Part shown: in pieces, positions 1 to 64,000 of the stretch | How positions within the stretch are numbered: position 1 is the stretch's first letter | How the letters are laid out: every line of letters begins with the position of its first letter | Assembly (NCBI RefSeq): GCF_900113765.1 | Contig: NZ_FOQO01000008.1 | Span: 124,001-188,000, forward strand | Origin: Parapedobacter indicus | Lineage (GTDB): Bacteria > Bacteroidota > Bacteroidia > Sphingobacteriales > Sphingobacteriaceae | Length of the DNA stretch: 64,000 nt | Reading direction: 5' to 3' | The notes under the pieces: model-generated | The model's database searches: none | What the model saw: the letters and a program-made list of their open reading frames with translations, nothing else | What the model was told of the DNA's origin: nothing | Translations under genes and position numbers: made by a program

Positions 1-1432
1 CCAGCAACTTATAGGGTTGCATATCAAAAGCTTGGTCATTCAGCCAGGGCCGAAGCGCCTTCTCGCGTACACCATGGCCAGCTAATACTTCCAGCGCTTT
101 GCCGGTACGTTTCAAATCATACCACCGTTGGTTTTCAAAACAAAACTCGACCTGCCGTTCTTTGGCGATCAATGCTTGTAACCGGGTTTGGTCGTAGCCA
201 TCGAGTGGCTGACGGAGTCCAGCACGTTCACGAACCTGGAAAACGTATGGAATGGCTTCCGAAGTGCGCCCCAATTCGTTCAATGCTTCTGCATACATGA
301 GCAGCACATCGGAATACCGCAACACGGGCAGGTTATCACTGCACCGATCATCCGGTGCAGAAACCGGGGGTTTATATTTACTGCAATAGGGAATATCCCG
401 TATTTCGCCATCCGAATCTTTCCCTTTCCAATAGGCAATGGATACTTCTTTTCGCAGGTCTCCTTCCTCAAACGCATCAATCAGATCCCGGGTAGGTTGA
501 TTCCATCCGCTACCCGATCCATTGATATTGATATTCGGCCGCTGGGTCACCGCTCCGCCGGAAGACCATGGCGCGAACAGGAAAATAAACCGATTTGCCA
601 GTTCGACACTAGCGTCGGCATATTGCACGGCAAAAATCGTCTCCCTATAGTCTTTCGCGGCCGGATTAAAAAGCGCAGCATAATTATCAAGCAGTCCGTG
701 CTTGGGAGATGACAGTACTGGCTCCAATGTATTCAACGCCTCTTCGTACCGATGAAGGGTAAGATACACCTTCCCTAATAACGACAGTGCTGCAGCATGG
801 CTGGCCCTGCCGTTTTCCACTACCTCTTCAGCCATCGCCAGGTTGTCTACCGCCGTTGTTAGATCAGCAATAATCTGTTCGTATATAATACCTTCGGAAG
901 ACCGTTTGATTTGGATTGCATCCTGTGAGTTAACAGGTGCGAGCACCAAGGGTACCCCACCAAATTGCCGGACAAGGTTGAAATAATAAAGTGCCCGCAA
1001 AAAATGAGCTTCACCAGCTGTGCGCTCTTTGATGCCTTCATTCCAGGTCACCGTTGATTTGTCCAGTTCTTCAATCAACTTGTTACACCGCCTGATTCCC
1101 TGATAAGACTGATTCCAGAAATTGCCATAATTGTCGTTACTCGAAGATGCCAAAAACTGATCAATCACACGGCGGGGCCAGGTTCCACCGTCATCCCGCT
1201 TATCCTGATAGCTGGCATTGTCAGATGGGATTTCGGCAATTACCCAATGATCTACTTTCTCATAATTACGCATGGGCACATAGCACCCGTTAGCCAGTAA
1301 AATGTACTCCTCTTCCGACGAATAAAAATTGTCTTCATTAAGCGTAGTTTCAGGATACAGTTCCAAAAAATCGTGGGAGCAAGCCGCAAAAACTGGTAAA
1401 ACCAAAAGTAAATATCGATAAAATATTTTCAT
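1..1432 (-). CDS. SusD/RagB-family outer-membrane nutrient-binding lipoprotein (3' end cut by window edge)
   Basis: Open from an ATG at 1432 down to the left edge. The visible 477 residues lack only the last few codons. It starts MKIFYRYLLLVLPVFAACSH, a lipoprotein signal with lipobox Cys at residue 18. It has the SusD pattern of an N-terminal 'LRALYYFNLVRQFGG' helix, a 'RYSDVLLMYAEALNELG' TPR segment and a C-terminal 'FENQRWYDLKRTG' motif. SusD proteins cap the SusC barrel on the cell surface and bind the glycan. It lies 10 bp downstream of the SusC stop, so the two are co-transcribed and form a SusCD pair. The substrate cannot be read from the sequence. Confidence 0.93.
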   Translation of the reverse strand, partial: MKIFYRYLLLVLPVFAACSHDFLELYPETTLNEDNFYSSEEEYILLANGCYVPMRNYEKVDHWVIAEIPSDNASYQDKRDDGGTWPRRVIDQFLASSSNDNYGNFWNQSYQGIRRCNKLIEELDKSTVTWNEGIKERTAGEAHFLRALYYFNLVRQFGGVPLVLAPVNSQDAIQIKRSSEGIIYEQIIADLTTAVDNLAMAEEVVENGRASHAAALSLLGKVYLTLHRYEEALNTLEPVLSSPKHGLLDNYAALFNPAAKDYRETIFAVQYADASVELANRFIFLFAPWSSGGAVTQRPNININGSGSGWNQPTRDLIDAFEEGDLRKEVSIAYWKGKDSDGEIRDIPYCSKYKPPVSAPDDRCSDNLPVLRYSDVLLMYAEALNELGRTSEAIPYVFQVRERAGLRQPLDGYDQTRLQALIAKERQVEFCFENQRWYDLKRTGKALEVLAGHGVREKALRPWLNDQAFDMQPYKLL

Positions 1433-1442
1433 AACCTAGCTA

Positions 1443-4400
1443 TTAAAAAGTCAAATTAATACCAAACGAGGCGGTCCTTGCCAAGGGATACGAAGAAATG
1501 TCAAACCCCGGTGCCAACGTGTTGCTCAATGAAACAGACTGTCCTTCCGGATTGGCACCGCTATAGTTGGTAAACGTCGCAAGATTCTGCACCGTAACAT
1601 ATACGCGGCAAGATTTAATGAATGACGACCGACTAACCAGCGCTTCGGGCAGGCCGTATCCTAGTGTCAAATTGGTGATACGAAGATAGGAAGCATCTTC
1701 AACCCACAGATCTGAAACGCGATGTCCTCGGCTCGGCGCCGAGAAAGGTACCGCATAATGGCGCCCATCTCCCGGGTCGTCTGCGCTTCGATAGCGCGCT
1801 ACCCACTCTTTCCCTACATTGAACTGCCCCTGCAAATTGTCAATCGTTTGTCGAAGTCCATTCATGACGCTCCCCCCGTATTGTCCGTTTATCACGGCAG
1901 ACAGGTCAAACTGCCGGTACGTTAGCCGATTTGAAAAGCCAAAAATGAAATCCGGCTGTGGGTTGCCGATGATCGCGTAATCCAACAAGTCATTAACCAA
2001 GCCATCGCCATCCAAATCCTTATACCTGACGCCTCCTTCATAGACTTCAACCGAAGGATCCCGCACTACGTTGGGATTTGCAGCATCTTCCGCCGAGTAC
2101 AACCCATCAAAAACATATCCGAAAAATTGACCTATCGGCCTTCCGACCTGTGTAATGTGGGTATAATTGTTGTCCGAATTACCCGAGTAAATGGGGTCTC
2201 CGTTGTCGTTCAGCGAGATCACTTTATTGCGGTTGAGTGCAAAATTCAACGTGGTCTCCCAGCGTAACTTACCTTCAACGGGCACCGCATTGAGCGCCAC
2301 TTCCACCCCGGTATTCCGCACATTTCCTTTATTTACGATCTGGTTGTTGAAACCGGTAATTGCTGGAATCACATCATTCAGTAACATATTAACCGACTTC
2401 CGGTAGTAATAGTCCACCACCACCGAGAGTCGGTTGCCAAAAGTAGTCAAATCCACTCCACCGTCTATTTGGCTCGATTCTTCCCATGTCAAAAACGGAT
2501 TGCTGATACCTACGCTTGATGCGGTTACCTGCCGATCTCCAAATACGTAAGACCCGGCATTGATAGCAGGCAAATGTGCATAATTTCCAATGTTATTATT
2601 ACCGCTGCGGCCATAGGATATCCGCAGCTTCAACTCATCAATCCAATGGCTATCGTTAAGGAAATCTTCTTCAGATAAGCGCCAAGCACCTGCTACCGAC
2701 GGAAAAAATGCAAATCGATTTTCCGAGCCGAAGCGGGACGAACCGTCGGAGCGGAACGTAGCAGTCAGCAAGTAACGATCTTTCAGCGTATAATTCAATC
2801 GTCCCAGATAGGAAATCATTGTCCATTCGTTGATATTCTGTCCCCACGCTTTTATCCCTTGTGCCGCATTGATTGTCTCAATCAGATCGTTCGCATACGG
2901 ATTGCCCTGCAGATCGATGTTATCGCCTTTGCTCTTCTGTGTCGTGTAACCCATTAGTATATTAAGCCGGTGCGCATCTCCAAATGTCCGGTCGTAATTA
3001 GCTGTATTTTCTATCAACCAATCGAACGCGTCGCCGCGCGTTGTATTCGAGACTCCCGTACCGGGCTTTGGCGCACTATTCTGACCGCCAACCGTAGAAG
3101 GCTGATATAAGAAATATTTATTGGCCGAATAATTCGTACTGATGGCAGACCTCAATTTCAGCCCATCTATTACGTTCCACTCCAGAAATGCCGACCCCAG
3201 GTTCTGGAAATTATTGCGATTGCGCACGGTTTCCCGAAGCATAAAAAGGGGATTGACAAAACTCCACGACGAGTAATACTTGTTTTGAGGCGATACGATA
3301 TACGGAATCAACTGACCCTGATCGTCATAGGGTGACAGGATCGGATTTCCCCAGCTGGCAAAGCCAATTACATCTCCCCGGCCGGAATTTGTATTGGTTT
3401 GCTGGTGGTGGATATAGGTCGGTTGCAGTGTTACACCCAACTTGACTTTACTACCAATATTCGACTCCATGGATAAATTTCCGGTAAACCGCTCCAATCC
3501 CGTATACCGTACCACCCCTTCTTGGTTATAATAACCCAAACTGAAATTGAGCCTCGACTCTTTACTTCCCTTGTTTACACTAACGGAATAATCCTGTACC
3601 CGCGCGGTCTGCAAAATCAAGTCATACCAATCGGTCCCTTCCCCCGATATATTCTGTGGCAGATACACTGCCGGATAATCACTATCGGTGGCCTCCCGTT
3701 TTTCACTTTTCCAAATCATAGCGGCTATTTTCTCCCGCTGGTAATCTGCAAATTCTCCCGCGTTCATCATACTCGGACGTCCTCTTTGGGGTACCTGCTG
3801 AATACCCGATGTGGCCGATACGTTCACTTCGGTTCGATCGTAACTCCCTTTCTTGGTAGTGATCATAATGACTCCATTCGCTCCCCGTGAGCCATAAATG
3901 GCGGTAGACGAGGCATCTTTTAATACACTGATCGACTCGATGTCGTTGGGATTCAAAAAAACCAGTGGGTTTAAATTTTGATTCATCCCCGATGCATAGG
4001 GCATTCCATCAATCACGTAAAGCGGCTCGTTGCCGGCGCCGATTGATCCGGCTCCCCTGATTTTCACAGAAGTACCGCCGCCCGGCGCGCCGGTTACCTG
4101 CTGAATCTGTACGCCCGCGACCTGCCCCACCAATTTCTGGTCGATGGTTGCCGCAGGCATTTGTTTGATATTCGTTTGATCGACCATCGTCACCGAGCCC
4201 GTCAAATCCGATTTCTGCATGGTACCATATCCTACCACCACTACTTCTTCCAAGTTGCCCATTAACGGTTCCAGCTGGATATTGACCGACCGGTTACCTG
4301 CCAAAAGCACTTCCAGCAATTCATATCCTATATAAGAGACTTCCAAAACTACTTCCAGGTCTGCCACGGCAAGGGTAAACTTACCACTTGCATCCGTTGC

Positions 4401-4865
4401 CGTAGCCAGTTGCGTTCCTTTTACGCGAATGCTTACTCCTTCCATGGGTTTTCCTTCGGGATCGACCACCGTGCCGCTTACCCTCTCCTCCTGTTCAGAC
4501 TCCGTTGTTGAGACAGAATCCCGTTCCTTACCGGGTAGTCCCGTACGTTTACGCAGAACGATGTATTTTCCTTTCAGCTGCCAGGATACCGATGTGCCTT
4601 CGAGCAGGTAATTCATCACGCTTTCCAAGGGAGTTTCCCGGAAATTCACGTTAACCGCTTTTCGGGCATCCAATAGATCATTACTGAAAAAAACCGTCAA
4701 TCCCGATTGCCGCTGAATTTCCTTGAAAACCTCCGAAAGTGGGGCTTGTTGGCGCTTCAATGAAATTTTGTGTTGTGCAGCGAGACAAATAGGAAGACCC
4801 ACTGCCAAAAGCAGACTATATGTAAGACTGCATCTTTTCGAAAAAATACCAAACTGTTTAATCAT
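1443..4865 (-). CDS. SusC/RagA-family TonB-dependent transporter with STN signalling domain
   Basis: A 1140-residue outer-membrane receptor. Order: signal peptide (about 1-30, ending at AAQ), STN domain (about 35-105), carboxypeptidase-regulatory-like domain (about 128-200, 'VSGTVVDPEGKPMEGVSIRV'), TonB-box-like 'EEVVVVGYGTMQKSDLTGSV', plug domain with 'EPLYVIDGMPY' and 'DASSTAIYGSRGANGV', then the beta-barrel ending in a terminal Phe (SFGINLTF). The STN domain is the part that contacts a FecR anti-sigma factor in the inner membrane. A FecR gene and an ECF sigma gene lie immediately upstream, so this is a regulated trans-envelope signalling system as well as an importer. It forms a pair with the SusD gene downstream. 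Confidence 0.96.
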   Translation of the reverse strand: MIKQFGIFSKRCSLTYSLLLAVGLPICLAAQHKISLKRQQAPLSEVFKEIQRQSGLTVFFSNDLLDARKAVNVNFRETPLESVMNYLLEGTSVSWQLKGKYIVLRKRTGLPGKERDSVSTTESEQEERVSGTVVDPEGKPMEGVSIRVKGTQLATATDASGKFTLAVADLEVVLEVSYIGYELLEVLLAGNRSVNIQLEPLMGNLEEVVVVGYGTMQKSDLTGSVTMVDQTNIKQMPAATIDQKLVGQVAGVQIQQVTGAPGGGTSVKIRGAGSIGAGNEPLYVIDGMPYASGMNQNLNPLVFLNPNDIESISVLKDASSTAIYGSRGANGVIMITTKKGSYDRTEVNVSATSGIQQVPQRGRPSMMNAGEFADYQREKIAAMIWKSEKREATDSDYPAVYLPQNISGEGTDWYDLILQTARVQDYSVSVNKGSKESRLNFSLGYYNQEGVVRYTGLERFTGNLSMESNIGSKVKLGVTLQPTYIHHQQTNTNSGRGDVIGFASWGNPILSPYDDQGQLIPYIVSPQNKYYSSWSFVNPLFMLRETVRNRNNFQNLGSAFLEWNVIDGLKLRSAISTNYSANKYFLYQPSTVGGQNSAPKPGTGVSNTTRGDAFDWLIENTANYDRTFGDAHRLNILMGYTTQKSKGDNIDLQGNPYANDLIETINAAQGIKAWGQNINEWTMISYLGRLNYTLKDRYLLTATFRSDGSSRFGSENRFAFFPSVAGAWRLSEEDFLNDSHWIDELKLRISYGRSGNNNIGNYAHLPAINAGSYVFGDRQVTASSVGISNPFLTWEESSQIDGGVDLTTFGNRLSVVVDYYYRKSVNMLLNDVIPAITGFNNQIVNKGNVRNTGVEVALNAVPVEGKLRWETTLNFALNRNKVISLNDNGDPIYSGNSDNNYTHITQVGRPIGQFFGYVFDGLYSAEDAANPNVVRDPSVEVYEGGVRYKDLDGDGLVNDLLDYAIIGNPQPDFIFGFSNRLTYRQFDLSAVINGQYGGSVMNGLRQTIDNLQGQFNVGKEWVARYRSADDPGDGRHYAVPFSAPSRGHRVSDLWVEDASYLRITNLTLGYGLPEALVSRSSFIKSCRVYVTVQNLATFTNYSGANPEGQSVSLSNTLAPGFDISSYPLARTASFGINLTF

Positions 4866-4958
4866 AATTAGCTAAAATGGTTTACACACATAGACCGGGA
4901 ATTCCGAAAAACGGGTGAAAAGAAATTAAAAAAATTTGATTAATGAACCGTAGTAAAA

Positions 4959-4975
4959 GTAACCGGGCAGGTTAC
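4959..4975 (-). other. Hairpin in FecR-SusC intergenic leader
   Basis: A perfect 6-bp inverted repeat, GTAACC / GGTTAC, with a 5-nt loop lies in the 155-bp gap between fecR and susC. On the transcribed minus strand it is followed by TTTT. It could be a weak attenuator or a processing site. Hairpins occur at the equivalent place in the two other loci, but the sequence differs. Confidence 0.4.
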
Positions 4976-5020
4976 AAGTTCAAACGCAGCAATGCTACCT
5001 ATTATGGGAAGAAAAGGTAC

Positions 5021-6187
5021 TTATTCAGGCGTTGTACCCGATAATAACAGCTTTCCACCGGAAAATTGATACCGTATGTTAGCCGTGGCCTTCAGGTTTT
5101 CAAGAAAGACAGTGATTGAGTCGCTCTTATGGATGGCACCGGAAAGTTTCATTGCTGCCAGTGCCGGATCGGTCGTCCGAATTCGCTTTCCATACCAACG
5201 CTCTAATACCGGCAACAACCGTTTCAGGGGTTCATTCTCAAAATGATAGATGCCGGCGCGCCAAGTTGCCGTGGTCGTTGGGTCAAACGTCCGGGACAAC
5301 AGTCCTTCCGCTGTTGCAACTGCCTCAAATCCGGGAGAAAGGCGCATTCGATGATCGTTAACACGGGCTTCAATTGCACCGCTGAAAAGCGAAGTTATTA
5401 TTTGAGCCCGATCGAATGTGTTGACATTAAACTCCGTACCGAGCACCTGTATGTCCACGTTATCGGCATGGACAGTAAATGGAAGTTTTGCTTGATTTGC
5501 TACCTTAAAATAAGCCTCCCCTGTTAAGAAAACTTCCCGCGAAAAAGTTTGAAATGACGCCGGAATCCGCAATACGGAAGACGAATTAAGCCACACCTCA
5601 CTTCCATCGGGTAAGACGAGGTAATAATCCCTTGTGGCGGGTACGGAAATAGTATTGAAGGCTTCCGGCTGCAGTTCAGGTTGATGTTTCTCCACTGAAA
5701 GCGCTCGGAAACCGGCGGACGCCTTCCGGATAAGCGTTGTTCCTTGCGTAGTGTCAAGCAGATGATAACGCTCACCACTCCACAGTTCCAAGACGACGTC
5801 CGAACCCACCGCAACTTCTTCCAAATTTGCAGCAATTGGCGTACTGGAAAAATAGTTCCAAAACCCAAGGCATGTGATAACGATCAACACCGACGCAACA
5901 GCTGCTAACATCCAGCTGTTTTTCTGGCGTGGCGCTGTTGTTCGCTTTTCAGCGATCCGTTGTGATACGGACAACCAAGCTCGATCCGCATCTAATTCTC
6001 CTAAAAACCGCTGGGAAGAAGCGTCCTCAAATGTCTTCGAATATTCCCTCCATTTCGTCCGTATTCCTTCATCGGTCGACAATAGCCATTCAAGCAAGCT
6101 GTTATCTTCCTCAGAAAGACTGCCCGCTATACGATCCGCAAACAACTGACTTATCTTTTCTTGATCTGGCATTCGTACTGATGACAA
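5021..6187 (-). CDS. FecR-family anti-sigma factor
   Basis: A 388-residue protein with the usual Bacteroidota FecR layout: an N-terminal cytoplasmic sigma-binding segment (1-88), one transmembrane helix (about 91-111, 'MLAAVASVLIVITCLGFWNY'), a periplasmic FecR domain containing 'VLPDGSEVWLNSSSVLRIP' and 'EVFLTGEAYFKVANQ', and a C-terminal DUF4974-type domain ('ENEPLKRLLPVLERWYGKRI'). It is expected to hold the adjacent ECF sigma factor inactive until SusC signals ligand. The gene starts 27 bp after the sigma gene and precedes susC. It is more divergent than the two FecR proteins at 45.8 and 55.7 kb, which resemble each other closely. Confidence 0.93.
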   Translation of the reverse strand: MSSVRMPDQEKISQLFADRIAGSLSEEDNSLLEWLLSTDEGIRTKWREYSKTFEDASSQRFLGELDADRAWLSVSQRIAEKRTTAPRQKNSWMLAAVASVLIVITCLGFWNYFSSTPIAANLEEVAVGSDVVLELWSGERYHLLDTTQGTTLIRKASAGFRALSVEKHQPELQPEAFNTISVPATRDYYLVLPDGSEVWLNSSSVLRIPASFQTFSREVFLTGEAYFKVANQAKLPFTVHADNVDIQVLGTEFNVNTFDRAQIITSLFSGAIEARVNDHRMRLSPGFEAVATAEGLLSRTFDPTTTATWRAGIYHFENEPLKRLLPVLERWYGKRIRTTDPALAAMKLSGAIHKSDSITVFLENLKATANIRYQFSGGKLLLSGTTPE

Positions 6188-6214
6188 TTATATATCTTAT
6201 GTGGGTGAATATGA

Positions 6215-6778
6215 TCAGAACTTTTTAAAATCCTTACGCAGCGCTTCCAGCGCTAACCTGAGATGTGTTTTAATGGAGTTGACACTGATTCCTAACATAT
6301 CAGCGGCTTCCTGGTATTTTCGTTCCTCAAGATACACGAGTTTGACGGCTTGTAGGCGCCTGTAAGGTAATTTACTGATAGCTCGCTCCATCCTTTCAGA
6401 TAACTCTCTATTTTCCAACGTGATGTCGGCCCCAATCTGCTGCCCCGTTTCCGTTTGGAGGTAGCTTTCTCTCCGGCAGTTTTCTACCTTTCGTTTAGCT
6501 AACAAATTCAGACATTTATTCCGGATTGAAGTATGTAAGTAAGCCTTAACCGACGTACGTATAGAAGAAAGCGCATGGGTCGAATACGCTTCAACGAAAA
6601 ATTGCTGTACTTGGTCTTCGGCTTCCGCTTCATCTTTAAGCAGATAATACGCCTCGACAACCAACGACTTGTAATATCGTTTAAATACGGCTTCGTAAGC
6701 TGCTATATCTCCCCGCTTGAGTGCAAAAAATAGGCTGTCTTCACCCAGGTTATCCATTGGTTCACAAATTTTGGTCAT
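6215..6778 (-). CDS. ECF-type RNA polymerase sigma factor (FecI-like)
   Basis: A 187-residue protein from the ATG at 6778; an in-frame ATG at 6826 would add 16 residues with no sigma character. It has region 2 ('YYKSLVVEAYYLLKDEAEAE', then 'VQQFFVEAY') and region 4 HTH ('RRLQAVKLVYLEERKYQEAA', 'LGISVNSIKTHLRLALEAL'). It belongs with FecR and SusC immediately downstream and should direct transcription of the uptake operon when released. The start choice is an inference from domain boundaries. Confidence 0.92.
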   Translation of the reverse strand: MTKICEPMDNLGEDSLFFALKRGDIAAYEAVFKRYYKSLVVEAYYLLKDEAEAEDQVQQFFVEAYSTHALSSIRTSVKAYLHTSIRNKCLNLLAKRKVENCRRESYLQTETGQQIGADITLENRELSERMERAISKLPYRRLQAVKLVYLEERKYQEAADMLGISVNSIKTHLRLALEALRKDFKKF

Positions 6779-6876
6779 CACCTGGCCGGTCCCGGACTGA
6801 TCGTCAACCGACTCGGTGAATCGCAAAAATCGTTTATTTTCAGGCGAAGACCGTCCTGAACTGTCAAGGTTGCCGT

Positions 6877-9006
6877 TTACTTTTTCATCAACCCGACAAA
6901 ATCTGCCATTACGGATAGGCTTTCCTCCTGAATGAAATCCAGCCCCTCGTCTACGTCAGTGGCCGTGCCTCCACCAAGCGGCAGATCTATTTTCATCTGC
7001 TGAAGGGCGTCAGAGCGGCTTTTATTCTTTAACCGGTTATCTTCACGCTCTTTCTTCAACTTATCTTCCTGAAGCGTCACACTGGTTTCAGATTCCTGCT
7101 TCTGCATGGTATCGATGTCTTCCAGCAGAAATTTGTATGCCTGCGAACTGTCCATCCGGACTTGGTGCTTTTTGGCAAGCTGAGCGATGACTGACTTCAG
7201 ATCGGCAACCGGTGCAAAATCAGCGGCATTGATCTGATCCCAAGGCAACGCCGAAGGTTCCGAGCTTTCACCATATTTTTCGGCGGAATATAACGACGGA
7301 AATGTGAGATCCGGTTCTACTCCCCTGTGTTGCGTACTGCTACCCGTAATCCGGTAAAATTTAGCCAGCGTAATGTTAATCTGTCCGAACTGTGGCGCAC
7401 CGGCGGGCAGGCCGTCATCGCCATCGGCCTGTGCCTTCAACAAAAGGCGATCCGTAGGACTGATTACGCGGCTCATGTCAATGGCCGATTGTACGGTGCC
7501 TTTTCCGTAGGACTGCGATCCCAACACGATGCCCCTGCCATAATCTTGGATAGCCGCCGCAAAAATTTCTGAGGCCGAAGCGCTGAATCGGTTAATAATA
7601 ACACCCAACGGACCATCCCATGCCACCCCTTCCTCACGGTCGCTATTTACCTCGATTTGATTTCGCGTATCACGTACCTGTACCACCGGTCCTTTGTCGA
7701 TAAACAAACCTGTCAGTTCGATGGATTCCTGCAATGATCCTCCTCCGTTAAACCGCAGGTCCATCACCACCGCATCGACATTTTCCTGTTTCAGCGAATC
7801 CAATAACAGCCGGACGTCACGTGTGGTGCTCTTGTAATTAGGGTCATTTTTACGATATGCCTCAAAATCAATATAAAATTTGGGGAGACTGATAATGCCG
7901 ACCCGGTAAGTCTTTCCATCGTCTCCGATCACTTCCTTGATTTCACGCTTAGCCGACTCGTCTTCAATCACCACCCGGTCTCGGGTGAGTGACACGATTT
8001 TCGGCTCTGCCGTTGGTTCCTCGCCGGCAGGAATAATTTTTAACCGCACGACGGTACCTTTCGGTCCTTTAATCTTGGATACCGCATGATCCAATTTCCA
8101 GCCGATAATATCCTCAAATTCACCGTCCTTTCCTTGAGCCACGCCAATGATGCGGTCATCGATTTGTAAGGCTTTCGCCTTATAGACGGGACCTCCTACA
8201 ATAATATCGGCTACCTTCACCATTTCGTTTTCCATAGACAGCCTCGCCCCAATCCCTTCAAACGTATTGGCCATATCTTCATTAAACCGCTGTGCAAAAT
8301 ACGGATTGAAATAGCTCGTATGCGGGTCAATCGCGTCCGTCAATGCGGTCATAATCACTTGAAAAGCCTCGTTATTGTCGGTCTTTTTCGCCATCGAAAT
8401 CAAGTTCTTATACCGGTTCGTCAGCGTTTCCTTCTGTTTAGCCGTTGCCGAATCGGTCGTGCTTCCACTAAGCCGTAAATTCAGCAGGTCGTATTTCACC
8501 CGCTTGCGCCATTGGTCATTCGCCTCCGTTTCGGAAGCAAACCAACTTTCTTTCTCACGGTTATACACATACCGTTCATCCACGGAAAAATCGTGTGCTG
8601 CATCAACCTGCGTCAATGCATAATCTAACCGATCTAAATAACGCTTCATGTATACATTAAACATGTGGTAGGCCGCACTTAAGTCGCCGTTACGAAAATC
8701 TTCCCCCAATGTATTCCTATATTGCTCAAATTCGTCGATATCCGACTGCATCAGGTAGTTCTTACCTTGGTCCACCGCTTCGATCAAATTGTCAAAAATC
8801 AGGGAAGAGATGGAATCACCAAAGGGAACCTTCTTATAGCTAATTGATTCAAACAGCCCCACTACATCCTTCGCTATCACGGCATGTTGAGCCGTTGGCT
8901 TTAAGGCTCCGGTCTCTGCATCAAGACTCACCCTCGGTTTAGATCCACAGGCCGCTATCGCCACCACAAACAGCGCAAAAAATACTTTCTTCAACATATT
9001 CTCCAT
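6877..9006 (-). CDS. prc: Carboxy-terminal processing protease (Prc/Tsp type, peptidase S41A)
   Basis: A 709-residue lipoprotein (lipobox Cys20, 'VVAIAACGS') close in length to E. coli Prc. After a helical N-terminal domain come a PDZ domain (about 248-327, starting 'FEGIGARLSMENEMVKVADI'), the S41 serine protease core, and a C-terminal DUF3340-type tail. The catalytic Ser/Lys dyad is visible as Ser477 in 'RFSASASEIFAAAIQDYG' and Lys502 in 'SYGKGTVQS', 25 residues apart as in E. coli Tsp. It degrades or trims periplasmic proteins at their C-termini. It is a single gene, probably unrelated to the neighbouring uptake locus. Confidence 0.95.
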   Translation of the reverse strand: MENMLKKVFFALFVVAIAACGSKPRVSLDAETGALKPTAQHAVIAKDVVGLFESISYKKVPFGDSISSLIFDNLIEAVDQGKNYLMQSDIDEFEQYRNTLGEDFRNGDLSAAYHMFNVYMKRYLDRLDYALTQVDAAHDFSVDERYVYNREKESWFASETEANDQWRKRVKYDLLNLRLSGSTTDSATAKQKETLTNRYKNLISMAKKTDNNEAFQVIMTALTDAIDPHTSYFNPYFAQRFNEDMANTFEGIGARLSMENEMVKVADIIVGGPVYKAKALQIDDRIIGVAQGKDGEFEDIIGWKLDHAVSKIKGPKGTVVRLKIIPAGEEPTAEPKIVSLTRDRVVIEDESAKREIKEVIGDDGKTYRVGIISLPKFYIDFEAYRKNDPNYKSTTRDVRLLLDSLKQENVDAVVMDLRFNGGGSLQESIELTGLFIDKGPVVQVRDTRNQIEVNSDREEGVAWDGPLGVIINRFSASASEIFAAAIQDYGRGIVLGSQSYGKGTVQSAIDMSRVISPTDRLLLKAQADGDDGLPAGAPQFGQINITLAKFYRITGSSTQHRGVEPDLTFPSLYSAEKYGESSEPSALPWDQINAADFAPVADLKSVIAQLAKKHQVRMDSSQAYKFLLEDIDTMQKQESETSVTLQEDKLKKEREDNRLKNKSRSDALQQMKIDLPLGGGTATDVDEGLDFIQEESLSVMADFVGLMKK

Positions 9007-9029
9007 ACTTCTTTTATCCCTTTGTCTTG

Positions 9030-9048
9030 ATTGTGGTCAGCCCACAAT
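9030..9048 (-). other. Hairpin upstream of the prc gene
   Basis: A perfect 7-bp inverted repeat ATTGTGG / CCACAAT with a 5-nt loop, about 24 bp before the prc start codon. It could fold in the 5' untranslated RNA or act as a protein-binding site. No function is shown by the sequence. Confidence 0.35.
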
Positions 9049-9136
9049 TTCCATTCGCTAATTAAGCCGCTAAATTTAATAAAAAACCGCTATTCTATAG
9101 TACACTGTTGTCTTTGATTTTGTTTTCCGAACGGCT

Positions 9137-10273
9137 TCAGTTGTCTACGGGTTTCTCTCCTTTAAAAAGGATATTTTTAAGCGCGTCATATCGATTAAGT
9201 GCCAAGGCTGCTCCATCGTAATCCCCCGCTTGATGATACAAGCTTCCCAACGCATCTTGGATTGCTAATTGCATTCCCATAATATGATCTTTTTTTGCCA
9301 GATCGTTCGCTACTTTATATTCTTCGATGGCTACCCGTGGATTTCCGGAATGTTTTTTTGTTTCTGCTAAGTTAAAAATGATCTCGGGCAGTTGGTCTTT
9401 GATGCCTTCCTTGTCTACAATCGTCTTTGCTTGCACCAAAAACCATTGGGCTTCGGGATATTTTTGTTGAAGGGTATAGACATCTGCCAACGTACGATAG
9501 GCAGAAGCGCGGCCGGCTTCATTTTTTGCTCTACGGAACAACGGCACTACTTTCCGGATAATATCCCGTTCGGCTTCGAGTGAAAAACCCATTTTGGCCT
9601 TAACAAGTGCCAATTCCATCAATGCCTCCGCCTGCCGGGTATTGCTTCCGTTTTTTACCGCGCGGTCGTATAATTGCTGGCGCAGGGCATGTGCTTTGTC
9701 TAATTGCCCTAGATACTCATAAGTAACCGCAAGGTTATGGGCAATGGTTTCCCAATCAGATTGATCGCCCAACGCCCGTTTTGCCTGCATCGCTTTTTCG
9801 AAAAACTCAACCGCAAAATCGCATGCTCCCAACGCAACATACTCCATTGCCAGTCGATTTTCTACATCCGCCTGTTTCCCTGCCTGCTCCGATACCCCTG
9901 TACCGTCCATCTCCATTAACAGCTTCCCTTCGACACTAGAAGTCTGGGCTTCGGCGATGGGCATATATTTTGCCAACACCTGGCCGTTGCCGGTCATATC
10001 CAACCGATGGTAATACTTCATCCGGTTTACATATTCTTCCACTACTGCCGAATCGATCTCCTTTTCCGCATAACGGTCGTCCAGCAGCTCCTCCTCCGTT
10101 TTCGGCGGCGGGAGGAAATAAACAGAGGGACCTATCCCTGTAAATGTGCTGTCATATTTGGATACCACGCCGGAGAAATCGACGTGTTGCTGGGCAAAAC
10201 CACCGTTCAAAATGCTGCAGAAAAAGAAACAAAAGCATACAATATGTATAAACAGCCCTTGTTTTAATTTCAT
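9137..10273 (-). CDS. Tetratricopeptide-repeat protein, exported
   Basis: A 378-residue protein from ATG 10273; a GTG 21 nt upstream is less likely. It has a signal peptide (MKLKQGLFIHIVCFCFFF... ending near 'NGGFAQQ'). The second half contains TPR-like helices: 'YVALGACDFAVEFFEKAMQA', 'NLAVTYEYLGQLDKAHALRQ', 'YRTLADVYTLQQKYPEAQWF' and 'LGSLYHQAGDYDGAALALNR'. TPR proteins are protein-interaction scaffolds. No enzymatic motif is visible and the partner is unknown. It is divergent from rarA across a 209-bp gap. Confidence 0.85.
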   Translation of the reverse strand: MKLKQGLFIHIVCFCFFFCSILNGGFAQQHVDFSGVVSKYDSTFTGIGPSVYFLPPPKTEEELLDDRYAEKEIDSAVVEEYVNRMKYYHRLDMTGNGQVLAKYMPIAEAQTSSVEGKLLMEMDGTGVSEQAGKQADVENRLAMEYVALGACDFAVEFFEKAMQAKRALGDQSDWETIAHNLAVTYEYLGQLDKAHALRQQLYDRAVKNGSNTRQAEALMELALVKAKMGFSLEAERDIIRKVVPLFRRAKNEAGRASAYRTLADVYTLQQKYPEAQWFLVQAKTIVDKEGIKDQLPEIIFNLAETKKHSGNPRVAIEEYKVANDLAKKDHIMGMQLAIQDALGSLYHQAGDYDGAALALNRYDALKNILFKGEKPVDN

Positions 10274-10441
10274 ATACAATTCCAATCTGCGCACTAAGAT
10301 AGGAATTCTTGGTTAATTTTCCTTACACCTCACAATCCTGTTACGTTTCCGTTTGCTGCTCGCAAGTTGGATTTCGTCTTGTTGGGGAAGGTGTATCCAC
10401 AAGTTTGCGGGGGTATTTTGAGAATAAATACACCCCATTGA

Positions 10442-10473
10442 TTTGTATACTCGCAGCGATTTTTTTAACTTTG
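10442..10473 (+). promoter_or_regulatory. Bacteroidota-type promoter of rarA
   Basis: TTTG (10442-10445), a 20-nt spacer and TAACTTTG (10466-10473) match the -33 TTTG / -7 TAnnTTTG consensus of the Bacteroidota primary sigma factor. The -7 element ends only 9 nt before the rarA ATG, so the transcript would have a leader of a few bases at most. This fixes the start at 10483 rather than the earlier in-frame codon at 10309. Confidence 0.65.
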
Positions 10474-10482
10474 CTAAAAAAC

Positions 10483-11763
10483 ATGGCAACACGGATTCCC
10501 CTGGCTGAGCGTATGCGCCCCACGACAATTGAGGACTACGTAGGACAACAGCACATCATCGGTGAAGGAGCTGTATTACGGAATGCCATCCAGCAAAACA
10601 ACATTCCCTCCATGATTCTTTGGGGGCCGCCGGGTGTCGGCAAAACCACCTTGGCCTTCATTATTTCTAAACAGCTGGAACGATCATTTTTTAGCCTCAG
10701 CGCAATCAATTCGGGCGTAAAGGATGTGCGCGAGGTGATCGATAAAGCCGAACAACTTCGGAACTTCCAACAGGAGCAACCCATTCTATTCATTGACGAG
10801 ATACACCGCTTTTCGAAATCGCAACAGGATTCCCTTTTAGGAGCCGTAGAAAGGGGGTTGGTTACGCTCATCGGAGCAACCACTGAAAACCCTTCTTTTG
10901 AAGTCATATCGGCTTTACTCTCCCGCTGTCAAGTATACGTATTGGAACACTTGACCGAGGAAGAACTGATCGGCATTATCGACAAAGCGCTGGCAGAAGA
11001 TGAATATCTCAGCAAGTTGGCAGTCACCGTAAAGGAATACGGGGCATTGCTACGGCTTTCAGGTGGCGATGCCCGCAAACTGCTCAACGTGCTTGAATTG
11101 GTTGTGAATGCTGCCGGGGGGAAGTCATTGGAAATCACCAACGACTTTGTACTCAAGCAGGTACAGCAAAACATGGCCATTTACGATAAGACAGGTGAGC
11201 AGCATTACGATATCATATCCGCTTTCATCAAATCCATCCGCGGCAGTGATCCGAATGCAGCAGTATACTGGCTGGCACGGATGATTGAAGGTGGAGAAGA
11301 CCCGCTCTTTATCGCCCGCCGGTTACTTATCCTTGCTTCGGAAGACATTGGCAATGCCAATCCGAATGCGTTGCTACTGGCCAACAATTGTTTTCAAGCG
11401 GTAAACGTGATCGGCTGGCCGGAGTCGCGCATCATTCTTTCGCAAACCGTTACCTACTTAGCTTCATCGGCAAAGAGCAATGCTTCGTACGACGCAATCA
11501 ATAAAGCCCAAGCGCTGGTTAAACAAACAGGTGATTTATCCGTTCCCTTGCATATCCGCAATGCCCCAACCAAACTGATGAAACAACTGAATTATGGCAA
11601 AGATTACCAATATGCCCATGCGTATGAGGGCAATTTTGTAGAACAGGAATTTATGCCAGACAGCTTGAGCGGCGTTAAGTTATACGACCCAGGAAAGAAT
11701 CCGGCGGAAGAAAAGTTACGCGAAAAATTGAGGCAAAACTGGAAGGGTAAATATGGATACTAA
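10483..11763 (+). CDS. rarA: Replication-associated recombination protein A (RarA/MgsA, AAA+ ATPase)
   Basis: A 426-residue AAA+ ATPase of the clamp-loader type. It has 'RPTTIEDYVGQQHI' near the N-terminus, Walker A 'GPPGVGKT' (48-55), Walker B 'ILFIDEIHRF' (101-110), sensor 1 'LIGATTENPSFEV', and the C-terminal MgsA tetramerisation domain ('YWLARMIEGGEDPLFIARRL'). RarA acts at stalled or collapsed replication forks. The start was chosen from the promoter immediately upstream and from family length. It overlaps the next gene by 11 nt, which suggests co-translation. Confidence 0.96.
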   Translation: MATRIPLAERMRPTTIEDYVGQQHIIGEGAVLRNAIQQNNIPSMILWGPPGVGKTTLAFIISKQLERSFFSLSAINSGVKDVREVIDKAEQLRNFQQEQPILFIDEIHRFSKSQQDSLLGAVERGLVTLIGATTENPSFEVISALLSRCQVYVLEHLTEEELIGIIDKALAEDEYLSKLAVTVKEYGALLRLSGGDARKLLNVLELVVNAAGGKSLEITNDFVLKQVQQNMAIYDKTGEQHYDIISAFIKSIRGSDPNAAVYWLARMIEGGEDPLFIARRLLILASEDIGNANPNALLLANNCFQAVNVIGWPESRIILSQTVTYLASSAKSNASYDAINKAQALVKQTGDLSVPLHIRNAPTKLMKQLNYGKDYQYAHAYEGNFVEQEFMPDSLSGVKLYDPGKNPAEEKLREKLRQNWKGKYGY

Positions 11764-12427
11764 TTCATTTGTGGTAACCGCCGACGGTTCAAAAACATTA
11801 TACCATTCCGGAATCGGTGAGCACTATCACTCCCAGCATGGTGCGGTACAGGAAAGCAAACATGTTTTTGTCGGTATGGGGTTATCTCACTTTTTGAATA
11901 TCCATGAGCCGGAGGTCGTGTCCATTTTGGAAATCGGATTGGGCACCGGGCTCAATTTTTTATTGAGTGCAGACTTCTGTATGCAAAAAGGCGTTCAGCT
12001 GGATTACGTGGGTGTAGAGGCCCACCCACTACCCAGCCAGTTGGTTGCCCAAACCGGATATGATCGCTATGTTTCCGCTTCGCTATGGGCATCTTTTCTC
12101 AGACAATATTCGGGCAGTTGGCATACGCTCCAAGCGCTGAACGCAGATTGCCTATTAACCGCTGTCCACTGCGAAATCCTGCATTTTACGATAGGCAAAC
12201 AGTTTGATGTTTTGTATTTCGACGCATTTGCGTCGACCCGGCAACCGGAGATGTGGACAGAAGAAACATTGCAGCATGTCACTGCTTTTCTAAAACCCGG
12301 GGGAATATTCGTAACCTACGCCATCACCGGGCACCTCAAACGAACGCTAAAGGCGCTGGGATTTACGGTTGAAAAAGTGCCCGGAGCACCCGGTAAAAGA
12401 GAGATGCTCCGAGCCATCAAAATGTAA
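11753..12427 (+). CDS. mnmD: tRNA 5-methylaminomethyl-2-thiouridine methyltransferase, MnmD type
   Basis: A 224-residue protein equal to the methyltransferase half of MnmC with no FAD-oxidoreductase half, a form common in Bacteroidota. The SAM-binding glycine loop is 'ILEIGLGTGLNFLLS', the family motif 'LYFDAFASTRQPEMW' follows, and the C-terminus has 'VPGAPGKREMLRAIKM'. It would complete the mnm5 modification at U34 of certain tRNAs. The start overlaps the rarA stop by 11 nt. Its stop is 4 nt from the stop of the convergent FKBP gene. Confidence 0.9.
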   Translation: MDTNSFVVTADGSKTLYHSGIGEHYHSQHGAVQESKHVFVGMGLSHFLNIHEPEVVSILEIGLGTGLNFLLSADFCMQKGVQLDYVGVEAHPLPSQLVAQTGYDRYVSASLWASFLRQYSGSWHTLQALNADCLLTAVHCEILHFTIGKQFDVLYFDAFASTRQPEMWTEETLQHVTAFLKPGGIFVTYAITGHLKRTLKALGFTVEKVPGAPGKREMLRAIKM

Positions 12428-12431
12428 GTTA

Positions 12432-12929
12432 TCAATGATGATGTGAACCATCGGGGCCGTGTGAATGTCCATGTGCCAATTCATCCTCCGTTGCTTCGCG
12501 CACCGATAATACTTCGATAGCGAAATGGAGATTTTGACCGGCCATCGGGTGATTCAGGTCGACCACCACTACTTCGGGACTCACTTCAGTTACCTTGCCA
12601 CGGAATTGATTTCCCTGATTATCCTGCAGCGGCAGAATTTGACCGACAGCAGGAATACCACTTTCCTTAAACATATCGACCGGAAGCGTTGCTATGGCTT
12701 GTTCATTAACCTCTCCATAGGCGTCCGCGGCTTCAAGTTCAAAATCCGTCGTGTCTCCGGCACCAAGCCCGGCAATATTTTCTTCAAATTTTGGCAGCAT
12801 CATGCCCACACCAAACAGAAAATCCAAGGGATTGTCCCGGCCGGCTTCTTCAACAAATGTTTTTTCGCCATTTTCAACGGTGTGGAGTTTGTAAGTCAGC
12901 GTGACGACGCTGTTGGGTACAATAGTCAT
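12432..12929 (-). CDS. FKBP-type peptidyl-prolyl cis-trans isomerase, SlyD-like
   Basis: A 165-residue protein with the SlyD arrangement: an FKBP half ('VVTLTYKLHTVENGEKTFVE', 'PLDFLFGVGMMLPKFEENIA') interrupted by an insert-in-flap domain ('DTTDFELEAADAYGEVNEQA'), the closing motif 'DLNHPMAGQNLHFAIEVLSV', and a short His-rich tail ('HGHSHGPDGSHHH') that could bind nickel or other metals. SlyD proteins are cytoplasmic prolyl isomerases and chaperones. It is monocistronic as far as can be seen. Confidence 0.94.
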   Translation of the reverse strand: MTIVPNSVVTLTYKLHTVENGEKTFVEEAGRDNPLDFLFGVGMMLPKFEENIAGLGAGDTTDFELEAADAYGEVNEQAIATLPVDMFKESGIPAVGQILPLQDNQGNQFRGKVTEVSPEVVVVDLNHPMAGQNLHFAIEVLSVREATEDELAHGHSHGPDGSHHH

Positions 12930-12966
12930 TTTGTTCTAAATTAGGGGACATCCTATGCCCCAGTTA

Positions 12967-14973
12967 TCATTGTGTAATTAATTGCAATAATGCTTCGCTG
13001 TTCTCCACAGGCAGGCTACACGTTTTATCGCGGCACACATATGCCCGCGTTGTGTTTCCTACCCTTCCTGCTAACAAGGGAAGGTCTCCTTTTGTTCCTC
13101 CCAATATCAATTTATTGGGAATGTATTTTGCATCCAAAGCTATTCGGAATGCATGCCAATCAGGGCCCGTCATCACTACTTGATAGCAACCAAATACCTC
13201 TTCTAGTAACTGGATTGCCCAATTGGAATACGCAGCGCCATATGCGGCCATCTGCGGAACTACATTTGCCAATGCCTGCGAGGCAATATCCAAATATCGT
13301 TGTTCATCAAAAATCAGTCCCAACCGGTTGAGTGCCCGCACGATGCCCGATGTGGAGGAAGGGATGACGTTGTCCATCACCTCCTGTTTGCGAGCGATAA
13401 GCGCTTCGGCAAGGGAAGACGTATAGTAAAATGCAGCCGCTTGCGGGTCGTAAAAGTGTGTCAACACGTACTCCATTAGCCTTTTTGCCTCATAAGCCCA
13501 GGTTTCGTCGAAGGTAGCTTCATAAATTGCCTGAAAGGCTTCAATGCAAAAAGCGTAATCATCCAGGAACCCGGGAATCGTTTTTCCGTTTGCGGCCGGT
13601 TGATGCAGTATCCCTCCGTCTTTGGCAGATAGATAGGCACGTATGAATGCGGCGCTATCCAGTGCACGGCGCAAATATTCAGGCACATCAAATACCCGAT
13701 ATGCATCCAAAAACGCCTTGATCATCAACGAATTCCAGGAAGCCAGCTGTTTGTTATCCAACCCGGGTTTCACCCGTTTGTTCCGATAATCCAGCAGCTT
13801 TTGTTTGCCCTGAGCAAGGTAGGCATTCCATTCTTCAGCAGAGAAACCCGCCTCTTGTGCCATTTTGTCTGCATCGATATCGATTTTCAACACATTGGCA
13901 TGTTCCTCTTCCCAATTTCCAGCTTGCGTGACGCCGAAGTAACGAATGAACAATTCAGCATCTTCACCCAATATGCGTTCGATTTCCGCCTGCTGGAAGG
14001 TATAAAATTTTCCCTCAATGCCTTCGCTATCGGCATCAAGCGCACAGTAAAAGCCTCCTTCAGGACTGGTCATTTCACGCTGTACCCATTCCAACGTTTC
14101 CATCACCACCCGTTTATATTGATCGGTGGGACGTTGCTGCCAGGCCTCGGCATACAGGCTAACCAATTGCGCGTTGTCATACAGCATTTTTTCGAAATGA
14201 GGAATATGCCACCGACCATCCACCGAATAGCGGGCAAATCCACCCCCTACATGGTCATAAATACCTCCGGAAGCTATTTTCCGCAACGTAAAATGCACAT
14301 GCTCCACGATCTCTGGATCGTCGGCTAATATGCCGTAACGCAACAGAAACAACCAATTATTGGGCATTGGAAACTTGGGCACGCGTGTATGTCCGCCTTC
14401 CCGTTTGTCGAAAAGGTGCTTCCAGGGGGAGACGATTGCCTCCAAATCTCCCGCAGTATACGCCTCGGGAATCCGGTTCACCGGCAGTTGTTCGCTCTGT
14501 TGTATTCCATTGGTGAGCCGTTGCGCATAATCAGCAGCTACGTCGGGGGTCTCCCGCCACATTTTAGCCAATTGTTGGAGTACATTTTCCCAGTCGGCAG
14601 GTCTGAAATAGGTCCCTCCATAAATCGGGCGACTGTCAGGCAAGCAAATGCAGTTGAGCGGCCAGCCTCCTTGGTTCGTCATCAGCTGTACTGCTATCAT
14701 GTACAGCTGGTCGATATCCGGACGCTCTTCGCGGTCTACCTTGATCGAAACGAAATGTTGGTTCATCACCGCAGCGATGTCGTTATTCTCGAAGCTCTCC
14801 CGCTCCATTACATGGCACCAATGGCATGCCGAGTATCCGATGCTTACAATGATGAGTTTATTTTCTGACCGTGCTTTGGCCAAAGCTTCCTCTCCCCACG
14901 GATACCACTCGACCGGGTTATACTGATGTTGCAACAGATAGGGAGATGTTTCGTTTTGAAGCTTATTGGGCAT
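12967..14973 (-). CDS. Thioredoxin-domain DUF255 protein (YyaL/SSP411 family)
   Basis: A 668-residue protein of the YyaL family. The N-terminal thioredoxin-like domain starts '[20 protein letters not shown]' and carries the redox pair Cys50/Cys53 in '[14 protein letters not shown]', followed by the large (alpha/alpha)6-barrel-like region resembling glycan epimerases ('[15 protein letters not shown]', '[20 protein letters not shown]', '[12 protein letters not shown]'). The biochemical role is not established; the cysteines suggest a redox function. It has its own promoter-like sequence upstream. Confidence 0.92.
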
Positions 14974-14980
14974 GTAGAGA

Positions 14981-15010
14981 TAAAGGTAAGATTTTTATAT
15001 AAAAAGCCAA
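14981..15010 (-). promoter_or_regulatory. Probable promoter of the DUF255 gene
   Basis: On the minus strand, TTG (15010-15008), a 19-nt spacer and TACCTTTA (14988-14981) give a near match to the Bacteroidota -33/-7 consensus. The -7 element ends 7 nt before the ATG at 14973. Confidence 0.45.
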
Positions 15011-15032
15011 CAGTTCCTTCAAGTTTGATACG

Positions 15033-15530
15033 CTAAGTTTCCTCCTTTGGAAAGGTAAACCATAGCTGGCTTCCCAAGCCGCCGCTTACAGCGGCCCAAT
15101 TCTCGGCATCGTGAAACCGGATATGTACTAATCCACATGTGGGAAGGTTATAAATTTGTTCATCGGTTAGGTAATTAGCTAACAGCGTAAGTCCAGGATT
15201 ATGCCCGATGAGCGCAATGCTGTGATATGCGTTATCAAACTCATTGACGATCTTTAATAAGGTGGTTGGCAGCGCCTCATAAATACGATCATCTGTTTGG
15301 ATTGCACCGATGGGTATTTTCAGCTGGCTAGCGAATAATTGTGCGGTGGTTAGCGCTCGTTTCGCTGGGCTACTCACCAAAAGCTCAGGCTTAATGGAAT
15401 ATTCGTTCAATCGTGCTGCTATTTTTGGCGCATTGGCAAACCCACGCGTATTAAGCGGCCGATCGAAGTCACTGACATCGAAACTCCAATCTGACTTTGC
15501 ATGTCTAATGATAAACAAATCCCTAGCCAT
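15033..15530 (-). CDS. SixA-like histidine phosphatase
   Basis: A 165-residue protein from ATG 15530. It starts 'MARDLFIIRHAKSDWSF' with the phosphohistidine-forming RHxK motif of the histidine phosphatase superfamily (His10) and has the second catalytic His in 'SIALIGHNPGLTLLANYL'. The length and motifs match SixA-type phosphatases, which act on phosphohistidine in phosphorelay or PTS proteins. An in-frame ATG at 15569 would run 14 nt into the next gene and adds no family sequence. The natural substrate is unknown. Confidence 0.9.
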   Translation of the reverse strand: MARDLFIIRHAKSDWSFDVSDFDRPLNTRGFANAPKIAARLNEYSIKPELLVSSPAKRALTTAQLFASQLKIPIGAIQTDDRIYEALPTTLLKIVNEFDNAYHSIALIGHNPGLTLLANYLTDEQIYNLPTCGLVHIRFHDAENWAAVSGGLGSQLWFTFPKEET

Positions 15531-15555
15531 AAGGTGAGGGTTGCAATAATCATGC

Positions 15556-15747
15556 CTACAGATTGGCAATATTCAGTTCAATTTTTAGCTTTTTTTTGAT
15601 TTCACCTCCTTTGTAATGTCCATTCACCATATTGGTCAGTATCTCCCGGCTTACACCAATTTTCTCTGCAACTTCTTTGATAGTTCGTCGGGCCCTTATA
15701 ATTTCAAGCTTAAACTGTATGTTTTCTGGATACCTTGGCTCTTTCAT
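15556..15747 (-). CDS. Small helix-turn-helix protein
   Basis: A 63-residue protein. Its core 'TIKEVAEKIGVSREILTNMV' is a clear Cro/CI (XRE)-type helix-turn-helix, flanked by basic stretches. It is likely a DNA-binding regulator acting alone or as an antitoxin-like protein, but no partner toxin gene is intact next to it. It stops 26 nt before the SixA-like gene, so the two may be co-transcribed. Upstream is a short open remnant (see the entry for 15748-16054). Confidence 0.72.
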   Translation of the reverse strand: MKEPRYPENIQFKLEIIRARRTIKEVAEKIGVSREILTNMVNGHYKGGEIKKKLKIELNIANL

Positions 15748-16054
15748 TTTAAATTTCTCTTATTTGTGTAATTCCACGTCGATTAGATCCTTCATGATTT
15801 TGTGCTTCGGGTCGTACTGGCGATAGTAAAGGTAAGAGGTTGAGATTTAATTTCAAAATTCGATGCAGGTCACGGAAGACGTCATAAAATCTTCGTAAAC
15901 GATTTCAACCAAAACTGGTTGCCTTCGGGGGTTGTTGTAACACCTTGACCCTGCTTATTTCAGCGAGTTCAGACTTAATGGGATATTCGCTTTGATTTCG
16001 ACGAAAAACTTAGAATGCCTGTAACATTTCAGGTCCTAAGTTCGTTAACAGAAT
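15748..16054. other. Gene-free stretch of 307 bp with a short coding-like remnant
   Basis: No complete gene is supported. On the minus strand 15763-15846 is open and reads 'YLYYRQYDPKHKIMKDLI' before a TAA 13 nt upstream of the small HTH gene. Another minus frame a little upstream gives 'QPVLVEIVYEDF' before a stop. These fragments look coding-like but are separated by stops and frame changes, so they may be the remains of a gene that once preceded the HTH gene. No good promoter or terminator is visible. Confidence 0.35.
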
Positions 16055-16780
16055 ATGAGCATTATCGCGGTGCGGCTCCAAGACTACCGAGCCATGCTTC
16101 GGGCAGAAATAGGAACTTCCTTATTTCGTCAGTTGCGTTTCTTCAGGTACTACCGGCGATGGAAAAAAAGCCTTAAGAATCCTGATGTGTTGAACAATCA
16201 AATTCCTTGGATCAATTTTCCAGCAATTGATTTTCTCGAAAGGTATCACCGGCCTGATATGCGAGTGTTTGAATACGGCGGCGGCGGGTCGACACTCTTC
16301 TGGGCTTCCAGGGTAAAAGCGGTCATAACCGTCGAACACGATGAGCAGTGGGTAATCAAACTCGCCAATAAGTTACAGCAATTAGGGATCACCAACGCCG
16401 AAGTACACCATATTTCCGCCGAGCCGGATTCTGGCTTCGGACGAAAGCGAATCACATCATTAACAGACTGCATCTCCGACGATCCGCTTCACCATGGCAA
16501 ACATTTTAAGCGGTATGTCAATAAAATTCTTGAATTCCCCGATGCTTACTTCGATATAGTCGTTGTAGACGGGCGCGCACGTCCATCGTGTGTTGGCATT
16601 GCCAGATTAAAGGTGAAACCAGGTGGCTTATTATTACTGGATAATACAGAACGGGACTATTATCTTGCCGAAGCCTGGCCACTACTTCGGCGACAAGGAT
16701 GGACGCGATTGGATTTTTTCGGTCCGGTTCCTTATCTTTATCACTTTTGCAAAACAACAGCTTTTTTACGCAAACTGTAA
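16055..16780 (+). CDS. Class I SAM-dependent methyltransferase-like protein
   Basis: A 241-residue protein with a Rossmann-type SAM-binding pattern: 'MRVFEYGGGGSTLFWASRVK' (motif I), 'VITVEHDEQWVIKLANKL' (motif II), 'YFDIVVVDGRARPSCV' (motif IV) and 'LKVKPGGLLLLDNTERDYY' (motif V). The acceptor is unknown. As the first gene of the plus-strand polysaccharide operon it probably modifies a surface sugar, but that role is inferred only from position. Confidence 0.75.
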   Translation: MSIIAVRLQDYRAMLRAEIGTSLFRQLRFFRYYRRWKKSLKNPDVLNNQIPWINFPAIDFLERYHRPDMRVFEYGGGGSTLFWASRVKAVITVEHDEQWVIKLANKLQQLGITNAEVHHISAEPDSGFGRKRITSLTDCISDDPLHHGKHFKRYVNKILEFPDAYFDIVVVDGRARPSCVGIARLKVKPGGLLLLDNTERDYYLAEAWPLLRRQGWTRLDFFGPVPYLYHFCKTTAFLRKL

Positions 16781-16785
16781 ACAAA

Positions 16786-17685
16786 TTGGCCGCTCCAATC
16801 ATATTATTTACCTACAATAGACCCTGGCATACTCGAGAAACGGTCACCTATTTGCAACGTAACCATCTCGCGGCAGAAAGTGAGTTAATTGTATATGCCG
16901 ATGGGCCAAAGTCAACAGCGGATGAACCGTTAGTCACGGAGTTGCGTAATTATCTGAAACAAATCAATGGATTCAAGCGGCTTACGGTTATCGAACGGCC
17001 AGAAAACTTCGGTCTGGCGCGAAATATCATTGCCGGTGTAACTAAAACCTTACATAAGCATGATGCTGCAATCGTTGTGGAGGACGACCTGATAACGTCA
17101 CCATGGTTCTTAACTTATATGAACGATGGCTTGACGCGCTACGCCGGGTGCCATGAAGTAGCCAGTATACATGGTTACGTATATCCTGTGAAGCAGCAAC
17201 TTCCCGAGGCATTTTTCATTAAAGGAGCGGATTGCTGGGGTTGGGCCACTTGGAAACGTGCATGGAAATGTTTTGAACCAAATGGACCTCTCCTGCTGAA
17301 CAAGCTGCAAAAAAGCAATCTCACTTATGAATTTGATTTCAACGGTGCTTATCCGTACACCCCGATGCTTAAAGATCAAATTGCGGGAAAGAACGACTCT
17401 TGGGCCATCCGTTGGTATGCATCAGCCTTCCTGAATAACATGATTACCCTATATCCCGGAAAATCGCTCGTGCATAATATCGGAAACGATGCCAGCGGCA
17501 CCCATAGCGCAGCCGTATCCACGTATGATACAGAAGTATTTCAGGGTTACATTGACGTGGAAACAGAGGTAACACACAATTTTGAGGCGTTCTCCGTTAT
17601 CGCTGATTTTTTGCGTTCATTGCAACAACCGCAGCCTGCCGTCGCCAAGAAAAAAAACTGGCTCCATAAACTTTTTAACCGATGA
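16786..17685 (+). CDS. Glycosyltransferase (GT-A fold, GNT-I-like) of the polysaccharide locus
   Basis: About 299 residues if translation starts at TTG 16786, 5 nt after the preceding stop. That start places 'APIILFTYNRPWHTRETV' at the N-terminus, as expected for a GT-A fold. An ATG at 16699 exists but would overlap the previous gene by 82 nt with no family sequence. Visible features are 'RPENFGLARNIIAGV', the probable metal-binding acidic motif 'AAIVVEDDLITSPWFLTYM', and 'GADCWGWATWKRAWKCF'. The donor and acceptor sugars are unknown. The gene ends in a 4-nt overlap with the next gene. Confidence 0.82.
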   Translation: MAAPIILFTYNRPWHTRETVTYLQRNHLAAESELIVYADGPKSTADEPLVTELRNYLKQINGFKRLTVIERPENFGLARNIIAGVTKTLHKHDAAIVVEDDLITSPWFLTYMNDGLTRYAGCHEVASIHGYVYPVKQQLPEAFFIKGADCWGWATWKRAWKCFEPNGPLLLNKLQKSNLTYEFDFNGAYPYTPMLKDQIAGKNDSWAIRWYASAFLNNMITLYPGKSLVHNIGNDASGTHSAAVSTYDTEVFQGYIDVETEVTHNFEAFSVIADFLRSLQQPQPAVAKKKNWLHKLFNR

Positions 17686-18485
17686 AAGTATTCTCAAAAA
17701 AGAAGAAAAATATAACTCCTCCACTACCTTTATACGGTTGGTTTGGGGACTATTCCTCCTGGGAAGACGCAAGCTGCGAAACAGGTGGCTATCATCAAGC
17801 AAACATCCTGAAAAAAACGAGAAACGCGTTACTGAAAATACGGGATAGAGAAGCCATTTACGAACGGGACTCCGTATTATTCGATAAAAAAGAATATCCG
17901 TTTCCAATCATCGCATGCCTGCTTCACATCGCTGCGAAACGTGAGAACACCCTTCGTGTTATCGATTTCGGAGGTTCGCTGGGCAGCACTTACTTTCAAC
18001 TGAAAGATTTCCTAAGCCCACTTAACACATTGCGCTGGCATGTGGTAGAGCAACCTATGTATATAGAGGCGGGGCGACAGGATTTTGAAAATGAGCAGCT
18101 AAAATTCTACCATACCATCGTCGAAAGTATGGCCATCGAACAACCGGATGTGATCTTACTTTCCAGCGTTGTGCAATATCTGGCGAAGCCTCACGACTTT
18201 CTTTCCGAATTGGTTAAATATGAAGTCGAATACTTGCTTTTTGACCGCACAGCTTTCATCAGTAACGGTCATGACCGTCTTACGATCCAACGGGTCCCTC
18301 CGGAAATATATGATGCATCGTACCCTTCGTGGTTTTTCAACGAAATGCAATTTATGGAACATTTCAGTCATTATACATTAGTGGCAGACTTCACCTCCTA
18401 CGTCGCCAGCGAAGCAGACTTATACATTGATGGTCAGTTGGCCGGATATGATAAAGGGTTTCTCTTGCAGAAAAACGCATTATGA
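17682..18485 (+). CDS. TIGR04325-family putative methyltransferase
   Basis: A 267-residue protein beginning with the family-typical 'YGWFGDYSSWEDASCETGGY'. It continues with 'RVIDFGGSLGSTYFQLKDFL' (SAM-loop-like), 'WHVVEQPMYIEAG' and 'DVILLSSVVQYLAKPHDFLS'. The TIGR04325 (LIC12133) family is found in surface-polysaccharide clusters and is presumed to methylate a sugar or sugar-linked group. It overlaps both neighbours by 4 nt (ATGA), which indicates translational coupling. Confidence 0.8.
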   Translation: MKVFSKKKKNITPPLPLYGWFGDYSSWEDASCETGGYHQANILKKTRNALLKIRDREAIYERDSVLFDKKEYPFPIIACLLHIAAKRENTLRVIDFGGSLGSTYFQLKDFLSPLNTLRWHVVEQPMYIEAGRQDFENEQLKFYHTIVESMAIEQPDVILLSSVVQYLAKPHDFLSELVKYEVEYLLFDRTAFISNGHDRLTIQRVPPEIYDASYPSWFFNEMQFMEHFSHYTLVADFTSYVASEADLYIDGQLAGYDKGFLLQKNAL

Positions 18486-19471
18486 TCCATTTTTGTACCT
18501 TATTCAATTCACAATACTTAACCAGAGGTTTGGCCATGTACCAGTCTCTTAAACAACATTGCACTAGCTTTCACCTTTATGTTTTCGCGTTTGATGATTT
18601 AGCCCATCAAACACTTAATACAATGCAATTACCGCATGCTACGGTGATTTCACTTGCGGACTTTGAAGACGAGCAATTGTTGACAGTGAAACCTACCCGA
18701 ACAGCTGGAGAATATTGCTGGACATGCACCTCATCCACGATCCGATATTGTATTCAAACCTATGGCCTCGACGCCTGTACTTACATCGATGCCGACTTAC
18801 TTTTCTTCGCCGATCCCTCCGTACTCATTGAAGAAATGGAAGACCGCTCCGTTCTGATCACGTCACATCGTTATTCACCCGCATACGACCAATCGGCAAC
18901 GAGTGGCACCTACTGTGTGCAATTCATCTGTTTCAAAAATACAGAAGACGGTATGAGCGCCCTTAACTGGTGGCGAGAGGCCTGCCTAGCATGGTGTTAT
19001 AATCGCATCGAGGACGGCAAATTCGGTGACCAGAAATATCTGGATGATTGGCCCAACCGCTTTTCAGGCGTACACGAACTGCAGCACATCGGAGGTGGGG
19101 TAGGCCCTTGGAATATTCAGCAATATGATTTCTCATATCGGAATGGTTCCCTTATGGGAAAAGAACTGGCTAGCGGCAAGGATTTTCCGGTAATTTTCTA
19201 CCATTATCATGGTTTCCGCTATGCAGAAGCGGATGCCTTCATCCCAGCTCCCAACTACCAACTTTCTAAAAATGACTTGAAACATATCTACAGTCCCTAT
19301 GTCAAAGCGCTAACATCTGTGGAAAGAGAGCTCAAAGAAAAAAGGATGTCTCAGCAATTCCACGAAACGGTTGAAATCCCACGTATTCGAAAATCGATCC
19401 GGCGGATGTATAAACTTTATATTAGTGGACATTTTCGCGAATTTTACCACCGATCTTATTTCTCACGTTAA
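18482..19471 (+). CDS. Glycosyltransferase, GT8-like nucleotide-sugar transferase fold
   Basis: A 329-residue protein. The N-terminus 'MIHFCTLFNSQYLTRGLAMY' and the DxD-type motif 'ACTYIDADLLFFADPSVLIE' fit a GT-A fold related to GT8. 'HIGGGVGPWNIQQYDF' and 'PVIFYHYHGFRY' resemble other polysaccharide-locus enzymes of this type. The linkage formed is unknown. It is coupled to the preceding gene by a 4-nt overlap and to the next by a 1-nt TAATG overlap. Confidence 0.8.
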   Translation: MIHFCTLFNSQYLTRGLAMYQSLKQHCTSFHLYVFAFDDLAHQTLNTMQLPHATVISLADFEDEQLLTVKPTRTAGEYCWTCTSSTIRYCIQTYGLDACTYIDADLLFFADPSVLIEEMEDRSVLITSHRYSPAYDQSATSGTYCVQFICFKNTEDGMSALNWWREACLAWCYNRIEDGKFGDQKYLDDWPNRFSGVHELQHIGGGVGPWNIQQYDFSYRNGSLMGKELASGKDFPVIFYHYHGFRYAEADAFIPAPNYQLSKNDLKHIYSPYVKALTSVERELKEKRMSQQFHETVEIPRIRKSIRRMYKLYISGHFREFYHRSYFSR

Positions 19472-19839
19472 TGGCTTATCCAATTGATCTGACAACATTC
19501 ACCGACCTGCGTGGCAACCTTACGGTTATCGAAAAAATTGTCCCCTTTGATATTAAGCGGATTTTTTATATTTATGGTGTCGACAATTCCGTACGCGGAG
19601 GACACCGGCATCACACCACTGTCCAAGCGGCGATCTGCCTGAAGGGAAGCTGTACTATCTACAACCATAACGGCACCCATGAAGATACATTTATTTTAGA
19701 CGCTCCACACAAATGCCTGATCTTGGAAACACAAGATTGGCACCAGATGTATAATTTTACACCGGACGCCATCCTTATGGTGTTGGCATCGGCTTATTTT
19801 GACCCCGCGGATTACATTTACGAACCTTACGAGATATGA
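19471..19839 (+). CDS. dTDP-4-dehydro-6-deoxyglucose 3,4-ketoisomerase (FdtA/QdtA-like cupin)
   Basis: A 122-residue single-domain cupin of the WxcM/FdtA family. The catalytic histidines are in '[20 protein letters not shown]' (His45, His47) and the closing part is '[20 protein letters not shown]'. These enzymes convert dTDP-4-keto-6-deoxyglucose to the 3-keto isomer. It is followed with a 4-nt overlap by a DegT-type aminotransferase, the usual next enzyme, giving a dTDP-3-amino-3,6-dideoxyhexose. Which epimer (Fuc3N or Qui3N type) is made cannot be read from the sequence. Confidence 0.87.
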
Positions 19840-20921
19840 TTGCCTACGAAGATTTACGAAAGGTCAACGAACCCTTTTTTCAGGAATACACCGAGACGTT
19901 CCAAAACACATTACAAAGTGGTTGGTACATTCTGGGCAACAAGGTAAATGATTTTGAATCAGCGTTTGGTAACTATTGCGGTGCTGACCATTGCATCGGG
20001 GTAGCATCTGGATTGGATGCGATGATACTCGCATTCAAATATTTTGATTTTGATAAGGGGGATGAAGTAATCGTTCCTTCCAATACATACATCGCCTCCA
20101 TACTGGCCGTGCTGCACGCCGGATTAACACCGGTGTTGGTTGAGCCGGATATCCGTACCTACAACATCGACCCGTTAAAAATCGAGGAAGCGATTTCACC
20201 AAAGACAAAGGCCATTCTAGTCGTGCACCTCTACGGAAAAATGTGTGACATGGCACCCATTTCGGAAATTGCACGTCGCCACAATTTACGGATTGTGGAA
20301 GACTGCGCTCAAGCACATGGAGCCTCCTATCAAGGCAAACAGGCGGGTACTTTCGGAGATTTTGGTGCGTTTAGCTTTTATCCCACCAAAAATCTTGGCG
20401 CATTGGGCGATGCCGGTGCTGTGACTACCCATTCAGCAGAGGCCGCCAATGCCATACGTGCACTACGGAACTATGGGACCTCCCAAAAATACATGAATGA
20501 TTATATTGGTTACAATTCGCGCCTTGATGAATTTCAAGCAGCCTTCCTTTCTATCAAACTCAAATACCTTGACGCCATCACCACACACAAACAGCGGTTG
20601 GCTGCTATTTATTTCAACGAACTGAAGGCGGATTTTACATTACCGCTCCTACAACCCGGATTCGACGATGTATTTCATATTTTCGCCATCCGACATCCTA
20701 ATCGGGATAACCTGCGGGAGTATCTACTGCAGCAGGGCATCAAAACTGAGGTCCACTATCCGATACCCCCGCATAAGCAGAAGGCGATGGATGGGATCTT
20801 CAGGCACGACCGCTATCCGCTATCTGAAGAAATACATAATACCATATTAAGCTTACCCATCTCCTATGGGCTTACAGAAGAAGATATATATCGGGTCACA
20901 GAAACCCTAAATAATTATTGA
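19836..20921 (+). CDS. DegT/DnrJ/EryC1 sugar aminotransferase (FdtB/QdtB-like)
   Basis: A 361-residue PLP-dependent aminotransferase. It has '[16 protein letters not shown]', the PLP-binding '[20 protein letters not shown]', and the Schiff-base lysine Lys185 in '[19 protein letters not shown]'. Together with the cupin ketoisomerase it would make a dTDP-3-amino-3,6-dideoxyhexose for the surface polysaccharide. No N-acyltransferase and no RmlA/RmlB genes lie in this window, so those steps must be encoded elsewhere or the amine stays free. Start ATG 19836 overlaps the previous stop by 4 nt. Confidence 0.93.
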
Positions 20922-21052
20922 GATCGGACGCTCAGCGGGACACCTGCTATCTCCGCCATTTTTTCGTCCGGTACTTTTCACTAAAGGCAAAATCCCCATA
21001 GAAAATATCATGATTGCCGTGGAATTCCACTATTTTTGAACCATACTCCAAG

Positions 21053-21850
21053 ATGTCAAGCATGCAAAAGAAGTGTTCCATCATAACCGTAACCCTTAAT
21101 AACAAAGCAGGACTAGAAGAAACGATCCGGTCAGTCTTAGGACAGACTTACCGGGATATTGAGTATATTATTATTGACGGAGCTTCGTCGGACGGTAGCG
21201 TGGCGGTTATTGAAAGCAATGCCTCCGATATTGATCAATGGGTTAGTGAACCCGATACGGGCGTATATAACGCCATGAACAAAGGAATACAAAAAGCTAC
21301 TGGAGAATACTTACTCTTCTTGAATAGTGGCGATACCCTTTTTGAAACCTCCACGCTCGAACAAATCATACCTTACTTGGAAACGGCCGATGCCGACCTT
21401 TTCTATGGCGACCTTCGGTTTGACAATGGTAATCAGTTCGAAGATTTCCATTATCCCGATGAGGTAACATTTGAATTTTTATACCATCGTTCGCTCGGAC
21501 ATCCGGCGACTTTTATTAGAAGTAGCCTGTTTGAAACGGTTGGTTATTACGAGGAATCGTACCCGATATGTGCGGACTGGGTGTTTTTCACAAAAGCAAT
21601 TAGCCTATATACTTGTTCCTATAAACATATACCCCTGATAGTTGCCAATTTTACAACCGACGGATTGAGCTCTGTAGATGAGAATCAACAAAAAATATTG
21701 GAAGAGCGGGAAAAAGCACTCCGTGGCCCTTTCAAGTTTTTAACAGCGCCTTACGAAAAATATATTTGCCTGCAAAAACGGATGGACGCACTTCAACGCT
21801 CAAAACCTTATCGCTTTCTTAAATTTCTCGGACTGCCAAAATATAAATAA
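21053..21850 (+). CDS. Glycosyltransferase family 2 protein
   Basis: About 265 residues from ATG 21053; another ATG follows at 21062. It is a GT-A GT2 enzyme of the WcaA-like type: 'CSIITVTLNNKAGLEETIRS', 'YIIIDGASSDGSVAVI', 'GVYNAMNKGIQKATGEYLLF' and the DxD-like 'LNSGDTLF'. The TATTTTTG at 21031-21038 resembles a -7 promoter element and argues against the earlier in-frame ATG at 21014, but no matching -33 element was found. It ends exactly where the convergent minus-strand operon ends. Confidence 0.88.
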   Translation: MSSMQKKCSIITVTLNNKAGLEETIRSVLGQTYRDIEYIIIDGASSDGSVAVIESNASDIDQWVSEPDTGVYNAMNKGIQKATGEYLLFLNSGDTLFETSTLEQIIPYLETADADLFYGDLRFDNGNQFEDFHYPDEVTFEFLYHRSLGHPATFIRSSLFETVGYYEESYPICADWVFFTKAISLYTCSYKHIPLIVANFTTDGLSSVDENQQKILEEREKALRGPFKFLTAPYEKYICLQKRMDALQRSKPYRFLKFLGLPKYK

Positions 21851-22837
21851 TTAATATTGCGGCAGTTTACCTTTGCAATAGCGGTTCAGGGTGGATAAGT
21901 AGGCTTTCAAAAATTCGCGTCCACCTATCATTTTGATGATGCTTTTCTGCTTCGAAAGGTTGGTATACCCCGCGGTATGAATTAGTTTCCTCAAAATTGC
22001 CTTATAAGGCTCGCGAAACTCGCGGGCGCTGAAATTAATTCCGTTGATGCCACGCACCTTAATTTCTCGTTCCGTCTGTTTTATGCGGCGCACATGTTGC
22101 AAAAGCATCTTGTATGTATTAGTACTCACGCTATCCCCATGCATCCTTATATTGACATAAGCATCCTGTTCGCCAAGAAAAGCGAATCTTGCCCCTTCAA
22201 ATGCACACCGAAGCCAAAAATCCCAATCTTCCATAAACCAATAAGATTCATCAAATCCTTTGATTCGGTCAATTAACTTTTTACGTGTTAACATGCAGTT
22301 AATCGGGGCAATATTCTGGATTGCCAAATGAGCTAATAACGTCGTTCCGCTCGCATTGACCTGCGGAATCCATTCTTCCATACCAACGTGTCGCCTGCCC
22401 ATCAGATCAAAATAGAAAGAACGATACCGTTTTTTTGGCATATCACCATAAAAATAAAAAGCATTGGTATAGGAAACGTCGACTTCCGGATGGTTCTGTA
22501 AAAATGCCTTCTGGATAGATAATTTATCGGCAGAAATTAAATCGTCCGCATCCAAAAATTGGATAAAATCGCCCGAAGCTTCATTTATCCCCGTGTTTCT
22601 GGCAGCAGATATACCCCTGTTAGTTTGATAATAATACCGGAACCTACGATCTGAATCGGTAAACATTGCCGCAACCTCTGCGGTTCTATCCGTAGAACCA
22701 TCATCGACAATAATACATTCCCAATCATCCATGTGTTGATTCTTTACACTATTTAGTGTTTCAGCTAAATGGTGGGCGTAGTTATAACAGGGAACAACGA
22801 TGGAAACCGCAGGTAAATTACTTTCTATAGCGCTCAT
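21851..22837 (-). CDS. Glycosyltransferase family 2 protein
   Basis: A 328-residue GT2 enzyme: 'VSIVVPCYNYAHHLAETLNS', 'CIIVDDGSTDRTAEVA', 'NRGISAARNTGINEASGDFI', the DxD motif 'FLDADDLIS', and 'FDESYWFMEDWDFWLR' near the acceptor site. It is the last gene of a minus-strand glycosyltransferase operon, coupled upstream by a 4-nt ATGA overlap. Its stop codon abuts the stop of the convergent gene with no spacer. The sugar specificity is unknown. Confidence 0.9.
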   Translation of the reverse strand: MSAIESNLPAVSIVVPCYNYAHHLAETLNSVKNQHMDDWECIIVDDGSTDRTAEVAAMFTDSDRRFRYYYQTNRGISAARNTGINEASGDFIQFLDADDLISADKLSIQKAFLQNHPEVDVSYTNAFYFYGDMPKKRYRSFYFDLMGRRHVGMEEWIPQVNASGTTLLAHLAIQNIAPINCMLTRKKLIDRIKGFDESYWFMEDWDFWLRCAFEGARFAFLGEQDAYVNIRMHGDSVSTNTYKMLLQHVRRIKQTEREIKVRGINGINFSAREFREPYKAILRKLIHTAGYTNLSKQKSIIKMIGGREFLKAYLSTLNRYCKGKLPQY

Positions 22838-23850
22838 GGGAATCGTGCAATCGTTTCATCCTTCAGAAAAGCCAACACATGGAGAACAATCAGATTCTTC
22901 CGCGCAACCGAAGGATAAAGGTAAGCCATGATGGTTTGTTCTCGAATCCGCTTTTTGTGGGTTCGGGCCAACCAAAGCCGGAGCGGTGTCAATAATTTCA
23001 ATCGGAGCTTATTCAGTAGCCTTATTTTCCCGCGCTTATCAAAAAGTTTGACGGCGAGATAATAGTTTCCAGTTACTACAAACCCTTCGTGATTTTTTTT
23101 ATACAACGCGTGCATATAGTTTTCGGTCAATTTATCCTCAGGTATAAAATGTTGGAATTTTAGCGCACTGTCGTAGTATAAATCATAACCACGAAGGATG
23201 AGCCGAAGGCAGTATTCAGTATCTTCCGTAGTCATAATACTTGGGTCGTCATGTAATAACAGAAAAGACGGGTATTTTTCATAAAATGACCGATAAAGGG
23301 TGGTCCTTGATCCCAAACCCGCTCCCCAAAGATACCCTCTTTTAGTTACATAACCCGTTTGGTTTGCCTGAGGCCCTACCGCATAGCCTTCGCTATACGA
23401 CGCAAACCAAGAGGGAGAATTCCAATGTTCGGGAAAAACAGGAATTCCCTGACCGCCAACCGCTCCCACTTCGGGGTGGTATTCAAGTATAGAAAAGACT
23501 CGTGATAGATAATCATTTGCTAGCCAATTATCGTCGTCGCAAATCACGAAGTAGGAAAAACGGGCATGCGCAAGGGCCGTTTGTAAAGCGTAGTATTTAG
23601 CCGGTTTGGTTTCGCGTAAGGCGACAAACTCTACTTTTGCCGCTCCATAAGAATCCCACGCTGCACGTGCTACTTCAAAACTTCCGTCCGACGAGTTGTT
23701 GTCTACAAAAATAATCTCCCAAGGCATATTTGGAGACATTTGTTGTAGGGCAAGATGACGGATGGTCGCCGGCAACTTATCCGCCCCATTGTATGTGCAA
23801 AGAATAACTGAAATACCCCGCTGTAAATCATTACTTGATTGTTTTTTCAT
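22834..23850 (-). CDS. Glycosyltransferase family 2 protein
   Basis: About 338 residues from ATG 23850, which overlaps the preceding stop by 4 nt (ATGA); an in-frame start at 23889 would overlap by 43 nt. GT2 motifs are 'GISVILCTYNGADKLPATIR', 'WEIIFVDNNSSDGSFEVARA', 'FVICDDDNWLANDYLSRVFS' with the metal-binding acidic run, and 'SIMTTEDTEYCLRLILRG'. It belongs to the surface-polysaccharide operon. The donor is unknown. Confidence 0.88.
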   Translation of the reverse strand: MKKQSSNDLQRGISVILCTYNGADKLPATIRHLALQQMSPNMPWEIIFVDNNSSDGSFEVARAAWDSYGAAKVEFVALRETKPAKYYALQTALAHARFSYFVICDDDNWLANDYLSRVFSILEYHPEVGAVGGQGIPVFPEHWNSPSWFASYSEGYAVGPQANQTGYVTKRGYLWGAGLGSRTTLYRSFYEKYPSFLLLHDDPSIMTTEDTEYCLRLILRGYDLYYDSALKFQHFIPEDKLTENYMHALYKKNHEGFVVTGNYYLAVKLFDKRGKIRLLNKLRLKLLTPLRLWLARTHKKRIREQTIMAYLYPSVARKNLIVLHVLAFLKDETIARFP

Positions 23851-24788
23851 TTCCGTCCTTTCATCGCTCTCCATACTGCACTTAACCATATTTTATAAAA
23901 AAGCCGCCGCGAGGTAAGCGGATTCTGAAATCGATCCATAATCTGCCTTCTTACCGGATCGGAGATTTGATCGGCTACGCTTCGAAACTCCCTGAAATTT
24001 TTCTTATAAGCATTTTCATAAGCCCTTTTTCCGATAAGCTGATTTTCAAACATGTTATTAAGGATGAATAACCCCTCCAAAAAATTCAATCCACTGGCGT
24101 ATGCGCCGGTACTTACGTCAGCCTCATGCTTCCTGAAATAATTAAGCAAGCGGCCGTCGACGCATACGCTGCCCGTTTTCGCAAGCTCAATCCAAAATAC
24201 CCAGTCTCCACTAAATCGATAGTTTAAAAAATCCAGTGAAACATCATCAAACTTGTGCTTCCTCCAAATAGCCATACTGGCATTAAAGATCGCTGGATTC
24301 GGGCATAGAAATTCTTGAATAAACCGGGAGCTTTCCACAAGTTCGGAAAGCATTGGATGACTGGATTGCCACTTGATTTGATTTCCAATCACGCAATACG
24401 ACTGACAATAACTAATGGCGCATTCATTGTCTTGCTGAATCCCTTCCACCAAATAGTTGAGCATGGTCTCTTCACACCAATCGTCGCTCTCTGCGATCCA
24501 GACAAACTCTCCTTTTGCTAATCCAATGCCTTTTACCCATTGTTTAAAGGGGCTTCCGACATTGGTTTCATTGCGGACAATACAGTTTAGCTTGGGGTGT
24601 TCCCGATAGCGCTCGATAATGGACATGCTATCGTCGGACGAACAATCGTCCAGAATAATCAATTCGAAATGCGGATAGGTTTGATTCAGCACACTTTCGA
24701 TCCGCTGTTCTAAGTATTTTCCATGGTTATAATTGGGAATAATGACGGATACTAAACCTCTATTTTCCATTGAAATCACGCATGTCAT
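23847..24788 (-). CDS. Glycosyltransferase family 2 protein
   Basis: A 313-residue GT2 enzyme: 'VSVIIPNYNHGKYLEQRIES', 'ELIILDDCSSDDSMSIIERY', 'FVWIAESDDWCEETMLNYL'. The start at 24788 overlaps the upstream stop by 4 nt. A second ATG at 24770 (MENRGLVS) is also possible. It is in the middle of the overlapping glycosyltransferase operon. The C-terminal third has no recognised domain. Confidence 0.88.
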   Translation of the reverse strand: MTCVISMENRGLVSVIIPNYNHGKYLEQRIESVLNQTYPHFELIILDDCSSDDSMSIIERYREHPKLNCIVRNETNVGSPFKQWVKGIGLAKGEFVWIAESDDWCEETMLNYLVEGIQQDNECAISYCQSYCVIGNQIKWQSSHPMLSELVESSRFIQEFLCPNPAIFNASMAIWRKHKFDDVSLDFLNYRFSGDWVFWIELAKTGSVCVDGRLLNYFRKHEADVSTGAYASGLNFLEGLFILNNMFENQLIGKRAYENAYKKNFREFRSVADQISDPVRRQIMDRFQNPLTSRRLFYKIWLSAVWRAMKGRK

Positions 24789-25558
24789 TGGATAAATCCC
24801 GGTTCCCGGTAAGCCAGCTTTTCCTTTACTGTTTCCCGGTAAATCAACTCATTCGGCTCGAAACTTCCCCGGGAACTGAGCGGATGAAAGATGTGATAGC
24901 CCACTGCCGCCCATTTCAGCCGCTTCTTTTTGACTCCGGCATTGATGAGCCGTTCTGCAAATTCATAGTCTTCCCACCCCCATCCTTCAAAGCCGTTGTA
25001 ATACCCATTTATCTTTTTATAATCGTCTACCCAAAAGGCTAAGTTGCATCCCTTGACGTTGTGCGAACTCTGCGGATTGGTTTTAAAAAGTCCTGACAGC
25101 AGCGGAAATCGGATAGCGTTAAAGCGCGTATGCATACCCGGGCTTAATGCATAAAAATCTAGTTGCTTACTCTCCAGTATTTGTTTTGATTTGCGTTCAC
25201 CAATCATTGCACGGCTGCCCTGTACGAAAAACCCGCGCGCTGCGGCCTTCAAGTGATCGTTGATGAAATGCCGATGAAGAATGATATCTCCGTCGATTTC
25301 GATAACATAGGACGAAGAAACTTCCCGTACCGCCTTGTTCAAGATAATGCTCTTACGGAAGCCCCGATCCTCATGCCATACATGCTTGATTGGCAATCTG
25401 CCGGCATAATTACCGATAAGCTCCGCCGTGCGCTCGTCCGAACCATCGTCAGCGATAACCACTTCGTAGGGCTGACGGCTTTGACGGACCACGCTACGCA
25501 ATACCAGATCCAACGCTTCAGGCCAATTGTAAGTAGAAATTAATAATGTTACATTCAT
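24785..25558 (-). CDS. Glycosyltransferase family 2 with galactosyltransferase-like C-terminal motif
   Basis: A 257-residue protein: the GT2 start 'MNVTLLISTYNWPEALDLVL', 'EVVIADDGSDERTAELIGNY', the DxD-type 'VIEIDGDIILHRHFIND', and the C-terminal block 'NGYYNGFEGWGWEDYEFAER', which matches the galactosyltransferase C-terminal (PF02709-like) signature of chondroitin-synthase-type enzymes. It may transfer a hexose or N-acetylhexosamine. An 89-bp gap separates it from the upstream gene. Confidence 0.9.
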   Translation of the reverse strand: MNVTLLISTYNWPEALDLVLRSVVRQSRQPYEVVIADDGSDERTAELIGNYAGRLPIKHVWHEDRGFRKSIILNKAVREVSSSYVIEIDGDIILHRHFINDHLKAAARGFFVQGSRAMIGERKSKQILESKQLDFYALSPGMHTRFNAIRFPLLSGLFKTNPQSSHNVKGCNLAFWVDDYKKINGYYNGFEGWGWEDYEFAERLINAGVKKKRLKWAAVGYHIFHPLSSRGSFEPNELIYRETVKEKLAYREPGFIQ

Positions 25559-25647
25559 AGTTGACGGTACTCACTCGTACGGTTACTAACTAAACGAATC
25601 AAAAAATGTTTTCGTTACATTCAGTATACTAATTTTATTCTTACGAG

Positions 25648-26415
25648 CTACCCCAACAATCCAAAAAACCGAAGTAGCTTATTATACGGTTTGGACCATG
25701 TACGATGAATCCGGAGCGGACCACCTAATACACGTTGGAAAAATTCGGCATGACGGGCGTTGAGCAAATCATTGATCTGTTTTTTCAACTTTCGTGTCCG
25801 TATCCGTTTTGAATTCGGCCGGATGCGGTATTGGTAACCTACGATCGGCAACCGGACCACGTCTCCGCCGCTTTTGAGCATGGAAATCCAGAAATCCCAA
25901 TCTTCCCGCCCTTTCATCTGCGGACAATACCCACCCGCTTCCCTCCAATCCGACTTCCGGTAGAGTGCACTCACATGGAGAATGTTTTTCCGGGCGAGCA
26001 AATGGATGTCAAATTCCGGCAATTTGCGATGACCGCTCTTGTCGCCGAAAAATTCGCCCTCGGCGGTTACAACTTTCACTTCCGGATGGGCTTCCAGCAC
26101 ATTGACTGCTTCAGCGATGAACGTAGGGCAGATCCGATCATCCCCATCCAATGGCAATATATAAATGCCTTTTGCCTCACTGATACCGTAATTCCTTGCT
26201 ACCGACACACCTTGGTTTTCTTGCTGCAAAAACGTAATGTAATCAAATCGCTGTGCATAATCTTCGGCGATAATGGCACCGTCATCCGTCGATCCGTCAT
26301 CAACCAGCAGAATTTCCATGGGTCGATACGTCGACTCCAATGCCCACTCGATGGTCTGCGCCAGAAAGTCTTCCATGTTGAAAAATGGAATCACGATGGA
26401 TACCAGCGGTTTCAT
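25648..26415 (-). CDS. Glycosyltransferase family 2 protein
   Basis: A 255-residue GT2 enzyme: 'VSIVIPFFNMEDFLAQTIEW', 'EILLVDDGSTDDGAIIAEDY', 'NQGVSVARNYGISEAKG', DxD 'ILPLDGDDRICPTFI', and 'MKGREDWDFWISMLKSGG'. The start overlaps the preceding stop by 4 nt. It is part of the same operon; the product linkage is unknown. Confidence 0.9.
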   Translation of the reverse strand: MKPLVSIVIPFFNMEDFLAQTIEWALESTYRPMEILLVDDGSTDDGAIIAEDYAQRFDYITFLQQENQGVSVARNYGISEAKGIYILPLDGDDRICPTFIAEAVNVLEAHPEVKVVTAEGEFFGDKSGHRKLPEFDIHLLARKNILHVSALYRKSDWREAGGYCPQMKGREDWDFWISMLKSGGDVVRLPIVGYQYRIRPNSKRIRTRKLKKQINDLLNARHAEFFQRVLGGPLRIHRTWSKPYNKLLRFFGLLG

Positions 26416-27140
26416 ATCTTATCCCTTCTTTTCAGAAATTTCAGCAGGTAATATTTTATCGGATTGGTGTATTTCAGCTGTTTCCATGGCCGGCTGCCAT
26501 GCGGTTTATGCCAAACGGGAACATCGTACAACAGATAGTTCTTAAACCCCATATCCGTCGCTTGATACGAAATAAACGTATCAAACCAATCTTTGGATTC
26601 ATTGAGATGAATGAAATCATATCGCCGCAGAAATTCGACTGAAATCAATGTACAGCAGAAGCTGAGGCTCTTCTTGGTTTCAATGCTTTTGGCCCCAAGA
26701 GACTGATCCTTAAAACGCAAATACGGGAAATTTATATTGTCCTGTTCGTCTACCGTAACTGCCCCAATCAGGCCCACATTCGTATGTCGCCCATAAAATT
26801 CCAGTAAGCGCTCAAACGTGTCGGTTTTGACGATGACGTCAGATTCCACCAGGATCAATGGAAGGTTACGCTGCAGCGCTTGTTTTTGTGCATCCTGAAG
26901 AACAAGTCTGTAATTCGGCGAGGGATGATTGGTCAGGTCCTCCAGATGGATGAGCTCATAACCAAACGACAACTTTTGCCGCTCAAGGATCTCTTTGGAA
27001 GCCGTCGAGCTGAAATCATTATAAACAATATGTTGAACAGCCGTTTGACTACCGTGTACTGCTTGTATGGTTTCCAGCGTGCTTTCGATGGCGTCCTTGA
27101 CAGGCGTAACGACAATTGCTTTATTATTCCGGGAATCCAT
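26412..27140 (-). CDS. Divergent GT2-like glycosyltransferase
   Basis: A 242-residue protein with a GT-A-like start ('AIVVTPVKDAIESTLETIQA'), 'HIVYNDFSSTASKEILERQ' in place of the usual VDDGS motif, and 'LILVESDVIVKTDTFERLLE' at the DxD position. The resemblance to GT2 is weaker than for its neighbours and rests partly on operon context (4-nt overlap downstream, 3-nt gap upstream). It could transfer an unusual sugar or be a non-catalytic relative. Confidence 0.65.
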   Translation of the reverse strand: MDSRNNKAIVVTPVKDAIESTLETIQAVHGSQTAVQHIVYNDFSSTASKEILERQKLSFGYELIHLEDLTNHPSPNYRLVLQDAQKQALQRNLPLILVESDVIVKTDTFERLLEFYGRHTNVGLIGAVTVDEQDNINFPYLRFKDQSLGAKSIETKKSLSFCCTLISVEFLRRYDFIHLNESKDWFDTFISYQATDMGFKNYLLYDVPVWHKPHGSRPWKQLKYTNPIKYYLLKFLKRRDKI

Positions 27141-27143
27141 TGT

Positions 27144-27902
27144 TTATTTGTAAATTTTCACCAACCCCAACCGTTTCTTCCATCGAAATTTCCATAATTT
27201 ATCAGACCAATCCTTGCGGTGTTTTCCCAACATATAAAAATAGCCGTTTCCCCTACGGATGTCACCCGGAATCACCCGGTATGTAAATTGGTTCTTCCAC
27301 GCCACGTAATTGAAGCTTAACTGATCCCGTCTGCTATAGCTTTTAACCATGTACCACCAATCTTCCATTACCTGTATAAGTTTGGGATCACGATGCCTGC
27401 GGATCAATACCGTACCGACAATCAATCCCGCCTGTTCCGGATACCCTTCGGCGCGCAAAAAACCGATATGCTTCTCCATCACCTGCGGGTCATCTTTATA
27501 GACACCCTGCTGCTCAGCCAGCTGCTTCAGATAGTCATACTCACTGTAAATACAATTACGCGGATCCAGCTTAGCCTGTCCATGGTCGAAACATGCCATC
27601 GTGTGATCTGCCAGCACCGTTTCAACCAGTTTATCCAGGTTACCAATAACTAGTATGTTACCGTCTACAAAGATACTGATCTCATATGCTGGGAAAAACA
27701 AATGGGGGTTGATTTTTATATACCGGTTGCTCCGCGTGTTATCGCCCGGAACAGGCGGATCGATCAACCGGATTTGCCAAGAAGAGGCTTTTAAGGATGG
27801 ATTGTCCGTAAAACATACGAAGTCCCAACCGGCTAACTTCTTTTGGGGTAATAACCCTTCATAGTCTCCGAATATAGCCGTATATATAACTTTCTGGTTC
27901 AT
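27144..27902 (-). CDS. DUF616/TOD1-like putative glycosyltransferase
   Basis: About 252 residues from ATG 27902, which overlaps the previous stop by 4 nt; a longer frame from 28082 runs inside the upstream gene. It starts 'MNQKVIYTAIFGDYEGLLPQ' and has 'WDFVCFTDNPSLKASSWQI', 'RSNRYIKINPHLFFP', 'ISIFVDGNILVIGNLDKLVE' and 'CFDHGQAKLDPRNCIYSEYD'. These match the DUF616 (TOD1/MUCI70-type) family, a GT-A-related group. The sugar and linkage are unknown. Confidence 0.8.
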   Translation of the reverse strand: MNQKVIYTAIFGDYEGLLPQKKLAGWDFVCFTDNPSLKASSWQIRLIDPPVPGDNTRSNRYIKINPHLFFPAYEISIFVDGNILVIGNLDKLVETVLADHTMACFDHGQAKLDPRNCIYSEYDYLKQLAEQQGVYKDDPQVMEKHIGFLRAEGYPEQAGLIVGTVLIRRHRDPKLIQVMEDWWYMVKSYSRRDQLSFNYVAWKNQFTYRVIPGDIRRGNGYFYMLGKHRKDWSDKLWKFRWKKRLGLVKIYK

Positions 27903-28720
27903 CCGACTAATGACAGCTTTTCGATTCCGTTTAAGCACCGGTACTGCCGCGAGCTCTGCTTTTGGCGGAGCATGTTCATATTTTCTTCCTGTGAGTTCCA
28001 GCTTTCCGCATGGTATAAATGGTACTGCACTGCGAAGTGTTTGACCGATACAATACGGTAGCCCATTCCCTTGAATCGCCACACCAAATCAATATCCTCA
28101 CCTACCGCCGGCCGCACGTAATCTTCGTCGAATCCATTAATGGCCAACATTGCCGCTTTAAAGCAGGAGAAATTACACCCCTTTATCGAACTGATGCCCA
28201 ACATGCGGATTAGCGCATTGGAAATGGGATTAAGCGGCACATACAGGGCTTCTTCGACAAACTGGGCTCCGTCTTTTCGTAACTGCGGAATACGCGTCAG
28301 CAGCTGGCGTTGGAAAACCGTTACCGGTGTTTTTTGCAGCTCGTTGCTAAAAAGCGGACCGAGTTTGATACGTTTACCCGCCAATATATGCTTCGGACTG
28401 GCTAATCGTGTGTGATTCTGGATAAAGCGTGTATGCAACACGCAGTCGCCATCAATGAATATCAGATAATTGCCCGAGGCAGCAACAATTGCACGGTTGA
28501 GCGCGTGATTTTTCTGCCAGCCTTTGTCTTCCTGAGTGAGGTGAACGAGGTTCAACCCACCGCTTCGGTACTTGCCAAGAAATTCCTGCATTTCGGGACT
28601 GTCTCCATCTTCAGATATGATTACTTCGTCGGGCTTGACCGTTTGATAGCGTAAGCTCTCAAGCACGGCATTGAGAAACAACGTGTTCTTATATACGGAA
28701 ATAATCAAGCTGATTTTCAT
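27899..28720 (-). CDS. Glycosyltransferase family 2 with galactosyltransferase-like C-terminal motif
   Basis: A 273-residue protein, first gene of the minus-strand glycosyltransferase operon. Motifs are 'MKISLIISVYKNTLFLNAVL', 'EVIISEDGDSPEMQEFLGKY', 'KNHALNRAIVAASGNYLIFI' followed by the DxD 'DGDCVLHTRFIQNH', and the PF02709-like 'INGFDEDYVRPAVGEDIDLV'. It resembles the enzyme at 24.8 kb and may be a paralogue. A perfect 11-bp inverted repeat lies 34 bp upstream of its start. Confidence 0.9.
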   Translation of the reverse strand: MKISLIISVYKNTLFLNAVLESLRYQTVKPDEVIISEDGDSPEMQEFLGKYRSGGLNLVHLTQEDKGWQKNHALNRAIVAASGNYLIFIDGDCVLHTRFIQNHTRLASPKHILAGKRIKLGPLFSNELQKTPVTVFQRQLLTRIPQLRKDGAQFVEEALYVPLNPISNALIRMLGISSIKGCNFSCFKAAMLAINGFDEDYVRPAVGEDIDLVWRFKGMGYRIVSVKHFAVQYHLYHAESWNSQEENMNMLRQKQSSRQYRCLNGIEKLSLVG

Positions 28721-28753
28721 CCGAATAATTTGCTTTTTATGGGTGATGAAGCT

Positions 28754-28778
28754 GTCATGATTTTCAAAAAATCATGAC
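28754..28778. repeat. Perfect 11-bp inverted repeat between divergent operons
   Basis: GTCATGATTTT, a 3-nt spacer CAA, and AAAATCATGAC form a perfect palindromic element. It lies between the minus-strand glycosyltransferase operon (start 28720) and the promoter of the plus-strand methyltransferase gene (28866-28895). It could be an operator for the leftward operon, a leader hairpin, or an orphan REP-like element. It lacks a flanking T-run, so a simple terminator is unlikely. Confidence 0.6.
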
Positions 28779-28865
28779 GGTTTCAGAGACATATACATTA
28801 ATTCAATGTGTTTCTGTGCATCATTTGCGCAAAGATAGGGAATTTGGGCTTTTCTCATCGGATCG

Positions 28866-28895
28866 TTTGGGATTTCAACTATTTTTCTACTTTTG
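28866..28895 (+). promoter_or_regulatory. Bacteroidota-type promoter of the methyltransferase gene
   Basis: TTTG (28866-28869), an 18-nt spacer and TACTTTTG (28888-28895) match the -33/-7 consensus. The ATG at 28922 is 26 nt downstream, which rules out the longer frame that begins at 28808 upstream of the promoter. Confidence 0.7.
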
Positions 28896-28921
28896 AGGCA
28901 ACTAATCAATCAACAACATTT

Positions 28922-29602
28922 ATGAATCGACTTCAACTAATTAAAAGCCTGGTCAAGAAAAGGAATTACAAACACTACCTTGAAATCGGCGTATTCAATG
29001 GCCACATTTTATTCCGTATCCCGTCAACGTTGAAAATAGCCGTGGATCCCTCTTTTCGGTTTACCTGGCTGCGCAAGTGGGGGAAAACCTTGTTAAAACC
29101 TCATAATCTGCGCAACCGTTATTACCAGAAAACAAGCGACACTTTTTTCGTCGAAGATGCCTGCCGGATATTCGACGGAAAAAAAATACACATCGCATTG
29201 ATCGACGGCATGCATGAATATGCATATGCCCTGCGGGACGTCGAGAATACACTTCAATACCTCGATGACAACGGCGTGATCATCATGCACGATTGCAATC
29301 CTGTTTCTGCAGATGCGGCGGCCACATTTGACGAATGGCAAACAAAGAAGCCCGGTACGCCGTGGAACGGTGACGTCTGGAAGACGATTATGCACCTCCG
29401 GTGTAACCGCGACGACATCCGTGTGTTTGTAATAGACTGCGATCACGGTCTCGGAATTATTACGAAAGGTGTACCGGATGATATGCTGAGTTTCACGCCC
29501 GAGCAAGTTGAAGAACTAACGTATGCACACCTCGAATGCAACCGCGACAAATGGCTGAATTTAAAATCGGTAGATTATGCCCGGACTTATTTTGGCATTT
29601 AA
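28922..29602 (+). CDS. Class I SAM-dependent methyltransferase (Methyltransf_24-like)
   Basis: A 226-residue protein: 'HYLEIGVFNGHILFRIPSTL' (SAM loop), 'KIAVDPSFRFTWLRKW', 'KIHIALIDGMHEYAYALRDV', and 'NGVIIMHDCNPVSADAAATF' with the His-Asp pair typical of the metal-dependent subgroup. It is likely to methylate a sugar in the surface polysaccharide; the acceptor is unknown. It has its own promoter, stands alone on the plus strand between two minus-strand operons, and ends 5 nt from the convergent GT4 gene. Confidence 0.82.
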   Translation: MNRLQLIKSLVKKRNYKHYLEIGVFNGHILFRIPSTLKIAVDPSFRFTWLRKWGKTLLKPHNLRNRYYQKTSDTFFVEDACRIFDGKKIHIALIDGMHEYAYALRDVENTLQYLDDNGVIIMHDCNPVSADAAATFDEWQTKKPGTPWNGDVWKTIMHLRCNRDDIRVFVIDCDHGLGIITKGVPDDMLSFTPEQVEELTYAHLECNRDKWLNLKSVDYARTYFGI

Positions 29603-29607
29603 CGCAG

Positions 29608-30729
29608 TTAGGTAGCGGCAATTGCTTGATATAAGGCCATCAGCTGGTCCGCAAGGCGGTCGTCGTTGAAATTTTGGCTGTATACACGCCCCCCTTCTAT
29701 CATTCGCTGACGCAGCGCAGAATCCGTCAGGATCTCATGAATCGCCGCTGAGAGTTCCGCGCTGTCATCGGACGATACATAACGACTATGGGGCCCTCCG
29801 GCCTCGGGAAAACATCCGGTATTTGAAGTAATAACCGGTACGCCAGAATACAAGGCTTCGATAATCGGTATACCAAAACCTTCAAACAACGAAGGATAAA
29901 CAAAAAGGAGGGCGGCCTGGTAAAGCACTGCCAACTCATCGACAGACGCCCCATGGATAAATGTTACTTTAGCAGTGAGGTTCTTTGTTTCCAGGTAATC
30001 GACCAATTCTTTCATGTAGGGTGTTTTCTTCCCTGCGATAACCAGATGCACATCCACGTGCTCAATTGCTTTGACAATGGACAGCGCATTTTTACGGGTT
30101 TCGATGGTTCCCACATTGAGGATAAAATCCTGGGGGAGTCGATATTTATCGCGTACCGCCTGCTTATCGGCTGTGGTATACCGCTGTTTGAAAGCGGGAT
30201 GACAACCTTGGTAAATCACGGTTATCCTGCTTTCATCCACCTTCAGGAATTCGACAATATCACGCTTGGTTTGCTCACTTATAGCGAGGATCCGATCCGC
30301 GTGATGGGCCGCATACTTGAACTTATGAAAATAAATCGCGCGATCAATCTTGGAATACAACTCCGGATACCGCAAAAAAATCAAATCGTGGATGGTGACT
30401 ATGCTCTTGATGCCATGCCGCGACAGCCCGATTGGCAGTTCACCCGAAATACCATGAAACAATTGGACCCCATCGTTTTTAAGATCTTTTACAACGTTAC
30501 GTTGCCGCCATAGATTATAAAAAAAGCGATCCGTTTTGGATCCGGGCAGTCGCTCAACTACTTGGGCAGCGTCCAGATCAAACAACCGATGCCGGGCGGG
30601 CTTGGGGTTATACAGATAATACGTATTTTCAGGATAGAACGTACTGAGCATCCGCACAAGATCGCGCCCATAATTACCCAATCCGCTGCGGTTATGAAAT
30701 ATACGCTTTGCCTCGTAACCGATCCTCAT
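29608..30729 (-). CDS. Glycosyltransferase family 4 protein (GT-B fold)
   Basis: A 373-residue protein. The N-terminus 'MRIGYEAKRIFHNRSGLGNY' and the mannosyltransferase-like parts 'TIHDLIFLRYPELYSKIDR', 'LNVGTIETRKNALSIVKAIE', 'VYPSLFEGFGIPIIEALYSG' and 'VPVITSNTGCFPEAGG' are typical of GT4 retaining enzymes. It is the third gene of a DUF4254-GT9-GT4 operon and overlaps the GT9 gene by 4 nt. This suggests a role in LPS core or a related glycolipid. Confidence 0.93.
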   Translation of the reverse strand: MRIGYEAKRIFHNRSGLGNYGRDLVRMLSTFYPENTYYLYNPKPARHRLFDLDAAQVVERLPGSKTDRFFYNLWRQRNVVKDLKNDGVQLFHGISGELPIGLSRHGIKSIVTIHDLIFLRYPELYSKIDRAIYFHKFKYAAHHADRILAISEQTKRDIVEFLKVDESRITVIYQGCHPAFKQRYTTADKQAVRDKYRLPQDFILNVGTIETRKNALSIVKAIEHVDVHLVIAGKKTPYMKELVDYLETKNLTAKVTFIHGASVDELAVLYQAALLFVYPSLFEGFGIPIIEALYSGVPVITSNTGCFPEAGGPHSRYVSSDDSAELSAAIHEILTDSALRQRMIEGGRVYSQNFNDDRLADQLMALYQAIAAT

Positions 30730-31763
30730 ACTCCGATTTCCCGCAATTTACTGATGATCATTTCAGGCGGTATCAGTTCCATGCTATCCACTCCATCACA
30801 CAGGCAGGGTTTATTGCCATAGACCGAGCTTGGTCGGGCGGGGTGGTCTACCTGAATGCAATCTTCCGGTTGTTGCCCGTACCCCAGAAAACCAGCGTAG
30901 GGGTGCGTAGCTCCCCAGACCGAAAGTGCACGCACTCCTACGAGTGACGCCATATGCATATTTGCTGAATCCATGGTAAGCATCACATTCAAATGGGAAA
31001 TGATGGCCAAATCCTGCTGCAGGGTAAACTGACCGATCAGACTATGCACATTCCGAAATTGCTCTTGCCAGCCTTCGGCTATACGTTGTTCCTCCGCACC
31101 ACCGCCAAAGATAAAAATAGCATGCCCTTGTCTGTCAAGATAATCGATCACTACTTCCATGCGTTTAAGCGGATAAACCTTGGGAGCATGTTGTGCAAAG
31201 GGAGCAATACCTACTATAGCGGCCCGGTGGTCGGAAAACAGGGGTTTGGCTGCATCCGGCAACGGCAATAACCGCAGTCGCAAAGCATGGCTCAGCACGA
31301 CGGGATAGCCCAGCTTCCGGAATACGTCTGCATATCGTTCTACCATCGGCTTCAGTGGCTTCCGCACCTTATGGTGTGGTCTAGTGAGTGCCTTTTTTTC
31401 TTTCTTCCCTTTATCCAATTGGCTCACCGGTATCCCCGTTAACCGAAATAAGGCTGACAGCGCTCTGCTCCGAATGTTATAATGTAAATCTGCCACTCCG
31501 TCAGGGGTATAACGTTGCAGTTCGGCAAAGAGATGATAAAGCCCCTTGACACCTTTATGGGCGCCGTGTGGATAAAATGGATGAAAAACGACCTCAGGGA
31601 TATCGGCAAAAAAAGGTTTGAAAGGCTCCCGGCTCACCATCACCAGCCTGAGATCAGGTTGCTGCTCCATTACTTCGCGCAACACGCTCGCTACCATCGC
31701 CACATCGCCCATGGCGGACAACCGGAAAACCAGCAGGGTGGGATTTATTTCCCGTTTCATCAC
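30726..31763 (-). CDS. Glycosyltransferase family 9 (heptosyltransferase-like)
   Basis: A 345-residue GT-B enzyme. It has the family opening 'LLVFRLSAMGDVAMVASVLR', 'VGIAPFAQHAPKVYPLKRME', 'IFIFGGGAEEQRIAEGW', and the C-terminal 'LTMDSANMHMASLVGVRALS' plus 'WGATHPYAGFLGYGQ' of ADP-heptose:LPS heptosyltransferases. Whether the donor here is ADP-heptose is not certain. It overlaps both the DUF4254 gene upstream and the GT4 gene downstream by 4 nt. Confidence 0.92.
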   Translation of the reverse strand: MMKREINPTLLVFRLSAMGDVAMVASVLREVMEQQPDLRLVMVSREPFKPFFADIPEVVFHPFYPHGAHKGVKGLYHLFAELQRYTPDGVADLHYNIRSRALSALFRLTGIPVSQLDKGKKEKKALTRPHHKVRKPLKPMVERYADVFRKLGYPVVLSHALRLRLLPLPDAAKPLFSDHRAAIVGIAPFAQHAPKVYPLKRMEVVIDYLDRQGHAIFIFGGGAEEQRIAEGWQEQFRNVHSLIGQFTLQQDLAIISHLNVMLTMDSANMHMASLVGVRALSVWGATHPYAGFLGYGQQPEDCIQVDHPARPSSVYGNKPCLCDGVDSMELIPPEMIISKLREIGV

Positions 31764-32368
31764 TTTCTTGCCGCATACAGCACGGGGTTTAACGCTGCAT
31801 CGTTATACATTTTCATCTGTTTGTATACTTTCATGTATTTTCTGCCAGTGCGGATGTCTTCAAGCAACTCGTCAATGCTCCGGCAAAGGTCTTCATGCTG
31901 ACGCAACAGTGTCATTAGCTTCTCCATACAAGAAGCGACATGGGTTGGCAACGCATCCCTTTTTTCCGTTTCTTGACGCATATGGTAAATTTTCAGGCAG
32001 AGAATTGATAGCCGGTCCAAAGCCCAGGCAGGGCTTTCCGTGTTAATCCGTGCGTCTTTACGTGGCGATACGTGCGAGAAATACCGAAGGAAATAGCTAT
32101 CGATAACCTCTACTGTGTCGGTGCGCAATTGGTTCGACTCGTCAATCCGGCGCTTCCATTCCAAACCGACAATCGGTTCTATATCCGGGTCCCGCACTTC
32201 ATCTTCCATATGCCATTGCATGGTATCAATCCAACATTTCCGATACAAAAGATACTCCAGGGTATGATCGGGATAAGGGTTTTGGAAGGGACAATCGATG
32301 GAATCAAAAATGTGGTAATTTTCAATTACTTGTTCGAAAATACGGCTTGCCTTTTCACTAATCATCAT
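31760..32368 (-). CDS. DUF4254 domain protein
   Basis: A 202-residue, mostly helical protein: 'ENYHIFDSIDCPFQNPYPDH', 'YLLYRKCWIDTMQWHMEDEV', 'DPDIEPIVGLEWKRRIDESN'. It matches the DUF4254 family of Bacteroidota, whose biochemical function is not established. It is the first gene of an operon with GT9 and GT4 glycosyltransferases, so a role in LPS core assembly is likely by association. No signal peptide is present, so it is probably cytoplasmic. Confidence 0.85.
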   Translation of the reverse strand: MMISEKASRIFEQVIENYHIFDSIDCPFQNPYPDHTLEYLLYRKCWIDTMQWHMEDEVRDPDIEPIVGLEWKRRIDESNQLRTDTVEVIDSYFLRYFSHVSPRKDARINTESPAWALDRLSILCLKIYHMRQETEKRDALPTHVASCMEKLMTLLRQHEDLCRSIDELLEDIRTGRKYMKVYKQMKMYNDAALNPVLYAARK

Positions 32369-32613
32369 ATATTGCTCGGAATTAAGATGTAACAGCTAAA
32401 ACAATGTTTTGTATACAATACGAAAAATGATTCCGAAATGCTACAATGCCATCCATTTAGCACATTATTAACCAATTCTTATTGATTTATAAACATTTAG
32501 ATGGCACGTTGTTTTTCATACTTTTCAAATAAAAGGCATAAAAATAATGCCAATTGTAGAAAACGCCCTGTTTTTTGTGTTCATATTTCCACAGCATACG
32601 GACCAGTAAGCTG

Positions 32614-34647
32614 TTAATCTCCGAATAAATCGGCATAGGTTTTTTCCAACGAAAACATCTCGTCGCGGAGTTTCGCTGCTTGGAGAAAGTCCATTTCTTT
32701 AGCGGCTTTTTCCATGTCTTTACGCACTTTGTCTATGGCCTGCCTCATCTGGGGTTTGCTCATATAGGGTACCAAGGGATCTGCCGCCACACTGCTCGTT
32801 GCCTCCGGTTCCACATAGATTTTGGCTTCGCGCCCTTTATAATCGGCTACGGATGTCTGCTCCAATATCGCTTCCCGCGATTTACCTACCGTACGCGGCG
32901 TGATACCATGTTCTTCATTATAGCGGATCTGCTTTTCCCGGCGACGGTTGGTTTCATCGAGGGTTACCCGCATACTTTCGGTAATGGTATCTGCATACAT
33001 AATTACCCGTCCTTTGTCGTTACGCGCAGCACGCCCAATGGTCTGAATGAGCGAGCGTTCCGACCGAAGGAACCCTTCCTTATCGGCATCCAAAATGGCG
33101 ACCAATGTAACCTCAGGCAAATCGAGTCCTTCACGGAGCAGATTAATGCCCACTAATACATCAAATTCGCCCAGTCGCAATCCACGTAAAATCTCCACAC
33201 GATCCAGCGTCTTGATTTCGGAGTGGATATACCGTACCCGGATTCCCAACTTGGCCATGTACTTGGTCAGTTCTTCCGACATGCGTTTGGTCAATGTGGT
33301 CACGAGCACTCTTCCCCCTTCTTTCGTCACCCGATCCACCTCGTCCAGCAAATCGTCCACCTGGTTGATAACCGGACGGATCTCAATCATCGGGTCCAAT
33401 AGGCCCGTAGGCCGGATTACCTGTTCGACCACCACTCCTTCCGTCTTTTGCAGTTCATAGTCGCCGGGGGTCGCACTTACGTAGATGGTCTGGGTCACCA
33501 ACGACTCAAATTCCGGGAAATTAAGGGGCCGGTTATCCAGCGCAGCAGGCAGGCGGAAGCCAAAATCGACCAGTGAAAGCTTGCGCGAACGGTCGCCCCC
33601 ATACATCGCCCGGATTTGCGGGATAGTCACATGGCTCTCGTCTATCACCATGAGGTAGTCATCCGGAAAATAGTCCAGCAAACAGAAGGGACGCATACCC
33701 GGTTGCCGACCGTCAAAAAAACGTGAATAATTTTCAATACCGCTGCAGTATCCCAATTCCCGCATCATTTCCAGATCGTAGTTGACGCGCTCCTCCAACC
33801 TTTTCGCTTCCAACGGTTTGCCATCCAGTAACAACTGCTCCTTGCGCAATTCCAACTCCTCACCGATGGCCCAAAGGGAGTTGACGAATTTCTCCCGGGG
33901 CGTGACAAACAGGTTGGCCGGATACAACGCCATGGTTTCCATTTTTTCAAGCGTTTTACCTGAAATGGGATCGATCACACTCAGTTCGTCGATTTCGTCT
34001 CCAAAGAAAGAAACTCGATACGCCTCATCCATGTAGGCGGGAAAAACATCGACCGTATCTCCTTTGACACGGAATGTGCCCCGTTTAAAATCAGTGGTGG
34101 TTCGCGCATAGAGAATTTCGACCAAGCGGTGCAAAAACGCATTGCGGCTAACCACTGTTCCGACGCCAAATCGGAATACCGAGCGCGAAAAGTCTTCCGG
34201 ATTGCCCATACCATAGATGCATGACACAGAAGACACGACAATCACATCTCGACGGCCCGACATTAACGCAGAGGTGGTACGCAACCGCAGTTTCTCAATC
34301 TCGTCGTTGATGGCGAGGTCTTTTTCGATGTAGGTATTGGAGGAAGCAATATACGCTTCCGGCTGATAATAGTCGTAATAGGAAACGAAATAATTGACCG
34401 CATTCTCGGGAAAAAATTGCTTGAATTCTCCATATAGCTGTGCGGCCAATGTCTTATTATGACTCAGAATCAATGTGGGTTTCTGGGTCTGCTGGATAAC
34501 GTTCGCGACGGTAAACGTTTTGCCTGAACCGGTAACTCCTAGCAACGTCTGATACATTTCTCCGGTATTGACGCCTTCAACGAGCTGACGAATGGCTTCG
34601 GGCTGATCGCCCGTAGGTATATATTCTGAAGTAAGCTTGAATTTCAT
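32614..34647 (-). CDS. uvrB: Excinuclease ABC subunit B
   Basis: A 677-residue protein collinear with UvrB: 'SEYIPTGDQPEAIRQLVEG', Walker A 'GVTGSGKT' (37-44), the beta-hairpin region 'VSYYDYYQPEAYIASSNTYI', helicase motif II 'MVIDESHVTIPQ', 'GINLLREGLDLPEVTLVAIL', 'LIQTIGRAARN' and a C-terminal UVR domain 'AAKLRDEMFSLEKTYADLFG'. It loads onto damaged DNA with UvrA and recruits UvrC for nucleotide excision repair. It is divergent from upp. Confidence 0.98.
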   Translation of the reverse strand: MKFKLTSEYIPTGDQPEAIRQLVEGVNTGEMYQTLLGVTGSGKTFTVANVIQQTQKPTLILSHNKTLAAQLYGEFKQFFPENAVNYFVSYYDYYQPEAYIASSNTYIEKDLAINDEIEKLRLRTTSALMSGRRDVIVVSSVSCIYGMGNPEDFSRSVFRFGVGTVVSRNAFLHRLVEILYARTTTDFKRGTFRVKGDTVDVFPAYMDEAYRVSFFGDEIDELSVIDPISGKTLEKMETMALYPANLFVTPREKFVNSLWAIGEELELRKEQLLLDGKPLEAKRLEERVNYDLEMMRELGYCSGIENYSRFFDGRQPGMRPFCLLDYFPDDYLMVIDESHVTIPQIRAMYGGDRSRKLSLVDFGFRLPAALDNRPLNFPEFESLVTQTIYVSATPGDYELQKTEGVVVEQVIRPTGLLDPMIEIRPVINQVDDLLDEVDRVTKEGGRVLVTTLTKRMSEELTKYMAKLGIRVRYIHSEIKTLDRVEILRGLRLGEFDVLVGINLLREGLDLPEVTLVAILDADKEGFLRSERSLIQTIGRAARNDKGRVIMYADTITESMRVTLDETNRRREKQIRYNEEHGITPRTVGKSREAILEQTSVADYKGREAKIYVEPEATSSVAADPLVPYMSKPQMRQAIDKVRKDMEKAAKEMDFLQAAKLRDEMFSLEKTYADLFGD

Positions 34648-34781
34648 GGAATGTTCAATCTGATTTGTTTTGGGGAAACCACAGGGAATTTGCAGCCATT
34701 TACAAAGATAACGAAAACTATGGATTTGTGTCGCTTTTAAAAACCAAATCCCTTTTCGTTCTGTTTAGCTAAGAAATTAGT

Positions 34782-34789
34782 TATATTTG
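34782..34789 (+). promoter_or_regulatory. Possible -7 promoter element of upp
   Basis: TATATTTG fits TAnnTTTG, with a weak TTCTG 18 nt upstream. It ends only 3 nt before the ATG at 34793, so transcription would begin at or inside the start codon unless the true start is different. It may be coincidental. Confidence 0.35.
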
Positions 34790-34792
34790 AAG

Positions 34793-35437
34793 ATGCTCAA
34801 CATTCTGACCCAGCAAAATAGCGCCGCCAATCATTTCCTTGCTGAACTCCGTAATCGAGACCTTCAGCAGGATCGCATGCGTTTTCGGCGCAATTTGGAG
34901 CGTTTGGGCGAGGTCTTTGCCTATGAAATTAGTAAAACATTAACCTATGAGCCAACGGAGATCGAGACACCGCTGGGTATTGCAGAAACGGCGCTGTTAA
35001 CCGAGCAGCCTGTATTAGCCACGATCTTACGGGCAGGCATTCCGATGCATCAGGGAATGCTCAACGTGTTTGACCAAGCCGACAGCGCATTTATCGGGGC
35101 CTATCGAAAGACCAAAAAAAGCGGAGCCTTCGAAATCCGTAAAGAATATGTGAGTACCATCAACCTCGATAACCGCACGTTGATCCTCATCGACCCCATG
35201 CTGGCAACCGGGAAGACGGTTGTACTCACCTGTAAAGAATTGCTTGATGATTACGATATCCAATCGCTCATTATCGTGTCCGCTATCGCCAGCGAAGAGG
35301 GTATTATGCATGTACAAGCATTTTTACCCCAAGCTCAATTATGGGTGGGCAATGTGGACAGCGAATTGACCAGCAAAGCGTACATCGTCCCCGGACTTGG
35401 TGACGCTGGGGATTTGGCATATGGTGTGAAGGAATAA
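34793..35437 (+). CDS. upp: Uracil phosphoribosyltransferase
   Basis: A 214-residue protein from ATG 34793; an in-frame TTG 6 nt upstream is less likely. It makes UMP from uracil and PRPP in pyrimidine salvage. The conserved parts are 'VLATILRAGIPMHQGMLNVF', the PRPP-binding loop 'LILIDPMLATGKTVVLTCKE' (residues 130-149), and the C-terminal uracil-binding 'AYIVPGLGDAGDLAYG'. It ends 1 nt from the stop of the convergent PagL-like gene. Confidence 0.96.
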   Translation: MLNILTQQNSAANHFLAELRNRDLQQDRMRFRRNLERLGEVFAYEISKTLTYEPTEIETPLGIAETALLTEQPVLATILRAGIPMHQGMLNVFDQADSAFIGAYRKTKKSGAFEIRKEYVSTINLDNRTLILIDPMLATGKTVVLTCKELLDDYDIQSLIIVSAIASEEGIMHVQAFLPQAQLWVGNVDSELTSKAYIVPGLGDAGDLAYGVKE

Positions 35438-35438
35438 A

Positions 35439-36668
35439 CTAATTTGCCAGCAACGAGGGTGTACGGTTGCCGAAGCGATACCCCATGCCCAACATCACGT
35501 AGTTCGGCTCACGGAAATCCTTTAGGTTATGACCGATGTGGAGGAACGAGCTCCTCGTTACCCTCACCTTTAACGCCACCGCTTGGTACGTGCCTCTCAA
35601 ATCTCCACCTTTATGGAGAACATTGGCTCCCAAGCCCAAACTGATGGTGAAAATGGGCATCACATACTCTCCCCTTATTGAAGTTCCCAATGCCACTTGG
35701 CGATCCTTGTCCGGGGTAAAAAATAGTTGTTCGGTACCGACGATGTAATCCGCTGTGTATACATTCGCGCTACCATCATAAATCGCATCCAATGAAACGC
35801 CTGCACGAAACCGATATCCAAAGTTATACATCGGTGCAAAATACGCCCCTATAACGGGGTACTTATAGGGTGACGCCACCTGTGTCCCCAAAAAATCTAC
35901 GCCCGTTCGCTTCCAAGACCCGAAAACAACCAAATCGTAACTTACATGCTTTGGAAATTCGAGCGACTTCATGGCCTTGATTTGCTCTGTCTCGTCCGAT
36001 TCTTTTGGCGAAAAATCATAAAGCACTCCCATCTTCACCCCCAAGGTATTCAGACCCGCATTGGGGAACTCGGTATTGCCATTCGAAAAGTGAGTGGCAT
36101 CAACTCCGCCCATAACTGCCCAGCGGGGTAAGAGCTTCCATCTGACATGTACGCCCGCATTGAGGTACGCATTCACCTTCGAGCCCACGATAATGTTGTT
36201 CGGATTAGTCATCGGATGATAGGGCTGCCATCCAGCAGATAATCCAAAATTCCATTCGTAGTCCAACGACATTTGGGAATTTATCCGCGTGATTCTTGAT
36301 CGCTGAAACATGTAGGCGGCCAAGGGACTGCCTAGTTCCAATCGGTTGCCGAAATCAAAGTATGCCACACCTATACCTTGATAGGTATCGGAAAACACAC
36401 GACTACCCAATGAGCCGCTGGGGAAACCAAAGGAATAGTTCATATGACCAGACCAGGAACGTTTGATGGGTAACTGCCGTTGATTTACCCCATCGAAGAA
36501 AGACACGGAAGGCATTACGAATGCGGGCCGAAGGGTGACGGCTACCTGATGATGAAATCGTTTCAGGCCGGTTACTTCTATGGAGTCGGGATGGCCGGTT
36601 TGGGGGAAAACGAGTAACGGATAAAGCAACGATAGTAATACTAACCGTAGGTTCAGAAAACTTGACAT
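35439..36668 (-). CDS. Acyloxyacyl hydrolase / lipid A 3-O-deacylase (PagL-like outer-membrane protein)
   Basis: About 409 residues from ATG 36668, where the signal peptide 'MSSFLNLRLVLLSLLYPLLV' begins; an ATG at 36737 would put 23 non-hydrophobic residues in front. PagL-type catalytic His-Ser is visible in 'MGGVDATHFSNGNTEFPNAG', and the rest alternates like a beta-barrel, ending 'NYVMLGMGYRFGNR'. It would trim an ester-linked acyl chain from lipid A. At 409 residues it is far longer than Pseudomonas PagL (about 170), as is common for the Bacteroidota members. Confidence 0.85.
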   Translation of the reverse strand: MSSFLNLRLVLLSLLYPLLVFPQTGHPDSIEVTGLKRFHHQVAVTLRPAFVMPSVSFFDGVNQRQLPIKRSWSGHMNYSFGFPSGSLGSRVFSDTYQGIGVAYFDFGNRLELGSPLAAYMFQRSRITRINSQMSLDYEWNFGLSAGWQPYHPMTNPNNIIVGSKVNAYLNAGVHVRWKLLPRWAVMGGVDATHFSNGNTEFPNAGLNTLGVKMGVLYDFSPKESDETEQIKAMKSLEFPKHVSYDLVVFGSWKRTGVDFLGTQVASPYKYPVIGAYFAPMYNFGYRFRAGVSLDAIYDGSANVYTADYIVGTEQLFFTPDKDRQVALGTSIRGEYVMPIFTISLGLGANVLHKGGDLRGTYQAVALKVRVTRSSFLHIGHNLKDFREPNYVMLGMGYRFGNRTPSLLAN

Positions 36669-36741
36669 AAACGCTTTTTGAAGACACGTTTTTCTATTCG
36701 TGTCCGCAAGTATAGCAATTTCAGTCAATGCTTCCAACCCA

Positions 36742-36786
36742 GGTTATCAGGTATCGGCTATCAGTTATTGGATGTCAGTTATCAGC
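36742..36786. repeat. Degenerate TATCAG direct-repeat tract
   Basis: The stretch contains TTATCAG, GTATCGG, TATCAG, TGTCAG and TTATCAG in close succession. It looks like a short REP-like tract of the kind found between genes in Bacteroidota. It lies in the gap between the PagL-like gene and the YkuK-like gene, outside any coding region. Confidence 0.5.
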
Positions 36787-36861
36787 CACCGGCTCGTGGA
36801 TAATAGCCTAAAATTATGTTAAAAACTGTTGGAATGTTAATAAAAACTTTACACTAAGTTA

Positions 36862-36893
36862 TTGGGGTTAAGGCTGTTTTATCGGTAACTTTA
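36862..36893 (+). promoter_or_regulatory. Possible promoter of the YkuK-like gene
   Basis: TTG (36862-36864), a 21-nt spacer and TAACTTTA (36886-36893) give a near match to the Bacteroidota -33/-7 pattern. The ATG is 49 nt downstream. Confidence 0.38.
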
Positions 36894-36942
36894 TATCGCA
36901 TTCAATTGCGTTCTTTTCCGTATCTATTAAATCCCATCTTTT

Positions 36943-37416
36943 ATGACTTGGAAAAAATTTAGTGGCGAACCCATCCGCCAACCCATTCTAGACGAAGTAT
37001 CCTCCACCATTGCCCGCGAATATCTGTTGGGCAACAAACTAAAAGTCTGCATTGGCACCGACTCACAGGTGAAAGGTGCCATCACCGAATTTGCCACCGT
37101 CATCGTGTTTGTTCGCGAAAAGAAGGGTGGCTTCATGTACATTCACCAAGATCGTACTTCCTTAAAAATGAGCATCAAGGAGCGTATGTTGGCGGAAGTA
37201 CAACGTTCCATTGAAACGGCGTATTCGCTATGCGACACCTTGGATCGATACGATGTGGATCTGGAGGTACATGCGGATATCAATACCAACCCCATGTTCA
37301 AGTCCAACCAGGCACTGCACGATGCCATGGGTTATATCCTGAGCATGGGGTTTGTGTTTAAGGCTAAGCCCGAGGCATTCGCCAGCTCCGCCTGTGCGAA
37401 TAAGGTGGTGCAATAA
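36943..37416 (+). CDS. YkuK-like RNase H-fold protein (DUF458)
   Basis: A 157-residue protein. It has 'LKVCIGTDSQVKGAITEFAT' with an Asp in the first strand as in RNase H-like folds, then 'KERMLAEVQRSIETAYSL', 'VDLEVHADINTNPMFKSN', and 'AMGYILSMGFVFKAKPEAFA'. This matches the DUF458/YkuK family. The function is unknown; a nuclease role is only suggested by the fold. It stands alone and ends 4 nt from the convergent sulfatase gene. Confidence 0.86.
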   Translation: MTWKKFSGEPIRQPILDEVSSTIAREYLLGNKLKVCIGTDSQVKGAITEFATVIVFVREKKGGFMYIHQDRTSLKMSIKERMLAEVQRSIETAYSLCDTLDRYDVDLEVHADINTNPMFKSNQALHDAMGYILSMGFVFKAKPEAFASSACANKVVQ

Positions 37417-37420
37417 CCGC

Positions 37421-39031
37421 TTATTTCTTTCCCGAAGTCGCAGACAGGTAACTGTCAATATACTTTTTGTCGTTTTCGTCGGAATCCTTGTATTTTTTAC
37501 GAAGCTCATCCAACTTTGCATGCATTTCTTCGCGGATGCTTTTATAAGAGGGATCGTCGTATACGTTGCGCATCTCATGAGGATCCTTCTCCAAGTCGTA
37601 CAATTCCCACTCGTCAATATCGTAATAAAAATGGATCAGCTTGTAGCGGTCCGTCGCAATACCATAATGACGCTTGACCATGTGGATGGACGGATATTCA
37701 TAATAGGTATAATAGATCGCATCCCGCCAATCCTTCGTTTCCCCGGATACCAGCTTCCTGAACGATTCGCCCTGCATGTCTGACGGAATCTCCGCCCCGG
37801 CATAGTCCAGGAAGGTTGGTGCGAAATCCAGGTTCTGTACCAGTGCATCGATCTTCGTGCCCGCCTTGATCTCTTTCGGATAGCGGATCATCAGTGGAGT
37901 CTTCAGTGATTCCTCGTACATAAACCGCTTGTCAAACCAGCCATGTTCGCCCATATAGAACCCTTGGTCCGATGTGTAAACTACGATCGTATTTTCCTCC
38001 AGTCCGTGCTCCTTCAGGTAGTCCAGCACCCGGCCCACACCGTCATCCACCGCCGCTACAGTGGCTAGATAGTCCTGCATGTACCGCTGATAGCGCCAGC
38101 GCATCAGGTCCTCTTTCGACATCGAAGGATAGCGTTTTTTGAAATCTTCATTGATGGGATCGTATACGGAATCCCAGGCCGCGCGCTGGGTTGAATCCAT
38201 CCGCCCCAAATTGTTATTGTACGCATTTTTGTCCCAATTTAACGTGGGGGGTATTCCCAGTTCATCCATCAACTCCGGTTTGATTTTTGAATCGCCTGCC
38301 CAGTTCATGTCCTTCAAGATATTCATCTCGGCGGATTTAGCGGCCGTACCACGTCCTTCGTAATCATCAAACAGCGTTTCCGGCTCGGGGAATTTCATCT
38401 TGGTGTATTCCTTGTAGTGCCGTTCAGCCGCCAACCACTCCCGATGGGGAGCCTTTTGGTGAAACAGCAAACAGAAGGGCTTGTCTTCATCTCGTCCTTC
38501 CAGCCATTTCAGCGCCAGATCCGTAGTGATATCCGTTACATAGCCGTGTATCTGCTCTTTCTTGCCGTTTACGATGAAATCCGGATTGTAATACTGTCCC
38601 TGTCCTGGCACCACTGCGGAATAGTCAAACCCCTGCGGTAGCCCATCCATGTGGATTTTGCCCACCATCGCTGTCTGATAGCCCGCGCGTTGCAGTAACT
38701 TCGGAAAATTATCCTGCTCCCAGTCGAAATGCTGCACGTTATCCACTTTGCCGTTGACGAAGCTATGCTTGCCCGTCAACAGTACTGCCCGGCTCGGTGC
38801 GCACAATGAATTGGTCACCGTGGCACGTGTGAACAGTGCCCCTTCAGCCGCAATGCGGTCGATATTCGGTGTCTTATTCATTCCGTAACCATAGGCACTC
38901 ACCGCCTGGTAACCGTGGTCGTCACTCATGATGTAAACGATATTGGGACGCTTGTCGGTCTGCTTCTCCGGCTGCTGACTGCATCCCAGAACCATCAGCA
39001 TAGCTGCCGATAACATAATTGGTTTATTCAT
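37421..39031 (-). CDS. Sulfatase (S1 family, GlcNAc-6-O-sulfatase-like), lipoprotein
   Basis: A 536-residue exported enzyme with lipobox Cys17 ('LMVLGCSQQ'). The formylglycine site is Cys77 in 'NSLCAPSRAVLLTGKHS'. Metal-binding residues appear in 'IVYIMSDDHGYQAVSAYG' and 'IVVYTSDQGFYMGEHGWFDK'. The segment 'DYSAVVPGQGQYYNPDFI' resembles the S1_11 subfamily that removes 6-O-sulfate from N-acetylglucosamine; this is from memory of family sequences. It is the last gene of the sigma-FecR-SusC-SusD-sulfatase-sulfatase locus, so it acts on the imported or surface-bound sulfated glycan. Confidence 0.92.
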   Translation of the reverse strand: MNKPIMLSAAMLMVLGCSQQPEKQTDKRPNIVYIMSDDHGYQAVSAYGYGMNKTPNIDRIAAEGALFTRATVTNSLCAPSRAVLLTGKHSFVNGKVDNVQHFDWEQDNFPKLLQRAGYQTAMVGKIHMDGLPQGFDYSAVVPGQGQYYNPDFIVNGKKEQIHGYVTDITTDLALKWLEGRDEDKPFCLLFHQKAPHREWLAAERHYKEYTKMKFPEPETLFDDYEGRGTAAKSAEMNILKDMNWAGDSKIKPELMDELGIPPTLNWDKNAYNNNLGRMDSTQRAAWDSVYDPINEDFKKRYPSMSKEDLMRWRYQRYMQDYLATVAAVDDGVGRVLDYLKEHGLEENTIVVYTSDQGFYMGEHGWFDKRFMYEESLKTPLMIRYPKEIKAGTKIDALVQNLDFAPTFLDYAGAEIPSDMQGESFRKLVSGETKDWRDAIYYTYYEYPSIHMVKRHYGIATDRYKLIHFYYDIDEWELYDLEKDPHEMRNVYDDPSYKSIREEMHAKLDELRKKYKDSDENDKKYIDSYLSATSGKK

Positions 39032-39059
39032 CTTTTATCTGTTTTATTGTCCATCATTT

Positions 39060-40556
39060 TTATAGGTGTCCTATCGGTCGCCGGTTTTTACCCGGATCGC
39101 CGGTCAAGTCGTCACCGAGATCATCCCGCGCCTGTTCAGCCAAACGGATCAGCTCCTTCACCACATCGGGATGCTGGGCAGATACATCGTACCGTTCACC
39201 CGGGTCCCGCCGAAGATCGTACAGCGCTTGACCGGTTTTCTTTTGCGTATATTCCCCTGGAAGTCCATTTTGCCCCGGCATAACATCTTCATACGAACGG
39301 TATCGATGTTGAAAAACGAGTTTCCACCCGCCCTGTCTCACCGCCTCCAGGTTGTTTTGTCCAAAATAGTAATAAAAGTGATCCCTCGGATTGGCATCCA
39401 CCTCGTTATATAGCAAGGGAAGTATATTCACGCCATCTATTTTATTCGTTGGAAGTTCGGCGCCACTGATCTTGGCCACGGTTGGCAGAATATCAATCGT
39501 TGATGCCAGCTTACCGCATATCGTTCCTGCGGGAATCACATCCGGCCAGCGCATAATGCAGGGTACCCGTTGCCCTCCTTCGAAACTCGTCGCTTTCCCT
39601 TCACGTAGACCACCTGCCGAGCCAGCGTGGTCTCCGAAATTCATCCAGGGACCATTGTCAGAAGCAAAGACAACCAAGGTCTGATCGGCAATTCCCTGCG
39701 CGTCGAGCGCCTTCATGATTTCGCCCACCGACCAGTCCAGTTCCATCATCACATCTCCGTATAGGCCCTGCTTGCTTTTTCCCTTGAATTTGTCGGAAAC
39801 GGCCAGCGGCACATGGGGCATGGAATGCGCCAGGTAAAGAAAAAAGGGACTGTTGTGGTTACGTTCGATGAAGTCCACTGCCGTTTCGGTATACAATGTC
39901 GTCAATTCGTCCTGGTCGGCTAAAGTCCGCAGTTCCCGGATCCGCTCATTCCCCTGAATCAGCGGTAGCTCGGGAAAGCTTTTCTTGCGCTCATAGGCGG
40001 GTGGTATGTTACGCGTTCCGTCGTAATAAAACGGCACCATATCGTTTGAATAGGGCAGCCCCAGGTATTCATCGAATCCCTGTTGCAGCGGAAGAAACTT
40101 CCGGTGGTGCCCCAAGTGCCATTTACCGATTGCAGCGGTATGATAGCCCTCCGATTTAACCAGCTCGGCAATCGTGGTTTCCGCAGCATCTAAACCGGTT
40201 TCAGCTTTCGGACTCAATGCGCCACTGAATCCAATCCTGTTGGGATAACAGCCGGTAAGCAATCCGGCCCGCGACGCACTGCAGATGGCCTGTGCCGCAT
40301 AAAAATGCGTAAAACGCATCCCTTCCTTCGCAAGCTGATCCAAATGCGGTGTCTGATACTGCGTGGCACCGTAGGCTGCTAGATCCCCATACCCCATATC
40401 GTCAACAAAAATGATTACGACATTGGGTTTTCCGGTTCTTTGTTGGGCGACAACCTCCATCCATCCGGCCAAACCGACCACCAGCAGCAAAGAAGCCACT
40501 CCGGAAACAAATAATCTGAGATGATTGGTCTTCATCAATTCACACAAAGTTGCCAT
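39060..40556 (-). CDS. Sulfatase (arylsulfatase A-like), exported
   Basis: A 498-residue enzyme. The formylglycine motif is 'AICSASRAGLLTG' (Cys92), with Ala rather than Pro at the third position, which sulfatase-maturing enzymes tolerate. 'VVIIFVDDMGYGDLAAYG' and 'VVFASDNGPWMNFGDHAGS' carry metal ligands. ATG 40556 shares TAATG with the SusD stop (1-nt overlap), indicating coupling. A second ATG at 40535 would begin the signal peptide directly (MKTNHLRLFVSGVASLLLV). The substrate is presumably the glycan bound by the adjacent SusCD. Confidence 0.92.
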   Translation of the reverse strand: MATLCELMKTNHLRLFVSGVASLLLVVGLAGWMEVVAQQRTGKPNVVIIFVDDMGYGDLAAYGATQYQTPHLDQLAKEGMRFTHFYAAQAICSASRAGLLTGCYPNRIGFSGALSPKAETGLDAAETTIAELVKSEGYHTAAIGKWHLGHHRKFLPLQQGFDEYLGLPYSNDMVPFYYDGTRNIPPAYERKKSFPELPLIQGNERIRELRTLADQDELTTLYTETAVDFIERNHNSPFFLYLAHSMPHVPLAVSDKFKGKSKQGLYGDVMMELDWSVGEIMKALDAQGIADQTLVVFASDNGPWMNFGDHAGSAGGLREGKATSFEGGQRVPCIMRWPDVIPAGTICGKLASTIDILPTVAKISGAELPTNKIDGVNILPLLYNEVDANPRDHFYYYFGQNNLEAVRQGGWKLVFQHRYRSYEDVMPGQNGLPGEYTQKKTGQALYDLRRDPGERYDVSAQHPDVVKELIRLAEQARDDLGDDLTGDPGKNRRPIGHL

Positions 40557-42049
40557 TAATATCCGGAATTTTGAGTAAGCAATGGATTTAAATCGATCTC
40601 CCGTTGGGGAATCGGCATCAGTACCATGTGTTCCTGCACATTCCGCCCAATTTCCGTCTTACTCGTTTCGGCCAGTGACGCTTCGAGGGCCGCATGCGCT
40701 TTCATCTGTTGGATAAAACGCCCGGTGCGCACAAGATCAAACCAGCGATGTCCCTCAAAGGCCAGCTCTAACCTTCTTTCCTGCCAGACGGCCTCGCGGA
40801 AGGCCTCTTTAGTGAGCGATCCATAACTTGCCTCGTCCGTGTTGAACGCCCGTTTACGCACGCGATTCAACTGCACCAACGCATCATCCGTCCGATCCAG
40901 CTCATTCAATGCTTCTGCATAAAGTAACAATGCGTCTGCATAACGGAGGATGTGGATGTTCGCATCGGAATTGCCACCGATGCGCTCACCTTCTTCCCAA
41001 TACTTCGTAAAAAGAGGAATGGAGCTGCGATGCACGGAACCATCGATCAAGCTTACGAAATCGGTCCGGAAGGTGGCCGCTTTCCGTTCGTCATCATCGG
41101 CAAATTGGGTATATAAATCCAGGGTTGGGATATCCGCTTCATTGCCATTGTTTATCCCCAGTACGGCAAAGCCACCCGGCATGGAGTATTTGGGTCCGCA
41201 AAGCACCATTGCGTTATTCCCGGTACCCGGGGGATCCATGTACTCGATATAGAGTACCGCCTCCCGACCTGCTTCTGTTTCCGACTTCCAGTTATCACCG
41301 TAATTTTCATGCAGACCGTAGCCGTAGTCGCCTTCGCGGGTGATTACCTCTGCCAGCACGTCTGCACTTCGCTGGTATTCACCTAAGGTCAGATACACCT
41401 TACCCAATAAAATCTTGGCCGCACCGGCAGTCACCCTGCCCATATCCGCTGCTCCATAGCTGACAGGCAACGCTGCGGCTGCATCTCCCAAATCACTGAC
41501 GACCTGCTGGTAAACTTCTGCAACTGACGATCGCGGCAGCATCGCATCGTTGATGCTTTCCAATTTCAGGATTAAGGGAACATCTCCAAAAAAACGGACC
41601 AGATTGAAGTAAAATAAACCTCGCAAAAATTTGGCTTCGCCGATCAACCTTGCCTTTGAGGTTTCGTTCATGGTTACCGAAGGGACATTTACGATGGCTG
41701 CATTCGCCCGGGAAATACCGGAATAATTGTCGCGCCACATATCGCGGATAAATGTATTTTCGGAATTGAAACGCAGGTATTCCAAATCCTGCAGAAATTG
41801 GTTGGGCATTCCCAGCCCATTCTTCTCGCCATCGGTCGTCAAGTCATTCAATAAGAACATGTTCCGATTATAAATCGAATACAGCTGTTGGTAGATCGCG
41901 TTTACGGCCGCTTCCGCGTCCGATTCACTGGCGTAGAAATTGCCTATTACAAATCTATCCTCCGGATGCTCCTCAAGAAAAGAAGCGCAGGAAGTCAACA
42001 GCGCAAAGGCGATCGATAACGCCGCTATATATTTTTTCATTGATTTCAT
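40556..42049 (-). CDS. SusD/RagB-family lipoprotein
   Basis: A 497-residue surface glycan-binding lipoprotein: 'FALLTSCASFLEEHPEDRFV' with lipobox Cys21, 'IYQQLYSIYNRNMFLLNDLT', 'KFLRGLFYFNLVRFFGDVPL', 'RYADALLLYAEALNELDRTD' and the end 'MPIPQREIDLNPLLTQNSGY'. It pairs with SusC upstream but, unusually, is separated from it by 148 bp containing inverted repeats. The other complete SusC-SusD gaps in the window are 10-42 bp. Confidence 0.95.
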   Translation of the reverse strand: MKSMKKYIAALSIAFALLTSCASFLEEHPEDRFVIGNFYASESDAEAAVNAIYQQLYSIYNRNMFLLNDLTTDGEKNGLGMPNQFLQDLEYLRFNSENTFIRDMWRDNYSGISRANAAIVNVPSVTMNETSKARLIGEAKFLRGLFYFNLVRFFGDVPLILKLESINDAMLPRSSVAEVYQQVVSDLGDAAAALPVSYGAADMGRVTAGAAKILLGKVYLTLGEYQRSADVLAEVITREGDYGYGLHENYGDNWKSETEAGREAVLYIEYMDPPGTGNNAMVLCGPKYSMPGGFAVLGINNGNEADIPTLDLYTQFADDDERKAATFRTDFVSLIDGSVHRSSIPLFTKYWEEGERIGGNSDANIHILRYADALLLYAEALNELDRTDDALVQLNRVRKRAFNTDEASYGSLTKEAFREAVWQERRLELAFEGHRWFDLVRTGRFIQQMKAHAALEASLAETSKTEIGRNVQEHMVLMPIPQREIDLNPLLTQNSGY

Positions 42050-42083
42050 CTGTTTATTTTTTGTCTTTTATTGTCAGTACCTG

Positions 42084-42099
42084 TCCCGTCTTCACGGGA
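42084..42099 (-). other. Hairpin between SusC and SusD
   Basis: TCCCGT / ACGGGA, a perfect 6-bp stem with a 4-nt loop, 35 bp upstream of the SusD start. On the mRNA the loop reads GAAG. It may protect an mRNA end or influence SusD translation. Confidence 0.4.
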
Positions 42100-42110
42100 T
42101 GGAGCCTTTG

Positions 42111-42159
42111 ATGATTAAAATAATCATTACCCTATGGTTTAAATGATTATTTTAATCAT
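42111..42159. repeat. Perfect 18-bp inverted repeat between SusC and SusD
   Basis: ATGATTAAAATAATCATT (42111-42128) and its exact reverse complement (42142-42159) are separated by 13 nt. Each arm is itself nearly palindromic around AAAAT. It lies in the 148-bp SusC-SusD gap. It resembles a REP-type element and would form a strong AU-rich hairpin in the operon mRNA. Confidence 0.75.
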
Positions 42160-42197
42160 GTCGGGTTCATGACAGTTCGTTGTTAAATCAGATTCAC

Positions 42198-45100
42198 TTA
42201 CAGATCAATTTGTACGCCCAAGAGAAATGTTTTCGCCATGGGATAACCACCGAAGTCTTCCCCTATTTCCAAATTAGATGCGCCCCGGTAACTTACCTCC
42301 GGATCGTAGCCTTTGTAGTTTGTGAAGGCAAATAAGTTTTGGCCTGTTACATACACCTTTGCCCGGTTGAGATACTTCAATTTAAGATTCGAAAAGGTAT
42401 AGGACATCGTAATTGTCTTGATCTTCAGGTAAGAAGCATCCTCAATAAAGACATTGCTGAATACTGCCGACCGGTTGGTGGTCGCTTTCGGATATTTTGC
42501 ATCGGGATGCTGCGGTGTCCACCGATCAACCAGTCCTTGGTACACATTTTGACCGCCCGACGGCAGTTCCAATTCCATCGCATTGTAGTTGAAAATATCG
42601 TTGCCATAACTATACTGGAGAAACACGTTCAGTTCCAAGCCGCGGTAGGAAAACGTGTTTGTAAAGCCGCCGAAAAAGTCTGGATTGGGATCACCGACCA
42701 CCGCCCGGTCATAAGTAGCGTCCACCTTGCCATCAGGTACCCCATCTGGGCCACTGATGTCTTTGTAGCGGCGTCCACCCAGCCAATTTGTGGGGCCAGC
42801 TGGTCCGGCCGCCAATTCCTCCTCATTGCGAAAAAGGCCATCGTACTGGTATCCATAAAAAAGCCCCATCGGCTTGCCTACAATCAGCCGGTGAACTGAT
42901 CCCGTTTTCAAATGGCCATCGTCCGTTCCCACATCCTTATACGACTCGCCACCCAACTCCAATACCTTATTCCGATTGAAAGAGATATTGAAACTTGACG
43001 ACCACGAAAAATCACCCCGGAAGGGATCCCCTTCGATTGCCAGTTCCCACCCATTATTGACCACACTGCCAATATTCTGGAGCGATGTACCATACCCGGA
43101 AACAAACGGCACCGTTACATCGTATATCAAGTCCGTGGTTCGCTTTTGGTAAAAGTCGGATGTCAGCCGCAACCGATTATCAAAAAAGGCAACGTCCACG
43201 CCGACATCAAACTGTCCCGTCCGTTCCCACTTTAAGTCCGGATTGGGGATGATATTGGGGAAGAAGCCCGTTACCAGTGCCCGGCCGATGGTATACCTAT
43301 TGTTGGTTAACGTGGGAAGCGACCGATATAATCCAATCTCTTGATTTCCCGTTACACCATAGCTTACGCGCAATTTGAGGTCCGACAGCAGACCCGGCTG
43401 CCAAAAGGGCTCTTCGATAACCCGCCACGCAAACGATCCCGATGGGAAAAACGCAAACTTATTGTTTGCTCCGAAACGTGACGAGCCATCCACACGGCCA
43501 CTTATCGAAAACAGGTATCGATCCTTGAACCCATAGTTGACACGGCCGAGGTAAGACATCAGGCTCCATTCCGTTTTATCGGATGACGGTTGGTTGTAGA
43601 CCGACCCAGACCCGAGACTGTTCGGTCCAAGGATATCGTTCACGAAGCCCTGCGAAGAGCCCGAAAAACCTTCGGCCATATAACGCTGAAAGGTAAGTCC
43701 TCCCAGTACGTTGATGTTATGCACCTCATTGATTTCCTTGGTCCAGGTCAATGTATTTTCGTTCAGCCAATTCGTATTGTATCCACCCGTAATTGTGGCG
43801 TTGGCTACCCCATTGGATTCGTAAATCTTTGCCGGGACATAGGTATCAAATTTCGTATTGAATAAATCTGTACCGAACGAAACCTTGGCTTTCAGATCCG
43901 GCAGAATAGCCCATTCGGCAAACATGTCGCCAAGGAAGCGCGTTGTTTGGCTTTTATGTATCCGTTCCAATGCAGAAGCAACGGGGTTTGCATAAATGAT
44001 CCCCGGAATATTGACCGGTGTATAAATACCCAATGTTTCGTCACTGTATACCGGCTGAATGGGATTGAATTTCATTGCTGCCGACACCACACCCTGTTGC
44101 CCCCCGGCATCGGTTCGTGTTGCATTGGAGATGGTACGGCTGATATTCAGGTGCGTACCGATCTTCACATTCTTCAGCACATCCCGTTCCAAATTGACCC
44201 GCCCCTGATATCGGTCGAAATAGGAATTCCGGATAACACCATCCTGGCTGTAATAATTGCCGGAGACCGAATACATGGTCCGGTCGTTACCCCCTGCAAT
44301 ATTAAGCTGGTAACTTTGTGTGGGTGCTTGTTGGAAAACCTCTTCCTGCCAATCTGTACCTGTCGGATTCGAGCGCAATTCGGCTATTTTAGCATCGTCA
44401 TACACCGGCTCAAGTCCATCGTTCATATACGCTTCATTCACTAATTGGGCATATTCATAGGCGTTCATCACGTCAATTTTCCGTACAACGTTCTGAATAC
44501 CGTAATTCACGTCGAACGTAATCCGGTCTTCACCTCTTTTTCCTTTCTTAGTTGTGATCAGCACGACACCGTTTGCTGCACGCGAACCGTAGATGGCCGT
44601 TGCAGACGCGTCTTTCAGAATCTCGATCGATTCGATGTCCGAAGGATTGACCGCAGACAACCCACTCATCCGCGCATTGCCGCCTGTATTGCCAAATCCA
44701 GATCCGTTATAGATGGGAAAACCGTCAATCACATATAAGGGTTCGTTGCCGCCCTGCAACGAGCTGGATCCACGTATACGGATAGACGCAATGGCGCCCG
44801 GCATACCGGATGTCTGCGTAACCATCACGCCCGATGCCCTACCCACCAGCCCTTGGTCCAGTGACGTAATCGGTGTGGCCTGCAACTCTTCGGCTTTCAC
44901 CGAAGCAACCGACCCCGTCAGATCCGACTTACGGACGGTTCCATACCCAACCACCACTACTTCATCCAGATCACTGACCGACGCTTTCATCGAGGCATTA
45001 ACGGTCTGCCGGTTATCACTTGGATGTTCAAGGGAATCGAAACCGATACTGGTAAACACGAGGATACTTGCTCCGGAAGGAATCGTAATCCGGTATTCGC

Positions 45101-45617
45101 CGCTGACATCGGTGGTAACTGCGATCGAAGTTCCTTTAACGGATACGGTTACCCCTGCCAACGGTCGGCCCGATTCATCCGTAACCTTTCCGGTCAATGT
45201 CCGCTGTTGTTGCATAGACACCGCAGGAGGCGCATCGGCGCTATTGATTTTCTTCAGCCGGCTGATCAATACCGTATTTTCTTTGATCTGGTAAGTTAAT
45301 GCTTGTGGAGTCAGTACCGCTTGGAGAAAATCTTCCAAAGGCATCCGGTTAGCCACGATCGTAACCGGTTTAGCTGATTTAACAAAACGGTCGTTGTAGA
45401 CGATCAGAAAGCCGGTCTGTGATTCGACCGATTCGAACACCTTGGGAAGCGATTGCTGGTCGACCCGAAGGGTAATCGTCTGCGATCGGGTGGCTGCACT
45501 CAGGTGTATCGCCCCGATAAAAAGTAGTAGCGTTGTTATTCGCATAATTCGGAATAATTGGGCTAGTTCATTGGGTAGTTTTCTAGTCTCCAATAGGAGA
45601 TTCACATAATTTATCAT
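42198..45617 (-). CDS. SusC/RagA-family TonB-dependent transporter with STN domain
   Basis: 1139 residues. The long n-region 'MINYVNLLLETRKLPNELAQ' precedes the hydrophobic signal 'MRITTLLLFIGAIHLSA'. STN domain about 48-120; carboxypeptidase-regulatory-like domain 'LTGKVTDESGRPLAGVTVSV'; TonB-box region 'DLDEVVVVGYGTVRKSDLTG'; plug with 'GNEPLYVIDGFPIYNGSG' and 'DASATAIYGSRAANGV'; barrel to a terminal hydrophobic strand 'KTFLLGVQIDL'. It is a clear paralogue of the SusC at 52.1 kb, including the N-terminal extension and upstream DNA. It should import a sulfated oligosaccharide and signal to the neighbouring FecR. Confidence 0.96.
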   Translation of the reverse strand: MINYVNLLLETRKLPNELAQLFRIMRITTLLLFIGAIHLSAATRSQTITLRVDQQSLPKVFESVESQTGFLIVYNDRFVKSAKPVTIVANRMPLEDFLQAVLTPQALTYQIKENTVLISRLKKINSADAPPAVSMQQQRTLTGKVTDESGRPLAGVTVSVKGTSIAVTTDVSGEYRITIPSGASILVFTSIGFDSLEHPSDNRQTVNASMKASVSDLDEVVVVGYGTVRKSDLTGSVASVKAEELQATPITSLDQGLVGRASGVMVTQTSGMPGAIASIRIRGSSSLQGGNEPLYVIDGFPIYNGSGFGNTGGNARMSGLSAVNPSDIESIEILKDASATAIYGSRAANGVVLITTKKGKRGEDRITFDVNYGIQNVVRKIDVMNAYEYAQLVNEAYMNDGLEPVYDDAKIAELRSNPTGTDWQEEVFQQAPTQSYQLNIAGGNDRTMYSVSGNYYSQDGVIRNSYFDRYQGRVNLERDVLKNVKIGTHLNISRTISNATRTDAGGQQGVVSAAMKFNPIQPVYSDETLGIYTPVNIPGIIYANPVASALERIHKSQTTRFLGDMFAEWAILPDLKAKVSFGTDLFNTKFDTYVPAKIYESNGVANATITGGYNTNWLNENTLTWTKEINEVHNINVLGGLTFQRYMAEGFSGSSQGFVNDILGPNSLGSGSVYNQPSSDKTEWSLMSYLGRVNYGFKDRYLFSISGRVDGSSRFGANNKFAFFPSGSFAWRVIEEPFWQPGLLSDLKLRVSYGVTGNQEIGLYRSLPTLTNNRYTIGRALVTGFFPNIIPNPDLKWERTGQFDVGVDVAFFDNRLRLTSDFYQKRTTDLIYDVTVPFVSGYGTSLQNIGSVVNNGWELAIEGDPFRGDFSWSSSFNISFNRNKVLELGGESYKDVGTDDGHLKTGSVHRLIVGKPMGLFYGYQYDGLFRNEEELAAGPAGPTNWLGGRRYKDISGPDGVPDGKVDATYDRAVVGDPNPDFFGGFTNTFSYRGLELNVFLQYSYGNDIFNYNAMELELPSGGQNVYQGLVDRWTPQHPDAKYPKATTNRSAVFSNVFIEDASYLKIKTITMSYTFSNLKLKYLNRAKVYVTGQNLFAFTNYKGYDPEVSYRGASNLEIGEDFGGYPMAKTFLLGVQIDL

Positions 45618-45694
45618 TACGTTTGCACAGTTTGGATATTGGATAATCCGGTTAATACTTGGTTTTTAATAAAGGCAATGTCTGAACATGCGCA

Positions 45695-45717
45695 GGGAGG
45701 TGCCGGTAACACTTCCC
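45695..45717 (-). promoter_or_regulatory. Conserved hairpin in the SusC leader (copy 1)
   Basis: On the transcribed strand GGGAAGTG, loop TTACCGG, CACCTCCC pairs at 7 of 8 positions. It is 78 nt upstream of the SusC start, after the FecR gene. The same structure and 3' arm occur at 55603-55625, and the DNA between hairpin and SusC start is also partly conserved (ACCAAGTATTAA, ACCGGATT). There is no T-run, so it is not an ordinary terminator. It is a candidate cis-regulatory RNA element. Confidence 0.5.
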
Positions 45718-45795
45718 TGTATTGTGTTCCTTGCTGGGTAATTTTGAAGTAATCAGGTCTCCATAGCGTCTTATTTTAGTTTATCCCTCCGTTAA

Positions 45796-46953
45796 CTATT
45801 CGATAATAAGTTTCTTTCCCTTAATCTGATAATGGATTTCTGATACTTTTAATAAATCCAATACCGTTAGTAAACTTACATTTCGGCTCATCCGGCCACT
45901 GAATGTTTCTTGTGGGATGCTGCTGCCGTATTCGACATCTACGTCATACCAACGCTCAATCTGACGCATCATTTCCCTAAATGGCGTTTGCTTAAAATGA
46001 AACATGCCTGACTTCCATGCAACGTAGGGGCTGGTATCGATGTCGCCTATGGTGATTTTGCCGTCGACCAAACTACTTTGCTGGCCCGGGGATAGTGTAA
46101 CGGGCGACCGATGTCCGGTGCCGGGCATAACACGCACAGCTCCCTCAACCAATGTTGTTTTCACGTCGTGCTCATCTTCGTATGCTGTGACATTGAATTG
46201 GGTTCCGAGTACTTCCACTGTTTGTCCTTTGCTGATTACCCTGAATGGAAGGGTCGGAGAACCGGCGACTTCAAAGTAGGCTTCACCCTTCAGCTCAACC
46301 ACGCGTTCATTGTCTGCAAATCGTGACGGATATTTTAATGTAGAAGCCGAGTTAAGCCACACACGGGTACCATCAGGGAGGGTTACCTGATACGTACCCC
46401 CTTTGGGGGTGGTGAGTACCAGTGAACGGGTGTCTTGCTCACTTCTTCCCTTACTTTCTTGTTTACCGAAAACGGAGCTACCATCCAAATAGGCAATCTC
46501 ATCTCCTACGACAATTCCTACATGCGTCTCACTTAAGTTAATCGTCCGGCCATCGGCGAGCGTCAACACAGCGCGGCTGCCACCTGGGGGAATATCCATG
46601 CTATCCAAGAGAGGTACCGTGTCCATCTTGGCCACTCGTTTGTTATTCACACTCAGCACGCCTATACCGATCATCGCTACCACAAGCATTGCCGCCGCCA
46701 CATAAGGAAGCCATCGGATCATCCGGACGCTGGCACGATGCGGGCTCGCTGCGTTTGCCTGTTCGAGAATATGTCGCAACATTCGGTCCTTAAGCTGTTC
46801 GGCATTATCGGCAAACGTGGTATCCAATTCGACGACATTCTTGGTCATCTGTTGGTCCAACCATACATTAAGTTGCGCTTGCTCGGAAGCCGTAATGCTG
46901 CCGTCGATCATTTTTGACGCTAAAGCCTCTATTTCGCTACGAGCTAAATCCAT
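45796..46953 (-). CDS. FecR-family anti-sigma factor
   Basis: A 385-residue protein with an N-terminal cytoplasmic part, a transmembrane helix at about 81-103 ('WLPYVAAAMLVVAMIGIGVL'), a FecR domain ('VTLPDGTRVWLNSASTLKYP', 'RVVELKGEAYFEVAGSPTLP', 'GQTVEVLGTQFNVTAYEDEH') and a DUF4974-like C-terminus ('FREMMRQIERWYDVDVEYGS'). It regulates the sigma factor encoded just upstream and receives the signal from SusC. It aligns closely with the FecR at 55.7 kb. Confidence 0.94.
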   Translation of the reverse strand: MDLARSEIEALASKMIDGSITASEQAQLNVWLDQQMTKNVVELDTTFADNAEQLKDRMLRHILEQANAASPHRASVRMIRWLPYVAAAMLVVAMIGIGVLSVNNKRVAKMDTVPLLDSMDIPPGGSRAVLTLADGRTINLSETHVGIVVGDEIAYLDGSSVFGKQESKGRSEQDTRSLVLTTPKGGTYQVTLPDGTRVWLNSASTLKYPSRFADNERVVELKGEAYFEVAGSPTLPFRVISKGQTVEVLGTQFNVTAYEDEHDVKTTLVEGAVRVMPGTGHRSPVTLSPGQQSSLVDGKITIGDIDTSPYVAWKSGMFHFKQTPFREMMRQIERWYDVDVEYGSSIPQETFSGRMSRNVSLLTVLDLLKVSEIHYQIKGKKLIIE

Positions 46954-47017
46954 TTACAATTGGGTCTTTAATCCATAGTCTACTTTTTTCAGGAAAAGGG
47001 TGTATCGGAAGAAAAAT

Positions 47018-47608
47018 TTAGTTCGTCTTATCGAAGAAGAGATCCAAGACAGTCGGAATAAGTATCAACAAGTCGCCTTTCAGCTTTTTGGTTGCATTCT
47101 TGAGGTGCATTTTAACCGTATTTTCGGACAACTGAAGTTCGTCCGCAATGGCTCTCGCCGACATATTTTTTTCGCGGCTCATCCGAAAAACCAGCTGACA
47201 TTGGGCAGGAAGTCGATTGATGCTTTGTTCAATTCGGCGCTGTAGCTCCTTTGCTAAGTATGCTTCTTCGGGTGAAACCGTGTCGACCATGTCCAGCGCC
47301 TCGTTCCATTCCACCTGCGCAGAACGACGATGGGCATGCGCCAACATTGTGAGAGACTGATACTTGACCGACACCGCCAAGTAAGTGTGCAGCGAATAAC
47401 GAAGCCGTAGATTTTCCCGTCGCTTCCAAAGGCTTAAAAACACATTCTGCACACATTCCTCGGCTTCTTCTGCCCGATTGAGCAGATTTGCAGCAACCAC
47501 AAATAGTTTATCCCAGTACCGGTTATAAAGCGCTACCAAGGCAGACTCTCTGTTGTACTGCAATTCCTGTAATAAATCGTCGTCGCTGTATTGGCTATAA
47601 TCGGTCAC
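47018..47608 (-). CDS. ECF-type RNA polymerase sigma factor
   Basis: A 196-residue protein from GTG 47608 (MTDYSQYSDDDLLQELQYN). It has region 2 ('ALVALYNRYWDKLFVVAANL', 'AEEAEECVQNVFLSLWKRRE') and region 4 ('LPAQCQLVFRMSREKNMSAR', 'LQLSENTVKMHLKNATKKL'). It is the first gene of the second sulfatase locus. FecR follows after 64 bp. A probable promoter lies just upstream. Confidence 0.93.
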   Translation of the reverse strand: MTDYSQYSDDDLLQELQYNRESALVALYNRYWDKLFVVAANLLNRAEEAEECVQNVFLSLWKRRENLRLRYSLHTYLAVSVKYQSLTMLAHAHRRSAQVEWNEALDMVDTVSPEEAYLAKELQRRIEQSINRLPAQCQLVFRMSREKNMSARAIADELQLSENTVKMHLKNATKKLKGDLLILIPTVLDLFFDKTN

Positions 47609-47629
47609 ATCCCAGCTCTTTTGTCGCTG

Positions 47630-47660
47630 GAAAGTTACAAATTATTCTACAGCTTGGCAA
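47630..47660 (-). promoter_or_regulatory. Probable promoter of the ECF sigma gene
   Basis: On the minus strand TTG (47660-47658), a 20-nt spacer and TAACTTTC (47637-47630) give a near-consensus Bacteroidota promoter. The GTG start is 21 nt downstream. Confidence 0.42.
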
Positions 47661-47695
47661 CATCATCAAAAATCAACCTTCACCCAAAAATCAAT

Positions 47696-49180
47696 TCAAT
47701 CGGTAAAATATCGATCCAGTGTATACTTGGGTTGATGGACATCGGGGTTCTGTTCAAATCTTTCCGGGTTATACTCCAGTGGCAAAATGGATTTTGCGGT
47801 CAAAGCAGCTGTGTCGTCCGTTGCGACCTGCCATTGCTTGAGCAATACGGTCATTGAATCAACTGTCGACTTGCTTTCCGGTAGCATAGCGAGGTTATTA
47901 ATTTCCAATGGATCGTTCTCTAGATTGAAAAGCTGCATATAATCTCTTTCTGGATAACGGATCAGCTTCCACTGTTTCGTCCGAACCGCTCGCACCGTAT
48001 TTCGGTAGGCCGTAAACAAAGATGTACGCATACTGTCAGACTCCCCTTTGATAATCGGCGTAATCACTTTTCCATCTACTCCTTCAGGCACAGATAACCC
48101 GCACATATCCGACAAGGTGGGGAATAAGTCGTATAAGTAGACGAGCGCATCCGAAACCTCCCCTTCGGGAATACCAGGGCCACGGATAATCAACGGAACC
48201 TTCATGCTATGCTCATATAGATTCTGCTTACCCAATAGTCCGTGACTGCCTATGGCCAAACCATTATCCGCAGCATAAACAACAATGGTATTTTCAAAAA
48301 GACCCGACTTTTTCAGGGTTTCAATGATGTCTCCAATCCGGTTATCCATGTGGCTGATCAATGAATAATAGTCACTTAAGGACGCCTGAATCATCTCCGG
48401 CGTACGCGGCCATGGCGCTAAATTTTCATCACGGATCTGCATATCGTCGAATGCAAAGGGGTGATACTTCTTGAAATTACCCGGTATCGGAATGCCGGCT
48501 TGTTCGTACATCCCAATGTAATCCGTTCGGGGGGAACGGGGATCATGCGGCGCTGTGAACGCAACGTAGCAGAAGAAAGGATTTTCCTTATCCCCTTTTG
48601 CGTACTGATCTAAATACTCAATCGCCGCATCTGCAAACAAATCGGTAGAATAGCTTTTCTTTACCGGGGTAGTCAATTTACCATCCGGACCCAACTCACG
48701 GCACGGGACACTGAAATGATCACACATACCCCCGAGGAATACATTTTTCCCTTGCTGAAAGGACGCCTCAAACGTTGCGCCCCCATTGTGCCATTTGCCG
48801 GTCCCAAAGGTCTCATATCCGTGATCAGCGAAGTACTTGGGCATCGTAGTTACGCCATCCAGTTTATCATATACGTGAAAAAGGCTCCTTCCACTCATCA
48901 GCATGGCCCGGCTTGGCGCACAGATAGCCCCGTGATGCCCTCCCATTACGTAATTGTTCGTAAAGCGAACACCCTGTACAGCCAACTCATCGATATTGGG
49001 GGTTTTGATATACGTGTTTCCAGCACAACCCAGCGCATCTGCGCGCTGGTCGTCTGCAAACAAAAATAGCACATTGGGTTTGTCTGGGAACGAACGTTTC
49101 GGTGAGTTATTACCCGCTCTTTGGCAGCCTGCACCGATCGCTAGGGCTATCAGGCATAGAAAAATCGATTTATCCATCAT
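47696..49180 (-). CDS. Sulfatase (choline-sulfatase-like branch of S1), lipoprotein
   Basis: A 494-residue enzyme with lipobox Cys19 ('ALAIGAGCQRAG'). The formylglycine site is Cys87 in 'HHGAICAPSRAMLMSGRSL'. Metal-site segments are 'VLFLFADDQRADALGCAG' and 'IVVYAADNGLAIGSHGLLGK'. The overall shape is close to iduronate or choline-sulfatase-type sequences; the exact subfamily is not determined. It follows another sulfatase by 2 nt and is the last gene of the third sigma-FecR-SusCD locus. Confidence 0.92.
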   Translation of the reverse strand: MMDKSIFLCLIALAIGAGCQRAGNNSPKRSFPDKPNVLFLFADDQRADALGCAGNTYIKTPNIDELAVQGVRFTNNYVMGGHHGAICAPSRAMLMSGRSLFHVYDKLDGVTTMPKYFADHGYETFGTGKWHNGGATFEASFQQGKNVFLGGMCDHFSVPCRELGPDGKLTTPVKKSYSTDLFADAAIEYLDQYAKGDKENPFFCYVAFTAPHDPRSPRTDYIGMYEQAGIPIPGNFKKYHPFAFDDMQIRDENLAPWPRTPEMIQASLSDYYSLISHMDNRIGDIIETLKKSGLFENTIVVYAADNGLAIGSHGLLGKQNLYEHSMKVPLIIRGPGIPEGEVSDALVYLYDLFPTLSDMCGLSVPEGVDGKVITPIIKGESDSMRTSLFTAYRNTVRAVRTKQWKLIRYPERDYMQLFNLENDPLEINNLAMLPESKSTVDSMTVLLKQWQVATDDTAALTAKSILPLEYNPERFEQNPDVHQPKYTLDRYFTD

Positions 49181-49182
49181 TT

Positions 49183-50604
49183 TTAGTTATAATCTGCACC
49201 GCGCTCACTCGCCGTGCAAGAATTTACAAAATCACTTATTAATTTTTCCATTTTCTTTAATTGATCCGGATGCTCCCCTGAAATATCCTTCGTTTCGAAT
49301 GGATCGTTTAATAAATCATACAGTTCAGGTGGTTGGCCATTGCGAACAAAGAGCTTGTACTGGTTGTCTATCCATGCCTTCTGTTCTTCCGATTGAAAGC
49401 CAATGGGCACCGGCCGCACCTGCGTATCCCCATTCAAGGCTTCCATGAGGGAAATCCCGTCGATCGGACGGACCGGAAACTGATTCCGTTCACCCAAAAT
49501 ATCGAGTACGGTCGGAAAATAATCGGACGTAACTGCAGGATAATCGGTTTGTCGTCCCCCTTTTATTTTTGCAGGCCAGACAGCAATACCCGGAACGCGT
49601 ATTCCTCCTTCATAGAGACTGCGTTTCCGTCCACGGAATCCCCCTGTACTGCCTTGCGTTCGATTTGCCCGTGTTTTTCCCTCCGGTCCATTATCGCTGG
49701 TAAAAAACACCAATGTATTCTTATCGATGTTAAGTTCCTTCAACCGGGCATTCAACCGACAGATTTGTTCATCCATTGCAGAAATCGCACCGTAATAGTG
49801 CTGCAAATCGGTACTTTGTCCTTTATAGAGATTCCGGTACTTTTCGCCCGTTAAAACGGGTAAATGTGGCGTATGGAACCAAACCACTGCAAAAAAGGGA
49901 GCCTCATTACTAACCTGATCTTCAATAAATGGGATAACCCGGTCCATGATCACACGCGAATCATCTCCTTCGAGGTTATCGTTGATTTTCTTTCCTTTTT
50001 CGTTCCAATAGAACGTGCCGAATGGCGTTCCCGGTTTATTTTTTCCGACGTCACCTGCATCGGCGTCGGGCGTGATCATCGGATTCCAAGTAGGGACTTT
50101 CGACTCCGTTGAAAAACAGATATCAAATCCATTCTCCCAAGGAGGAGCATAATGCGCGGAATCCCTTCCTCCCCGGTTGGCATCATTCTCGTCATTTGTA
50201 AGTGTTCCCAGGTGCCATTTTCCAAAATGACCGGTACGATAACCTTTGCCTTGAAGGTACTCGGCCATTGTCAGTTCTTCTGGCTCCATTTTACCACGAT
50301 TAGCAAAAAAAACACCGTACCTGAAAGGATGCCTTCCCGTCAGGCAACTTCCCCGCGTTGGCGAGCATACAGGTGCCGCCGCATAAAACCGGGAAAAAAC
50401 GATACCCTCCCTGGCCATTTGATCAAGTGCGGGTGTCTTTACCCATGCATTACCGTTAAAACCGACGTCTCCCCACCCGAGGTCGTCTGCCATCATGAAG
50501 ATAATATTGGGCCGATCATTATCTGCGTTTGAAGCTGAAGATGAGTCGTTCGTGGAATGACACGCCAGGCAAAACAGAAGTAAGGTCCATTTCATGTTCA
50601 CCAT
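49183..50604 (-). CDS. Sulfatase (GALNS/arylsulfatase-like), lipoprotein
   Basis: A 473-residue enzyme. The formylglycine site is Cys80 in 'APVCSPTRGSCLTGRHPF', with Thr instead of Ser in CxPSR, a common variant. Metal ligands are in 'IIFMMADDLGWGDVGFNG' and 'LVFFTSDNGPEGKTRANR'. ATG 50604 overlaps the SusD stop by 7 nt; ATG 50595 begins a neat lipoprotein signal (MKWTLLLFCLACHS) 3 nt after the stop and is equally plausible. It acts with the sulfatase 2 nt downstream on the SusCD-bound glycan. Confidence 0.92.
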   Translation of the reverse strand: MVNMKWTLLLFCLACHSTNDSSSASNADNDRPNIIFMMADDLGWGDVGFNGNAWVKTPALDQMAREGIVFSRFYAAAPVCSPTRGSCLTGRHPFRYGVFFANRGKMEPEELTMAEYLQGKGYRTGHFGKWHLGTLTNDENDANRGGRDSAHYAPPWENGFDICFSTESKVPTWNPMITPDADAGDVGKNKPGTPFGTFYWNEKGKKINDNLEGDDSRVIMDRVIPFIEDQVSNEAPFFAVVWFHTPHLPVLTGEKYRNLYKGQSTDLQHYYGAISAMDEQICRLNARLKELNIDKNTLVFFTSDNGPEGKTRANRTQGSTGGFRGRKRSLYEGGIRVPGIAVWPAKIKGGRQTDYPAVTSDYFPTVLDILGERNQFPVRPIDGISLMEALNGDTQVRPVPIGFQSEEQKAWIDNQYKLFVRNGQPPELYDLLNDPFETKDISGEHPDQLKKMEKLISDFVNSCTASERGADYN

Positions 50605-52055
50605 CCGGGGTTTTGTTCCAGATTTGGATTTAATTCTATTTGTACGTCGGGAATTGGAAAAAGCAACATGAAATCTTCGACCTCCTTGCCCTGCGCACTA
50701 AGTTTCGCTAAAAAGGTTCCCCTTCTTTTCAGGTCCCAAGCCCTTTGCCCTTCAAAAGCCAACTCAAATCGCCGTTCTTCGAGAACAGCGTTGCGGAATT
50801 CGTCTTGCGATAACCCCACAAGGTCGGGTAAATCTGTTTCAACACCATTTCTGGCCCTTTCCCGTATTTGATTGATCCAGTTATATTTTTGAGCATCGCC
50901 CGGATCGACCTCATTCAAAGCTTCTGCGGCGATCAACAAAATATCTGCATAGCGGATGATCGTAAAATTTTCACCGGATTGCAATTCAGCTTCCCGGTCA
51001 TCAAACTTACAGACATAATAAGGAAAATCGCCTCCATATATTTCCTCCATCGTTACCGTGCCTGTTACCCCATCGATATGTTCATACCGATCAGCTACTG
51101 TTACGGATTTGCGGTACGAATCGGGATTTTCGGCAACGAAATCAGCCGAAGGGGCCCAGGAACCGCCTACAGTTGTATTGGCCCAAAATGACTTTAGGAA
51201 TTGTCCGGGTCGCTGCCTCGGACCGAATGCTCCTGGAACTCCACTGTTGATTTCACCGCTTAAATACTGCACTTGAAAGATATGTTCTACCCCATTATTG
51301 CCCTTGGGCTTGAAAATGTCAGCATAGTCTGGAAAAAGCTTATACCTTTCCGAATCAATTACTCTTTTTGCATGCATCAACGCATTGGGATAATCGCCGC
51401 GGTATAAAAATATCCGGGCTAGCAATGCATCCGCTACATAAGCATTGATTCTACCTGCTGGACTGATCGGCTCAAGTTCTGCCGCGGCTGCTGTCAAATC
51501 CCCGATGATCAAATCATATACCTCGTCTGCCGTGGCCCGAGGTGCATCAATGTTGTCAAACCCCGCTGTAGGTGATTCATATAAAGGGACCCCTCCCATC
51601 GTGCGCACCAACTGAAAATAATAGAATGCCCGCAATGCTTTCGCTTCGGCGATGATATCCGCCTTCTTTTCAGCATTAAAATCGATTCGATCGGTATATT
51701 GAACCACTTCATTTGCACGATTGATCCCGTTATAACAAGCCGACCACAGGCCTCCGGTCACATCACTGTTGTATGTGAAGAAGTCCCACGAATAGGCGTC
51801 GGACACAATCGGCGAGATTCCCAGATCATCCGCATTTACCTCTCCGTAGTTTAAATAAGTTTGTGCCGATACATTATAGATAATGCTGTATGCACCATAG
51901 AGCCCTGCCAGCGCATCGTCCTCAGACTGGTAAAAACTTGATAAGCTGATCGAGCTCGGTGGATTTTCATCCAGAATGCCCTCACAGGAAAAAAGTGATA
52001 GGACCATCAATGCTACCAAGCTTGCTATAATTATAGTTTTAGTTTTCATCATCAC
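50598..52055 (-). CDS. SusD/RagB-family lipoprotein
   Basis: A 485-residue protein: lipobox 'LVALMVLSLFSCEGILDENP', 'KALRAFYYFQLVRTMGGVPL', 'VADALLARIFLYRGDYPNAL', 'RYADILLIAAEALNEVDPGD', 'FELAFEGQRAWDLKRRGTFL' and the end 'PIPDVQIELNPNLEQNPGW'. It pairs with the SusC gene 28 bp upstream. Glycan specificity is unknown but the two sulfatases downstream point to a sulfated ligand. Confidence 0.95.
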   Translation of the reverse strand: MMMKTKTIIIASLVALMVLSLFSCEGILDENPPSSISLSSFYQSEDDALAGLYGAYSIIYNVSAQTYLNYGEVNADDLGISPIVSDAYSWDFFTYNSDVTGGLWSACYNGINRANEVVQYTDRIDFNAEKKADIIAEAKALRAFYYFQLVRTMGGVPLYESPTAGFDNIDAPRATADEVYDLIIGDLTAAAAELEPISPAGRINAYVADALLARIFLYRGDYPNALMHAKRVIDSERYKLFPDYADIFKPKGNNGVEHIFQVQYLSGEINSGVPGAFGPRQRPGQFLKSFWANTTVGGSWAPSADFVAENPDSYRKSVTVADRYEHIDGVTGTVTMEEIYGGDFPYYVCKFDDREAELQSGENFTIIRYADILLIAAEALNEVDPGDAQKYNWINQIRERARNGVETDLPDLVGLSQDEFRNAVLEERRFELAFEGQRAWDLKRRGTFLAKLSAQGKEVEDFMLLFPIPDVQIELNPNLEQNPGW

Positions 52056-52083
52056 TGATATATTTATCTCTAGCTAATTAGGC

Positions 52084-55000
52084 TTAAAATCCAACTTTAA
52101 ACCCGAATCGAACGCTTTTAGATGCCGGATAAGATCCGTTATCTACTCCCATTTGGGTATTGCTGGATGCGTATAAATCCACTTCTGGATCAAATCCACT
52201 ATAATTGGTAAACGTCAGTAGATTTTCGCCGGACAGATACACTTGCGTGTTTCGAAGCCAACCCACTCCTTTCAATAATTTTTCGGGAAGATGATAGGAT
52301 AGCGTGACCGTCTTTACGCGCAGAAAGGACCCATCCAATACATCTCTATCGCTCCCATTCTTCCATTCCCCGGCGTTATGCAGTGGTGCTTCGATCGTAT
52401 TGCTTGTACCCGGACCCCGCCAACGTTGATCGTAGTAAACTTGTAGCACATTGTGTTTTTGGGGTTGCGACAATAGTGCAATCCGGTTCAAATTAAAAAT
52501 CTCATTTCCGTAACTTCCGTTGACGAATACAAACAGACTAAAGTCTCGAAAGGAGAAATTGTTCGAAAATCCGAAAATAAAATCCGGATTCGGATCTCCG
52601 ATGATGGCTCTGTCATCGTCGTTTTGCCGGAATCCGTCTCCATTGAGGTCTTCATACTTTGGCAGTCCCGGTCGGTTAACACCACCGACGCTATTGCCGG
52701 CTTCTGTAATTTCCTCCGCACTCTGCCAAATTCCCAGAAACCGGTATCCGTAAAATGAACCCAGCGGCCTGCCTGGAATGGCGATCGAACTGCCAAATGA
52801 AGCTTCTCCTCTTCCAAGTGTAAAAATCAACCGCTCGGTTCCTTCCGCCAACGATACCACCTTGTTCCGGTTGAAAGAAATATTGACCGAAGACGACCAT
52901 TTCAATTTGCCGATAGTATTAAATCCGGCACTTAATTCAACTCCCCTGTTTTCAACTTCTCCAATATTCTGTATCGAATTGCTATATCCCGACTGGTTGG
53001 GAATCGTAACATTTAACAACAGATCCTTTGTATTCTTTATATAGTATTCGGCAGAAAACTGAAATTTACCTTTCAGAAACTCGGCATCCACCCCAACATT
53101 GAACTGGTTTGTTTTCTCCCATTTTAAATCCGGATTCGCAATCCGATTTGGCGCGAATCCGATCACGGGTTCGCCACCTAGGATGGTCCGTGTCGTGTTA
53201 TAGAGTGCTAAAGAAGCGTATGACCCGATATCCTGATTTCCCGTCAATCCATAACTGCTCCTTAGCTTCAAGTTACTGAGCAAATTGGAATTGCGTAAGA
53301 ACGGTTCCTCACTTAGCACCCAGGCGATTCCAACCGATGGAAAATACCCCCATTTATTGTCTTCACCGAATTTCGACGATCCATCTCTTCGTATCGTCCC
53401 GGTAAAGAGGTATTTATCCCGATACGCATAATTGATCCGTCCGATATAGGACAGCAAGCCAGACTCCTCTTTGGAGGTCTGGGAAGGCCTTGGGTTAGAA
53501 CCAGCCGCTAGGTTATTAAACGAAAAACTATTCGTTGAAAATCCTTGCGCCTCGCTGAATACCGACTCATTATCAGAGTTTTGAACCGTATACCCTGCCA
53601 AAACCGAAAGCCGATGATCCGATCCGAACGCTTTATTGTAAGTGAGGGTATATTCGGCAAGCCAATTCAAAAACTGTATCGTACCTACCGACGCAATTCC
53701 TATATTCGGCAATGCCTGCGTTTGGGCTGTATTGGGCACATAAATGTTTCGTTTGGAATTCACGATATCCGCCCCGAAATTTGCTCTAAAGGTAAGATCA
53801 TCAATAATTTCAACATCGGCAAAGGCACTGCTTAAAACCCTGTTGGCATAGGTAATGTCCGTTCTTGTCCGGGCAATCGATACCGGATTCTCGATAATTT
53901 TCTCGATACCTTCGTTATGGTTGTGGATATAATTCCCTTCTTCATCCCGTACAGCGATAGCCGGTGTCGTTGTCAAAGCACTCCATAAGGGAGAATCGTG
54001 TTGATAGCCTGTACCGTCGGAAGGAACAGCGTCATTTACGGTCCGGCTTGCATTCATATTGACACCTAGTTTTATACGCTTACTTATATGTTGATCCAGG
54101 TTAAATTTCAGGCCCGCACGCTTGAAATTGGATTCGATAATAATACCATCCTGATTTAAATAGCTTCCGGCTACCAAATACTTGGTATTTTCCGTTCCCC
54201 CGGAAACGGATAAATTGTAATCTGCCGTGGGTGCTGTTCTAAAGATTACATCCTGCCAATCCGTGCCCTCACCAAGCTCTTCGGGAAGCGGCTTTTTCAC
54301 TCCGTCATAAAAAGCTGGCTGCCCGTTATTGGCTGCCCATTCATTCGTGAGAACAGCAAGTTGCTCTGCATTGGCAAGATCCAATTTCTTTCTGATCGAA
54401 GCAACATTGAGGGAATATCCGAAATCGATTTTCGCCTTTCCTTCCTTCCCGCGTTTGGTTGTAATCAGGACAACCCCGTTTGCACCTCTTGATCCATATA
54501 TTGCCGTGGCAGAGGCGTCCTTCAATATTTCAACCGATTCAATTTCATTCGGGCTTATAGAAGCTAGCGGGTCGGCCGGATTTGCCTGATTGCCCGCGCC
54601 CTGCGGATTAAATCCGCCGTTCATCACCGGGAAACCGTCAATCACGTATAACGGTTCGCTCGAGGCATTGATAGAGTTTGTGCCCCTGATCCGGATGCGC
54701 ATCCCTCCACCAGGCGCATTGGAAGCCGCCTTAATATCGACCCCCGGAATTTTGCCCTGTAAGGATTGGACAAACGTTGTCGCCGGTGTTTTTTCCAGAT
54801 CTTCTCCCTTGACCGAAGAAACGGAACCTGTTACGTCCTTTTTCCGCTGTGTTCCATACCCCACAACCACGACCTCATCGAGGTCACTCATGGATGCTTT
54901 CATCGACACATCCATCCGGCTTCGATTACCTACCGCATACTCGGCCGGTTCAAACCCGACATTTGTAAACACCAACATTGTACCCGCTAGAGGAAATCCG

Positions 55001-55527
55001 ATGCGGTACTCGCCCGCGCCGCCTGTCTTCACTGCTACCGGGGTACCTTTGGCAGACACGGTTACTCCTTCCAGAGGTGTCCCGGATTCATCGGTAACTG
55101 TACCCGAAATCATTCGTTGCTGGCTTTGCATCTCGGAGTCAATATTTCCGGCAACATCCGTCGCCAATCGGCTAATCAGTATGGTATTTTCGAAGATTTG
55201 ATAGGTCAATGACTCGGGAGTGAGCACCGCCTGCATGAATGTTCCCAAAGGCATCCGATCGGCCGAAATTGTAACCGGTTTGGTCGACTGAATAAAACGA
55301 TCGCTGTATAGAACCTGATAGCCTGTCTGTTTTTCAACGAGTTCAAACACTTTGGGAAGCGATTGCCGGTTTGCTTTAAGCGTAATCGTTTGTGACATTG
55401 AGGTTGCACTCAAATGCATGCATCCGACGACAAGCAATAGCATAGTTATCCTCATAATTCGGAATAATTTGGCAAGTTCATTGGGCAGTTTTCTCCTGCC
55501 CAAAGGAGGAATTACATAATTTATCAT
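52084..55527 (-). CDS. SusC/RagA-family TonB-dependent transporter with STN domain
   Basis: About 1147 residues from ATG 55527, chosen because the sequence from here (MINYVIPPLGRRKLPNELAK) matches the start of the paralogue at 45617, and the DNA just upstream also matches. An in-frame codon at 55620 lies within the leader hairpin. Domains: signal peptide, STN, carboxypeptidase-regulatory-like ('ISGTVTDESGTPLEGVTVSA'), TonB-box region 'DLDEVVVVGYGTQRKKDVTG', plug ('SSEPLYVIDGFPVMNGGF', 'DASATAIYGSRGANGV'), barrel ending 'KSVRFGFKVGF'. It pairs with SusD and signals to FecR. Confidence 0.96.
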   Translation of the reverse strand: MINYVIPPLGRRKLPNELAKLFRIMRITMLLLVVGCMHLSATSMSQTITLKANRQSLPKVFELVEKQTGYQVLYSDRFIQSTKPVTISADRMPLGTFMQAVLTPESLTYQIFENTILISRLATDVAGNIDSEMQSQQRMISGTVTDESGTPLEGVTVSAKGTPVAVKTGGAGEYRIGFPLAGTMLVFTNVGFEPAEYAVGNRSRMDVSMKASMSDLDEVVVVGYGTQRKKDVTGSVSSVKGEDLEKTPATTFVQSLQGKIPGVDIKAASNAPGGGMRIRIRGTNSINASSEPLYVIDGFPVMNGGFNPQGAGNQANPADPLASISPNEIESVEILKDASATAIYGSRGANGVVLITTKRGKEGKAKIDFGYSLNVASIRKKLDLANAEQLAVLTNEWAANNGQPAFYDGVKKPLPEELGEGTDWQDVIFRTAPTADYNLSVSGGTENTKYLVAGSYLNQDGIIIESNFKRAGLKFNLDQHISKRIKLGVNMNASRTVNDAVPSDGTGYQHDSPLWSALTTTPAIAVRDEEGNYIHNHNEGIEKIIENPVSIARTRTDITYANRVLSSAFADVEIIDDLTFRANFGADIVNSKRNIYVPNTAQTQALPNIGIASVGTIQFLNWLAEYTLTYNKAFGSDHRLSVLAGYTVQNSDNESVFSEAQGFSTNSFSFNNLAAGSNPRPSQTSKEESGLLSYIGRINYAYRDKYLFTGTIRRDGSSKFGEDNKWGYFPSVGIAWVLSEEPFLRNSNLLSNLKLRSSYGLTGNQDIGSYASLALYNTTRTILGGEPVIGFAPNRIANPDLKWEKTNQFNVGVDAEFLKGKFQFSAEYYIKNTKDLLLNVTIPNQSGYSNSIQNIGEVENRGVELSAGFNTIGKLKWSSSVNISFNRNKVVSLAEGTERLIFTLGRGEASFGSSIAIPGRPLGSFYGYRFLGIWQSAEEITEAGNSVGGVNRPGLPKYEDLNGDGFRQNDDDRAIIGDPNPDFIFGFSNNFSFRDFSLFVFVNGSYGNEIFNLNRIALLSQPQKHNVLQVYYDQRWRGPGTSNTIEAPLHNAGEWKNGSDRDVLDGSFLRVKTVTLSYHLPEKLLKGVGWLRNTQVYLSGENLLTFTNYSGFDPEVDLYASSNTQMGVDNGSYPASKSVRFGFKVGF

Positions 55528-55602
55528 TACGTTTGTGTGGTTTGGATATTGAAAATCCGGTTTTAATACTTGGTTATACGATGTCAATATCTGGACTTTA
55601 CA

Positions 55603-55625
55603 GGGAGGTGCTCGTAACACCTTCC
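55603..55625 (-). promoter_or_regulatory. Conserved hairpin in the SusC leader (copy 2)
   Basis: On the transcribed strand GGAAGGTG, loop TTACGAG, CACCTCCC pairs at 7 of 8 positions. It is 76 nt upstream of the SusC start. It matches the copy at 45695-45717 in place, loop (TTAC start) and 3' arm. The two copies differ in the 5' arm and in which single position is unpaired. Confidence 0.5.
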
Positions 55626-55714
55626 TGTTTCAGCGTCCCGCGATTCTAAAATACTTATGTTTCCATAGCAATCTGTTTATAAATGGTTAAATTGGTTACC
55701 TAATAACGGTTATT

Positions 55715-56935
55715 CTAGTCAATAATCAGTTGCCTGCCCTCAATGCGAAATTTAATTTCCGATGCTTTCAATAACTTCAATACCCCAAGCAAGCTAACAT
55801 TCCGTTTCATCCGGCCACTAAATGTTTCCTGCGGAATCTGGCTGTTATACACCACATCCACATCATACCAACGCTCAATCTGATGCATCATTTCTGCAAA
55901 CGGCGTATGCTTAAAATGAAACATATTCAATTTCCAGGCAACATAGGGTTCGATATCTACATCATTTACGACGATGCTTTCACCTGCTAACCGACTTTGT
56001 TGACCAGGGGATAGCGTAACGGCGGGCTGGCTTGCGGTCTCGGGTACAATCCGCACAGCGCCTTTAACTAATGTTGTCTTAATTTCTGAGTCTCCACCGT
56101 ATGCCTCAATATTAAATTGGGTACCCAGCACCTCCACCGTCTGGCCGTTGCTTACTACTTTAAACGGAATCCGTTGGGAATTTGCTGATTTGCGAATCTG
56201 CGAATTTGCGGCTTTACGCACCGGCGTAACATCAAAATACGCTTCGCCGTTCAGTTCAACCACCCGTTCATTTCCTGCAAACCTTGAGGGATATTTCAAC
56301 GTAGAAGCTGCGTTGAGCCATACTTTCGTACCGTCAGGAAGCGTTACCTGATAGGTGCCACCTTTGGGAGTAGTGAGCATAAGAGAATGTTCCCTTGTTC
56401 CCTCATTCACTTGATCACCAAGCACGGAATTTCCGTCAAGGTACGTAATCCCGTCTCCTACGATAATTCCGGTTTGAGCCTCGCTCAAGTCGATCGTCTG
56501 CCCGTCTGCCAAGGTCAATGTAGCCCGACTACCACCGGGAGGGATGTCTGCATGGGAAAGTAAAGACGCCCTGTCAGATTCCATCGTTTGTTGGTCGCCC
56601 ACCAACGAATAAACCCATGTTCCGATCAATGCGATGAGTATAACAGCAGCAGCATAAGGAAGCAAGAAGCGAAGTTTGCGGATCGACGGGTCCTTTACCA
56701 TTCCCCGATCAGCCATTTTAGCTTGTGTGATTTCCCAGAGACGCTTCCGGTCTACCTCATGAAACACCTGCAATTTCTGCCGGAGGTTTTCTGTATCTTC
56801 AAGTGTGTCGAAAAATGCCCGGTTCTCCGGTCGCTCGTCCAACCAGGCATTCAGCGCTGCTTGCTCTTCAGACGAAAGAGCTTGCCGAAGGGACTGTGCG
56901 ATCAGGTAAGCGATGTAATGACGTTGTTTGGGCAT
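55715..56935 (-). CDS. FecR-family anti-sigma factor with an in-frame repeat insertion
   Basis: 406 residues from ATG 56935 (MPKQRHYIAYLIAQSLRQAL); an in-frame start at 56986 adds unrelated residues. A transmembrane helix lies at about 89-111 ('FLLPYAAAVILIALIGTWVY'), then the FecR domain ('VTLPDGTKVWLNAASTLKYP') and DUF4974-like C-terminus ('FAEMMHQIERWYDVDVVYNS'). Relative to the paralogue at 45.8 kb it has an extra stretch at residues 239-254, 'VRKAANSQIRKSANSQ', encoded by a repetitive sequence. The insert sits in a loop between strands of the FecR domain, so function may be retained. Confidence 0.93.
   Translation of the reverse strand: MPKQRHYIAYLIAQSLRQALSSEEQAALNAWLDERPENRAFFDTLEDTENLRQKLQVFHEVDRKRLWEITQAKMADRGMVKDPSIRKLRFLLPYAAAVILIALIGTWVYSLVGDQQTMESDRASLLSHADIPPGGSRATLTLADGQTIDLSEAQTGIIVGDGITYLDGNSVLGDQVNEGTREHSLMLTTPKGGTYQVTLPDGTKVWLNAASTLKYPSRFAGNERVVELNGEAYFDVTPVRKAANSQIRKSANSQRIPFKVVSNGQTVEVLGTQFNIEAYGGDSEIKTTLVKGAVRIVPETASQPAVTLSPGQQSRLAGESIVVNDVDIEPYVAWKLNMFHFKHTPFAEMMHQIERWYDVDVVYNSQIPQETFSGRMKRNVSLLGVLKLLKASEIKFRIEGRQLIID
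56174..56221. repeat. REP-like repeat inserted in the fecR coding sequence
   Basis: About 48 bp made of repeats of ATTTGC / GCGAAT-type units (for example GATTTGCGAATCTGCGAATT), read in frame as a near-duplicate 'RKAANSQ' and 'RKSANSQ'. The paralogous fecR lacks it. The segment TCTGCGAATTTGC also occurs once in the intergenic region near 57758-57771, which supports its being a dispersed repeat. Confidence 0.6.
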
Positions 56936-57004
56936 ATTCAATCCTGTTGTCGATAATGGAAACGACAGACATCGCAAAACGCCCAAAAAAATTATCGTCT
57001 TTTT

Positions 57005-57598
57005 TTACCGCTCTATTAGTAAACAGCAAAGCCATGAAAAAGCGGGCAATCCTTTCCGAAGCAGTGCAGTCTGCAATAATTGGATGGCGCGAGACTTTTG
57101 ATTACGCACCGTTTTTACGGAAATACCCAATTGGATAGCAACCTCGTCCGTTTTTGAACCATGAAAGAAAATCAGTTTGAAAATTTCACGTGCTTTCGCG
57201 GGAAGACGTTCGATCTCTTCGTATACCTGCGCCAATACTTCAGATTCCAGCATGCCAAAGTCTTCAATACCTTCACCCGTGTCGACCGCATACAGGTAGT
57301 TATCCAGTGAAGCTTGCTGCCGCTTTTGCTGCTTCAATCTATCAAGGCAAAGGTTCTTTGTACTGATGTACAGAAACCCTTTGATGCTGTTCAGGTTGTC
57401 AAAATGAGTTGCTTTTTCCCAAAGACGTACCAATACCTCAGATACGGCATCCTCTGCCTCGGCTTGGTTTGCCAACATCGTTCTCGCATAGTAGCATAAC
57501 GGCCGATAATGCAATTCGAATACATGCGCAAAAGCTGCAGAATTTCTCTTTTGGAACTCCGATGCCCAATACGCCGCTGATTTCTTAGGATTATCCAT
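57005..57598 (-). CDS. ECF-type RNA polymerase sigma factor
   Basis: About 197 residues from ATG 57598; an in-frame TTG at 57607 falls at about the predicted transcription start. It has region 2 ('VFELHYRPLCYYARTMLANQ', 'AEAEDAVSEVLVRLWEKATH') and region 4 ('LPAKAREIFKLIFFHGSKTD', 'LGISVKTVRNQKSRAIQLL'). It heads the third sigma-FecR-SusC-SusD-sulfatase locus. The consensus promoter immediately upstream implies a leader of only a few nucleotides. Confidence 0.93.
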   Translation of the reverse strand: MDNPKKSAAYWASEFQKRNSAAFAHVFELHYRPLCYYARTMLANQAEAEDAVSEVLVRLWEKATHFDNLNSIKGFLYISTKNLCLDRLKQQKRQQASLDNYLYAVDTGEGIEDFGMLESEVLAQVYEEIERLPAKAREIFKLIFFHGSKTDEVAIQLGISVKTVRNQKSRAIQLLQTALLRKGLPAFSWLCCLLIER

Positions 57599-57609
57599 GT
57601 TGGTCAAAA

Positions 57610-57640
57610 CAAAGATACATCCGAGGGATAAGATTTCAAA
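57610..57640 (-). promoter_or_regulatory. Bacteroidota-type promoter of the ECF sigma gene
   Basis: On the minus strand TTTG (57640-57637), a 19-nt spacer and TATCTTTG (57617-57610) match the -33/-7 consensus exactly. The ATG is 11 nt after the -7 element. This makes sigma gene expression dependent on the housekeeping sigma factor. Confidence 0.72.
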
Positions 57641-57798
57641 ATGATTGCTTAACCTCTAGTCGCGACTATGCATCCATTTTCTGGTGTGTTCAAGTCTAAT
57701 TAAGTGGTTCCATTGCTACGTTTTACATCCTGAATATGGGATTTGTGTCCAAGCCCTCTGCGAATTTGCTTGATTCGTATAAGGTGGTGTGGTAAAAC

Positions 57799-58656
57799 TT
57801 ATGTGCGTAAGCTTTTCAGATAGGCAATGCTTTGTGGTACCTGTTCGTCTACGCGATCGCTTTCGTCCTCTATATAGTAATGAGCTACCCCGGCCGACTT
57901 GGCTGCTTTCAAAATAGCAGGGATGTCAATTTGACCGGTACCCAATGCCACGTCATTTTCCTTGTTAGTGCCTCCGGAAAGGTTTCCCTCTATCCCTTTC
58001 TTCAAGTCTTTCAAGTGCAGTGCCTTGTATCGGGGACCATACTTTTCCAATAGTTCCACCGGATCAAAACCCGGGAAAAATGCCCATAGGATATCCAATT
58101 CAAAACTCACATAATCGGGATCGGTATTATTTACGATGTAGTCGTACAACGTACCGTCTCCGTACGGATGAAACTCGAATCCGTGGTTGTGGTAAATAAA
58201 CATCAACCCGTACTTATCCTTGAGTGCCTTACCCACCCTATTGAAATCGGCTACGGCTTTCTGTGCCTCTTCCAATGTGAACGAGCCACGCTCATGCGGA
58301 ATGCTCGCCACGCGCACATATTTTGCACCCAATGCGTTGGCATTCTCGGCCACTTCAGAAGTTTTATTGACTAGATCGTCGTAACTCACACCAAATGATG
58401 AACACGACATTTCCCTATCGTCAAGGAGTTTCCGTAGACTTTGGGCACTCTGCCCAAAGAGGTTTGAAAATTCCATATCGACGACACCCAGTTGCCGGAT
58501 CTTATCCAATGTTGATGGTACATCGTTTGCGAATTCATTCCTATATGTGTAGGAAACCATTCCAATCTCATTGGGAGAAAGTATTGTCTGGCTGTCACAC
58601 GCGAGGATAACGAATACCATAGCAACTTTTAAAAAAAAAAGATATTTTGATGACAT
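57799..58656 (-). CDS. TIM-barrel sugar isomerase/lyase-like protein (xylose isomerase-like), exported
   Basis: A 285-residue protein with an N-terminal signal that has a lipobox-like 'VILACDSQ' (Cys20), so it is probably a lipoprotein. The rest is a xylose-isomerase-like TIM barrel with metal-binding residues in 'LMFIYHNHGFEFHPYG', 'YVSFELDILWAFFPGF', 'RYKALHLKDLKKG' and 'VAHYYIEDESDRVDEQ'. Cytoplasmic relatives isomerise or epimerise sugars, and exported Bacteroidota relatives include 3-keto-glycoside lyases or hydratases. It is next to a Tat-type Gfo/Idh/MocA oxidoreductase and downstream of a SusCD pair, so it probably processes an oxidised sugar. The precise reaction is inferred. Confidence 0.83.
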   Translation of the reverse strand: MSSKYLFFLKVAMVFVILACDSQTILSPNEIGMVSYTYRNEFANDVPSTLDKIRQLGVVDMEFSNLFGQSAQSLRKLLDDREMSCSSFGVSYDDLVNKTSEVAENANALGAKYVRVASIPHERGSFTLEEAQKAVADFNRVGKALKDKYGLMFIYHNHGFEFHPYGDGTLYDYIVNNTDPDYVSFELDILWAFFPGFDPVELLEKYGPRYKALHLKDLKKGIEGNLSGGTNKENDVALGTGQIDIPAILKAAKSAGVAHYYIEDESDRVDEQVPQSIAYLKSLRT

Positions 58657-58693
58657 AGTCTTAACTGATTAAGGGTTTTTCATTGTCGATTAA

Positions 58694-60043
58694 TTAAACT
58701 TTTGGCTCCCAGCCTTTTTCATATTCGCGGCTCCACAGTTGTTGTGCTTCCTTATCACCAATGATATGGCCGTTAGCCGGATCCAACTGGATATCGCGTT
58801 TCAGTCGCCACGCAATGTTCCCGATTTGCATCGCCATCGTGCTCTTATGACCAAGCTCCACATCGCAATTAGGCCTACGCCTGTTTCGCATGGCGTCCAG
58901 AAAATCTGCCACATGAAGGCTGTCCAGACCAAGGCTGGGGCTAGCAGTATTTCGGCCCTGCATTTCTTCCTCTTTCTGCTGGGGTTTTACTTCCTTGACC
59001 AACTTGCCGTCACTGTCATAAACGGTATACATGTCGCCACCGGTATCCAGGCTTCCTTTTTCGCCATAGAATATAATGCCACGGTCCCTGCTTTCGATCT
59101 GCCGTCCGTTTGAACTCCTGTTTTCCCACATTAGGGATATGCCGCCCGGATAGTCCATGGTGATGACTTGCGTATCGGGTGTTTCCCAGTCGTCTTTGTA
59201 CTGATAACGGCCGCCTACCGAGCTTACGCGTAAGGGAAAGTCGACGTCCAGCCCCCAGCGGGCTACATCCACTTCGTGGGTGCCGTTGTTTAGTGCCTCT
59301 CCAGTACCCCAATGCCAGAACCAGTGCCAGTCATAGTGGATCAACCCCTCTTTATAAACCATGCGCGGGGCGGGGCCCTGCCATAGTTCATAGTCAAGCC
59401 AGGAGGGTACGGCACCTGGTTTCAGAAAGGTTTGCTTGCGGTTATTGGTATACCATGTTTTTGCAAAATAAACGCGGCCGATGATGCCATTATGTAGGGC
59501 TTCAATGCCTTCGGTAAGGGTAGGTGCTGAACGGCGCTGTGCCCCCATCTGGACCACCCGATCGTATTTCCTTGCTGCGGCGACGGCCAGTTCGCCTTCC
59601 CGCGGGTTATGGCTTATGGGTTTTTCCACGTAGACATCTTTCCCGGCCTGACAGCCCATGATAGTAAGCGGTGCGTGCCAGTGGTCGGGCGTGGCAATAT
59701 ATATAGCGTCAATAGATTTGTCTTCCAGTAGTTTACGGCAGTCTTTTTCTGGGCGGGGAACATTGACCTGCCCGGCGTCCAAGACGCGTTTGATCGCCTT
59801 GGGGATGGCCCGCTCGTCCACATCACAGATGCAAGCCACCTCGGTATTCTTTTGTTTTGCAAAAGTGGAGGACATGCTGTTACCGCGGCCATTTACGCCA
59901 ATGGTGGCGACGCGGATCCTGTCATTCGCCCCCATGATATTGCTGTAGCTCTTTGCACTGAAAATCATCGGCCCACCAAAGGTGAGGCCTGCGGACGCAA
60001 TGGCTGCTTTCTTGATAAAGTCCCTTCTTTTTTCCATATTCAT
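58694..60043 (-). CDS. Gfo/Idh/MocA-family oxidoreductase with Tat-type signal
   Basis: About 449 residues from ATG 60043; an in-frame start at 60112 would run into the SusD gene. The N-terminus 'MNMEKRRDFIKKAAIASAGL' has the twin-arginine pattern of proteins exported folded with cofactor. The NAD(P)-binding motif is 'IRVATIGVNGRGNSMS', the signature Lys is in 'GKDVYVEKPISHNPREGELA', and the catalytic-domain His are in 'NNGTHEVDVARWGLDVD'. It would oxidise or reduce a sugar hydroxyl, often at C3. It follows SusD and precedes the TIM-barrel gene by 37 bp. Confidence 0.9.
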   Translation of the reverse strand: MNMEKRRDFIKKAAIASAGLTFGGPMIFSAKSYSNIMGANDRIRVATIGVNGRGNSMSSTFAKQKNTEVACICDVDERAIPKAIKRVLDAGQVNVPRPEKDCRKLLEDKSIDAIYIATPDHWHAPLTIMGCQAGKDVYVEKPISHNPREGELAVAAARKYDRVVQMGAQRRSAPTLTEGIEALHNGIIGRVYFAKTWYTNNRKQTFLKPGAVPSWLDYELWQGPAPRMVYKEGLIHYDWHWFWHWGTGEALNNGTHEVDVARWGLDVDFPLRVSSVGGRYQYKDDWETPDTQVITMDYPGGISLMWENRSSNGRQIESRDRGIIFYGEKGSLDTGGDMYTVYDSDGKLVKEVKPQQKEEEMQGRNTASPSLGLDSLHVADFLDAMRNRRRPNCDVELGHKSTMAMQIGNIAWRLKRDIQLDPANGHIIGDKEAQQLWSREYEKGWEPKV

Positions 60044-60077
60044 TGTTCGTTTTGCAGTTAATAATTTTTGATAAGAA

Positions 60078-61811
60078 TTAATACCCGGGGTTTTGCTCCA
60101 TTTTATGGTCAATATTTAAATCAATCTGGCTTTGCGGGATGGGGAACAATACATTATAGTCTTGGATATTGCAGGCCGGATAGATGGGATTATTGTTGTA
60201 TTTTCTGACCCTTTCGAGCAGTTTGCCCACCCGGCGCAGGGTAATATGCCGAAACTCCTCGCCATAAAGTTCCCTGGCCCGTTCATCCAACAGGTAATCG
60301 ATGTCTACCTCCGCAGCAGCAACAGGTTTGGCGTGTGCCCGCTCCCTAATGGCATTGATATCTGCTGCCGCAAGTTCTAAATTGCCCAGCCCGATGTAGG
60401 CTTCGGCCCGCAATAGGATCGTTTCGGCAAGTCGAATCACATATACATCTTTATGCGTCCAGCCGGCACCGGATTGTGCAGGATCGGTGAAATGCTGCAA
60501 TGGCGAAGCATGTTTCAAGAAGTAGGGATAGATGTATTGGCATGTGTCGCGCATCGCGTTACGTGAGCCCGGAGGGTAAAGGCCGAAATCGATTTTTTGT
60601 TTGTGATATTTTGACGCCGGATTATCAAAATAAAAATCGCGCTTGATATTGTGTTTCGCATTTCGGATATCATTGTTCCAATCGCTTCTCCAGATATCGT
60701 AAGCCGCATAGTTGGTCGGCTTAATCCATGATACGGGCCTCCCGAGCGTATCCGAATAACCTGTGTATTGGCCGTTTACCATTTCCCCTCTGAATGCAGG
60801 GAATCCGTCGGGGGTGTTTCCCATCCGGAAGTAGGCCGGCCCCCATCCCCGGTCGCCCGGGAATTTTCTCCCTCCGACGACAAGAGGCTCTAGCTGGATT
60901 ACCCAAATAGCTTCCCTGTTTTCCGCCAGATTTTGATTTCCGTAAGTGAATAGGTCCAAAAAGGGATCACCGGATCCGAAAACGTCCGGTGTAGATCCGA
61001 AGCGCCTAGTCATGAGGGCGTACCCTGCGCCATCAATCACTTTTGAGGCGGCATCGATAGCGTCTTCAAACTTGGATTGGTTCAGGTATATTTCGGCCAA
61101 GGTATGCCACGCAGCACCTTTAGTGATTCGGCCTGGGGCTTCCTCGCTTCCTCTGGCAGGTAGATGCTCGCCGGCGAAAGTGAGGTCGCGCTCCAACAAC
61201 TGGTATATTTCGGCCTTCGGGGTACGGATAAAATCTGTCCTGACCGTGTTGATGGCTTCTGTCACCAAAGGCACATCGCCATACAAAGGCACTAAAAGGC
61301 GATACATCCAGCATCGGAAGAAAAGGGCTTCGGCCAAGAATTGATTTTTTTGATCTTCACTGTTCCATATGGATAAATCCGATTTTTCGATGCCAGCGAT
61401 CAGCACATTTGCCTGCTGTATTATCTGATACGACGTTACCCAAAAATATGTGAATTGCGGATCCTGCGAAGTCATTTCCGATCGGTAATTGACCAGCTTC
61501 CTATTCCCTCCCGGATTTTCGCCGTGAAACGCCACGTCCGTGCCCAAGCTACCAATCAAAATGGCAAATGGGTCTTGTCGCGATGAACCCAGATAGATAT
61601 CGTCGGCGTAGTACCACGTTTCTCTGACGTTGTAATGTAGCCCGGTGATGCCCTGCCTGATCCCTTCCACGTTTTGATAGGCATTTTCCGGGGCCAGGAA
61701 ATCAAGCGGAACTTCCGTAAGTATGTCCTTACTGCATGAAGGGGATAATAATAACCCTAGCAGGGTAAGTGCGGGCCATTTCTTAGATAGATTATATATG
61801 GATTTTTTCAT
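60078..61811 (-). CDS. SusD/RagB-family lipoprotein
   Basis: A 577-residue protein, longer than the other SusD proteins here. It has lipobox Cys26 ('LLGLLLSPSCSKDILTEVPL'), 'LFFRCWMYRLLVPLYGDVPL', 'AWHTLAEIYLNQSKFEDAID', 'RLAETILLRAEAYIGLGNLE' and the end 'PIPQSQIDLNIDHKMEQNPG'. It pairs with the SusC gene 42 bp upstream. There is no sigma or FecR gene between it and the right edge. Confidence 0.95.
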   Translation of the reverse strand: MKKSIYNLSKKWPALTLLGLLLSPSCSKDILTEVPLDFLAPENAYQNVEGIRQGITGLHYNVRETWYYADDIYLGSSRQDPFAILIGSLGTDVAFHGENPGGNRKLVNYRSEMTSQDPQFTYFWVTSYQIIQQANVLIAGIEKSDLSIWNSEDQKNQFLAEALFFRCWMYRLLVPLYGDVPLVTEAINTVRTDFIRTPKAEIYQLLERDLTFAGEHLPARGSEEAPGRITKGAAWHTLAEIYLNQSKFEDAIDAASKVIDGAGYALMTRRFGSTPDVFGSGDPFLDLFTYGNQNLAENREAIWVIQLEPLVVGGRKFPGDRGWGPAYFRMGNTPDGFPAFRGEMVNGQYTGYSDTLGRPVSWIKPTNYAAYDIWRSDWNNDIRNAKHNIKRDFYFDNPASKYHKQKIDFGLYPPGSRNAMRDTCQYIYPYFLKHASPLQHFTDPAQSGAGWTHKDVYVIRLAETILLRAEAYIGLGNLELAAADINAIRERAHAKPVAAAEVDIDYLLDERARELYGEEFRHITLRRVGKLLERVRKYNNNPIYPACNIQDYNVLFPIPQSQIDLNIDHKMEQNPGY

Positions 61812-61853
61812 GACTTTTAGCTATTAACATGTATATCGTCTTTGCTTTAAACA

Positions 61854-64000
61854 TTAGAAGGTAAGCCTGAAACCTGCGGTCACGTTCCTGCTTAATGGGG
61901 TGTCGTCGTCGGCGGAGTTGCCCAGCCCGACTTCGGGATCCCAACCCGACCAGTTGGTCCAGGTATACAGGTTTTTGGCAGAGACGTATAACTGACACAA
62001 TTTCAGTTTCAATGATTTTAAGAAAGACGGGGTAAATCGGTAGGCGAACGTGATATCCTGTAGCCGGACAAAGCTCCTGCTTTCATAAATTCCGCTTTGC
62101 CGCACCGGTGTGTTATATATGCCTGTTGCATTGTCTACCCCATTTTCCGGTGTCCAATATGGGCGTACGGCCGTAGCATTGATGCGGAATACGTCGTCAG
62201 CATTCCATGCTACATTGACGGCCCTGGAATTGTCCATGAGGTAAAAGCCATTGCCCCCCTGTATGGAATTGAGTAGGAAAGAAAGATTGAAGTTGTTATA
62301 AGACAGGTTGTTGCCAATACTGAAACGATAATTTGGTGCTTCATAGCCAATAATGGTCCGATCTGAATTAGGGTCAATAACGCCATCCCCGTTTTGGTCG
62401 ACATACCTGAATTGACCGGGATACCAATTCATTAACGTCCGGCCATTGTAGAGATCATCTTCTGACCATACACCACCCGCCATTTCATAGTCGTAAATAG
62501 CGCTGATAGGTTCTCCCACAAACCACGAGTTTCCGAGATCCTGATCTGCTTCGCCCCCGTATAATTGTGTGATTTCGCTTCTGTTCAATGAAAAGACGAA
62601 ACTGCTTTCCCAACGCAGCTTACCCTGTAGGTTAATGGTCCTCATCTCCAATTCGCCGCCCCGGTTGCCGATGGCTCCGATATTGGCCCATATATTCGGG
62701 TAGCCGCTGGCTGGGGGAAGCGCACGCCTAACGAGCACATCCGTTGTCTTAGCATTGTAGATATCGACCGATCCGGTGATCCGCCGGTTCAGGAAGCCAA
62801 AATCAACACCTAAATTATAGGACCCAGTGGTCTCCCAGCCGAGGTCGGCGTTCCCCAATGAGGTTGGCAACACACCATTTGCCGTGGTGGCACCGTATAC
62901 ATAGGGCCTAGCATCCATTCGCGAAAAACTAGAGTACCGACCGATGCCCTGGTTGCCATTTTTTCCGTAAGAAAGCCTGACCTTTAAAAATACGTCCTTG
63001 ACATTGTCGAAGAATGGCTCTTCCGAAAGTACCCAGCCCAGCGATAGGGAAGGGAAGGTCGCAAATTTTTTGTTAGCGGCAAAACCGGAAAAGCCGTCTT
63101 TACGAACCGTACCGGTGACTAAATACCGGTCCTTGTAGCTGTACGAAACACGGCCCATGTACGACAAACTGTTTTCTTCCCATGCCGAGGATTCTACAAC
63201 GGGCAAGGTACCCATGCCAATGTTGTTGTATCCGAGAATCGGATTTTCAAATCCGGTATTGCTAATCGTCGAATTGTCTGCATACCGATTCTCACGACTA
63301 AACAACAAGGTGCCGTTAATCTGATGATTACCGAAGTCTCCGAGATAACTCACAATGTTATTCAAGATCCAGTTCCTCTCCTGAGATGGGTGTTTCCGGG
63401 CCTCCCCTTTGTTGGCCGACCCTTCGGGCGTATTGATCGGATAGAAGCTGTTATTGTTATTGGCGGAGTAGGTGTTGGAGTAATTGAGCTCATTCGTGAG
63501 GCCCTTTATCCAAGGAACAGTGACCTTTGCTCTCCCCACCACAAAGAGATTGTTGCGGATATCGCTGTTGTCGACATTCAGGTTGTTGAACGGATAGGGC
63601 ATATACGTTTCCCCTGTTAGGAACATATCATAATCAGGGGCTCCAATCTTATTATTCGCCAAAGGGCTTGCACGCCTGGCATTGTTAAAACTGGCTTCCA
63701 CCCCTGAATAGTCTCGATAGGAGTAAGATGAATTTAACCCGAAGGTCAGCCAGTCTGTCACCTTACTTTCAAAATTGGTACGTAGGGTGAACCGCTTGAA
63801 CGAGTCATTGGAAAGTATTCCTTGCTCGTCGGTATACGAAGCTGACACGAAGTAATTATTGCGCTCGGTTTGCTGCGACAGGCTGAGGTCATAGTTTTGG
63901 ATGGGTGCTCTGCGCGTAACCTCATCTACCCAATCGATGGATTTGCCCGCCAGGTAGTTATCGCGTTCTTCCTGCGTTCTTAACCGAGCGGCAACCAGTT
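61854..64000 (-). CDS. SusC/RagA-family TonB-dependent transporter (5' part beyond window)
   Basis: The frame is open to the right edge, giving about 715 visible C-terminal residues. The visible part is barrel: 'RRAPIQNYDLSLSQQ', 'WLTFGLNSSYSYRDYSG', 'LSYMGRVSYSYKDRYLVTGT', 'LSLGWVLSEEPFFDNVKDVF', 'LRLSYGKNGNQGIGRYSSFS', 'YLYTWTNWSGWDPEVG' style motifs, and the terminal 'NVTAGFRLTF'. The plug, TonB box and any STN domain are outside the window. It pairs with the 577-residue SusD downstream and belongs with the oxidoreductase and TIM-barrel genes. Confidence 0.95.
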   Translation of the reverse strand, partial: LVAARLRTQEERDNYLAGKSIDWVDEVTRRAPIQNYDLSLSQQTERNNYFVSASYTDEQGILSNDSFKRFTLRTNFESKVTDWLTFGLNSSYSYRDYSGVEASFNNARRASPLANNKIGAPDYDMFLTGETYMPYPFNNLNVDNSDIRNNLFVVGRAKVTVPWIKGLTNELNYSNTYSANNNNSFYPINTPEGSANKGEARKHPSQERNWILNNIVSYLGDFGNHQINGTLLFSRENRYADNSTISNTGFENPILGYNNIGMGTLPVVESSAWEENSLSYMGRVSYSYKDRYLVTGTVRKDGFSGFAANKKFATFPSLSLGWVLSEEPFFDNVKDVFLKVRLSYGKNGNQGIGRYSSFSRMDARPYVYGATTANGVLPTSLGNADLGWETTGSYNLGVDFGFLNRRITGSVDIYNAKTTDVLVRRALPPASGYPNIWANIGAIGNRGGELEMRTINLQGKLRWESSFVFSLNRSEITQLYGGEADQDLGNSWFVGEPISAIYDYEMAGGVWSEDDLYNGRTLMNWYPGQFRYVDQNGDGVIDPNSDRTIIGYEAPNYRFSIGNNLSYNNFNLSFLLNSIQGGNGFYLMDNSRAVNVAWNADDVFRINATAVRPYWTPENGVDNATGIYNTPVRQSGIYESRSFVRLQDITFAYRFTPSFLKSLKLKLCQLYVSAKNLYTWTNWSGWDPEVGLGNSADDDTPLSRNVTAGFRLTF

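Follow-up and report, generated by a model that had tools for sequence, protein, structure and literature searches.

Cleavage of glycosides by oxidation at C3 followed by a lyase step, which an earlier note on the DNA considered here had given as known chemistry, is indeed in print (accessible parts of PMC9007349 and PMC10628242; PDB entries 8tcd, 8tct and 8tdf); since this oxidise-then-eliminate pathway type has already been published, the novelty of the present locus is smaller than that note implied. The same two enzyme types as described below are known from B. thetaiotaomicron and Alistipes, namely the lyases BT1 and AL1 and the dehydrogenase AL3, together with the DUF1080 protein BT2157. 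The 3-keto-glycoside enzyme entries 8tct, 8tcd and 8tdf reportedly stem from a 2024 Nature paper. According to their PDB titles, 8tcd and 8tct are 3-keto-beta-glucopyranoside-1,2-lyases and 8tdf is the glucoside-3-dehydrogenase AL3.

Three further systems are pertinent. AtOGE of Agrobacterium is a TIM-barrel Mn2+ eliminase, in whose pathway a flavoenzyme carries out the C3 oxidation and a Gfo protein the final reduction (accessible part of PMC10628242). The C-glycoside deglycosidases (DgpA plus DgpBC) likewise combine C3 oxidation with metal-dependent TIM-barrel elimination, but their first metal ligand is Glu (E147 of AgCGD2) and they require a beta subunit, as far as the accessible text of PMC8563793 goes. 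Finally, glucose-fructose and aldose-aldose oxidoreductases (GFOR, AAOR) are Tat-exported Gfo proteins and serve as a precedent for keeping the cofactor bound through a redox-neutral cycle; free sugars are their substrates, and their products are an acid and an alcohol (PMC4628093, in the portion available).

The window analysed, a stretch of 64,000 nucleotides from Parapedobacter indicus, ends within an operon of which it contains the following genes:

61854..64000 (running past the window edge), minus strand: SusC/RagA TonB-dependent transporter (TIGR04056, 479 bits against a cut-off of 368.25)
60078..61811, minus strand: SusD-family outer-membrane glycan-binding lipoprotein (PF07980, PF14322)
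58694..60043, minus strand: Gfo/Idh/MocA oxidoreductase (Gfo) with Tat signal, predicted glycoside 3-dehydrogenase and 3-keto-sugar reductase (PF01408, PF19051, TIGR01409, fold match to 8tdf)
57799..58656, minus strand: xylose-isomerase-like TIM barrel with export signal, predicted 3-keto-O-glycoside beta-eliminase (1,2-lyase) (PF01261, AP_endonuc_2; fold; catalytic residues)

Domain searches (Pfam, NCBIfam) confirmed all four genes as first named, all on the minus strand. The window holds the C-terminal 714 aa of SusC, which starts at window-equivalent 65231; the full reading frame (L021:5854-9231, in the adjoining stretch) includes the Plug domain, and genes for FecR and an ECF sigma factor were found in the same stretch. 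The minus-strand order is thus ECF sigma, FecR, SusC, SusD, Gfo and TIM barrel, and the gaps of 42, 34 and 37 bases between the last four genes suggest a single operon. Gfo and the TIM barrel are its only two enzymes; none of the six genes encodes a glycoside hydrolase, so that the earlier remark that no such gene was in view extends to the whole operon from ECF to TIM. P. pyrenivorans, three Pedobacter and one Spirosoma show the same succession from FecR onwards (FecR-SusC-SusD-Gfo-TIM). Two sulfatase operons adjoin the P. indicus locus.

The start of Gfo was taken at the ATG preceding the Tat motif (60043), the longest frame beginning at 60112. Its twin-arginine signal, proposed earlier by eye, was borne out by TIGR01409 (19.6 bits, NCBIfam cut-off 16.7), and TatC is encoded in the P. 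indicus genome. The RR pair is kept in 42 of 42 Gfo rows (alignment A3), and the 30 relatives with at least 40% identity comprise 24 with the strict Tat pattern, three with an RRDML variant and three cut-short sequences. Structure models of both enzymes, which had been recommended, were built, and each best matches 3-keto-glycoside-type enzymes. For Gfo (pLDDT 86.0) the top fold match among those listed is AL3 (8tdf; Z 40.6 and 40.5 over 369 and 368 residues), followed at Z 37.0 by the next one. K141 and H256, which we take to be the Gfo catalytic Lys and His motif, are conserved in 42 of 42 rows of A3. Gfo therefore has the near full-length fold match and the catalytic Lys/His of an AL3-like glucoside 3-dehydrogenase, and its placement near AL3 by fold and sequence argues for a glycoside 3-dehydrogenase. 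The model of the BT_2158 glycoside 3-dehydrogenase, NF058561, gives Gfo 151.2 bits, far under the equivalog cut-off of 750, which two other P. indicus genes exceed. A different branch of the Gfo family was found in N-acetylglucosamine operons.

At its N-terminus the TIM barrel carries a hydrophobic segment that closes with VILAC; by a crude pattern this end is lipobox-like, in agreement with the lipoprotein-type signal first noticed. All 76 relatives have a hydrophobic N-terminus in a crude hydrophobicity test; the lipobox-like pattern, which misses some cases (e.g. L101), occurs in just 8 of the 76, so that lipid anchoring does not look shared. The best fold matches of the TIM model (pLDDT 95.4) among those listed are the 3-keto-beta-glucopyranoside-1,2-lyases 8tcd, 8tcr and 8tct (AL1, BT1), with Z 28.6 over 237 residues at 1.9 Å for 8tcd and Z 27.5 for 8tct; 3obe, an entry with no attributed reaction, ties with them (Z 28.5), and AtOGE (8bvk) is slightly lower (Z 24.6). 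In a phmmer alignment to 8bvk, the AtOGE metal ligands H132, D163, H189 and E233 correspond to TIM H156, D188, H214 and E263, and the base H134 to H158. These ligands and the base are the same residues as in AtOGE (accessible part of PMC10628242), and each of the five is identical in 46 of 46 aligned relatives (alignment A2). Fold, sequence and catalytic residues together point to a 3-keto-O-glycoside beta-eliminase.

The identity of a C-glycoside deglycosidase was considered for the TIM barrel and rejected: its first metal ligand is His156 (a His in AtOGE and in all 46 rows of A2 as well) instead of Glu (the equivalence with AgCGD2 E147 being drawn via AtOGE H132), and the operon genes include none for a beta subunit.

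We consider it likely, at a probability of roughly 0.8, that the operon serves glycan uptake and that its enzymes break glycosidic bonds outside the cytoplasm by an oxidative route, Gfo oxidation being followed by TIM elimination. SusCD would, judging from its family, let a glycoside or oligosaccharide enter the periplasm. Gfo would fold with its nicotinamide cofactor before Tat export and, given its relationship to AL3, oxidise the sugar at C3 to a 3-keto-glycoside. The TIM barrel, presumably a metal enzyme and probably one using Mn2+, with H158 as base, would then take the C2 proton and expel the aglycone or next sugar, leaving a 2-hydroxy-3-keto-glycal, as suggested by its kinship with AL1 and AtOGE and by active-site residues identical to those of the latter. 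A DUF1080 protein from another part of the genome may carry out the hydration, or water may add without an enzyme. The same Gfo may reduce the 3-keto-sugar back, in which case the bound cofactor would be recycled without leaving the enzyme; we infer that cofactor recycling is explained most simply by a nicotinamide that stays bound while the cycle as a whole is redox-neutral. GFOR and AAOR offer the precedent, although they differ from the proposed Gfo role in acting on free sugars and are less similar to Gfo in fold (1h6d, Z 35.2; 5a02, Z 33.9). Several points weigh against oxidative cleavage: the operon lacks a hydratase gene, many operons of TIM relatives hold no Gfo, DUF1080 or GMC gene, the loci found from the Gfo side (below) contain no TIM gene, Gfo scores far under the BT_2158 cut-off and has a family branch in N-acetylglucosamine operons, and 3obe, tied among the fold matches, has no attributed reaction. 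A further one is the absence of a growth defect on raffinose-family sugars in BT2157 and BT2158 deletions, as given in the accessible part of PMC11501099, which also refers to a transposon study reporting defects for BT2156-BT2160.

DUF1080 proteins have a hydratase role. That one might follow further to the right, as the earlier note proposed, did not hold: the operon reads from right to left, so that "to the right" is upstream, and no DUF1080 gene was found there, where 35 kb were also read as ORFs. A DUF1080 gene next door is ruled out by a whole-genome search, neither flank of the operon carrying one. On the same contig the only matches begin at 278954, roughly 88 kb away from the ECF gene, and all 25 DUF1080 genes of the genome lie outside the operon; hydration would hence need one of these 25 or go uncatalysed. 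What stands of the original proposal is that both enzymes fall with C3-oxidising and 3-keto-cleaving enzymes and that their relatives partner DUF1080, Gfo or GMC proteins; the adjacent DUF1080 gene does not.

This partnership was counted in 79 operons from the best 80 of at least 541 confirmed TIM relatives, locus L107 being left out as an overlapping frame had been chosen over its TIM gene; the loci are rich in Dyadobacter and Mucilaginibacter and therefore not independent. In this sample 26 of the 79 contain a Gfo with 40% identity or more, 18 a DUF1080 gene (searched with nine single-domain DUF1080 reference sequences), seven a GMC oxidoreductase and 35 one or more of the three; all three are missing from the other 44, so that the TIM barrel may work with trans-encoded partners or serve another purpose. 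DUF1080 and TIM are fused in one reading frame at nine loci (9/9 confirmed by Pfam), although seven come from L208-L214, picked for long frames, and do not give a rate. The fusions have two origins, with opposite domain orders; the 99-row tree of TIM relatives was made by quick search, contains two repeated rows (L053 = L101, L054 = L152) and is poorly supported at 33 of 94 inner branches. A sulfatase-eliminase fusion was found in Mariniphaga. In the L014 protein, DUF1080 covers residues 251-491 only, and the rest, of GQSNMAGRG type, is presumably an esterase. From the Gfo side, six loci in six genomes, found independently of TIM and with a Gfo of 70-75% identity, have DUF1080 adjacent in five cases and a TIM gene in the operon in none. 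The closest Gfo paralogue in the P. indicus genome (74%) follows a SusCD pair of its own and has a DUF1080 gene on either side.

The Mariniphaga fusion and the adjoining sulfatase operons are the grounds for a more specific and rather unlikely version, a self-contained periplasmic machine for sulfated glycans in which TonB-coupled uptake would feed one exported nicotinoprotein that oxidises and re-reduces, an eliminase that cuts and co-working sulfatases.

Among the competing explanations, an unlikely one makes the TIM barrel a 3-keto-sugar epimerase or hydratase and leaves cleavage to a DUF1080 protein in trans. The 3-keto-glucoside 4-epimerase YcjR does share the TIM fold, but at Z 21.1 it ranks well under the lyases. 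Preliminary evidence of hydration exists for a second A. tumefaciens "sugar phosphate isomerase" of the same fold (accessible part of PMC10628242), and the available text of PMC9007349 terms a DUF1080 protein a 3-keto-glycoside hydrolase and BT2157 a 3-ketotrehalose hydrolase. Yet the TIM catalytic residues equal those of AtOGE, whose activity is abolished by H134A and falls below 0.1% with H189A (PMC10628242, in the part accessible).

It is quite improbable that Gfo alone is an NAD+-dependent glycosidase of the GH109 or NAD-dependent sulfoquinovosidase type, performing all steps in one active site, with the TIM barrel as accessory isomerase or epimerase. Such glycosidases share the Gfo fold (8qc5, Z 36.4; 8zn9, Z 35.0), and the GH109 entries 6t2b and 2ixa match the Gfo sequence over its N-terminal part. 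However, AL3 stands about 4 Z units above 8qc5, itself tied with DgpA and others, and 8zn9, and its alignment reaches the C-terminus; the full eliminase active site of the TIM partner would be needless in a one-enzyme route, and Gfo relatives adjoin TIM or DUF1080 genes. An inositol pathway, with Gfo as inositol dehydrogenase (IolG) and the TIM barrel as inosose dehydratase (IolE), is very improbable: IolE is the only NCBIfam match of TIM and IolG the second of Gfo, but they score 51.8 bits against a cut-off of 290 and 73.5 against 355, IolE structures reach Z 23.9 and 23.2 against 28.6 for the lyase, and both proteins carry export signals behind SusCD.

The proposed oxidative cleavage by Gfo and TIM departs from the described systems in its arrangement. 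Relative to B. thetaiotaomicron and Alistipes, the two enzymes end an ECF/FecR/SusCD operon without DUF1080, Gfo falls under the BT_2158 cut-off, and identity over the structural alignments is just 27-28%. Unlike in the AtOGE pathway, Gfo is the sole oxidoreductase of the operon and bears a Tat signal. Neither a SusCD operon ending in Gfo and TIM nor a DUF1080/TIM fusion was found in the open-access papers searched, covered mostly as titles and beginnings of abstracts. The chemistry is known; what varies here is the SusCD-coupled, two-enzyme, hydratase-less arrangement.

Annotation of PULs usually seeks glycoside hydrolases and polysaccharide lyases, and such operons would then be read as lacking a cutting enzyme. 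The TIM clade is not confined to one strain: at a threshold of E 1e-60, members occur in 79 of the 399 genomes sampled from the same family, in 9 of 25 genera and P. indicus included. For studying how an NAD-type enzyme would work without a cytoplasmic cofactor pool, the question raised in the earlier note, ready constructs exist in the nine DUF1080/TIM fusions and in the SusCD-Gfo-TIM operons that recur.

The operon lies on the minus strand of a 6.16 Mb genome, and its upstream genes fall on L021, the stretch extending the window to the right (L021 coordinates plus 56000 give window coordinates):

L021:10677-11276, minus strand, ECF sigma factor gene, the most upstream of the operon
L021:9472-10590, minus strand, FecR gene, between the ECF sigma factor and SusC genes
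L021:5854-9231, minus strand, SusC gene, downstream of FecR
minus strand, SusD, then the Gfo/Idh/MocA oxidoreductase (Gfo), then the TIM barrel (TIM), the last three genes, in that order

To the left, from window position 57607, lies a distinct ECF/FecR/SusCD/sulfatase operon; window positions 37421-57607 hold two ECF/FecR/SusCD operons, both terminating in a sulfatase pair. Upstream, at L021:11486-14984 (window-equivalent 67486-70984), a neighbouring operon with SusC, SusD, ECF- and FecR-like genes (identified by reading) terminates in two PF12831 FAD-dependent oxidoreductases and has no GH among its genes; it is a second SusCD operon whose enzymes are redox only.

The earlier note, which saw here a candidate 3-keto-glycoside pathway, had called for structure models of both enzymes, and both models support its reading in kind. 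The TIM (PF01261 in Pfam; top PDB sequence matches 8tct, 3obe, 8tcs, 8tcd and 8bvk) was modelled at pLDDT 95.4, and its best solved match is 8tcd, the Alistipes 3-keto-beta-glucopyranoside-1,2-lyase AL1 (Z 28.6, 237 residues, 1.9 A, 28% identity), level with 3obe (Z 28.5, no assigned reaction) and 8tcr (28.4) and followed lower down by 8tct (B. thetaiotaomicron BT1, 27.5), the Agrobacterium O-glycoside eliminase AtOGE (24.6), IolE (23.9) and YcjR (21.1). AtOGE is reported to bind its metal through His132, Asp163, His189 and, weakly, Glu233, with His134 as the catalytic histidine (H134A inactive, H189A <0.1%; PMC10628242). In the phmmer alignment to 8bvk these ligands correspond to H156, D188, H214 and E263, and His134 to H158, each present in 46/46 rows of an alignment spanning TIM relatives as remote as 26% identity. 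Since the first ligand is His, whereas C-glycoside enzymes are described as having Glu there (PMC8563793, PMC10628242), O-glycosides are the likelier substrates.

Gfo (PF01408 and PF19051 in Pfam; model pLDDT 86.0) best matches 8tdf (Z 40.6) and 8tdh (40.5), both the glucoside-3-dehydrogenase AL3, the following row scoring 37.0. Its top NCBIfam match, BT_2158 glycoside 3-dehydrogenase, reaches 151 bits, far below the 750 cut-off that two other genes of the same genome attain, and Gfo is therefore a divergent relative, not the same protein. The Tat RR pair, K141 (EKP) and H256 are each found in 42/42 aligned relatives. NAD and NADP preference can be told apart by the residue that closes the second strand; here it is D74, which suggests NAD.

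A contig scan with six TIM queries confirmed at least 541 relatives, of which the best 80, all Bacteroidota by record titles, were kept as loci; 79 were analysable (L107 was left out), operons being defined by same strand and gaps <=300 bases. Among these 79, the operon contains a Gfo with >=40% identity to ours in 26, DUF1080 in 18, a GMC oxidoreductase in seven (three without Gfo), at least one of the three in 35, and none in 44. Because Gfo genes at least 45% identical number 1-3 per genome where present (60-genome relatives sample), chance is not a credible cause of the 26/79 pairings, although the loci are not independent. The order FecR-SusC-SusD-Gfo-TIM recurs in L101, L136, L137, L170 and L151, and P. 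pyrenivorans carries a TIM gene 85% identical to ours. Mapped onto the TIM tree, the partner label must change 15 times for Gfo and 13 times for DUF1080; partners were thus gained or lost repeatedly.

DUF1080 and TIM share one reading frame in nine loci, with two origins on the tree and both domains above Pfam cut-offs in 9/9:

L208-L214, DUF1080-TIM order, seven loci
L114 and L133, TIM-DUF1080 order, two loci

A single sulfatase-TIM frame was also found (L141:6570-8783, 737 aa, Mariniphaga anaerophila), and L215 presents a run of Gfo, TIM, double DUF1080, GMC, ThuA and GH20. In a Pedobacter operon a PF07995 glucose/sorbosone dehydrogenase (L136:8823-10025) comes next after SusCD-Gfo-TIM. At L055:8015-10762 (genome G021) TIM is paired with a GMC oxidoreductase that replaces Gfo, possibly an alternative C3-oxidising partner.

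On the Gfo side, six loci of the relatives sample (own-genome contig C19, G004, G022, G003, G005 and G034) encode a Gfo 70-75% identical to ours; DUF1080 adjoins it in 5/6 and TIM in 0/6. The own-genome paralogue lies in an operon SusC-SusD-DUF1080-Gfo-DUF1080, adjoined by sulfatase-like genes (L073:1-3524, BLAST with a window sulfatase). A sister branch at ~55% identity (L080-L083, L085, L088-L091) has NagA and a NagB-like protein encoded alongside in the operon in 9/11 rows (in L090, NagA is above its NCBIfam cut-off and NagB under), which suggests that Gfo has a role in N-acetylglucosamine use. The sulfatase pairs of the two left-hand operons and a GH20 gene at L022:2345-4702 may point to glycans that are sulfated or contain amino sugars.

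The operon holds no DUF1080 gene: the genome's 29 matches over the Pfam cut-off (25 reading frames) all lie elsewhere. We take DUF1080 to be a hydratase. Oxidise-then-eliminate chemistry itself is already known: the DUF1080 protein BT2157 is termed a hydrolase, acting on 3-ketotrehalose, and LacABC with DUF1080 has been proposed to work in the periplasm (PMC9007349); the eliminase is described in PMC10628242, and the enzymes of B. thetaiotaomicron and Alistipes are identified in the titles of their PDB entries. Deletions of BT2157 and BT2158 reportedly left growth on raffinose-family sugars without defect, which counts against importance, while the same source cites transposon defects for BT2156-BT2160 (PMC11501099). 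Our Gfo and TIM stand apart through their coupling to an ECF/FecR/SusCD operon, that operon's lack of DUF1080, the sequence distance of Gfo and, among TIM relatives, the DUF1080/TIM fusions.

In the proposed scheme SusCD would import the substrate, Gfo would oxidise C3, TIM would carry out a metal-assisted elimination, hydration would occur through a DUF1080 protein in trans or without catalyst, and Gfo would perform the final reduction. For the earlier question of cofactor recycling outside the cytoplasm, the Tat-exported Gfo proteins GFOR and AAOR offer a precedent by analogy, since GFOR keeps its cofactor bound and cycles in a redox-neutral way, as is assumed for AAOR (PMC4628093). Oxidation, elimination, hydration and reduction formally amount to net hydrolysis (PMC10628242), so a bound cofactor, if Gfo has one, could be restored every turn; in TIM operons holding GMC, we infer that electrons may pass to the respiratory chain.
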